Shown here: positions 1 through 34,192 of the stretch, piece by piece
Layout: every line of letters starts with the position of its first letter
Position numbering within the stretch: the first letter of the stretch is position 1
Origin: a virus
IMG/VR virus record: IMGVR_UViG_3300030085_000725
Coordinates: 1 to 34,192 of that record
Length of the DNA: 34,192 nt
Direction: 5' to 3' (one strand)
Position numbers and translations under genes: made by a program
The notes under the pieces: generated by a model
The model's input: only the letters and a program-made list of their open reading frames with translations
Databases searched by the model: none
Told to the model about the DNA's origin: nothing

Positions 1-219
1 ACTTTAAGCTGCTAGGATCTTATCGATCTCGTTAACTTCAGCCTTCAACGCTTTGGCGTCGACCTTCTTTGAAGGTGCATCGCCGTGCGTCTCACGCAAT
101 TTGTAAGGAACGAAGGGCTTGCCTCTGATCTCCTCAATAATACCTACAGTCGCTGTATATAGTTCCATTGCTGCACTGTATTCATCAATCAACCGATCTC
201 GCTCTGAGCGTAAACGGTT
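1..219. repeat. Left copy of an imperfect terminal direct repeat
   Basis: These 219 bases recur at 33974-34192 with seven substitutions (positions 31, 79, 84, 103, 130, 139 and 142 of this copy) and no gaps. Both copies lie in the 3' part of the same minus-strand reading frame. Six changes are silent; one swaps Asp for Glu. Known: assemblies of circular or terminally redundant phage genomes overlap at their ends, normally identically. Inferred: the ends come from two closely related strains. Two real diverged gene copies are also possible. Confidence 0.9.
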
Positions 220-570
220 TATTTCGTTGGCTGTAATCTCGTTGTCTTTATCCTGACGCTGCGCGTCTTCTAAAGACACTTTGATTTCGCCAAGCCTCCG
301 CTTAATGCCTGAGCACTTATGCTTATCCTCACCATTGCTAGTAGTAAACCAGTAAGTTGATTGACTGTTAACTCGGCTATTGATGGCATTAGCTATGGCA
401 TTTAATACGCCATATTGTAAGCCGCTATACCGATTGATCGTATAGGTACTTCGTCCCTCTATACTCTCAACTGATGTTAATGATGCCGCAAGATTAGCAA
501 TCAATTCAACGTCTGACATAGGGTCATTGTTGGCTAAAGCTTCTTCAATACAGTTCTTATATATAGTCAT
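4..570 (-). CDS. Conserved hypothetical protein, helical/coiled-coil C-terminal half
   Basis: 188 residues, ATG at 570 with an AAGGA ribosome site about 9 bases upstream. I do not recognise the family. Residues about 85-145 are charged and helical (IKRRLGEIKVSLEDAQ, then NEINRLRSERDRLIDEY), so a coiled coil is likely. The last 40 residues are Lys/Ala/Glu-rich and end IDKILAA. There is no signal peptide or membrane segment. On a circular map the gene is isolated: the hairpin-rich 33873-33970 lies beyond its stop and the large inverted repeat 621-815 lies upstream of its start. The 3' part recurs at the right end with almost only silent changes, so the protein is under selection. A link to the adjacent DNA structures (packaging or origin) is speculation. 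Confidence 0.85.
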   Translation of the reverse strand: MTIYKNCIEEALANNDPMSDVELIANLAASLTSVESIEGRSTYTINRYSGLQYGVLNAIANAINSRVNSQSTYWFTTSNGEDKHKCSGIKRRLGEIKVSLEDAQRQDKDNEITANEINRLRSERDRLIDEYSAAMELYTATVGIIEEIRGKPFVPYKLRETHGDAPSKKVDAKALKAEVNEIDKILAA

Positions 571-620
571 TTTTAAAATCCTTGTTACAAAATAAATAAT
601 TTACACTAAACCCGACCCGC

Positions 621-815
621 ATTGGAACGGCCAAAGAAGGACGGGGTAATCTAACCCTCTGTCACGCCTCAATCGCGCTTTGCGCGGCTTGAAGTTCACA
701 CGCGCAGCCTTCGGCTAGACGCGAATGCGGCTGCGCGCACGACCCCTTTATGGGGTTGTGAACTTTTGAGGCTTGACGTAGAGAGGGTTGCCCCGTCCTT
801 CGTGGCTGTTCCAAT
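621..815. repeat. Large nested inverted repeat / multibranched hairpin island
   Basis: Outer arms 621-672 and 766-815 are imperfect reverse complements; both outer ends read ATTGGAAC and both inner ends GCCTCAA, with GAAGGACGGGG and CCCTCT in between. Inside, without conflict, nest a hairpin 674-686 (CGCGC-TTT-GCGCG), a perfect 9-bp stem 692-700/757-765, and within that a perfect 9-bp stem 701-709/729-737 and a 5-bp hairpin 742-746/752-756. The 9-bp inner stem abuts the outer arm and both inner hairpins. The segment is GC-rich compared with the rest of the genome and holds no credible gene. It lies between divergent genes, upstream of the small terminase. It could be a replication origin, a packaging site or a structured RNA; the sequence does not decide. 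Confidence 0.85.
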
Positions 816-852
816 CCCCTACACATAATATCATTACATTCTATTATGCGAT

Positions 853-1037
853 AGGGGGGTTTGGGGGGACAGCGCAATGTCCTCCCCATGCATCAGGGAT
901 TGAAGCCCTTTAGGGTCGAGACTTTAGGCTCGATATACGAAAGCCCGACCCCCCTTGTGGGGGTGATGCCCAAATTGTGCGTTGACAAAGCCCTTTTCTG
1001 CGGTGCTATAAATGGGGGGAGAGAGGGAGAGGGGGGC
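853..1037 (+). other. G-run-rich noncoding leader upstream of the terminase operon
   Basis: The gene-free stretch 571-1053 continues here with G-runs at 853-867 (two runs of six G split by TTT), a hairpin at 948-964 (six C, TTGT, five G, then T) and an all-purine tract of about 24 bases at 1013-1037 with three G-runs. The purine tract lies just before the ribosome site of the small terminase gene. It could melt unusually or form a quadruplex-like fold in DNA or mRNA; that is inference. No open frame here looks like a real protein. Confidence 0.5.
975..1012 (+). promoter_or_regulatory. Late-type promoter with TTGTGCGTTGA element (packaging operon)
   Basis: TTGTGCGTTGA at 975-985 overlaps a perfect -35 box TTGACA at 982-987; TATAAA follows at 1007-1012 after 19 bases. 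The same 10-mer TTGTGCGTTG precedes three other late gene groups (4634, 8134, 20194). Transcription would start near 1020 and leave a short purine-rich leader before the ATG at 1054. The 19-bp spacer is long for sigma70, so a helper protein bound to the upstream GTGCG part is conceivable. Confidence 0.65.
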
Positions 1038-1053
1038 TTACAGAGGATAAGAC

Positions 1054-1431
1054 ATGGCTAACATCAAGGTAAGGGAATGCACACGCAGACAAAGACTTTT
1101 AGTTGAAGCGTTTGTAGCAAATGGCGGTAATCTCACAAAAGCTGCACATGAGGCAGGATACGCTGACGGTAACAGTGGAAGAGTATCAGCATACAAGGCT
1201 ATGAAAACTCCTCATGTGCAACAGTACTTAATGCAAGCAATGTCTGAAGCTTTTGGAATGCAGGCTGCGAAGGCGCTCGGCAAGATCTCACAGTTATCAG
1301 GCAATGCGAAATCAGAGTATGTACAGCTAGAGGCGAGCAAAGATCTGTTAGACCGAGCAGGCTTCAAGCCGATAGATAGGTCACAAGTGCAGGTCGCAGG
1401 GGATATACATGTGACGATAGATTTAGAATGA
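1054..1431 (+). CDS. terS: Terminase small subunit
   Basis: 125 residues. The protein binds the packaging site on phage DNA and directs the large subunit to it. The N-terminal half carries the typical terminase helix-turn-helix (residues about 24-56: GGNLTKAAHEAGYADGNSGR, then the kMKTPHVQQYL helix). The C-terminal part ends in the family-typical LLDRAGFKP segment followed by an acidic tail. ATG at 1054 follows an AGAGGATA ribosome site. It opens the packaging operon and lies directly downstream of the structured island 571-1050, which may hold its DNA target. The 171 bases after it (1432-1602) hold no gene, only a small GTGC/GCAC hairpin and two TGCTAYGGGGT copies. Confidence 0.9.
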   Translation: MANIKVRECTRRQRLLVEAFVANGGNLTKAAHEAGYADGNSGRVSAYKAMKTPHVQQYLMQAMSEAFGMQAAKALGKISQLSGNAKSEYVQLEASKDLLDRAGFKPIDRSQVQVAGDIHVTIDLE

Positions 1432-1602
1432 GTGCTAACGCACACACTATGTTTCACAGCTATACGCTGCGCGTCACGCTGCTCAAAGCCTCTGCAACAT
1501 GACACACTCAGGACAACGCTGTGCTACGGGGTGGGGTCAAAAACGAAACAACTACTTTGCTATGGGGTCACATACAAACATTTTTTTCTTGAAAGGTTCG
1601 TT

Positions 1603-1872
1603 ATGAGAAAAATACACAAGAGTCCGACAGGTGGGTTAACTCCAGAGGGTCGAAAATATTTTAAACGCAAAGAGGGTGCGAATCTCAAGCCTCCTGTTAA
1701 AAGTGGTACGAATCCACGCAGAGTTTCTTTTGCTGCTAGGTTTGCAGGAATGAAAGGGCCAATGAAAGATGAGAAGGGTAGGCCAACTAGGAAAGCATTG
1801 GCATTGAAGAAGTGGGGCTTTGGCAGTGTTGCGGCTGCTCGAGCGTTTGCAAGAAGGAATAAGAAAACATGA
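1603..1872 (+). CDS. Small basic conserved phage protein (DUF6321-like)
   Basis: 89 residues, very basic. Start chosen at ATG 1603 (AAGG ribosome site); the frame is open further upstream but that part has no protein character. The pattern GGLTPEGRKYFKRKEGANL, then RRVSFAARFAGMKGPMKDE, then LKKWGF and an alanine/arginine tail matches a small family I recall from marine phages as DUF6321; that name is from memory. Function unknown; charge suggests nucleic-acid contact. Its stop overlaps the next ATG (ATGA), so translation is coupled through this run of small genes between the two terminase genes. Confidence 0.75.
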   Translation: MRKIHKSPTGGLTPEGRKYFKRKEGANLKPPVKSGTNPRRVSFAARFAGMKGPMKDEKGRPTRKALALKKWGFGSVAAARAFARRNKKT

Positions 1873-2039
1873 GTACAGTAAATAGTGCAGGGGTTTACAC
1901 AAAGCCCAAATTGCGTAAAAGTTTATTTCAGCAGATAAAGGCAGGTACTAAAGGCGGTGGTGCAGGTCAATGGTCTGCTAGGAAGGCACAGATGCTTGCA
2001 AGGGTTTATAAAGCTAGAGGTGGAGGATATAAGTCGTGA
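1869..2039 (+). CDS. Small basic conserved phage protein (DUF5872-like)
   Basis: 56 residues. ATG at 1869 overlaps the previous stop (ATGA) and its own TGA overlaps the next GTG start (GTGA), so it sits tightly within a coupled run. The core KAGTKGGGAGQWSARKAQML followed by RVYKARGGGYK resembles the short DUF5872-type motif seen in marine and environmental phages (from memory). It is rich in Lys, Arg and Gly, and may bind DNA or RNA. No enzyme motif is visible. Confidence 0.75.
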   Translation: MSTVNSAGVYTKPKLRKSLFQQIKAGTKGGGAGQWSARKAQMLARVYKARGGGYKS

Positions 2040-2287
2040 AAGCTCCACAACGTTCTTTAGTTAACTGGGGTAAGCAGAAGTGGAGAACTAAGAGTGGTAA
2101 GCCTTCTACGCAAGGTCCTAACGCGACAGGGGAGCGTTACTTGCCTGCTAAAGCTATCGCTGCTCTTAGTGATTCTGAGTATCGCGCTACAACCAGAGCC
2201 AAACGAAAGGGTAAGGCAAAGGGTAAGCAGTTTGTGGCTCAACCGAAAAAGATTGCTAAAAAGGTAAGGAGATATAGAGATGCCTAA
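2036..2287 (+). CDS. Small basic conserved phage protein of the terminase cluster
   Basis: 83 residues, GTG start overlapping the previous stop. The sequence (SLVNWGKQKWRTKSGKPS, TGERYLPAKAIAALS, EYRATTRAKRKGKAKGKQF, then QPKKIAKKVRRYR) fits a conserved small basic protein found next to terminase genes in marine phages. About one third of the residues are Lys or Arg. Function unknown; a DNA-binding or head-associated role is inference. The next gene starts inside its last codons. Confidence 0.75.
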   Translation: MKAPQRSLVNWGKQKWRTKSGKPSTQGPNATGERYLPAKAIAALSDSEYRATTRAKRKGKAKGKQFVAQPKKIAKKVRRYRDA

Positions 2288-2414
2288 TGTAAACGGAAAG
2301 AAGTTCCCATACACAGCAAAAGGAATTAAAGCTGCTATGGCTGCTTCTAAGAAGAAGAAACCTAAGAAAAAAACTAAACAAGCTAAAAGCTTGATGAAAG
2401 CGAGTTACAGCTAA
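2280..2414 (+). CDS. Very small lysine-rich phage protein
   Basis: 44 residues. ATG at 2280 overlaps the end of the preceding gene by 8 bases, and its TAA shares a base with the next ATG (TAATG). The N-terminus (MPNVNGKKFPYTAKGIKAA) is a pattern I associate with small proteins beside phage terminases; a poly-lysine middle (KKKKPKKKTK) follows. GGAG lies just upstream. Unbroken coupling on both sides is the main support that it is real. Function unknown. Confidence 0.7.
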   Translation: MPNVNGKKFPYTAKGIKAAMAASKKKKPKKKTKQAKSLMKASYS

Positions 2415-2623
2415 TGGCATGGTATTTAACTAGCGGTGAATTGTACACTGGCGAAACTCACGTTCTAGCAGGTATAACTTATAGTGGTAAGACAAGAACT
2501 CCTGAGTCTCGCAGATTGGTGGAAGGGCCAGAGCCTAAGAGAGCCAGAAGCTCCAAGGGCAGACTCAAAGGTGATGACCCTTCTACACCAGATGTAAACG
2601 AAGCATACGAGAAGCCAGAGTGA
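2414..2623 (+). CDS. Small conserved phage protein of the terminase cluster
   Basis: 69 residues, ATG at 2414 sharing its A with the previous stop. The N-terminal part (MAWYLTSGELYTGETHVL, then YSGKTRTPESRRL) is the recognisable portion: a W-Y-L start followed by paired YTGETH and YSGKT elements, seen in small genes near phage terminases. The last 35 residues are charged and probably disordered. Function unknown. Stop and next start overlap (GTGA). Confidence 0.7.
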   Translation: MAWYLTSGELYTGETHVLAGITYSGKTRTPESRRLVEGPEPKRARSSKGRLKGDDPSTPDVNEAYEKPE

Positions 2624-2811
2624 GTTTTATTAGTACGCTTTCTCAGCAGGATTTAGATTTGTTGAGGGGTATTGTTAGAAAGACTCACCTTGCTCATGTT
2701 GAGCAGAAGATAGGTGTTTCGGATAAAGAGTGTGACAAGCTTATCGAAAGCATTGGCCCAGAAGTTGTAGAGCGAATGATTAGGTTTGGCGTAGAAAAAG
2801 GATTTAGATAG
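2620..2811 (+). CDS. Small helical conserved phage protein
   Basis: 63 residues, GTG start overlapping the previous stop. The sequence (LSQQDLDLLRGIVRKTH, SDKECDKLIESIGPEVVER, RFGVEKGF) matches a short helical protein commonly found just before the large terminase in cyanophage-like and other marine podoviruses. It lacks membrane segments and enzyme motifs. Conserved position suggests a role in packaging or head assembly, but this is unproven. Its TAG shares one base with the next GTG start. Confidence 0.75.
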   Translation: MSFISTLSQQDLDLLRGIVRKTHLAHVEQKIGVSDKECDKLIESIGPEVVERMIRFGVEKGFR

Positions 2812-3128
2812 TGCCTGATATAAAAGATACATTGCCTAAAGGTAAGAATGGCAAAGTTCCAAGTTGGTTATTAAGAGCATTGAATCCTAACAACCCAGAA
2901 ACAAAAGGTAAGGAAACAATACGCTCAAGCTCAAGTGAATATAATGGTAAAGAAATATTATATCCTACTATAAGGTTTGTTAAAGGAAAGCTTGTTAGAT
3001 ATTCTGATAAGGCTGCTAGACAGATTGCTATTGATAGGGGCGACTATATTGAGTTTAATTCTCCTGCTGATGCAACAAAAGCTTCTAAAAAATTTAGTAG
3101 GCTTATAGGCCAAATGCGTGACAATTGA
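2811..3128 (+). CDS. Hypothetical protein preceding the large terminase
   Basis: 105 residues, GTG start on the last base of the previous stop; its end overlaps the large terminase start by 11 bases. The C-terminal half (YPTIRFVKGKLVRYSDKAAR, then YIEFNSPADATKASKKFS) resembles a domain I recall from phage and gene-transfer-agent virion proteins, where a short beta unit is followed by an alanine-rich helix. The first 45 residues are Lys/Ser-rich and probably flexible. Function unknown. Confidence 0.7.
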   Translation: MPDIKDTLPKGKNGKVPSWLLRALNPNNPETKGKETIRSSSSEYNGKEILYPTIRFVKGKLVRYSDKAARQIAIDRGDYIEFNSPADATKASKKFSRLIGQMRDN

Positions 3129-4644
3129 ATTTAAATATAAACCTGATGGTGATGTTCTTAAATCTTTTATGAAAGACAACACATTCTTTCGTGGAGTGCG
3201 TGGTCCTGTTGGTTCTGGTAAGTCTGTTGGCTGTTGCGTTGAAATATTTAGACGCGCTCTTATGCAAGAAAAGAATGCTCAAGGCTTAAGGCGTAGTCGA
3301 TGGGCTATCATAAGAAACACAAATCCACAACTTAGAACAACTACTATAAAGACTTGGCTTGATTGGTTTCCAGAATCAGAGTGGGGTAAGTTTACTTGGT
3401 CTGTTCCTTATACACATCACATTAAAAAGGGAGAGATAGACTTAGAGATTATCTTCTTAGCTCTTGATCGACCCGAGGATGTAAAAAAACTTTTATCCCT
3501 CGAACTCACTGGCATTTGGATAAACGAAGCCAGAGAAATACCAAAGAGTATTATTGATGCATGTACTATGAGGGTTGGGCGATTTCCTTCTATGCGTGAT
3601 GGCGGTCCAAGTTGGACAGGTGTTATTGCAGATACTAACGCACCAGAGGAAGATCACTGGTGGCCTATCATGTCAGGTGAAGTGCCAGTACCAGATCATA
3701 TTCCTAGAGAGCAAGCCAAGATGCTAGTCAAGCCTGATAACTGGCGATTCTTTACTCAGCCTTCTGGTATGAAAGAAGTCTATAATGAGGATGGTGAAGT
3801 AGAGAGCTACAAGCCAAATAATCAGGCTGAAAACATTTCTAATATGCTAGACAGCTATTATCCTAATCTAATACAAGGTAAAACTAAATCTTGGATTGAT
3901 GTTTATGTAATGAATAAGCTAGGCTCTATCCAAGATGGAAAGCCAGTGTACCCTATGTTTGTAATGGAAACCCATGTTGCTAAAGAAGAAATACCTGTTG
4001 CCGCAGGTTATCCTTTGTATGTTGGTATAGACTTTGGGCTTACTCCTGCCGCAGTTCTTGGTCAGAAGATAAGAAACAGGTGGCTTATACAATCAGAGAT
4101 TGTTGCTTTTGATATGGGCATAGTTAGGTTTGCAGAGGTTCTTAGAAATGAAATTGCTACAAGGTTTTCTCAGGTTTCCGATGTCTATATATACGGTGAT
4201 CCAGCAGGTGATTTTAGGGCGCAAACGGACGAATCTACCCCTTTTCATATACTTAGAGGTGCTGGTCTACGCGCATTTCCCGCCCCGAGCAATTCGGTGG
4301 ATCTCCGACTTGAAGCAGTACATTCGCAACTTAACAAAATGACAGAAGGCAAACCTGCATTTTTAATTGACCGTAGGTGTTCTCAGCTTATTAAAGGGTT
4401 CGATGGTGGCTATGCTTACAAACGTATGGAGGTAAGTGGTGAGCGATATGCAGATAAGCCTGATAAAAATATGTACTCTCACATACACGATGCATTGCAG
4501 TATTTAATGTTAGGCGCAGGAGAAGGTAGAGCATTGATGAGCAATCAAAAACCTTCTCATGTTGTAGTTGCCAAAAGAAATTTTGATGTGTTCAACGGTA
4601 GGCCGATGCCAAAACAATCGGGGTGGTCCAGAATTGTGCGTTGA
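3118..4644 (+). CDS. terL: Terminase large subunit (packaging ATPase/nuclease)
   Basis: 508 residues; the motor that pumps DNA into the prohead and cuts it. Visible: Walker A GPVGSGKS (29-36), Walker B-type TGIWINEARE (131-140) with the catalytic Glu, then an RNase H-fold nuclease with acidic residues in YVGIDFGLTP (D305), YIYGDPAGDF (D361) and HIHDALQYLML (D458). Length is normal. GTG start overlapping the upstream gene fits the coupled operon. The stop codon lies within the promoter element at 4634-4644. It belongs to the podovirus type placed upstream of a T7-like portal rather than at the genome's far end as in T7 itself. Confidence 0.97.
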   Translation: MTIEFKYKPDGDVLKSFMKDNTFFRGVRGPVGSGKSVGCCVEIFRRALMQEKNAQGLRRSRWAIIRNTNPQLRTTTIKTWLDWFPESEWGKFTWSVPYTHHIKKGEIDLEIIFLALDRPEDVKKLLSLELTGIWINEAREIPKSIIDACTMRVGRFPSMRDGGPSWTGVIADTNAPEEDHWWPIMSGEVPVPDHIPREQAKMLVKPDNWRFFTQPSGMKEVYNEDGEVESYKPNNQAENISNMLDSYYPNLIQGKTKSWIDVYVMNKLGSIQDGKPVYPMFVMETHVAKEEIPVAAGYPLYVGIDFGLTPAAVLGQKIRNRWLIQSEIVAFDMGIVRFAEVLRNEIATRFSQVSDVYIYGDPAGDFRAQTDESTPFHILRGAGLRAFPAPSNSVDLRLEAVHSQLNKMTEGKPAFLIDRRCSQLIKGFDGGYAYKRMEVSGERYADKPDKNMYSHIHDALQYLMLGAGEGRALMSNQKPSHVVVAKRNFDVFNGRPMPKQSGWSRIVR

Positions 4645-4668
4645 ACTTTTTATAGTTTTGTGTTTATC
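4634..4668 (+). promoter_or_regulatory. Late-type promoter with TTGTGCGTTGA element (head operon)
   Basis: TTGTGCGTTGA at 4634-4644 is identical over 11 bases to the element at 975. Its TTGAAC serves as -35; TTTATC at 4663-4668 is a -10 candidate with a 16-base spacer. It overlaps the large terminase stop codon and lies 49 bases before the head module's first ATG at 4693, in one of the few non-overlapping gene junctions. Confidence 0.65.
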
Positions 4669-4692
4669 GGTAGATAACAAGAGGGGTTTACT

Positions 4693-5136
4693 ATGTGTAT
4701 AGGTAGAAAAAAAAGCGCACCTGCAACAGATACATCTACATCTACAACTACTACTACAACAACAACTGGACCAAACACAGGAACAGGTGTAACCACTGAC
4801 GATGATCCAAATGCTGTAATTGGCACAACCTCAGAAGATAAAAAGAAAAAACAGATTGAAGAACAGCAAGCAGAGCAAGAGCGTTTGGCGGCTGAACAAT
4901 TGCGTCAAGAAAGAATTAAACGTGCAAGAGATAAACAAAAAGCATTAGCTAAACGGTTAGAAAGAATGCAGGAAGTCGGTGCAGGTAAAAAAGTTTTAAC
5001 TGGAAATGAAAAACAATTAGCATTTAAAACACCTGCTTCTTTAATTAGTCCAACAGCTAGACGTGGTGGAATGGGCAGGCGTTCTCTTGTAACAGGATCA
5101 ACAGGTGGTATTGGTTACTATAGCAGGTATTTATAA
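4693..5136 (+). CDS. Small virion/assembly protein upstream of portal (T7 gp7.3-like)
   Basis: 147 residues. The N-terminus has Met-Cys and a run of about 20 Thr/Ser residues, followed by a Gln/Glu/Arg-rich coiled coil (about 50-95), then a conserved-looking tail GRRSLVTGSTGGIGYYSRYL. T7 gp7.3 has the same layout and location: a low-complexity front, a GKKSL-type glycine-rich end and a position just before the portal gene. The assignment rests on position and tail, not on alignable sequence. AGAGGGGT precedes the ATG; stop and portal start overlap (TAATG). Confidence 0.6.
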   Translation: MCIGRKKSAPATDTSTSTTTTTTTTGPNTGTGVTTDDDPNAVIGTTSEDKKKKQIEEQQAEQERLAAEQLRQERIKRARDKQKALAKRLERMQEVGAGKKVLTGNEKQLAFKTPASLISPTARRGGMGRRSLVTGSTGGIGYYSRYL

Positions 5137-6674
5137 TGCACGATAAAGAAGCAGAAAAATACTTAGCAAAGTTTGAACTTGCTAAGAACTCTAGGCAAAA
5201 CTTTGTTGATGTATTTGAAGAATGCTATGAGTATGCATTACCTCAAAGAGAATCATTTTATTATGAAACTTCTGGGCAACGTAGAGATGATAAGATTTTT
5301 GATGAAACCGCAGTAGTTGGTGTTCAAGAGTTTGCATCTAGATTGCAAGCAGGTTTAGTTCCTAACTTTGCTAGGTGGGCAGATCTTACGGCAGGATCAG
5401 AAATAGATCCAAGTCAGAAAGATGCTGTTGAAAATGAACTAGATGAAATAACAGAATACATATTTGAAATACTACAAAACTCAAACTTTGGACAAGAAGT
5501 GCATGAGTCATTTATGGATCTTGCTGTTGGTACTGGTGTTCTTTGTGTAGAAGAAGGCGATGCTGTAAATCCTATCGTGTTTCGTGCTGTTCCATTACCT
5601 CACGTAGTTTTAGATACTGGTCCAGATGATAGAGTAGATCATGTGTATCGAGAACGAAGCACTGTTAAGAATATGCATATACCAATTATGTATCCTGATG
5701 CAGAGCCAGATCAAAAAGTATTGCAAAGAATACAAAGAGATCCTGATGGTAAATGTAAATTACTTGAGGTTGTTTGTCGTAACTATGCTTCTCCTAATGT
5801 TGAAGCGTATGATCATTTTGTAATTGATGTATCTTCCAAAACAATGATAACTCAAAATTATTTTGAGGGCGTAGGTTCTAATCCATATGTTTGTTTTAGA
5901 TGGTCTACGTGTGCAGGTGAAGTGTATGGGCGTGGTCCTTTGTTCCAAGCATTATCTGCAATTAAAACAACTAATGCTATTGTAAGAATGACTCTTGAGA
6001 ATGCACAAATGGCAATCTCTGGCATTTATCAAATGGACGATGATGGTATAATTAACCCTGATACTATTAATCTCGTCCCTGGCACTATAATACCTAAGTC
6101 ACCGCAATCCGCAGGCTTGCAACCAATACAAGCAGCAGGACGATTTGATATTGGCGATTTAGTTCTTAGCGATCAACGTTTCAATATTAAGCAAGCTTTA
6201 TATAGTGAAATGCTTGGTGATCCTAATAAAACACCTAAGTCTGCAACAGAAGTAGCTGAACGTATGGCAGATCTATCAAGACGTATTGGATCGTCATTTG
6301 GCAGACTACAAGCTGAACTTGTGCAGCCTGTTCTTCAAAGAGTAGTTTATATTCTTAAGAAGCAAGGGCGTATTGAAATGCCAACAGTTAATGGTAGAGA
6401 AGTCAAGGTTCGATCTGTTTCTCCATTAGCACAAGCTCAATCTAATCAAGACATTCAAGCTATTTCTAGGTTCTTAGAAACCATTAATGGATATTTTGGG
6501 CAGGATGTAACTAACCTATTAATAAGCTCAGAAGATACTGCTATGTACCTTGCGGCAAAATTTGGTATACCAGAAAGCTTGATTCGTGACGAAGAAGAAC
6601 GTAATAATCTAGTTGCAATGATGCAGCAAATGCAACAACAGCAACAGATGGAACAACCGATTGCCGCAGAGTAA
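5136..6674 (+). CDS. Portal protein (T7-like head-tail connector)
   Basis: 512 residues, the usual length for T7-type portals. A ring of twelve forms the DNA channel at one head vertex and docks terminase and then the tail. Typical pieces: the N-terminal NFVDVFEECYEYALPQRESF segment, TAVVGVQEFASRLQAGLVPN, VYGRGPLFQALSAIKTTNAI in the middle, the KTPKSATEVAERMADLSRRI helix, and a Gln/Met-rich tail. Start overlaps the previous stop; the end overlaps the next gene by 14 bases. Confidence 0.95.
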   Translation: MHDKEAEKYLAKFELAKNSRQNFVDVFEECYEYALPQRESFYYETSGQRRDDKIFDETAVVGVQEFASRLQAGLVPNFARWADLTAGSEIDPSQKDAVENELDEITEYIFEILQNSNFGQEVHESFMDLAVGTGVLCVEEGDAVNPIVFRAVPLPHVVLDTGPDDRVDHVYRERSTVKNMHIPIMYPDAEPDQKVLQRIQRDPDGKCKLLEVVCRNYASPNVEAYDHFVIDVSSKTMITQNYFEGVGSNPYVCFRWSTCAGEVYGRGPLFQALSAIKTTNAIVRMTLENAQMAISGIYQMDDDGIINPDTINLVPGTIIPKSPQSAGLQPIQAAGRFDIGDLVLSDQRFNIKQALYSEMLGDPNKTPKSATEVAERMADLSRRIGSSFGRLQAELVQPVLQRVVYILKKQGRIEMPTVNGREVKVRSVSPLAQAQSNQDIQAISRFLETINGYFGQDVTNLLISSEDTAMYLAAKFGIPESLIRDEEERNNLVAMMQQMQQQQQMEQPIAAE

Positions 6675-6924
6675 GTATTTAGGACTTGATGGTTTAGCCA
6701 GAGAAAAAACAGAAGAAGATATTATTTCTGTAAACATGGCACAAGTATTTTCTAATCCAACAGGTGAAGAAGTTCTAAAATATTTACGAAGTGTTACTAT
6801 TGAAATGGTTGGTGGTTCTAGTATTTCAAATGATGAACTTAGGCATCTTGAAGGTCAACGATATATTGTTGGCTTGATTGAGCGTCATATTGCTAGAGGA
6901 CATAGGAATAGATCTAATGAGTGA
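6661..6924 (+). CDS. Small conserved podovirus protein between portal and scaffold
   Basis: 87 residues from a TTG at 6661; an internal ATG at 6736 would give 62. I prefer TTG because LAREKTEEDIISVNMAQVFS looks like the natural front of the domain, but the ribosome site is weak. The core (FSNPTGEEVLKYLRSVTIEM, then ELRHLEGQRYIVGLIERHI) matches a small family (Bbp19-like) that often sits between portal and scaffold in T7-like phages. Role unknown. It overlaps the scaffold start. Confidence 0.75.
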   Translation: MPQSKYLGLDGLAREKTEEDIISVNMAQVFSNPTGEEVLKYLRSVTIEMVGGSSISNDELRHLEGQRYIVGLIERHIARGHRNRSNE

Positions 6925-7672
6925 AGAAACAGAAACAGTTGAAGCAACAACAGAACAAACAGAATTGCCGCCACAAGAGGAGCGTGATTTTGTTGTAGCA
7001 GAAGATCTTGAGCAGCCAACAGATGAAAGACCTGAATGGTTACCTGAGAAGTATAAAACAGGTGAAGATCTTGCTAAAGCTTATAAAGAATTAGAAGCAA
7101 AACTTGGTGGCAAAGAAGAAGATATACGAGAGCAAACATTAAAAGAAGTTGAAGAAATTGCTTTTAAAGACAGGCCAGAAACATCAGGAGACTATGAGCT
7201 TCCAGATTATATTGATGATGAATTAGCAGCAGATAACCCATTATTAAAGTGGTGGTCAGAAACATCTTGGGAGAATGGTTTTAGTCAAGACGAATTTGAA
7301 AAAGGTTTGAAGATGTACTCTGATGGTTTGACCGCAGATATACCAGACTTTGATGAAGAAATGGGTAAGCTAGGTGATAATGCAACTTCAAGGGTAGAAG
7401 CAGTAGGCTTGTTTTCTTCCCAGTTCTTTGAAGAAAAACATCAAGCAGCACTTGATGGTTTAACATCTACAGCCGCAGGTGTTGAAGTTCTTGAGCATAT
7501 TATGGAAAAAATGAAAGGCCCATCTATTGCTGCTACTTCTGAATCTCCAGAAAAACTTAGTGAAGATATACTAAGGCAAAAAATGGCAGACGAAAAGTAT
7601 TGGCATCCTGCTAAACGTGACCCTGCTTATGTAAAAGAAGTTCAAGAAGGTTGGTCAAAACTTTATGGATAG
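6917..7672 (+). CDS. Capsid assembly scaffolding protein (T7 gp9-like)
   Basis: 251 residues from ATG 6917 (AGGAATAG upstream). The frame is open further left but overlaps the preceding gene. Very acidic front, then the hallmark RPEWLPEKYKTGEDLAKAYK followed by ELEAKLG, seen in scaffold proteins of marine podoviruses, and a helical acidic remainder ending in VKEVQEGWSKLYG. The scaffold shapes the prohead and is lost before DNA fills it. Position between portal and capsid genes agrees. The stop overlaps the next start by 8 bases. Confidence 0.88.
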   Translation: MSEETETVEATTEQTELPPQEERDFVVAEDLEQPTDERPEWLPEKYKTGEDLAKAYKELEAKLGGKEEDIREQTLKEVEEIAFKDRPETSGDYELPDYIDDELAADNPLLKWWSETSWENGFSQDEFEKGLKMYSDGLTADIPDFDEEMGKLGDNATSRVEAVGLFSSQFFEEKHQAALDGLTSTAAGVEVLEHIMEKMKGPSIAATSESPEKLSEDILRQKMADEKYWHPAKRDPAYVKEVQEGWSKLYG

Positions 7673-8198
7673 AGTTTTATTTCAATCTGGTGAAACAAAG
7701 ATTGTTGAATCAATCTTAGAACATGCACCACCGATTGCAGATAAAATGAGATCTTCTGATAAGCGCGAGTGTAGGATTATGGGCTGCTCGCCTTTACAAG
7801 CGTTGATTGTCCCAATGCTTGATAAGACATCATACAACCTTACAATTATTCACAAGGATAATCCTGTGGGTATTTGTGGGGTTGTTGATGTTACTCATGA
7901 TCCTGATATGCGTATAGGTAGAATATGGTTTCTTGCAACAGATGAGTTAGAAACATTTAAGTCTAAGTTTCTTAGGTGGTGTCCTGTTGTAATTGAAGAA
8001 CTATCGCAGGGCTTCGACTATGTTGAAAACATTGTGCCAGTAGACAATCATAACACTGTTGAGTGGTTAAAGTTCTGTAAATTTTCTTTTAATGAGAAAA
8101 CAGTAGAAATTGAAGGTCATGAGTTTTTTCATTTTGTGCGTTGCGTTTCTGAGAAAGGTAATGTTAATTCAAAGGCATTACGACCCGTGATGCACTGA
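7665..8198 (+). CDS. GNAT-fold internal virion protein (T7 gp13-like)
   Basis: 177 residues. Sequence features such as LTIIHKDNPVGICGVVDV, then GRIWFLATDELE, and a late EWLKFCKFSF segment follow the acetyltransferase-like fold seen in internal virion protein A (gp13) of marine T7-like phages: a beta hairpin followed by an NTVEWLKF helix. The acetyl-CoA P-loop is not evident, so catalysis is doubtful. Unusually it lies between scaffold and capsid genes. The third late-promoter element is embedded in its last codons. Confidence 0.7.
   Translation: MDRVLFQSGETKIVESILEHAPPIADKMRSSDKRECRIMGCSPLQALIVPMLDKTSYNLTIIHKDNPVGICGVVDVTHDPDMRIGRIWFLATDELETFKSKFLRWCPVVIEELSQGFDYVENIVPVDNHNTVEWLKFCKFSFNEKTVEIEGHEFFHFVRCVSEKGNVNSKALRPVMH
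8134..8169 (+). promoter_or_regulatory. Late-type promoter with TTGTGCGTTG element (capsid gene)
   Basis: TTGTGCGTTG at 8134-8143 lies in the last part of the upstream gene; TTGCGT is the -35 candidate and TTAATT (8164-8169) the -10 after 17 bases. It would give the major capsid gene an about 100-base leader and its own extra transcription, sensible for the most abundant virion protein. It differs from the other copies in the base after the 10-mer (C instead of A). Confidence 0.55.
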
Positions 8199-8278
8199 TT
8201 GGCCCGAAAGGATACCCAAGTTGATGTGAGAGTAGCGGACACTCGTAGCAATTGTAAACTTAATTTAGGACTGTAAAA

Positions 8279-9088
8279 ATGGCTAATACAATAGACCAAG
8301 CCTTTATAAAGCAGTTTGAAACTGAGGTTCACATGGCGTATCAGCGCATGGGTTCTAAGCTACGGAACACTATTCGCTCTACAAATGTCTCAGGATCAAC
8401 TGCACGCTTCCAGAAAATAGGCACTGGAACAGCATCAACGAAATCACGCAATGGTAATGTAACTCCAATGGAACTTGCACATACCAATGTCGAAGTATCA
8501 ATGAGCGACTTTTACGCTGCTGAATACATTGATAAGCTTGATGAGTTGAAAACAAATATCAATGAAAGATCGGCTGTAACTCAATCTGCTGCTGCTGCAT
8601 TAGGTCGTAAGACTGATGAAATTATTGTAGCTGCAATGGACGCAGGCGCTAACTCTACTCAAATACATGATACGAATTCTGCTCTTGGTAAAGCAGACTT
8701 GCTTACATTGTTTGAAACTTTTGGTGCTGCTGATATTCCCGAAGATGGTCAGCGTTACTTAGTAATGTCTCCACAAGGGTTTGCAGATCTTTATAACATT
8801 ACAGAGTTTGCTTCATCTGATTTTGTTGGTGAGCAGAACCTACCGTTTGCAGGTGGCATTACAATGAAAGAGTTCTTAGGATTTAAGATCTTTTCAACAA
8901 ATGCTGTCTCAGGTGGTAAGAACTTTGCTTATCATACAACTGCAATTGGTATTGGTATCAATTCGGATGTGCAAACTGAAATTAACTATGTTGCTGAAAA
9001 GGTTTCACACCTTTCAACATCAATGATGTCAATGGGCGCAGTAGCTATCGATGATAACGGTATCTACGAAGTCCTAGACAATAACTAA
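8279..9088 (+). CDS. Major capsid protein
   Basis: 269 residues; the head shell subunit. Order and size identify it: it follows scaffold and precedes the tail tube genes. The sequence fits short podovirus capsid proteins of HK97 fold: front DQAFIKQFETEVHMAYQRMG, a PMELAHTNVEVSMSDFYAAE strand region, SPQGFADLYNITEF and the end SMGAVAIDDNGIYEVLD. It is shorter than T7 gp10 (about 345). An 80-base leader and its own promoter element precede it; the next gene follows after 14 bases. Confidence 0.88.
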   Translation: MANTIDQAFIKQFETEVHMAYQRMGSKLRNTIRSTNVSGSTARFQKIGTGTASTKSRNGNVTPMELAHTNVEVSMSDFYAAEYIDKLDELKTNINERSAVTQSAAAALGRKTDEIIVAAMDAGANSTQIHDTNSALGKADLLTLFETFGAADIPEDGQRYLVMSPQGFADLYNITEFASSDFVGEQNLPFAGGITMKEFLGFKIFSTNAVSGGKNFAYHTTAIGIGINSDVQTEINYVAEKVSHLSTSMMSMGAVAIDDNGIYEVLDNN

Positions 9089-9102
9089 GGAGGAGATCTA
9101 AA

Positions 9103-9366
9103 ATGGCTTATAGTGCAAGTGGTCTTACTCGTATCGGTGGCGATTCAAATGGAAGCGTGTGGAGATATTCTACTACAGACGCAATTGCTGCTGTAAACTC
9201 AGCAGGTTACTTTAACAGTGCAGCTAATATGCTTTCTGTTCGTGACTTGATTATTGTTTGCGATACAAACACTCCAACAACTAATTTTTGTACTGTGCTT
9301 TCTAACACTGGTACAGTTGTTGATGTATCGGATGGTACTGCTGTTGCGGAAACAGATGGTGACTAA
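9103..9366 (+). CDS. Probable capsid decoration/head protein
   Basis: 87 residues with the strongest ribosome site of the region (AAGGAGG, just after the capsid stop), suggesting high expression. All beta-like, small and rich in Ser/Thr/Asn: SASGLTRIGGDSNGSVWRYS, then AVNSAGYFNSAANMLSVRDL and an acidic end. Similar small proteins follow the capsid gene in marine podoviruses and are thought to stabilise or decorate the head; that role is inferred from position. A hairpin terminator follows immediately. Confidence 0.7.
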   Translation: MAYSASGLTRIGGDSNGSVWRYSTTDAIAAVNSAGYFNSAANMLSVRDLIIVCDTNTPTTNFCTVLSNTGTVVDVSDGTAVAETDGD

Positions 9367-9372
9367 TTGAGT

Positions 9373-9394
9373 GGGGGCGAAAGCCCCCCTCTTT
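9373..9394 (+). terminator. Rho-independent-type terminator after the capsid genes
   Basis: GGGGGC (9373-9378), GAAA tetraloop, GCCCCC (9383-9388), then CTCTTT. A perfect 6-bp GC stem with a stable GNRA loop, but the T tract is short, so it may trim rather than stop transcription and so favour capsid mRNA over the tail genes. Confidence 0.7.
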
Positions 9395-9409
9395 ACATAG
9401 GGGTTTAGA

Positions 9410-10000
9410 ATGGCATTAAGTACACCTGCTAATAGTCCAATAGATATTTGTAGTCGTGCGCTTATTTTGGTTGGGGCGCAACCAATTACTTCTTTTGAGG
9501 ATGATACAAGTGAAGCTTTAATTGCAGGGAATATGTATGAAGATATTGCTAGATCTAATTTAGTTGGAACTAGGTGGCGATTTGCAACAGATCAGGCAGT
9601 GTTAAATAGATTAACAGATGTTCCTACTGGTCGTTTCAATGCCGCTTATCAATTGCCTGCTGATTATTTAATGGTTCATGCCGTGACTGTTAATGATAAT
9701 TTAATTGAATATAAAATATACGGTAATAAAATATTTTGCGATGCTAATGTAAATGATGAGCTTGTTGTTGATTTTACATACCGAGCGCAAGAAAATGATT
9801 GGCCTTCTTATTTTTCTGTAGTGGTAGAATACGCAATGGCTGTTGTCTTTGCTACATCACTAGCTCGAGATCAAAGTATGTCTCAGCTTATGGAAACACA
9901 GTTCCAGAAACTATCTGCAAAAGCCAGATCATTAGATGGACAACAGCAAAGCACAAATAAACTTGTTACATCTAGGTTATTAACAACAAGGTTAACCTAA
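9410..10000 (+). CDS. Tail tubular protein A (T7 gp11-like adaptor)
   Basis: 196 residues, the standard gp11 length. Features: ICSRALILVGAQPITSFEDD at the front, EALIAGNMYEDIARSNLVGT followed by RWRFA, the beta strand PTGRFNAAYQLPADYLMV, and a helical C-terminus. Twelve copies form the adaptor ring between portal and nozzle. The stop overlaps the nozzle gene start (TAATG), and the two products assemble on each other. Confidence 0.92.
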   Translation: MALSTPANSPIDICSRALILVGAQPITSFEDDTSEALIAGNMYEDIARSNLVGTRWRFATDQAVLNRLTDVPTGRFNAAYQLPADYLMVHAVTVNDNLIEYKIYGNKIFCDANVNDELVVDFTYRAQENDWPSYFSVVVEYAMAVVFATSLARDQSMSQLMETQFQKLSAKARSLDGQQQSTNKLVTSRLLTTRLT

Positions 10001-12270
10001 TGAGAAAAGTAAAAGTACCCTTAACTAATTTCCAATACGGAGAAATTAGTCCTTCTCTTATATCAAGAACAGACTCTGAGATATACAATTCTTCTGCACA
10101 ACGTATGAAGAATTTTTTTATAAGAGCAGAAGGTGGTGTCCTTAAACGTGGTGGTTTTCAAGCCTTACATAAGTTTTCAAGTGTAACTGTTGATAATACA
10201 AAGCGTCAGCAAATACGATTGTTTCCGTTTATTTTCTCTGATGATGAGCAATATGTTGTTGCAATGTCTAATAATAAATTAGAAATATTTTTTATTGATC
10301 CTTCAACTGGTGCTTTAAGTTTAGTTACAACATTAACACAAGATACCGATAGCGTAGCATTACCATTTTCTGAGAATATATTACATGAGATAACTTTTGC
10401 TCAAGGTGGCGATGTATTATTTCTATGTCATAATTCTTTTATGTGTCGGCAGCTTGTAAGAACAGGACTTAATAGTTTTCAAGTTGAGTTATATGTATTT
10501 CAACAAGAAGCAGGTGGAGCAAGAATACATCAGCCATATTATCATTTTCAACCTTTTGGTGTTACTCTTAATCCTGCGGCATCAACTGGTAATGGCGTTA
10601 CAGTAACAACAAGCCAAGCTTATTTTGATACAACAGGTTCACAATCTGGTGGCAACTACCCAAATTCTAAACACGTTGGGGTTTCATTAAGGTATCATGA
10701 CTCTGAGTTGTTTATTACTTCTGTGCAATCAACAACGCAAGCAACAGTCAATATAGTTGACACTCTTAGAGTAGAACTTGCGGCAGATGCTTTAAGAACA
10801 GTAGATGGTTCTACTGATGTAGAAATAACTCAAATCAATCATGGCATGAGTGTTAATAATAGTATTACAATTGAAGATGCAGGAAGTGTTGGTGGTATTG
10901 CTGCTAATCAAATCAATGGCTCAAGAACAATTAACAGAATTATTGATGAGAATAGATATAAAATAACTGCTGGCGCTGCCGCTAATGCATCAGAAGATGG
11001 TGGAGGTTTTCCAAAGATTGTAACCCATGCGCCATCAACTGAGTGGTCTGAACAATCTTACTCTGCTGTTCGTGGTTTTCCTGCGGCTGTTGGGTTTCAT
11101 GAAAATCGACTTTGGTTTGGTGGTACACTATCACAACCAGATTTTGTTTGGGCAAGTAAAACAGCTTTGTATTATAACTTTGATCTAGGTACTAGCGCAG
11201 CAAATGATTCTATAGAACTTGTTGCTAGTATTGGTGAAATAGGAACTATTAGACATTTTGTTTCTAATAGAGACATTCATATTTTTACAGCTTCTTCTGA
11301 GTTTTACATACCTACATTTCAGAACGAACCTATAACTCCACTCAATGCTCAGATGAAACGTCAAACAAACTTTGGCGCAGGATTTGTAAGACCAGAACCT
11401 TTTTACGGTGCTACTGTATTTAATCAAATTGGCGGCAAGATGATACGTCAATTTGTTTATGATGATACTGAGAATGCATATAAGTCTGACCCTATATCTG
11501 TATTATCATCGCATTTAATTAATGATCCTGTGCAAATGTGTATTGTTGCAGGTGCAGTAAATACATCAGAGTCATTTATATTTATTCTTAACTTCACAGG
11601 TGATCTTGCGGTTTATAATGTAAACAAACTAGAGAACCGAGCAGGGTGGAGTAACTTTGTGACTGATGGATCATTTCATTCTATTATGTCTATTGAAAGC
11701 AGAGTGTTTGCTGTAATCAAATATGATTTAGGTGCAGGTACAGAGCAGTTTGTTCTTACTGAACTTAATGCAAATATGAATATTGATAATGCTAATAACT
11801 ATACTGGAACAGCAGGCGTGTTCAATGTATCTAACTTTTTTGATAATGGTGCTGTTGTTGATGTAGTTAGCTCAACAGATTATCTTGGCCAGTTTACTGT
11901 AGCTAATGGTAATGTTGATGTTAGTGCTGTTGATTCTGCGTTGACTTCTTGTCAGGTAGGTTTTGGTTTTGATGTAGAGTTAAAATCTAATCCTATTGAT
12001 ATAGGCATATCTACTGGTCCTCTTACTGGTGAACCAAGAACAATTGGTAAGGTAATATTAGATTTAAACAATACATTATCTGTATCAGTTAATGGAACAA
12101 AACTATTTATAAGAAAAGTAAATGATGATTTTGACCAGATACGACAAGCTGTAACTGGTAAAAAAGAATTCTATTTATTAGGGTATAACAGAGATCCTCA
12201 AGTTACAGTTACACAAACTGCACCTTTAGGAATACAAGTAAACAGTATTATAGCGGAGGTTACATTCTAA
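10000..12270 (+). CDS. Tail tubular protein B (T7 gp12-like nozzle)
   Basis: 756 residues, matching gp12 (about 790). The start TNFQYGEISPSLISRTDSEI, then MKNFFIRAEGGVLKRGG is the family signature; AVGFHENRLWFGGTLSQPDF lies near the middle of a mostly beta protein. Six copies form the tail nozzle through which DNA leaves. It overlaps its neighbours by one base at each end. Confidence 0.93.
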   Translation: MRKVKVPLTNFQYGEISPSLISRTDSEIYNSSAQRMKNFFIRAEGGVLKRGGFQALHKFSSVTVDNTKRQQIRLFPFIFSDDEQYVVAMSNNKLEIFFIDPSTGALSLVTTLTQDTDSVALPFSENILHEITFAQGGDVLFLCHNSFMCRQLVRTGLNSFQVELYVFQQEAGGARIHQPYYHFQPFGVTLNPAASTGNGVTVTTSQAYFDTTGSQSGGNYPNSKHVGVSLRYHDSELFITSVQSTTQATVNIVDTLRVELAADALRTVDGSTDVEITQINHGMSVNNSITIEDAGSVGGIAANQINGSRTINRIIDENRYKITAGAAANASEDGGGFPKIVTHAPSTEWSEQSYSAVRGFPAAVGFHENRLWFGGTLSQPDFVWASKTALYYNFDLGTSAANDSIELVASIGEIGTIRHFVSNRDIHIFTASSEFYIPTFQNEPITPLNAQMKRQTNFGAGFVRPEPFYGATVFNQIGGKMIRQFVYDDTENAYKSDPISVLSSHLINDPVQMCIVAGAVNTSESFIFILNFTGDLAVYNVNKLENRAGWSNFVTDGSFHSIMSIESRVFAVIKYDLGAGTEQFVLTELNANMNIDNANNYTGTAGVFNVSNFFDNGAVVDVVSSTDYLGQFTVANGNVDVSAVDSALTSCQVGFGFDVELKSNPIDIGISTGPLTGEPRTIGKVILDLNNTLSVSVNGTKLFIRKVNDDFDQIRQAVTGKKEFYLLGYNRDPQVTVTQTAPLGIQVNSIIAEVTF

Positions 12271-12722
12271 TGCCCCCATGGTTATTACCTGCCATTCTTG
12301 GTGTAGGCACCGTTGCATCTATATCTGCTCAAAATAAAGCAGGTAAAGCATCTGAAAGAGAAGCTAAAATAAGAGAAAACGAATATCGTATTGATAAGAA
12401 GATGGGTAAAGCCGCAGCTTATCAAAGACATTCGGATAGATTGCGTGAACTAAATGACGCAAATAATAGTAACGAAGCTTTGTTATTAGGTTTTAATAAC
12501 AGAGAGATAACCAATGTAGCTGCATTTTTCAAAGCACAAGAAGATATTGCTAAACAAGATATAAAAAATATTGATCTTATGATGGATATAGAAGCAAGCA
12601 AACGTGATGTGCAAGGTGCAGCCGCCAGAGCGCAAGGTAAATCTGCAAGCTCTATTGCTAAAGCTAATATGATCTCAACAGCAATGACAGGTATTAGTAC
12701 ATATTTGATGTTTAAAACATAG
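12270..12722 (+). CDS. Internal virion protein B (T7 gp14-like)
   Basis: 150 residues. Hydrophobic front (MPPWLLPAILGVGTVASIS), then a charged helix (AGKASEREAKIRENEYRI) and an Ala/Ser-rich C-terminus ending in a second apolar helix. T7 gp14 has the same place, size class and layout; it is ejected first and inserts in the outer membrane. The assignment rests on order and architecture. Confidence 0.8.
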   Translation: MPPWLLPAILGVGTVASISAQNKAGKASEREAKIRENEYRIDKKMGKAAAYQRHSDRLRELNDANNSNEALLLGFNNREITNVAAFFKAQEDIAKQDIKNIDLMMDIEASKRDVQGAAARAQGKSASSIAKANMISTAMTGISTYLMFKT

Positions 12723-12729
12723 GTTTATT

Positions 12730-15700
12730 ATGGGTGTTATAAGACAAAGAAGAACTGTTCAGCTTCAAAATGCAGGTATTTCTAGAATATCTACTGGTGC
12801 AGCAGAAGCCCAAAACGCAATTGCAAAAGCAGCAGATAACCTAACTTCAATAGCAGCAGACAACATGAAGCGTGTTGCTAGAGAAAAAGGTATTGATTAT
12901 GCAGAAGCTGTTGCCGCAGAAAATCTTAGAGCCTTTGATGAAAATGGTGAACCTGTTGCATTAACAGTACCGCAAAACTTCGGAACAGAAGCTGCATCTG
13001 TTTATCGTGAAGTAATTAAACGTAGATATGCTCGGCAAGTCGATGAAGATATGAGAGAAGCAGGCGCACAGTTTGCTCAAAAATATAAAGGCTCTCAAGA
13101 ATTTTCAGATCAATTTAGTAATTACATTGCAAGTTATACAGATGGTGCACAGGGTAGATTTGCAGAACAGGCAAGAGCAGCAGGCACAGCGCAACTTACT
13201 TCTTTTCTTACATATAAAAAAGCAGAAGAACAAAAAGCAGCTGTTCAATTAGCTAAAGATGAATCTCTTATGCAAGCTTACAACTCATTAGATAATCTTG
13301 CTAAAATATATCAAACGTCATCATTTAGTGAAGAAAACATTGCTATAATGCGAGAGCTTGAAGCTAATGCAGAAATATCAGTAGCAAATCATTTTAGGTT
13401 AACTGGTAATATTTCAGAAAATAGAAGATTACTTAAAGAATTAAGTAATATGAAAGCATCAGCAAGAGTTCCGCATTTAATAAGTCTGTCTCAAAAATTA
13501 AGTAAGAGTCAAACGCTTGCTGTAGAAATGGCAATACGAAATCCTAGAAATATTAATTACATTGAAAGTGAAGCTATACGAAGAAAGGTTAGTCAAATAC
13601 ATCGTTTAGCCGCGCCTGATAAACTAGGTTCATATGCTGATATGTATAGAGATGAGAAAGCATTTCTTACAGAATTTAGCGATTTAGAATTTGATGCAAA
13701 AAATAAAAAGGACTTTATTCTTCTTGAGGAAATGTTACACAAAACTCATTCTCAAGGTGAGTTAGGTAAAACAACAATTGATGTTGCTAATGTTATTGAA
13801 CTGCAAAGAAGTGTTTTTGATAGTACGCCAGAGTCACTAGAAAAATTTGAATCACTTGCATTAGAACAAATAATAAAAAGTTTATCTTCAGATTTGCGAG
13901 GTCTTGGTGCGGCTGATGCTGATGGATTATCTTCAGAAGCTGTTGATTTATTAAAAACTGCTATATTATCAGAGGATTTTAAAGGTGGCACTGCTAGTAT
14001 TCGCAATAAATTAAGTAAAGAATTTGGTGAAGATATATTTAAGATTATTGCAGAGTTAGAAAATACTTTTACAAGATCTCAACGCGAAGAAATTGTGTCA
14101 GGACTTGGAACACAGCTAACAGGTTACACTGCTTTATCTAAAATAGATAGCGATGAATATACGGCAAAAATGGAGATAGCTTCTCAAGAGCTAACAGTTT
14201 CTGTTTTGGCAAAGTTAGATTATTTAACAAGTACTTCAGCGCAAGGTGATACTGCAAATAGAAGAAAAATATTAGAAGAAGTTACAAAAGAAATATATAA
14301 TACATTGGATGAGCGCACTGGTGCGTTAGTTGCAAATACAGATCTTATTTCAAAATTATCAAGAGCAACTGCTGCTTTCCCCGAAGATGCAAAAAGAAAG
14401 ATAGCAAAATCATTTGAAGCATCATTTAATGAACAGCAGCAAAATCTAATTGAGAGAGTAGCATCATATGATGGAAGTGGATCACCTGCTATACTATTAA
14501 ATGATTTGCAACGATTTCAAAATATGGTTTCTATGAACAGGCCATATTTTGATCCAAGTAAACAACGGACTTTTCTTGGTAAGATAAATGAACTCCGAGC
14601 TAATATTCAGAAAAAAAATAAGAGTGCTGTTGCTTTAACAGAACAATCAGAAATACTTTCTGAGCTTTCAGATATTGAAAACAAATCATTAAGCACAGAA
14701 GAATCTGTTAACCTTAGATCAGTAGATGCTTTAAGAAATAAAATAATAAAGTATTCAGAAAAATATCCTGAGCATATGGGCGCAGCAACAAAAGAAAAAC
14801 ATTTAGCTGCATTAAATTCTTATACTCAAGCAGACGTTCTTGGATTAGCGCAGCAACAGTTTAATGCTATTACTGGTGGTAATGGTATGCCTTTAAATGC
14901 TTTTAATGAATTTGAAAATTATATTAATGCAGGCAAACGTGATCCATATAAAAACAAACCACAACTTAATGAACTTGTTAATAGTCTTATTGAAGTAAAA
15001 GAAACACCAAATATGACAACAGTATTTAATGCTGTTATGCAAGATATAAGAGATCAATCAACTGCTGCTAGTGCTGAGTTTTCTAAAAAATTAGACATAA
15101 ATAATTCTATTTATAATGTTGAAAATATAGGTCCAGTTTCTGATAAAGCAGATGTGGAAAGATATGTTGATGCAAAACTTAGACCTCTTGTTTCTAATCT
15201 ACCAGACGGTTCACCAATAAATTTTAAAGATCCATCTTTATATTTTGATCCTACTGGTAAGCCAACTGAGTTTCATGACGAACTTATGACAATGGCAGGA
15301 TATGGAGTATTGCCAGAAGGTTTTGCAGATATGTTTAATGCTGCTGCAATGCGTGGAGGCGTAGGGCTAGACGGTGAAATATTGTATTCATTTTTTAAAT
15401 CATTTACAAATTCACAAAACAATTTAAACAGAACAAATTTGCTTGCGATTGATGGGCCTAATACTTTATCTGCAAATACTAAAGCTGTATTTGGTACAGC
15501 CATGATGTTATATGAAGCAGGGTTTTTAGATACACCAAATGACGCACTTGCTGCTGTTGTTGATAGGTATACTGATGTAACGCCAGAACAAATTCTTTCA
15601 AATTTAAAACAAAAATTAGAAGGCACTTCATTAGTAGATTATATTAATGATGCTTATGAAGGTGCAGATACAACAACAATCAATGAACTTAAAACTGTTG

Positions 15701-16545
15701 CTATGTATATGGAACCCAACATTACAACAGGTGATGATTTAAAAGAATCTTTAAATAGATATTTATCTTCTATGTACTTTCCAGATGAGCGAATGCTTGG
15801 TGCAGGAGGCTATGGACCAAAGGGAAATAGGTATCATAAAAATAGTAGAATAAAAAGATTAGGTTCTGTTGACCAAATGGACAGGATGGATAAAGATATT
15901 GCTAATGAAATTATTTCTACATTTAGCTCAGAAGAATATAGAAAGTATATTCAATTAGAACCGAAATACAAACTACCAAATAATCAAGTTACAATTATTG
16001 ATAATTTAATTAACACAGGTGTTTCTATTGCAGCTAAAATGGATGGGCTTAATTTAACTTTTGGATATGAACCTGATTACTCTAACCCAGATAAACTATA
16101 TGTTAAGATCAAAGATGAAACAGGTGCATTCCGACAGCACATGATAAGTGAAACCATAACATTTACAGATGAACGTGGTGATCCTATAACAACAATAACT
16201 GAATTTCCTATGATAGTTGATTTAAATGACTATCTTACACCAACACCTCTTGTTGGGTTTTACTACAATCAATTCCGAACATATGCAGCAAATTCTCCTA
16301 ATGGAAACTATGAAGGTTTTTTAGCAGAAGATCCAAGTGATTATAAAATAGTAGCAGCTGCCAAAAAATTATTTAGACAAGAAGAAAAAGAATATACAGA
16401 CGAAACTATGGACGCTTATGAAGCTCATGCATTTGCAATGAACCCTGAGACTATCCAAGATAATCGCGCAGAATTTGATAGACTTGTTAAAATAGGTATG
16501 ATTCCTAAAGAACATTTGCCATACTTTAAACCATTTATGGAATAG
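12730..16545 (+). CDS. Large internal virion/ejection protein (T7 gp15-like)
   Basis: 1271 residues, much longer than T7 gp15 (747) but normal for marine relatives. The front (GISRISTGAAEAQNAIAKAA, then IDYAEAVAAENLRAF) is typical of gp15-type ejection proteins. The rest is long alpha-helical, charged sequence with no enzyme motif seen, and ends MIPKEHLPYFKPFME. Inferred role: with the next protein it forms the channel that carries DNA across the periplasm. Only 7 bases separate it from the gp14-like gene and 3 from the following one. Confidence 0.82.
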   Translation: MGVIRQRRTVQLQNAGISRISTGAAEAQNAIAKAADNLTSIAADNMKRVAREKGIDYAEAVAAENLRAFDENGEPVALTVPQNFGTEAASVYREVIKRRYARQVDEDMREAGAQFAQKYKGSQEFSDQFSNYIASYTDGAQGRFAEQARAAGTAQLTSFLTYKKAEEQKAAVQLAKDESLMQAYNSLDNLAKIYQTSSFSEENIAIMRELEANAEISVANHFRLTGNISENRRLLKELSNMKASARVPHLISLSQKLSKSQTLAVEMAIRNPRNINYIESEAIRRKVSQIHRLAAPDKLGSYADMYRDEKAFLTEFSDLEFDAKNKKDFILLEEMLHKTHSQGELGKTTIDVANVIELQRSVFDSTPESLEKFESLALEQIIKSLSSDLRGLGAADADGLSSEAVDLLKTAILSEDFKGGTASIRNKLSKEFGEDIFKIIAELENTFTRSQREEIVSGLGTQLTGYTALSKIDSDEYTAKMEIASQELTVSVLAKLDYLTSTSAQGDTANRRKILEEVTKEIYNTLDERTGALVANTDLISKLSRATAAFPEDAKRKIAKSFEASFNEQQQNLIERVASYDGSGSPAILLNDLQRFQNMVSMNRPYFDPSKQRTFLGKINELRANIQKKNKSAVALTEQSEILSELSDIENKSLSTEESVNLRSVDALRNKIIKYSEKYPEHMGAATKEKHLAALNSYTQADVLGLAQQQFNAITGGNGMPLNAFNEFENYINAGKRDPYKNKPQLNELVNSLIEVKETPNMTTVFNAVMQDIRDQSTAASAEFSKKLDINNSIYNVENIGPVSDKADVERYVDAKLRPLVSNLPDGSPINFKDPSLYFDPTGKPTEFHDELMTMAGYGVLPEGFADMFNAAAMRGGVGLDGEILYSFFKSFTNSQNNLNRTNLLAIDGPNTLSANTKAVFGTAMMLYEAGFLDTPNDALAAVVDRYTDVTPEQILSNLKQKLEGTSLVDYINDAYEGADTTTINELKTVAMYMEPNITTGDDLKESLNRYLSSMYFPDERMLGAGGYGPKGNRYHKNSRIKRLGSVDQMDRMDKDIANEIISTFSSEEYRKYIQLEPKYKLPNNQVTIIDNLINTGVSIAAKMDGLNLTFGYEPDYSNPDKLYVKIKDETGAFRQHMISETITFTDERGDPITTITEFPMIVDLNDYLTPTPLVGFYYNQFRTYAANSPNGNYEGFLAEDPSDYKIVAAAKKLFRQEEKEYTDETMDAYEAHAFAMNPETIQDNRAEFDRLVKIGMIPKEHLPYFKPFME

Positions 16546-16548
16546 TAA

Positions 16549-19500
16549 ATGTCTGATTCGATAACAACACCACCATTACGGCAAGCGTTTCCTCCAAATA
16601 AAATTGGATATCAGTTAAAGAATGATCCGAAGTTTACTGAAACTTTACGCGCTAATATAGAAAAAAGATTTATTAATCCTTATAATGAAACAATTACTAA
16701 TTCGTCATTACCTCCATTACCTGATCCTAATTTTAATTATGCTGATTATCTTGCAGAACGTGGTATCCCTCTAACTTCATCAAAAGGTAAATACGTTGCA
16801 AGATATGCTCAAACAAAAGAAAGTTCTGATGCAGCTTTAGAGCGTTATGAAAAACAAATACATTATCAAGAAGTTTTAGAAAGATCTGGTTTTTTAAATT
16901 TAGTTGGTTCTGATCCATTGTTTTGGGGCGAAGTAGCTACTGGTACTAAACTTTTAAGTATGGCAGGCAAAGAAGTAACAAAGAAAATTGTTGCTGATTC
17001 TATTGAAAATGGTTTGGAACTTGGTGTTCAAAGATCATTGCTAGAAAAAAACTTACGAGGAACAATAGCACCAACTGCTTTTTTCGAAGGTGTTGGTAAT
17101 TTATTTGATGCAACTACAAGATTGAATATGAATGAAGATGCTTCAACAGTTCTTAAACAAGAAGCATTTGATTACGCAATTGCAGTAGCGTCTGCAACTG
17201 CTGTTGGTTATGGATTCGGAAAATATAATCAAGCACAGTTTGAGAAACAAGAACTTGTTAAGCGCAGATATGATATTGCGAGAAACAATGCAAAAGAGTT
17301 TATGGGAGGTATAAATTCTAAACCAGATAATCCATGGACAAAATCAAAAGACAGGGAAATTGTAAGCTATGGTCCTGATGTTGAGCCACCACCAAAGTTT
17401 GCTGACGAAGATGTAGCTTATATGGGTGAATGGTTTACTAATACTATTTTTTATAAAGCATTACCAACGCCAATGAAAACATGGATAATGTCTAATGCTC
17501 CTGCTGCAACTAAAACAAGGTTTCTCAGACTAGCCAATGATGGTGGTGTTGGATTTAAATTTAACCAATTAGGTGACGGAGTTGGTGAGTCTGTAGCGCA
17601 AGAAGCCGCAAAGCTTCAAGGTAAATGGGCAGGTGTGTGGACGGACATTCATGATCTATGGTCACAAGCAACAACGAGAGGTGGTGCTTCTGTTTTAGAT
17701 GTTCAAGTTCAAAACACATTAGAAAAAATACGAAAGATAAGAGGTAAAGAAAGTTTAACTATTGATGACTTTGGCGATACACTTGTTGCGCATTATATGA
17801 ATCAAACTCCTTTGAGTGAGCTAACTGCTTTAGAAAGAAAAGGTGTAGAAATATTATCTACTCATTTTAAAGAATGGGAAAAACTTCTCAATGAAGTTGG
17901 TTTGCTTGGCAAGCATGATTCAATTATTAATCAAATACAAAATGCAACAGATCAATTATCAAGTTCTAAAAGTATAATGGGCGATATATTAAAAGGTAAT
18001 CGTTCTTTTTTAATTAAAGAATCTGAAAATATTAAAAAAAGAATTGCAACTAAAACAACAAAATTAGAACAGCTAAATAAAACTTTTGAAACAAGAGGTC
18101 TTACAGCTAAACAAGCAGACTTTAGAGCAAGATTAATTGATGAATTACCTGAGTTAAAAAATGCATTGCGATCTGTAAACAATTCAATAAGTACTCGCTA
18201 TACATTACGCAGCATGAAAGATCTTACAAAAGTTCTTGATGATCTTAGATTAACTCCTAAACAGAAAAAAGCATTAGGTAATCTTTCTAAACATCGTGAT
18301 AAGATGCAAGAAAGAATTGATAATCTTAGAGCATACCTTGATGGTCAAGCAGATTTAGGTGAACCATTTTTTCCTAGATACTTTAATCATAGAGAAATTA
18401 TAAATAGACGCGACGAGTTTACAGAAATTATAAGAAAAGAATATGCTGATAATCCTTTTGTTTTTTCATACAATAGAAAAACCGAAAAGTTTGAAAAAGT
18501 ACGTTTGCCAAGTGATTATGGTAGTACTTTAAAAAGAGCGCAACAAACTGTAAATAAAATTTTAGATGAAACTGACGAAGATGGTATGGTTGGAGCATAC
18601 TTTGGAGCAGGAAAGTCTAAACATTTTATGCATAGAGAATTAGATATTCCTAATTCTAAGCTTAAAGATTTTATGGTTACAAATCTTAAAGATATTCTTG
18701 TAGCTTATAATTCAAAAGTTGCTCCTAAGTATGCGTTTGCAAAACAGTTTAGAAATGCTGATGGAAACCCTGCATCATTAGACGAAGTTATTGCTCAAAA
18801 TACTAAAGAAATGACTGAGGCAGGTTTATCTACAAAAGAAATTAACAGGCTTAATAAAGATTTTATTGGCACATACGATAGAATTGTTGGTCGTGTTATG
18901 ACCAAACCAGACTCTTTAAATACAAGAGCTGCTGATTGGTTAAGAACAGCAACACAGTGGACATATCTAGGTGGAGCAGGACAAGCAGCTATAGCAGATT
19001 TTTCTAATTTATTTTTAGATCACGAAATGAGAACTATAGCTAAAGGTGTTACTGCAAGCATAGAAGAAGGCGTTTTAAAAAGCGCAGCTAAAGAACTAAA
19101 AAGAGCAGGTGATGGTCTTGAGATGATTCAAGGACAGTTTCATCTTAAGTATATGGAAAATATAAGTTCTGATCCATTTAGAAATGCTCTTACAGATAAA
19201 ATAAATCATGGGTTTTATACTTTTAATTTACTTGGCCCTGCTACATTAGCTGCTAAAAATATGGATGCATTGTTTCGAGGTCATACAATTATTGATATTG
19301 CAACAAAGAAAGCAAACAATAAAAAGTTAAGCAATTGGGAATCTGTATTTTTATCACGTTATAATATTAATGATGATATGGCTAAACGTATTGCTGCATC
19401 ACCAGTAGATAAAACTAAAAATCAATTATATTTACCAAATACAGACGCATGGACAGACACAGGCGCAGTAGAAGCATTTAGATCCGCATTGCGATCAGGT

Positions 19501-20178
19501 GTTACTAATAGAATTATTATGGGTACACCTGCGGACAAACCATTAGCAATGAGTGGTAAGTCTTATGTACCTATGGATATAGCAAAAATGATTGGAATGA
19601 AAGAAAGTCCAAGAGTAAAAGGATATGCGGAATTAGAAAGTCCTTTGCTTGCATTACCATTTACATTTTATACTTACACTGTTGGCGCATTAAACAAAGT
19701 AACAACTAACTATGCTCAAGGTTTAGTTAGAAATAAAGCTGCTCATTTTATTATGGCTATGTTTCTTGGCTATCATATTGTTAAGGCAAGAACACCATCA
19801 TGGGCATGGAATGAAATGGACATAGAAGATAAAGCATTACGCGCGTTTGATTTTTCTGGTCTTGCAGCTTTTTATTCTGATATGTTCTATCGTTCATTAG
19901 AAATGGGAATGGCTTTTGACATAGCCAATCCAACACCATTTGAGCCAAAGTTTAAACAAGATCCTGATGCTGTTGGTGGTATATCTTCTATTTTTGGCGC
20001 ACCTGCTGATTATGCATATGACAATGTGCGAATGATTCAAATGTTTGCGCGAGGTGAATATGAAGAAGGCATGGAGCAAGGTGTTATGAACATTCCTTTG
20101 CTTGGCAATATGTTTATTAAAGATTTAAGAAATGATCTGAAAAATGTATTAGGTGATTTTGGCGCATCATTAGAATAA
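16549..20178 (+). CDS. Large internal virion/ejection protein (T7 gp16-like)
   Basis: 1209 residues, comparable with T7 gp16 (1318). The order gp14-gp15-gp16 supports the call. I see no lytic transglycosylase signature in the first 150 residues, where T7 gp16 has one, so wall digestion during entry may be absent or done elsewhere. Apolar segments at about 990-1065, for example ELESPLLALPFTFYTYTVGA and AHFIMAMFLGYHIV, could span the inner membrane, as expected for the channel-forming end. The C-terminal part (YDNVRMIQMFARGEYEEGME) fits marine gp16-like proteins. Confidence 0.8.
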   Translation: MSDSITTPPLRQAFPPNKIGYQLKNDPKFTETLRANIEKRFINPYNETITNSSLPPLPDPNFNYADYLAERGIPLTSSKGKYVARYAQTKESSDAALERYEKQIHYQEVLERSGFLNLVGSDPLFWGEVATGTKLLSMAGKEVTKKIVADSIENGLELGVQRSLLEKNLRGTIAPTAFFEGVGNLFDATTRLNMNEDASTVLKQEAFDYAIAVASATAVGYGFGKYNQAQFEKQELVKRRYDIARNNAKEFMGGINSKPDNPWTKSKDREIVSYGPDVEPPPKFADEDVAYMGEWFTNTIFYKALPTPMKTWIMSNAPAATKTRFLRLANDGGVGFKFNQLGDGVGESVAQEAAKLQGKWAGVWTDIHDLWSQATTRGGASVLDVQVQNTLEKIRKIRGKESLTIDDFGDTLVAHYMNQTPLSELTALERKGVEILSTHFKEWEKLLNEVGLLGKHDSIINQIQNATDQLSSSKSIMGDILKGNRSFLIKESENIKKRIATKTTKLEQLNKTFETRGLTAKQADFRARLIDELPELKNALRSVNNSISTRYTLRSMKDLTKVLDDLRLTPKQKKALGNLSKHRDKMQERIDNLRAYLDGQADLGEPFFPRYFNHREIINRRDEFTEIIRKEYADNPFVFSYNRKTEKFEKVRLPSDYGSTLKRAQQTVNKILDETDEDGMVGAYFGAGKSKHFMHRELDIPNSKLKDFMVTNLKDILVAYNSKVAPKYAFAKQFRNADGNPASLDEVIAQNTKEMTEAGLSTKEINRLNKDFIGTYDRIVGRVMTKPDSLNTRAADWLRTATQWTYLGGAGQAAIADFSNLFLDHEMRTIAKGVTASIEEGVLKSAAKELKRAGDGLEMIQGQFHLKYMENISSDPFRNALTDKINHGFYTFNLLGPATLAAKNMDALFRGHTIIDIATKKANNKKLSNWESVFLSRYNINDDMAKRIAASPVDKTKNQLYLPNTDAWTDTGAVEAFRSALRSGVTNRIIMGTPADKPLAMSGKSYVPMDIAKMIGMKESPRVKGYAELESPLLALPFTFYTYTVGALNKVTTNYAQGLVRNKAAHFIMAMFLGYHIVKARTPSWAWNEMDIEDKALRAFDFSGLAAFYSDMFYRSLEMGMAFDIANPTPFEPKFKQDPDAVGGISSIFGAPADYAYDNVRMIQMFARGEYEEGMEQGVMNIPLLGNMFIKDLRNDLKNVLGDFGASLE

Positions 20179-20179
20179 A

Positions 20180-20226
20180 TTGTGCGAGCATTTTTGTGCG
20201 TTGAGATTATTTCTAGTTAGTTTATC
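20180..20226 (+). promoter_or_regulatory. Late-type promoter with TTGTGCGTTGA element (fibre cassette)
   Basis: TTGTGCGTTGA at 20194-20204 with -10 candidates TTTATC (20221) or TATCTT (20223). A half copy TTGTGCG lies 14 bases upstream at 20180. It sits in the 72-base gap between the ejection genes and the tail fibre gene, where no coding sequence constrains it, so the repeat of the motif there is meaningful. Confidence 0.65.
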
Positions 20227-20250
20227 TTAGCCCCAAATGAGGGCCGATTT

Positions 20251-22581
20251 ATGACAATATCTATAGCAGACAATTCACCACGTATTTCCTACACCGTAGG
20301 TCAAGGCGTTACCCAAACTTCTTTTACTGTTCCTTTTGAATTTTTCAATAACACTGATCTTAATGTTTATGTAGATGGCACGCTCAAAACAATTACTTCT
20401 CACTACACTGTTTCGGGTGGCGATGGTTCTACTGGTACTATTTCTATGTCTGTCACAGGTGGCAGTGGTGGGTCTACTGTTGTTATTACCCGTGATATTG
20501 CCTTAGAAAGAACTACTGATTTTCCTGTTTCGGGTGCATTTAATATTGTAGCTCTTAATACTGAGTTAGATAGATTGGTTGCTATTGCTGCTGACCTTGA
20601 AGATCAGGCTAATCGTGCATTGCAACTTACAGATTTTGATGCTGCGGTGTCACTTGTCCTCCCAGAAGTTGACACTCGTAAAGGAAAGACGCTCGCTTTC
20701 AATGCATCAACAGGCGCAGTAGAGGCAGGTCCAAGTATTTCTGACACTCAAACTGTTTCTGCTGCGTCCGCTGACATAGCATTACTTGCTGATATACAAG
20801 ACGGAACTACAGCAACTAATGCGATAACTACTGTTGCAAGTAATAATGCTAATGTTACTACAGTCGCAGGAATATCTTCAAATGTAACAACAGTAGCAGG
20901 TAACAATTCAAACGTAACTACTGTTGCAGGTAGCATTTCTAATGTAAATACAGTAGCAAGTAATATATCTAGTGTTAATTCAGTAGCTACAAATATTGCT
21001 AGTGTAGTATCTGTTGCTAATGATCTTGCAGAAACTGTTTCTGAAATAGAAACGGTAGCAAACGATCTTAATGAGTCTACCTCTGAGATTGATACTGTTG
21101 CTCAAAATATAGCTAATGTTAATACAGTTGGTACTGGCATTTCGAATGTTAATACTGTTGCTTCTGGAATATCTAACATAAATACAGTTGCAGGTATTGA
21201 TGCTAACGTTACAACTGTTGCAGGAATAAGTAGTAATGTTAGCACTGTAGCAGGTATATCAAGTGATGTTACTGCGGTAGCAGGTGACGCAACAGATATA
21301 GGAACTGTTGCAACGAATATTTCTAATGTAAACGCAGTTGGTAGCAACATATCTAATGTTAATTCTGTAGCAAGCAATGCTAGTAATATTAACGCTGTTG
21401 CCGCTGATGCGACTGATATAGGAACTGTTGCAACAGATATTTCGAATGTTAATACTGTTGCAGGTATTTCATCAAATATTAGTACAGTTGCAGGTATAAG
21501 CTCTAATGTAACAACAGTTGCAGGAATTAGTGCAAACGTAACAACGGTTGCAGGTGATACAACAAACATAGCAACGATTGCTACAAACTTAAGTGGAACT
21601 GACACTATTGGTACGGTAGCAGGGTCAATAACCAACGTTAATAATGTTGGGGGATCAATATCTAATGTTAATACTGTTGCTAATAACCTTACTTCTGTAA
21701 ATGCATTTGGTAATCAGTATGTTATTAGTGCTAGTGCGCCTAGCTCTCCTAACGAGGGTTTGCTATGGTTTGATACAACTACAGATACAATGAAAGTTTA
21801 CAATGGTTCTAGTTTTCAAAACGCAGGATCAAGTGTAAATGGAACAACTAACAGAGTTAATTATGTAGTTGGCTCATCTTCTGGTTCTTACAATGGATCT
21901 ACTACTGTATTCCCAGCAACATATGATGTTGGTTTCTTAGACGTATATCTCAACGGTGTGCGTTTAGATCCTGCAGATTTCACAGCAACAAATGGTTCTA
22001 GTGTTACGCTTGGTAGTGCAGCAACAAATGGTGATACAGTCGGTATTGTTGGGTATGGTACTTTTGAGTTAGCAGATCACTACAATAAAACTAATTCAGA
22101 TGCTCGATATGCACAACTATCAGGAGCAACATTTACTGGTGATATAAGCGGTACAAATGCTACTCTATCTGGTTACTTACGTGGCCCATCAAGCTTTACT
22201 ATTGACCCTGCAACGCATGGGGATAATACTGGAACTGTAGTTATTGCAGGTAACTTACAAGTTGATGGAACTACAACTACAATTAATAGTACCACACTTA
22301 CAGTTGACGATAAGAATATTGTTATTGCTTCTGGTGCTGCGGATGCTGCGGCTGCAAATGGTTCTGGCATAACTGTTGATGGTGCAAGTGCTACTATTCT
22401 TTATCAATCATCAGGCGATAAATGGCAGTTTAATAAACCAATTAGTTTTGCTAACTGGACAATTACAGAAAGCGGTGGGTCGCTGTACTTTGCAACAGGC
22501 GGCACAAACAAAATGAAACTAGATGCAAGCGGCAACTTAGATGTCGTTGGCTCAGTTAATTCTAATGCAACAATCTCCTAG
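20251..22581 (+). CDS. Tail fibre protein (T7 gp17 N-domain, decapeptide-repeat shaft)
   Basis: 776 residues. Residues 1-150 are the T7 tail-fibre anchor domain (SPRISYTVGQGVTQTSFTVP, FEFF, ALNTELDRLVAIAADLEDQA) that fixes the fibre to the tail. Residues about 191-486 are some 29 ten-residue repeats of the form NVxTVAxxIS, likely a trimeric shaft. The remaining 290 residues are beta-rich with domains common in marine fibres (GLLWFDTTTDTMKVYNG; VFPATYDVGFLDVYLNGVRL; DARYAQLSGATFTGDIS). I see no C-terminal autochaperone motif. Ribosome site GAGGG; downstream genes probably add the tip. Confidence 0.93.
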   Translation: MTISIADNSPRISYTVGQGVTQTSFTVPFEFFNNTDLNVYVDGTLKTITSHYTVSGGDGSTGTISMSVTGGSGGSTVVITRDIALERTTDFPVSGAFNIVALNTELDRLVAIAADLEDQANRALQLTDFDAAVSLVLPEVDTRKGKTLAFNASTGAVEAGPSISDTQTVSAASADIALLADIQDGTTATNAITTVASNNANVTTVAGISSNVTTVAGNNSNVTTVAGSISNVNTVASNISSVNSVATNIASVVSVANDLAETVSEIETVANDLNESTSEIDTVAQNIANVNTVGTGISNVNTVASGISNINTVAGIDANVTTVAGISSNVSTVAGISSDVTAVAGDATDIGTVATNISNVNAVGSNISNVNSVASNASNINAVAADATDIGTVATDISNVNTVAGISSNISTVAGISSNVTTVAGISANVTTVAGDTTNIATIATNLSGTDTIGTVAGSITNVNNVGGSISNVNTVANNLTSVNAFGNQYVISASAPSSPNEGLLWFDTTTDTMKVYNGSSFQNAGSSVNGTTNRVNYVVGSSSGSYNGSTTVFPATYDVGFLDVYLNGVRLDPADFTATNGSSVTLGSAATNGDTVGIVGYGTFELADHYNKTNSDARYAQLSGATFTGDISGTNATLSGYLRGPSSFTIDPATHGDNTGTVVIAGNLQVDGTTTTINSTTLTVDDKNIVIASGAADAAAANGSGITVDGASATILYQSSGDKWQFNKPISFANWTITESGGSLYFATGGTNKMKLDASGNLDVVGSVNSNATIS
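20821..21708 (+). repeat. About 29 tandem 30-bp coding repeats in the tail fibre gene
   Basis: The translation repeats every 10 residues with consensus N-V-x-T-V-A-x-x-I-S; variants include DIGTVATNIS and SVNSVATNIA. One longer, irregular unit (residues about 261-285, ETVSEIETVA and NDLNESTSEI) interrupts the array. Codons vary between units, so the repeat is old and kept at protein level rather than recently copied. Repeat number changes by recombination are expected to alter fibre length. Confidence 0.9.
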
Positions 22582-22596
22582 TGAAAGGACACGAAA

Positions 22597-24177
22597 ATGG
22601 CGATTAAAGTAGGTGGAACAGAGGTAATTACTAACGCTAGGCAGCTTAGTAATATTGCTAGTGTAGATGCTACAACTGTAGCTGCGCTTGGAACAGCAGG
22701 TGTTGGTGGTGGTGGTGGTGTCTTTGATATGACTGCATCAGGGGCAATTTCGTCTGGTGATCTTGTTGCTTTAAATAGTGATGGTACTGTTAGTCCAATT
22801 ACAGAAAGTATTTCACCTGCAAATCCACCTACTGAGGTAACTACAACTTCTGGATTTAGTAGTGTAGAACAGCATATTGAAACGTCTTACGATACACAAT
22901 ATGATAGAGTTGTTGTTGCTTTTAATCAAAGCAGTAATCCTAGAGCAGCAACTTATACAGTAAGTGGTAATAAAACTAACGCTTCTGCAACATGGAGTAG
23001 TGATATTGCGATTCAAAATAAAACCGCAAATTATGGGCCTCAACTTGTATACGATAGTGTAAATGGAAAACATATTTATGCGTGGTCTCACTATAACAGT
23101 GATAGTGATGATGGAGGTCATGTAATAGTTTTAGACGCAACAAATGCAACACTTAGTCAAGGTACGGCTGTTGATTGGCTTCCTAATCTAAGATCAGATC
23201 AATTTGATATGTGTTACGATGCTGATAATGCAAATATATATATATCATATCAATCTGATGGTGGTACAACACACATTATTGCAGGTTCAATTAGTGGAAA
23301 CTCTATTACTCTTGGATCGGCTGTACAATTAGATACTACAAAAAGAAATACAGCTTGTGCATATGATCCAGATACGAATCAAATTGTTGTTCTTGCTCAA
23401 GGGCCTTCTAAAACAAAAACTTATTTTTTAACTGTAAGCGGTACAACTCTTACACTTCTATCAAATTCAAGCTCTAATGATTTAAAGAACAGTTCTAATA
23501 GTGATATAGTTACAAATTATCATAACTTAATGTATGAACCACATAATAATAAACTATTGGCATCTTATTATAATTCAACAGATGGCGGTGTTTATGTAAG
23601 TGCTGGTACTATTACATCTAATAGTATTTCTTGGGGTACTCCAAAATTAATTACTTCTTCAAATCCAGACGGTCTTGGTTCACGTGGAACTAAAATGACA
23701 CTTAAAGATACAACCTCTGGTGATTTTTATTTAATATTTGAACTTCCTACAAGTCCATCTATTAAAATAGCAAGCTTAAGTTTAAGCGGTACTACTGTTT
23801 CTTTTACTGTAGGTAATTTATATGAAAAAACTTCCACAAATGGTGGAGATATTCTTTACAATCCAGACATTTCTGGAAACTTATTATTTACAAGAAGAAC
23901 TTCAGGTGGCTCATTAAGAGTGCAGACCTTAAATACTGATACTACTACTTCAAATAATACTGATTGGATAGGAATTGCAGGTGAAGACATATCAGATACA
24001 GCATCAGGTGAGATAAAATTACTTGGTAGTGTTGATAGCCAACAATCAGGTTTAACACCAAAAACAAATTATTACGCACAATCAGATGGTTCTTTGGGTA
24101 CTAGTAGCGCTGATAGCGCCCCACTTGTTGGTAAGGCTTTAACATCAACGTCAATTCTTATTACAAGACCAGATTAA
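22597..24177 (+). CDS. Fibre-associated protein with beta-propeller-like insert
   Basis: 526 residues. A short front (MAIKVGGTEVITNARQLSNI, then FDMTASGAISSGDLVALNSD) and a C-terminal part (IAGEDISDTASGEIKLLGSV, then GLTPKTNYYAQSDGSLGT) look like two halves of one small beta domain known from marine fibre proteins. Between them, about residues 75-450, repeating units of the kind PQLVYDSVNGKHIYAWSHYN and FDMCYDADNANIYISYQSDG suggest a propeller of six or seven blades. Likely role: receptor or sugar binding at the fibre tip. Inferred from fold-like repetition and position. Confidence 0.75.
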   Translation: MAIKVGGTEVITNARQLSNIASVDATTVAALGTAGVGGGGGVFDMTASGAISSGDLVALNSDGTVSPITESISPANPPTEVTTTSGFSSVEQHIETSYDTQYDRVVVAFNQSSNPRAATYTVSGNKTNASATWSSDIAIQNKTANYGPQLVYDSVNGKHIYAWSHYNSDSDDGGHVIVLDATNATLSQGTAVDWLPNLRSDQFDMCYDADNANIYISYQSDGGTTHIIAGSISGNSITLGSAVQLDTTKRNTACAYDPDTNQIVVLAQGPSKTKTYFLTVSGTTLTLLSNSSSNDLKNSSNSDIVTNYHNLMYEPHNNKLLASYYNSTDGGVYVSAGTITSNSISWGTPKLITSSNPDGLGSRGTKMTLKDTTSGDFYLIFELPTSPSIKIASLSLSGTTVSFTVGNLYEKTSTNGGDILYNPDISGNLLFTRRTSGGSLRVQTLNTDTTTSNNTDWIGIAGEDISDTASGEIKLLGSVDSQQSGLTPKTNYYAQSDGSLGTSSADSAPLVGKALTSTSILITRPD

Positions 24178-24189
24178 AAAGGATAACAC

Positions 24190-24789
24190 ATGACAAAAGC
24201 AAGAGACTTAGCAACCTTAGTATCAACAGGTAATCCTCTAGCTGATGGTGCAATAACAGTCGCAGAAGTAACTGGTGCAGCAGCACTTGCAAGCCCTACA
24301 TTTACTGGAACACCAAGCGCACCTACCGCATCAGCAGGAACAAACACCACACAAATAGCTACAACAGCATTTGTGCAAACAGATTTAGCCAATTTAGTAG
24401 ATAGTGCGCCAGATGCTTTGAACACATTAAATGAACTAGCGGCTGCATTAGGTGATGATGCAAATTTTAGTACAACAGTAACAAACAGCATTGCAACAAA
24501 AGCTCCTACTGCTGATCCTACATTTACTGGTGATGTTACTTTGCCAGATAAGATTGTGCATACTGGCGATACTAATACGGCTATTCGTTTTCCTTCTGCT
24601 GATACAATTAGTTTTGAAACTGGTGGCAGTGAACGCTTTAGAGTTGGTTCATCAGGTGAACTTGGCATAGGCGGTGCAACCTATGGTACAGCAGGACAAG
24701 TTCTAAAATCTGGTGGTTCTGGTGCTGCACCAACATGGGGTGAGGCTGCATCAGCAGGTCCTCTCTTTGATAACTTTTTATTTAGATAA
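24190..24789 (+). CDS. Short tail fibre-like protein
   Basis: 199 residues. It carries fibre collagen-like/beta-helix units common in phage fibres: AALASPTFTGTPSAPTASAG, TQIATTAFVQTDLANLVDSA, PDALNTLNELAAALGDDANF, then a second PTFTGDVTLP unit and an EIKL-like end (GTAGQVLKSGGSGAAPTWGE). That last segment usually precedes a tip domain; here the gene ends 20 residues later and a separate small protein follows. It may be one part of a multi-protein fibre. Spacing to neighbours is about 12 bases on each side. Confidence 0.8.
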   Translation: MTKARDLATLVSTGNPLADGAITVAEVTGAAALASPTFTGTPSAPTASAGTNTTQIATTAFVQTDLANLVDSAPDALNTLNELAAALGDDANFSTTVTNSIATKAPTADPTFTGDVTLPDKIVHTGDTNTAIRFPSADTISFETGGSERFRVGSSGELGIGGATYGTAGQVLKSGGSGAAPTWGEAASAGPLFDNFLFR

Positions 24790-24801
24790 AGGAAAAGTAA
24801 A

Positions 24802-25389
24802 ATGACAACCTTTGCATTTGTAGATCAAGAGTACACTGTAAGCTCTAATAATAACAGTTATTTAACGCCACAAAATCTTTATACCGTACCTAGCAATAAA
24901 ATTGCTAAAATTAAGTTTGATGGTATGTTCGTAACTCACAACCAATCGGGTAGCTCTTCTTATGCTTTTAAAGAAGTTTCGTTTATGCTTTACTCAGACG
25001 GTACAAATGTTCATCGAAAACATATGTATGGTTTTGCTGATACTACTGAAAATAACATTCAAATGGTCTCTTTTTATAATCCAGTAGAGTATATGGGTTC
25101 TCGTCATAATAGTAATAATGGTTCTCAAAGTGCTAATTATGAATATAGTATGTTTGCACAACCTCAACATGTGGTTAGTTCAGGTACTGTAGATACTCAA
25201 ATAAGTGATGCACCTACTGGTCATTATGATTTTACATCTACTAGAACAAATGGGGGCAGAGTTTATGGCCCAGGCACTTTTTTTATGAAAGAAAATGAAG
25301 TGTTAAAAGCTGTTGCTCAAGCAAATACAGATAGTAATGCTACTAAGTATTTTAATTTTCGATTGGCTGTTTTTCTAGAAGATGAATAG
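24802..25389 (+). CDS. Putative fibre tip/receptor-binding protein, unknown family
   Basis: 195 residues, ATG with AAAGGAAA upstream. I do not recognise it. It is beta-rich and aromatic (YTVSSNNNSYLTPQNLYTVP, SYAFKEVSFMLYSDGTNVH, MKENEVLKAVAQANTDSNAT) and ends FNFRLAVFLEDE. Such small proteins made of one jelly-roll-like domain often follow fibre genes and act as the binding tip; a similar YTVPSNK...AKI front occurs in virion proteins. Last gene of the fibre cassette, before the lysis genes. Confidence 0.65.
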   Translation: MTTFAFVDQEYTVSSNNNSYLTPQNLYTVPSNKIAKIKFDGMFVTHNQSGSSSYAFKEVSFMLYSDGTNVHRKHMYGFADTTENNIQMVSFYNPVEYMGSRHNSNNGSQSANYEYSMFAQPQHVVSSGTVDTQISDAPTGHYDFTSTRTNGGRVYGPGTFFMKENEVLKAVAQANTDSNATKYFNFRLAVFLEDE

Positions 25390-25415
25390 ATATATGATTT
25401 TTCTGAGTTAGGAAA

Positions 25416-25892
25416 ATGGATCCAGTATCTTGTGTAGCTTTAGCAACAGGGGCATACAAAACGCTACGTGCAGCTATAAGCACAGGAAAAGATATACAAG
25501 AAATGTCTGGAACTTTAGCCCAATGGGGCAAAGCATTTTCAGATTTTAGTAATTTAGAAGAACGAGAAAATAATCCACCTTTTTGGAAAAAAACATTTAA
25601 AGGTTCTGATGAAGAAACAGCTTTAGAAATTTTTGCAAATAAAAAGAAAATGGAACAAATGCGGTCAGAAATAAAAGACCATATTAGTTTTCATTATGGA
25701 CCTAGTGCGTGGAAAGAAGTCTTACATATTGAAGCGCAAATGCGTAAAAAAAGAAAACAGGAGTTTTATAAAAAACAGGAGCGAATAGATGCGGCTATTA
25801 ATTTTACTATTGGGTTCGTTATTTTTCTGCTCAGTGGTGGTGTCTTGTTCTGCATTTTCTATTTCCTCGGCAAATGGCAAGGACGTTGGTAA
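25416..25892 (+). CDS. Membrane-anchored conserved phage protein of the lysis region
   Basis: 158 residues. A cytoplasmic front (PVSCVALATGAYKTLRAAIS), a middle with NNPPFWKKTFKGSDEETALE and a long basic coiled helix, then one C-terminal transmembrane segment (residues about 129-152, INFTIGFVIFLLSGGVLFCI) and a short charged end. Conserved proteins of this layout lie between fibre and lysis genes in marine phages; function is unknown. Candidate roles are a lysis regulator or an inner-membrane spanin-like part, but no proof is visible. Confidence 0.75.
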   Translation: MDPVSCVALATGAYKTLRAAISTGKDIQEMSGTLAQWGKAFSDFSNLEERENNPPFWKKTFKGSDEETALEIFANKKKMEQMRSEIKDHISFHYGPSAWKEVLHIEAQMRKKRKQEFYKKQERIDAAINFTIGFVIFLLSGGVLFCIFYFLGKWQGRW

Positions 25893-25894
25893 CC

Positions 25895-26056
25895 ATGTGG
25901 GTGCTATTATGGTTACAATTAGTGAGTGGAACTTTTGATCATTACCACATATCAAGTCACAGTTCTGAGGAAGCATGTAAAGAAGCGTTAAAAGAAGCTA
26001 AAGTATTAGTTACAAATACAAATAATAAAGTAGTGTGTATAAAAATTGAACGGTGA
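25895..26056 (+). CDS. Small secreted cysteine-pair protein of the lysis cassette
   Basis: 53 residues from ATG 25895, three bases after the previous stop; an earlier ATG at 25874 overlaps it. Front MWVLLWLQLVSG looks like a signal peptide, then HSSEEACKEALKEAK and a second Cys near the end (VVCIKIER). Two cysteines suit a periplasmic disulphide. The minus-strand gene at 27252 has the same plan. Function unknown; lysis accessory is inferred from position. The stop overlaps the next GTG. Confidence 0.65.
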   Translation: MWVLLWLQLVSGTFDHYHISSHSSEEACKEALKEAKVLVTNTNNKVVCIKIER

Positions 26057-26181
26057 CAATTACAGAATGGAAGGGAAAGTACATAATCTATGACAATAAT
26101 GGTTATGTAATAATTATAACTAGGGACAAACGAGTAGCCTACAAACACGCAAGGAAATATTATGGTAGCAATCACAGCTAA
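26053..26181 (+). CDS. Tiny hypothetical protein in lysis cassette
   Basis: 42 residues from a GTG whose last two bases are the first two of the previous TGA (GTGA), ending 20 bases inside the next gene. Sequence MTITEWKGKYIIYDNNGYV then IIITRDKRVAYKHA: two short beta strands and a basic end. Tight overlap on both sides and sensible composition support it; there is no recognisable family. It could be chance. Confidence 0.5.
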   Translation: MTITEWKGKYIIYDNNGYVIIITRDKRVAYKHARKYYGSNHS

Positions 26182-26416
26182 TTATTTAGATGAACTAAAG
26201 ATCTTACCACGTTTAGCTTTTCTATGCCAAATTGTTTTGACTTGGAAAGTATGCCTTTGGTTTATGACATTAGAAGATCCAACTACACAACAGTCAGCAT
26301 TTGTATCTTTAGTTACTGCTATGCTTTCTGCGTCTTTTGCGTTATGGTTAGGCAAAGAAGCCAAGACAGATAGAGGAGGATACTATGCTCCAGACACTAA
26401 TAGGTCCGATAACTGA
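26162..26416 (+). CDS. Small two-TM membrane protein, holin-like
   Basis: 84 residues with AAGGAAAT before ATG 26162. Two apolar helices (about 17-35, LPRLAFLCQIVLTWKVCLWF region; and about 46-64, AFVSLVTAMLSASFALWLG), a short DPTTQQ loop between them and a charged tail. This pattern recurs next to endolysin genes in marine phages. A holin, antiholin or pinholin role is plausible. It overlaps the next gene by 32 bases. Confidence 0.75.
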   Translation: MVAITANYLDELKILPRLAFLCQIVLTWKVCLWFMTLEDPTTQQSAFVSLVTAMLSASFALWLGKEAKTDRGGYYAPDTNRSDN

Positions 26417-26771
26417 ACTAGCAGGAGGTTGGTTAAATGCCAAAACCCAAGCCCAACAAGCAAACGCGAAACTCAAGCTCACCGAAGCCGAAGCCAAAGC
26501 CAAGATCCTCGTCTCCAAAGAAACCTCAGTCCAAGACTGGGAAAGGATTATGGCACAAGGTTCTCAGAATTCTTGGAAGGACGAGTGGTTAGTTTTATTA
26601 TTTTCAATCCCATTGATCCTAGTGTTCACAGGTGAATGGGGTCGTACAGTCGTTGCAGAGGGGTTTACAGCACTGGAACAGATGCCTGAGTGGTATCAGT
26701 ATACTTTAGGCGTTATCGTAGCCAGTAGCTTTGCAGTGCGCTCTGCGACAAAGTTCTTTAAGAAAGGTTAA
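26385..26771 (+). CDS. Holin of the 3-TM / gene-transfer-release type
   Basis: 128 residues. N-terminal amphipathic part LQTLIGPITELAGGWLNAKT, a long charged helix (QQANAKLKLTEAEAKAKIL), then SWKDEWLVLLFSIPLILVFT, GEW and a final apolar helix LGVIVASSFAVRSATKFF. This matches the 3-TM holin family first described in gene transfer agents of alphaproteobacteria. It would open the inner membrane for lysis. The peptidase gene follows after 2 bases. Confidence 0.85.
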   Translation: MLQTLIGPITELAGGWLNAKTQAQQANAKLKLTEAEAKAKILVSKETSVQDWERIMAQGSQNSWKDEWLVLLFSIPLILVFTGEWGRTVVAEGFTALEQMPEWYQYTLGVIVASSFAVRSATKFFKKG

Positions 26772-26773
26772 TC

Positions 26774-27262
26774 ATGGCATTTAAATTATCAGAACGCTCA
26801 ATGAGCAAACTCAGAGGTGTGCATCCTGATTTAATTAAGGTTGTTACTACAGCTATAACTCTAACTGATGTAGACTTTGGTTGTATCTGTGGCTTGCGTA
26901 CCGAAGAAGAACAAAAAGAACTTGTAGCTAAAGGCGCAAGTAAAACCATGAACAGCTTTCATCGAAGGCAAGCTGATGGATTCTCTCATGCTGTTGATCT
27001 TATGGCTTACGTTGGTTCTCGAGCATCATGGGAAGAAACACTTTACGATAACATAGCTGATGCAATGAAAGCAGCAGCCGATCAACATGCTGTAGATATA
27101 ACATGGGGTGGCGCTTGGCAGGTGAATGAAGAAATCAGATGGTTAAACATAAGAGATTGGGGTGGCAAAATGGAAAACGCTTCCCTTGCTTACGTTGACC
27201 TGAGACGCAAACAAGGAAAGCGACCCTTCTATGATGGACCTCACTTCGAACTCATGAGGTAG
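26774..27262 (+). CDS. Endolysin, M15-type peptidase (D,D-/L,D-endopeptidase like)
   Basis: 162 residues, one domain. Cuts the peptide part of the cell wall at lysis. Zinc-site candidates: H63, H72 and D75 in NSFHRRQADGFSHAVDLMAY and H157 in the terminal DGPHFEL. LRTEEEQKELVAKGASKTMN and the WGGAW element (111-115) are standard for the family. The loop between the first His and the AVD motif is about five residues longer than in the usual SRH..GHAVD form. No signal peptide, so release depends on the holin. Its end overlaps the convergent minus-strand gene by 11 bases. Confidence 0.92.
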   Translation: MAFKLSERSMSKLRGVHPDLIKVVTTAITLTDVDFGCICGLRTEEEQKELVAKGASKTMNSFHRRQADGFSHAVDLMAYVGSRASWEETLYDNIADAMKAAADQHAVDITWGGAWQVNEEIRWLNIRDWGGKMENASLAYVDLRRKQGKRPFYDGPHFELMR

Positions 27263-27500
27263 GTCGAGGTTCTGGTTTCACAGAAGGTTGTTTAATACCA
27301 GATATAAATGGTGTCTTACGGCAATACATCATGATCTCTTTGCCGTAAGTATCAGCTAGAACATCATACAAATCATCAACTATTCCATCACCCATAGCGT
27401 CATAACATTCTTGTTGGCTCGGAAAGATAACATTAGTTGATACTGGTGTATCATGCACAACATACTCAATCACAAGTAATGTAAAAAATAATTTACCCAT
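27252..27500 (-). CDS. Small secreted cysteine-pair protein, early strand
   Basis: 82 residues from ATG 27500, which overlaps the previous stop (ATGGGTAA); longer in-frame starts would run back through the upstream gene. Front MGKLFFTLLVIEYVV is a signal peptide or anchor; then FPSQQECYDAMGDG and a second Cys in EIMMYCRKTPF; proline-rich end. The plan (apolar start, S-x-x-E-C-x-x-A, second Cys) copies that of 25895-26056. Unknown function; superinfection control or lysis timing would fit an exported early protein, as speculation. Confidence 0.7.
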   Translation of the reverse strand: MGKLFFTLLVIEYVVHDTPVSTNVIFPSQQECYDAMGDGIVDDLYDVLADTYGKEIMMYCRKTPFISGIKQPSVKPEPRPTS

Positions 27501-27702
27501 TGTAATGCCTTTGCTGTTTGTTAGGCCAAGGAATATTTTTCCTTTTGATAAACTCATGCAGCGTTGTTCGTTGTACTTTGAGAATCTCTGCTGCTTCTGT
27601 TTGTGTGTAGCCTGCTTTCGAGAGATCAAGAACAAGATCTATGCGCTCTTGTTCCTGTCTCTCTCTCAAGCTATACCACGTTTCGCTAGAAAGGGATCTC
27701 AT
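27493..27702 (-). CDS. Small helix-turn-helix DNA-binding protein (Fis-like HTH)
   Basis: 69 residues from ATG 27702 (a GTG at 27714 is also possible). A charged first helix (WYSLRERQEQERIDLVLDLS) leads to a clear helix-turn-helix, KAGYTQTEAAEILKVQRTTL then HEFIKRKNI, of the Fis or homeodomain-like class. A regulator of the early-late switch is possible; such a protein at the end of the early operon could activate the late TTGTGCGTTG promoters, but nothing proves it. It overlaps the genes on both sides. Confidence 0.75.
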   Translation of the reverse strand: MRSLSSETWYSLRERQEQERIDLVLDLSKAGYTQTEAAEILKVQRTTLHEFIKRKNIPWPNKQQRHYNG

Positions 27703-28042
27703 TTTTCTTACCACCCATCTTTTCAGTTATCTTTATAGATAAATATTTTTTGCCTGAGTCTTTTGATTTACGTTTCCAACCAGAAAGAACCATGTCTTTG
27801 TTGGTTGCGTAATCATCAATTGGACCTTTCCAATCTGGTGCATTTTCTGCACCATCATTTTGAAACATGACTCCAAGTTTTTGGTAAACTTCCAAAACCG
27901 TTTTACCACCTTTGGTTACGTTCTTTACAATAACAAAATTTCTTTCGTTACCCTCCAAATTCATTTTACCTTGCAGTAAAAATTCTTGCTGCTCGAATGG
28001 GTCAAACCCTGATGCTGAGTTTGTGTTATCATATTCTGCCAT
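27686..28042 (-). CDS. Putative single-strand DNA-binding / DUF736-like protein
   Basis: 118 residues; strong AAGGAG before ATG 28042. The C-terminal segment MVLSGWKRKSKDSGKKYLSI then KITEKMGG is like the DUF736/OB-fold pattern (a W, a basic turn and a Y-I-S strand). The front contains QQEFLLQGKMNLEGNERNFV. The genes after an exonuclease and an annealing protein are often SSB-like, which supports, but does not prove, that role. No acidic SSB tail is present; the end is EIPF. Confidence 0.55.
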   Translation of the reverse strand: MAEYDNTNSASGFDPFEQQEFLLQGKMNLEGNERNFVIVKNVTKGGKTVLEVYQKLGVMFQNDGAENAPDWKGPIDDYATNKDMVLSGWKRKSKDSGKKYLSIKITEKMGGKKNEIPF

Positions 28043-28052
28043 ATTTATCTCC

Positions 28053-28313
28053 TTATAATAGGCTTGCCTGTCGAGGATCAGTCGTTACTGGCTCGAATTT
28101 AATATCAACTAATCGGTAATCTTTACCGCCAGTTTTTGATTTGAATACATACGGATGCGGTTTCATTTCTTTCAGAGAATCAGGATAGATATACATTCTC
28201 TTGCCTGCATGGTGAATGAGAAGGCCACCCATTTGGATAGCCTTCTTCACCTCATAATCTCTTACGGAAACGAATGAACCTTTCCATAATTTTTTTACCT
28301 CCTTTACCATCAT
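28053..28313 (-). CDS. Hypothetical protein in the recombination cluster
   Basis: 86 residues; two consecutive ATGs (28313 and 28310). Sequence begins VKEVKKLWKGSFVSVRDYEV and includes MGGLLIHHAGKRMYIYPDSL and KSKTGGKDYRLVDIKF, a basic beta-rich protein. I do not recognise it. It lies between the annealing protein and the SSB-like protein, two bases after the former, so a part in recombination or replication is likely. Confidence 0.7.
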   Translation of the reverse strand: MMVKEVKKLWKGSFVSVRDYEVKKAIQMGGLLIHHAGKRMYIYPDSLKEMKPHPYVFKSKTGGKDYRLVDIKFEPVTTDPRQASLL

Positions 28314-28315
28314 GA

Positions 28316-28759
28316 TTAATAACCATCATTATCTTTCTTGGCTTTGTCATCTGATGTATACTTGTTACCATCAAACTTACCGAGAAAAACATCTGCATTA
28401 AAACCAAGATGAGACAACGCTTTAGTTAGCCCATCTGTCATAGCTTTCTTAGGCGCATCTTCATCAACCTTACCGTTGCGCATAAGAGCCTTGCACCCAG
28501 ACACAGGACCATACACATTACTTGGTGACCCATGCCATACACTTACATTAGCTATAATAAGTGTATCATTTGGTGACAAAGTATGAACGCTTGTATCAAC
28601 ATGATACCCCCATCCTTCACCTACTGCACCAAATACTTCGGTAGCTTTTTGCACCTGAGAGTGCGCATCAATAGCTGTAAAACCACGACCAAAATCAACT
28701 CTCCTTAGAAACGCAGGATCTGAGGTTGATACCTGATCCCATATCTTCATATTAGTCAT
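28316..28759 (-). CDS. ERF/Rad52-like single-strand annealing protein
   Basis: 147 residues. Features: IWDQVSTSDPAFLRRVDFGR, FTAIDAHSQVQKATEVFGAV, GEGWGYHV, then DAPKKAMTDGLTKALSHLGF ending NADVFLG, the usual order in ERF-like phage annealing proteins: a mixed core with a conserved T-D-A-x-x-K-A-L-S-x-L-G helix. It pairs complementary strands during phage recombination or concatemer formation. Its ATG overlaps the exonuclease stop (ATGA), a classic exonuclease-annealase pair. Short for the family, without a long C-terminal tail. Confidence 0.8.
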   Translation of the reverse strand: MTNMKIWDQVSTSDPAFLRRVDFGRGFTAIDAHSQVQKATEVFGAVGEGWGYHVDTSVHTLSPNDTLIIANVSVWHGSPSNVYGPVSGCKALMRNGKVDEDAPKKAMTDGLTKALSHLGFNADVFLGKFDGNKYTSDDKAKKDNDGY

Positions 28760-29553
28760 ACTCTATTCCTTATATTAATTCTAACTGCACCGTTTTTGCT
28801 GCGCTTTAGTTGCAACTGGTCGCAGTATACCTCACGCTCATCATCATCAATCATCTTCTTGAGATCTTTCTTAGCGTTCTCAAACTGAATAGATTGCTGA
28901 TAATACTTAATATAGGTAGCTGCTCTATCTACAAACATATTATCTGTAGATGCATCACGAACTACCATCTGGTCTACTGGGATATGATTTATCTCAGTAG
29001 CAATTGGCTCACCGAAACCAATAGGTTCTTCATCCCTTTGGACATACCCATTGAACTCTTTGATACAATCAAACATTCGATGCCAATATGCTTTGTCATA
29101 TGATACATGACATGATTCATACTTACTGTTGCCAAAGATAACAGAAAGATAACAACTCTTTTCTTTAGCTAAAAACATATAGAACTGTAGCTGCGGCATG
29201 TAGTATGCCAACACTTTGTCCATGTTTGTAAATGCATTTGTATGTTTAGCTTCTACAATTGCATAGCTATCACGACTTACTTTGTAATGCGCATCAACTG
29301 TACCCTTCAAGGTCAAGTTAATATCTGGGTACTGTTCTTTGTATTCAAACTGATGATGCTCGAGTACACAATGATGTTCTTTCTCAAACCATTGTAAGTT
29401 TAAACTCTCACTTAGTATGCCTAACTGCACAGCTAAGTTATCTGATAGATCATCTGGTTCTTTGCGACCTGTCTTAACTTCCCACAGATCATACCACTGA
29501 CCACTCATAATTGTGACTGCATCACTGCCGCCAATAAATCCTTTGCGTTCCAT
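28756..29553 (-). CDS. YqaJ/lambda-type recombination exonuclease
   Basis: 265 residues. PD-(D/E)XK nuclease of the YqaJ viral recombinase group: GFIGGSDAVTIMSGQWYDLW at the front, E in QLGILSESL, D in LKGTVDAHY, E-x-K in IVEAKHT, Q in MPQLQFYMFL. It resects DNA ends to make single strands for the annealing protein encoded next. It has its own palindrome-controlled promoter (29569-29606) within a 44-base gap, so the recombination genes can be switched separately from the upstream operon. Confidence 0.88.
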   Translation of the reverse strand: MERKGFIGGSDAVTIMSGQWYDLWEVKTGRKEPDDLSDNLAVQLGILSESLNLQWFEKEHHCVLEHHQFEYKEQYPDINLTLKGTVDAHYKVSRDSYAIVEAKHTNAFTNMDKVLAYYMPQLQFYMFLAKEKSCYLSVIFGNSKYESCHVSYDKAYWHRMFDCIKEFNGYVQRDEEPIGFGEPIATEINHIPVDQMVVRDASTDNMFVDRAATYIKYYQQSIQFENAKKDLKKMIDDDEREVYCDQLQLKRSKNGAVRINIRNRV

Positions 29554-29568
29554 ACTTTACCTCATCTT

Positions 29569-29606
29569 GTATAGTTTACTATACTGCATATATGCAGCTA
29601 TTGCAA
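29569..29606 (-). promoter_or_regulatory. Operator-overlapped early promoter for exonuclease genes
   Basis: Read on the minus strand: TTGCAA (29606-29601), 17 bases, TATAGT (29583-29578). The -10 lies inside the perfect inverted repeat GTATAGTAAACTATAC (29569-29584). The spacer holds another perfect palindrome, CTGCATATATGCAG (29584-29597). The ATG of the exonuclease is about 18 bases after the expected start point. The design is the same as at 33772-33809, so one repressor or activator likely controls both. Confidence 0.75.
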
Positions 29607-30059
29607 ATACTTTTCCAGATCTTTTATTGTAATGTTACCACGTTCTAACAATCGCTCTCTGGATAGAGTATCTTTTAAATAATAATCTGGTATCCCTTCA
29701 CCCTTCCTGATTCTATCTTCAAGTATTTCATCTGATGACTTTGGACCTGACGTAACTCTTATATCTTTAGTTCGATCAAGATAAATTTTTACTGCTTCTT
29801 TTGTAGATATAATAAAGGTCTTGCTCGTCGGCCATGTTCGCGCACCATGATTGGCGCGAACCTGTCCGTCGACCTCATTCAAAATATGTTCCATCTCATT
29901 TGGTTCTATTTGAGATGGAATGTTTTTATTTATATCTTCAACATGCAGCATAACTTCTTTGCGCAATGTCTCATGATCTGTACTTGTCGGTGGTGTATAC
30001 CGCTTTAACAATTCAGTAAGCCACTTGCTTACCATACGCATACGATCATCGTACTTCAT
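29598..30059 (-). CDS. Replication-associated hypothetical protein (initiator partner)
   Basis: 153 residues; its ATG overlaps the initiator stop (ATGA), so the two are co-translated. Helical, with basic N-terminal part RMRMVSKWLTELLKRYTPPT, an ARTWPTSKTFIISTKEAVKI motif in the middle and a charged end (DTLSRERLLERGNITIKDLE). I do not recognise the family. Position after an O-like protein suggests a P-like job (loading the host helicase), but the ATPase motifs of DnaC-like loaders are absent. Confidence 0.65.
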   Translation of the reverse strand: MKYDDRMRMVSKWLTELLKRYTPPTSTDHETLRKEVMLHVEDINKNIPSQIEPNEMEHILNEVDGQVRANHGARTWPTSKTFIISTKEAVKIYLDRTKDIRVTSGPKSSDEILEDRIRKGEGIPDYYLKDTLSRERLLERGNITIKDLEKYLQ

Positions 30060-30715
30060 TTCTTACCAATCTTTCTAATGTTCACAACATTATCTAGTTC
30101 CGCAGCCACATCCATATTGAGTATAGAATTAAGCTTATCAGAATTAGTTTCGATCTCATCAAGATCATCTTCCCAACGCTCACCATTGAGCCACGTTGAT
30201 GCATACGGAATGTATTGTTTCTCCACATGCCTAACACTTTCTGCAAAAAGCCTAGCTGCCTCAATAATTACAGAAGCTTTTTCTTTCTCACACGCACGAA
30301 CGAACGCTTGCCTTGATTGACCTTTGGCTTTGCGCCTCGGATACACTTGCCAGAATTCTAAGAACTCTTGTATCTCATAGGGTAGTCGCTCTCTGCGACT
30401 ATAAGATATATATGTATCGATATTAATAATATTACTAATAACTTCGTGTCGCACTGTGCGACTATCATCACTCATTAATTCACCCTTCCATATGGTTAAT
30501 TGGTATCGCGTTGAGGCTGCGCGATGATTGCTCATGCGCTCCACGAAACCATGTTGCACTAAGTAATTGATTGCTCTGATCACTGTTGCTCTATGCAACT
30601 CGGTATCAGATGCTAGTGTTTGAATGCTTGGATAGCACTGACCTTCTGAGTCTACATATGTTGCAAGCGCACAATACACAGACTTCGCAGTTGAACTTCC
30701 AACTTGCGTTTTCAT
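30056..30715 (-). CDS. Replication initiator, winged-helix, phage O-like
   Basis: 219 residues. A winged helix in residues about 10-75 (KSVYCALATYVDSEGQCYPS, LASDTELHRATVIRAINYLV, GFVERM) binds DNA. The C-terminal part EFLEFWQVYPRRKAKGQSRQ then YIPYASTWLNGERWEDDLDE is the hallmark of phage replication proteins of the O/DnaD type. It should open the phage origin and call in the host helicase, consistent with no polymerase gene here. A 54-base gap, including the 13-mer shared with 596-608, separates it from the nuclease gene. Confidence 0.85.
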   Translation of the reverse strand: MKTQVGSSTAKSVYCALATYVDSEGQCYPSIQTLASDTELHRATVIRAINYLVQHGFVERMSNHRAASTRYQLTIWKGELMSDDSRTVRHEVISNIINIDTYISYSRRERLPYEIQEFLEFWQVYPRRKAKGQSRQAFVRACEKEKASVIIEAARLFAESVRHVEKQYIPYASTWLNGERWEDDLDEIETNSDKLNSILNMDVAAELDNVVNIRKIGKK

Positions 30716-30769
30716 ACACTCATGATATAAATGATCTAGTATATTTCTTCTCCTTATTAGAAATATAAT

Positions 30770-31120
30770 TTACACTACCTCATCAGATGCCCCCTTCGTT
30801 GGGGGTATCTTTTTTATCAGCGCCTCAAACTGATCTCCTGACATTATCACACAAGTTTTTGGATTACCAGTTTTTCTTTTATAGAAAGCTATATCTCTAC
30901 CTTCTAACACCTTGAATGCATTAGGAAAACTAGATCTATCCCTATACTTGACCTCACCTACTAGATCTTGTCCCACCAGTGTGAGGTGGATGTCACCTGA
31001 CCATTCTCCTCCGAGCGATCCTGAGAGGGGAACGCGCTTTGCTTTGACTCCGATTTTTGTGAGCCACTCGACAAACCATCGTTCATGATAGCTGCCTTTT
31101 TGCTTATTCTTGTTTGCCAT
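30770..31120 (-). CDS. PD-(D/E)XK endonuclease, Holliday-junction-resolvase-like
   Basis: 116 residues from ATG 31120 (AGAAGGAT upstream), not the longer frame. Motifs: KGSYHERWFVEWLTKIG with the first Glu, RVPLSGSLGGEWSGDIHLTL with the Asp, and VGEVKYRDRSSFPNAF with E-x-K. This is the compact resolvase fold (Hjc-like). It would cut branched DNA before packaging. The preceding zinc-ribbon gene overlaps it by 160 bases in another frame. Confidence 0.85.
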   Translation of the reverse strand: MANKNKQKGSYHERWFVEWLTKIGVKAKRVPLSGSLGGEWSGDIHLTLVGQDLVGEVKYRDRSSFPNAFKVLEGRDIAFYKRKTGNPKTCVIMSGDQFEALIKKIPPTKGASDEVV

Positions 31121-31284
31121 GTATCCTTCTCGTAACAATCTAAACATATATAATGATACAATGCAGGCTTCTCACTATGTAATATAGCTACAAAGTATTC
31201 TGTTATTATTTCACAGCTATCGCACTTAGCTGTGCCGCTATTCAAAGTCGAGCGGACGGACTTCGATCTTGAGGGCAAGAGCAT
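30961..31284 (-). CDS. Putative small zinc-ribbon protein, overlapping the resolvase gene
   Basis: 107 residues from ATG 31284; a TTG near 31243 is another candidate start. CDSC and CLDC, 23 residues apart (KCDSCEIITEYF ... YHYICLDCYEKD), form a four-cysteine zinc site. After residue about 55 the frame overlaps the start of the nuclease gene and becomes Ser/Gln/Lys-rich, as a shadow frame would. So the zinc part seems real; the tail may be a forced overlap or, in another strain, shorter. Confidence 0.5.
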   Translation of the reverse strand: MLLPSRSKSVRSTLNSGTAKCDSCEIITEYFVAILHSEKPALYHYICLDCYEKDTWQTRISKKAAIMNDGLSSGSQKSESKQSAFPSQDRSEENGQVTSTSHWWDKI

Positions 31285-31489
31285 CTAACCAACACGTCAA
31301 CATAAAACCAGAAGGCACACGTTTGTATTGTTCCCATTTGTGAATTAAAGAAGTAGTACAACCTATGTTCATAGCTAATCGTTCTTGCGTCAAGCCTAAT
31401 TCGTGCCGCCTTGCTACCAACTGGTCAACAAAATCAACGTATGCCTCAGTTACTACTGTCGGCTTCTGATAATTTTGGAAGGTTTGCAT
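31238..31489 (-). CDS. XRE-family helix-turn-helix regulator
   Basis: 83 residues. A Cro/CI-type HTH in residues about 20-75: LVARRHELGLTQERLAMNIG, then CTTSLIHKWEQYKRVPSGFM and an aromatic/hydrophobic end. No cleavage or peptidase domain, so it is Cro-like in size. It lies directly next to another HTH gene (44-base overlap). Candidate binder of the GTATAG-N4-CTATAC operators, as inference. Confidence 0.85.
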   Translation of the reverse strand: MQTFQNYQKPTVVTEAYVDFVDQLVARRHELGLTQERLAMNIGCTTSLIHKWEQYKRVPSGFMLTCWLDALALKIEVRPLDFE

Positions 31490-31709
31490 TTTTCTTCTTT
31501 GGATTTTCCAAAGCAGTAGGCCATGTTCGTGACAACCTATCTAACACACGGTAAACTTTCTTTGCTGTATCTAAAGAAAGCTCAGTCTTACCTGATGTTG
31601 TTCGGTAATATGTAGACGTTGGTATCTTTGCCAGTGTAAAAACTTTATGCAATGGCATGTCAACATAACGATGCTTCTCAAGGATTTGATCTAAATAACT
31701 AACTAACAT
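31446..31709 (-). CDS. Putative helix-turn-helix regulator
   Basis: 87 residues from ATG 31709; a TTG at 31745 overlapping the previous stop would add 12 residues including a CxxC. The segment MPLHKVFTLAKIPTSTYYRT then SGKTELSLDTAKKVYRVLDR is HTH-like (XRE-type: a helix, PTSTYYR recognition helix, then a packing helix). The C-terminus is Lys/Asn-rich. With the neighbouring XRE gene this makes a two-regulator module. Around the start lies ACACG-ATATGCATAT-N6-CGTGT (31713-31738), a possible own operator. Confidence 0.65.
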   Translation of the reverse strand: MLVSYLDQILEKHRYVDMPLHKVFTLAKIPTSTYYRTTSGKTELSLDTAKKVYRVLDRLSRTWPTALENPKKKNANLPKLSEADSSN

Positions 31710-31741
31710 GCCACACGATATGCATATGTGCAGCGTGTTAG

Positions 31742-31948
31742 TCAAGCCTCAGTTAAATCTGTAATCATTGATTCTCTATGAACACATTTATAATTTTCAA
31801 CGTGTTTCATGGAATGAATTTCTTCTATGCTACCTGAGTATTCTTGTAAGATTTCATTTGCTAGATAAGATGCTTCATCTTTATCTTTTGCATTTATAGT
31901 AAGGTTCATACCTTCTGCATAATGAAATCCAATATTAAATAATGGCAT
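31742..31948 (-). CDS. Hypothetical small early protein
   Basis: 68 residues, with AAGGAG before ATG 31948. Sequence PLFNIGFHYAEGMNLTINAK, DKDEASYLANEILQEYSGSI: a beta strand pair followed by a helix, then a KHVENYKCVHRES end. I do not recognise it; it looks like a small alpha/beta fold. Positioned before the regulators. Confidence 0.75.
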   Translation of the reverse strand: MPLFNIGFHYAEGMNLTINAKDKDEASYLANEILQEYSGSIEEIHSMKHVENYKCVHRESMITDLTEA

Positions 31949-31963
31949 TTTTTTCTCCTTAAA

Positions 31964-32215
31964 CTAAAAATCTATTTCAAAAACAATGCGACCTTCACCA
32001 TTGCAAGTTGGGCATTCAATACGTTTAGAATCTAAGCACCCAATGTCACGACCAAAACCATGAGGTCGTGGCATATCAACTTCAATTGTACCATCACCTT
32101 CACACTCATGACAAAGATCACTTGCATGTTTCCAATGTGTTTTTGAAAAGATTACTTTATCAAATGCCTTACTCAAATTGCGTTGCAATTCCATGTCAAC
32201 ATTCTTGGATTTCAT
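31964..32215 (-). CDS. Small DnaJ-type zinc-finger protein
   Basis: 83 residues from ATG 32215 (GGAGGAG upstream), chosen over longer frames without ribosome sites. Two CxxCxGxG-like motifs, CHECEGDG and CPTCNGEG, about 30 residues apart, form the zinc finger of the DnaJ central domain, separated by an insertion with PRPHGFGRDIGC. No J domain. Such mini-proteins in phages have no known role; binding of unfolded protein or nucleic acid is possible. Confidence 0.75.
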   Translation of the reverse strand: MKSKNVDMELQRNLSKAFDKVIFSKTHWKHASDLCHECEGDGTIEVDMPRPHGFGRDIGCLDSKRIECPTCNGEGRIVFEIDF

Positions 32216-32390
32216 TCTTACTCTCCTCCATCTGGCGATGCGCTGCATTGCCCTCAACAATTTTAACTAACTGCAACTGAAACTGTAACAGCTTACGATA
32301 CATACGGTTAGGATCACCACGTTCTTTAGCTATGTCCTCAAGCTGTTGATTGACATACCATATGGCAACACGATCATCACCCATCTTCAT
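32196..32390 (-). CDS. Hypothetical small early protein
   Basis: 64 residues from ATG 32390 with GGAGGTAAGT just upstream; this excludes the longer frame starting at 32441. A helical protein (RVAIWYVNQQLEDIAKERGD, MYRKLLQFQLQLVKIVEGNA) rich in Gln. No family recognised. Its start lies inside the end of the previous gene and its end overlaps the zinc-finger gene, giving tight coupling. Confidence 0.75.
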   Translation of the reverse strand: MKMGDDRVAIWYVNQQLEDIAKERGDPNRMYRKLLQFQLQLVKIVEGNAAHRQMEESKNEIQEC

Positions 32391-32616
32391 ACTTACCTCC
32401 GTATTCTGGTGGAATAAAATCATCACCAAGCTGAACACCATTAAACTTTTCCCAGTTTTCTGTTGCTGTTCTGATAAATGTTTTTCGAACAGTTTTAGTT
32501 AACAAGCCAGATTCCTCTAGCTTGTCAGCAACATCTTCGATACGGCTAGGCCAACCCAACAAAGGGCATACTTCTCTGGCTAACCACTCAATCTTTAAAT
32601 GCTTTTTCTCTGCCAT
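32377..32616 (-). CDS. Hypothetical small early protein
   Basis: 79 residues from ATG 32616; GAGGT upstream. Sequence MAEKKHLKIEWLAREVCPLL, GWPSRIEDVADKLEESGLLT then KTFIRTATENWEKFNGV: a small helical, possibly winged, fold. Not recognised. It overlaps both neighbours in other frames. Confidence 0.75.
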   Translation of the reverse strand: MAEKKHLKIEWLAREVCPLLGWPSRIEDVADKLEESGLLTKTVRKTFIRTATENWEKFNGVQLGDDFIPPEYGGKYEDG

Positions 32617-32755
32617 AATCTACTACCTCATCCATTGAAATAAAAAACTTTACATGCACAAAACCACCTTGCATTGATGATATTGCGTAATCATGTGGGC
32701 AAGTCTTGAGCCACTGTAATAGTGACTCAATGTTTTTAACTTGAACTGTAATCAT
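32588..32755 (-). CDS. Tiny hypothetical early protein
   Basis: 55 residues. ATG at 32755 overlaps the stop of the DUF932-like gene (ATGA) and the end overlaps the next gene by 29 bases. Sequence MITVQVKNIESLLQWLKTCP, then YAISSMQGGFVHVKFFISMD: an alpha/beta mini-fold with a V-H-V-K-F-F strand. It fills what would otherwise be a 135-base gap in a gapless operon. Function unknown. Confidence 0.7.
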   Translation of the reverse strand: MITVQVKNIESLLQWLKTCPHDYAISSMQGGFVHVKFFISMDEVVDYGREKAFKD

Positions 32756-33594
32756 AGTGAATACCACGCATCAGAGTTCATTGCTTTGGCGATCTCATTC
32801 TCACGCAACCGACGAGCATTTTCTGGATTACCTAAATGATCCGTATGTGTAGCCCACTCAGTCAATGTATTATACAATGCCCATACATTGTTACCAACGT
32901 ATGCTCGATTGTTATCCCACATGCGCAAGAGTTCTTCACGCCTGCTCTTGTTATAATGTGGATACATTGGATTACCACGTTGCCTTGTCTTACACATAAC
33001 ATCATTGATAAATCTTTCAGCTTCATCATTACCAAGTCTACTATCAATGTAAGATTTGAACAAAGTATCTGACAGTTTGAATGCCTCAAGACCTTTCTCA
33101 ATCTTAGCTGCTGATGCTTGAACAGATACATTAGTTGTATGCTTTGCCCAAGTCTTAGCTACAGTATGCGGTGTAGTGCAACCATTCATACACCAAAGAC
33201 GCAAGCCTTCGGCTTGTTGTTGGAATGCCCAACTAGCATCGTATGAATTGTAGAATTGAATACGAAAGGTAATGATGTCATCAACCTTCGGTTCTATCTT
33301 AAGATCTGGAAAGATAACTTCACCTCGTAGCTTACGACCACCATCAATAACGTGGAACTTTTCTTCATACTTAGTACCAAGAGTATTAGCTACATCATCA
33401 ATAGAATCCATAACACTATTGACTACATCACTGTGCGTAATGATCTTGTACTTGTCACCAAGTCCACGACTCATATGTTCGCCAGTGTCAGTGCGAACAA
33501 CCACACGATTACCTTCGATCTTATTACCATGACGGTCATAAGTTTCTTGAAGTTCTACTGGGAAATCCCAAGTAGCATTAGTAAAATCCAACAT
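32752..33594 (-). CDS. DUF932-like phage/plasmid protein
   Basis: 280 residues, GAGGAG before ATG 33594. Fits the DUF932 (phage/plasmid-like) family: VVVRTDTGEHMSRGLGDKYK, ITHSDVVNSVMDSIDDVANT, GRKLRGEVIFPDL, LRLWCMNGCTTPHTVAKTWA, and a C-terminal EWATHTD segment. Such proteins are common in early regions of phages and on plasmids; the biochemical role is not settled. It is the second gene of the early operon, right behind the tiny membrane protein, under the promoter at 33772-33809. Confidence 0.85.
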   Translation of the reverse strand: MLDFTNATWDFPVELQETYDRHGNKIEGNRVVVRTDTGEHMSRGLGDKYKIITHSDVVNSVMDSIDDVANTLGTKYEEKFHVIDGGRKLRGEVIFPDLKIEPKVDDIITFRIQFYNSYDASWAFQQQAEGLRLWCMNGCTTPHTVAKTWAKHTTNVSVQASAAKIEKGLEAFKLSDTLFKSYIDSRLGNDEAERFINDVMCKTRQRGNPMYPHYNKSRREELLRMWDNNRAYVGNNVWALYNTLTEWATHTDHLGNPENARRLRENEIAKAMNSDAWYSL

Positions 33595-33604
33595 ATTCTT
33601 CTCC

Positions 33605-33730
33605 TCATGTTACGATGGAAATTAAAACTAAGAACCAGAAGAACACGCCAGAGCCACCAATTATAGTAGCAATCACAGGCCATAGTCCTTCTTGTTCAAC
33701 GAAATCTACAAATGCATTATACAGTTTCAT
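33605..33730 (-). CDS. Tiny single-pass membrane protein, first gene of early operon
   Basis: 41 residues, the first reading frame after the early promoter, with an excellent GGAGGT ribosome site before ATG 33730. MKLYNAFVDFVEQEGLWPVI is followed by a transmembrane stretch of about 20 residues (VIATIIGGSGVFFWFLVLIS). The best ribosome site and first position mean it would be made at once after infection; superinfection exclusion or host inhibition would fit, as speculation. Confidence 0.75.
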   Translation of the reverse strand: MKLYNAFVDFVEQEGLWPVIATIIGGSGVFFWFLVLISIVT

Positions 33731-33771
33731 TTCTCTACCTCCGTTATGAAACTCAAACTTGAATGTAGTTT

Positions 33772-33809
33772 GTATAGAAAACTATACTACACATAACACC
33801 ATGATGCAA
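33772..33809 (-). promoter_or_regulatory. Operator-overlapped early promoter for the leftward operon
   Basis: Minus strand: TTGCAT (33809-33804), 17 bases, TATAGT (33786-33781). The -10 box is embedded in the perfect palindrome GTATAGTTTTCTATAC (33772-33787). It differs from the exonuclease operator only in the central bases. The first ATG downstream is at 33730. Any protein bound at the palindrome would block the -10, so this is probably a repressor site. Confidence 0.78.
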
Positions 33810-33872
33810 CCCCCACTGTCGAGGAAGGGGCGAATAAAATAGCAAGTCACAATTAATCAAGGGTGCTATGTA

Positions 33873-33940
33873 GCGCATCATCAATGCGCAAGCGATACCG
33901 CTATGGCGGTACGCACCGTTCAAATCGCTGCGAAGCAGCG
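33873..33940. repeat. Cluster of three short perfect hairpins
   Basis: GCGCAT/ATGCGC (33873-33889), TACCGC/GCGGTA (33896-33911) and CGCTGC/GCAGCG (33926-33940), each a perfect 6-bp stem with a 3-5 base loop, spaced 6 and 14 bases apart. No gene is credible in 33810-33970. The block lies upstream of the early promoter and downstream of the 188-residue gene. An origin or a packaging signal are options. Confidence 0.7.
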
Positions 33941-33970
33941 AAAAATTTTTGGGGGGTCTTTCAACCCCCC
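33941..33970 (-). terminator. Hairpin terminator behind the 188-residue gene
   Basis: On the minus strand, six bases after the stop of the gene at 33977: GGGGGGT, loop TGAAAG, ACCCCCC (33970-33951), then AAAAATTTTT (33950-33941). The 7-bp GC stem is strong, but the T run begins five bases late. It would isolate this gene from the early promoter region. Confidence 0.6.
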
Positions 33971-33973
33971 TCA

Positions 33974-34192
33974 ACTTTAAGCTGCTAGGATCTTATCGAT
34001 CTCATTAACTTCAGCCTTCAACGCTTTGGCGTCGACCTTCTTTGAAGGTGCTTCGCCATGCGTCTCACGCAATTTATAAGGAACGAAGGGCTTGCCTCTG
34101 ATTTCCTCAATGATTCCTACAGTCGCTGTATATAGTTCCATTGCTGCACTGTATTCATCAATCAACCGATCTCGCTCTGAGCGTAAACGGTT
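33974..34192. repeat. Right copy of the imperfect terminal direct repeat
   Basis: Matches 1-219 at 212 of 219 positions without gaps. It begins at the base just before the matching stop codon, after the terminator hairpin, and is cut by the window end. See the left copy. Confidence 0.9.
33977..34192 (-). CDS. 3' part of the 188-residue hypothetical protein (second copy, cut by window end)
   Basis: Open through the window edge: the last 71 codons of the gene seen at 4-570, with one amino-acid change (THGD to THGE). The 5' part lies outside the window. If the genome is circular this is the same gene seen from another strain, so it should not be counted twice. If real, the two copies would be a recent tandem duplicate. 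Confidence 0.8.
   Translation of the reverse strand, partial: NRLRSERDRLIDEYSAAMELYTATVGIIEEIRGKPFVPYKLRETHGEAPSKKVDAKALKAEVNEIDKILAA

Follow-up and report, generated by a model that had tools for sequence, protein, structure and literature searches.

The nested, multibranched palindrome at positions 621–815 is best read as belonging to a new family of structured regulatory phage RNAs in marine podoviruses, lying outside every named family. Sequence comparison makes it probable that the palindrome encodes a functional + strand RNA. Antisense control of the adjacent leftward gene by this RNA is a more tentative proposal, to which we give somewhat less than an even chance. The explanation as a whole, namely a structured RNA in the sense of the terminase small subunit gene (terS) that is antisense to the start of the leftward gene and controls that gene, we place at about even. 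Across relatives, the nested fold of 190–430 nt occupies a fixed place, where it overlaps or abuts the leftward gene start; it is built on a three-way junction whose core covaries, and its wobble pairs are specific to one strand.

The window analysed here is the whole virus record (34,192 bp). Its ends, 1–219 and 33974–34192, overlap by 219 bp at 96.8% identity. This recurrence of the first 219 bp at the right end makes it probable that the record represents a nearly complete genome of about 33.97 kb, assembled as a circle, with strain differences. The overlapping contig ends fall elsewhere than the palindrome. Rightward genes encode TerS, TerL, a T7-type head-tail adaptor, tail and lysis functions, while leftward ones include RecE-like, RusA-like and O-like replication genes. 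The closest cultured relative found is the SAR11 phage Pelagibacter phage EXVC031P Hodr (TerL 66%, head-tail adaptor 58%), whose palindrome-bearing intergenic region is at 12037–12373. As the sequence-only reading of this DNA had it, the palindrome is flanked by divergent genes, the leftward ORF 4–570 and terS at 1054–1431, and a terminator, for which such a gap has no need, was looked for there and not found. The leftward protein matched no Pfam or PHROG family, and leftward genes at this site in relatives have about 130–190 codons. A search for tRNA and tmRNA returned none. The features referred to below are the following.

4–570, − strand: leftward gene, 188 aa, its start codon 51 nt from the palindrome
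621–815, + strand (terS-sense): nested multibranched palindrome, read as a structured RNA from its folds and a covariance-model match
621–671, + strand: left arm of the outer helix (P1/P2), pairing with 767–815 through 43 pairs, interrupted
673–687, + strand: hairpin P3 (673–678 with 682–687), seen in the fold and recurring here in relatives with other sequence
688–699, + strand: conserved core motif CTTGAAGTTCAC, CTTG[AC][AC]GTTCGC in many groups
691–699, + strand: 5' strand of P4, within the core motif
701–737, + strand: hairpin P5 with a UUCG loop (701–713 with 722–737), seen in the fold and shorter in L086
741–757, + strand: hairpin P6 (741–746 with 752–757), seen in the fold
758–766, + strand: 3' strand of P4, GTGAACTTT, supported by P4 covariation
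767–815, + strand: right arm of the outer helix, partner of 621–671
982–1012, + strand: promoter-like TTGACA ... TATAAA of terS, lying between the palindrome and terS and kept in relatives
1054–1431, + strand: terS, terminase small subunit gene (phrog_2538, E 3e-14)
32752–33594, leftward: gene with a DUF932 domain (E 6e-17)

The palindrome comprises 77 pairs and is present as it had been described from the letters alone: in the computed fold the imperfect outer inverted repeat and four inner stems all nest without conflict, and the junctions placed at 700/701 and 756/757 are essentially right. Folding of 600–830, a check proposed in the same reading, gave a strong structure on each strand, with a minimum free energy of −120.7 kcal/mol on + (z −11.6) and −115.5 kcal/mol on − (z −7.6), and 0 of 200 dinucleotide shuffles folded as well. 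The block is indeed GC-rich in an AT-rich genome (G+C 57% versus 38% genome-wide), and once G+C is corrected for, 621–815 is the most extreme fold of the 34-kb window.

The regions upstream of terS were compared in 97 relatives. Their intergenic DNA falls into about 25 mutually non-alignable groups, most of which have a nested palindrome of 190–430 nt between the same two genes. By a strand-symmetric inverted-repeat score, with 15 as the threshold for a long repeat, long inverted repeats are found in 45 out of 55 dereplicated relatives versus 1 out of 50 coding controls from the same contigs. The Hodr clade, treated separately, gives 41 out of 55 versus 1 out of 52. The sequence-only reading had named two findings that would refute it, relatives devoid of the structure and arms that drift without compensation; for most relatives neither holds. 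A long palindrome was undetectable (score below 13) in 5 of the 55 relatives and in 6 of 55 in the Hodr clade. Folded singly, the window's element and 19 others have z from −7 to −29 on +, and 17 of these 20 have a better z on + than on −. The compensatory changes that had been suggested as a further check are found both in P4 (see below) and among the closest relatives: between the window, L085 and L086, 64 of 76 pairs are unchanged and three have both bases replaced but still pair; of the others, one no longer pairs and eight lie within the hairpin that L086 has shortened. A search for DNA similarity of the region in annotated phages gave chance matches only. Scans with either terS or terL each returned at least about 600 matches, indicating that the group of marine podoviruses with the element is common.

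Inside arms that vary, many groups share a three-way-junction core consisting of P2, hairpin P3, the motif (G)CTTG[AC][AC]GTTCGCAA, the inner helix P4 and TTGCGAAC, which leads back to P2. When the most divergent cores were treated with RNAalifold and MAFFT, P4 alone aligned, and P2 and P3 were judged per sequence. Across 19 distinct sequences, 97.8% of P4 cells are paired, compared with 30–50% in slid control registers. Six P4 pairs have double-sided changes, there are 37 double-changed cells versus 14.5 in shuffles, and the covariation score was reached by none of 500 shuffles. The base changes run from C-G through A-U to U-A and from A-U through U-G to C-G. Two gapped patterns derived from the core motif alone were scanned over 2.9 million viral contigs and returned 30 loci, all of which are this site. 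In 28 of them terS lies 228–622 nt downstream on the same strand; in the other two, the leftward gene is present and the contig stops within 360 nt of the motif, before terS. Covariance model R1 matches the window at 643–806 on + with an E of 6e-7, a value to be read in view of L274, a sequence included in the model; L274 and the close relative L086 are one contig. Once L274 is taken out, the match is at 655–792, the window's sole matched place, and since its E is then only 0.058, membership of the window in the core family rests mostly on motif, place and relatives. Searches of the Hodr clade did not recover the conserved core, so that form alone is common to both clades.

The strand on which the structure acts can be approached through mismatches between the arms. 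In a palindrome of duplex DNA, G.T and A.C should be equally frequent, because a G.T on one strand reads as an A.C on the other. With arms found by Watson–Crick scoring only, without strand bias, and with one representative per group, G.T and A.C stand at 120:25, and 18 of 20 informative groups fall on the same side (p 4e-16; 6e-12 against composition). In the Hodr clade, which was added later, the ratio is 173:65, or 34 genomes versus 13, those with A.C above G.T being a minority of 13 out of 56. Splitting the counts by overlap of the palindrome with the leftward coding sequence leaves the bias unchanged (70:15 with overlap, 71:17 without), and the consensus core of 12 relatives contains 28 G.U cells and no A.C. 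Mutation bias from C to T or from A to G was considered as the source of G.T and rejected, since a G.T-making pressure would leave unpaired bases T-rich or A-poor; instead, within the elements the unpaired + strand letters are rich in A (A 665, T 399, G 639, C 631). The excess of G.T over A.C, as a sequence signature, thus suggests that the folded molecule is an RNA of the terS-sense strand. A weaker argument comes from isolated mismatches (G.T 78, C.T 46, A.G 35, A.A 25, T.T 21, G.G 16, A.C 15, C.C 1), whose spectrum resembles RNA tolerance more closely than that of DNA, in which A.G should exceed C.T. Counts of stable tetraloops (CUUG 5:1, GNRA 1:2) are too few and give no clear strand preference. 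The sequence-only reading had offered a replication origin, a pac/cos-like site and a structured noncoding RNA as candidates. Only the third gains support, because the form is kept with compensatory changes and strand-specific wobble pairs, and nothing favours the first two. More generally, a strand-symmetric mismatch count offers an alignment-free way of telling RNA palindromes from DNA palindromes.

The palindrome had also been tied to the terminase operon, but its distance from terS varies by hundreds of bases, and the fixed point is the start of the leftward gene, to which it is anchored in all 29 genomes. The leftward ATG lies within the palindrome in 19 of the 29 and 20–57 nt from its edge in the other 10, the window included, so in these 10 antisense overlap depends on the leftward transcript start. 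The window's palindrome stops short of the leftward ribosome-binding site (RBS). The leftward RBS and first codons recur, inverted and imperfectly copied, in the right arm of group B, Hodr and L218. The L218 palindrome, at −791 to −410 from terS, has almost perfect 142-bp arms, the right one being a near-copy of the leftward gene start with its ATG altered; judged by its letters, it looks as if newly made.

If the palindrome is transcribed as a terS-sense RNA, the 5' half of that RNA would be antisense to the leader of the leftward gene and, in most relatives, also to its RBS and first codons, and for this reason we propose that it may control that gene. It would most likely act by pairing with the leftward mRNA as an antisense or by forming a duplex, so that this mRNA is blocked or degraded, and we would guess that the block is set when rightward (late) transcription takes over, at the passage from early to late. 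No convincing sigma-70 promoter was found at the element's 5' edge on + (mean percentile 0.69), and sigma-70 promoter enrichment at the element edges is not distinctive on either strand. A bolder version, which we consider unlikely, is that lineages keep remaking the giant palindrome from the leftward gene start, by inverted near-copying of its RBS and first codons, such that the terS-sense RNA would be both antisense to and a mimic of that mRNA, built around a three-way junction. If true, the element would be a regulatory RNA, both sense and antisense, that renews itself and has no known counterpart. For the leftward-protein family of L099, at a related position, AlphaFold predicts a helical hairpin (pLDDT 88), and the PDB matches of this model (tubulin cofactor A, lengthened Rop) are not significant, with E of 0.07 and above. 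Rop acts on antisense RNA pairs; the likeness was given no weight, the helical-hairpin fold being generic.

Alternatively, the folded form could be the 5' leader of the leftward mRNA, on the − strand, where a giant hairpin would hide the RBS and gate translation, the G.T bias on + then reflecting selection that weakens the hairpin on −. Such a leader would explain why the palindrome follows the leftward start codon in every genome and why its right arm nearly copies the RBS and first codons in group B, Hodr and L218, and the favoured mismatches, read on −, are A.C and C.C, the most disruptive ones. However, a leader selected for its fold should display G.U on −, the opposite of what is observed, and both the A-richness of unpaired bases and the better z-values belong to +, which makes this reading unlikely, although it is the strongest rival to a terS-sense RNA.

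Less probable again is a strand-specific signal in single-stranded DNA, similar to a primosome assembly site or to the single-strand origins of rolling-circle plasmids. The latter are large, imperfect, strand-specific noncoding palindromes of variable sequence, a form that the element matches; G.T is tolerated in DNA too, and the phage encodes an O-like initiator. On the other hand, the mismatches do not follow DNA stability, isolated C.T (46) being no rarer than A.G (35) next to G.T at 78, and this better fit to RNA disfavours single-stranded DNA. Moreover, the overlap with the leftward start codon would be left unexplained, and no rolling-circle Rep was seen among the scanned proteins, which cover part of the ORFs; the only replication-type genes recognised among the scanned ORFs are the O-like initiator, RecE-like and RusA-like genes. 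Published single-strand origins share with the element a large imperfect strand-specific palindrome, but theirs is a DNA function (PMC4595007).

Slightly less probable still is a cis-acting leader of the late operon, working in antitermination as HK022 put does, or else an RNA directed at the terminase or at host defence in the manner of cabRNA. The element does share strand and side with the 27-kb late operon, and cabRNA is a structured RNA from terS/terL genes (PMC10686824). Against a late leader, a conserved promoter-like site lies between the element and terS, so that the main terS transcript need not carry the RNA, and it is the leftward start, not the distance to terS, that is held constant. 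An origin as a mutational by-product, in which template switching on quasi-palindromes makes and mends inverted repeats without selection, is very improbable: young, nearly perfect palindromes (L218, L195, L196 and L188) and wholesale replacement between groups agree with it, but it does not predict the strand bias, the fixed-place core motif or covariation with G.U intermediates. Least probable is a palindrome of double-stranded DNA without a single-strand role (packaging start, resolvase-cut cruciform or recombination hot spot), for although it adjoins terS, a RusA-like resolvase is encoded and new, nearly perfect palindromes such as that of L218 with its 142-bp arms do arise, a duplex has no strand, and the strong strand bias of mismatches in two clades strongly disfavours it.

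Rfam searches at gathering and permissive thresholds returned no match, pRNA, GOLLD and HEARO included, and no earlier description of the element was found in the open-access literature. Among known systems, the cis-antisense RNAs (lambda OOP, P22 sar, IS10 RNA-OUT, CopA and RNAI) are likewise structured and overlap the leader or start of a gene on the opposite strand. However, they are about 70–110 nt long with one to three stems, whereas the element is a nested structure of 190–430 nt with a three-way-junction core whose other arm mimics the target, in the sense orientation, in some relatives. The pRNA of phi29, a phage RNA linked to packaging, is about 170 nt long and has a three-way junction. 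The element, as a proposed phage RNA with such a junction, resembles it, but differs in varying twofold in size, in occurring with ordinary TerS and TerL and in having no Rfam match. HK022 put consists of two short hairpins, and, unlike it, the element is separated from the operon by a promoter-like site; what they have in common is that putRNA, too, is a cis-acting structured phage RNA upstream of an operon (PMC9378689). GOLLD, ROOL and HEARO are large, ornate noncoding RNAs found via covariation, some of them in phages (PMC2864571), but besides the lack of an Rfam match, size, place and core differ. By place and size, the nearest published phage RNA among those found is cabRNA, a CBASS-activating structured RNA of some 400 nt from staphylococcal phages, which shares the terminase region with the element but is set apart by source and place, being located within the terS-terL coding sequence, while the element is outside it (PMC10686824). 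The sequence of the element changes too fast for homology searches, which suggests that other structured phage RNAs have been overlooked likewise, and its presence in a cultured SAR11 phage makes its role open to experiment.

Several further observations concern the surroundings of the element. Many relatives have an ORF of similar length at the place of the DUF932 gene. The gap between that gene and the leftward 188-aa gene (33595–33973) also folds well, better on − (from 33595 to the end, −198 kcal/mol on − versus −169 on +), and L005 and L007 have strong folds near −1000 from terS. Just upstream of terS, at 1014–1036, the polypurine tract GGGGGGAGAGAGGGAGAGGGGGG forms a near-perfect mirror repeat. 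Its 18 distinct variants in relatives have two G-runs of matched length (5/5, 6/6, 7/7), with one exception, and a short spacer, usually A-flanked; triplex (H-DNA), G-quadruplex or terminase-site function is possible. A second structured element, GATACTCACC...(variable stem)...ATGAGTAGC, is present between the palindrome and terS or nearby in L085, L086, L026, L028 and L077 and had no match in Rfam. A motif like CTTTGTAGTATGC is conserved in many groups shortly past the right end of the palindrome (from terS, −130 in L090, −159 in L099, −112 in L120 and −253 in L078), with no consistent sigma-70 spacing on either strand. Finally, L133, L141, L156 and L077, groups without the CTTG/GTTCGC core, share another hairpin, CGGAGGGTCC-loop-GGAAACCG, whose internal loop, AGGG/AA, is conserved.
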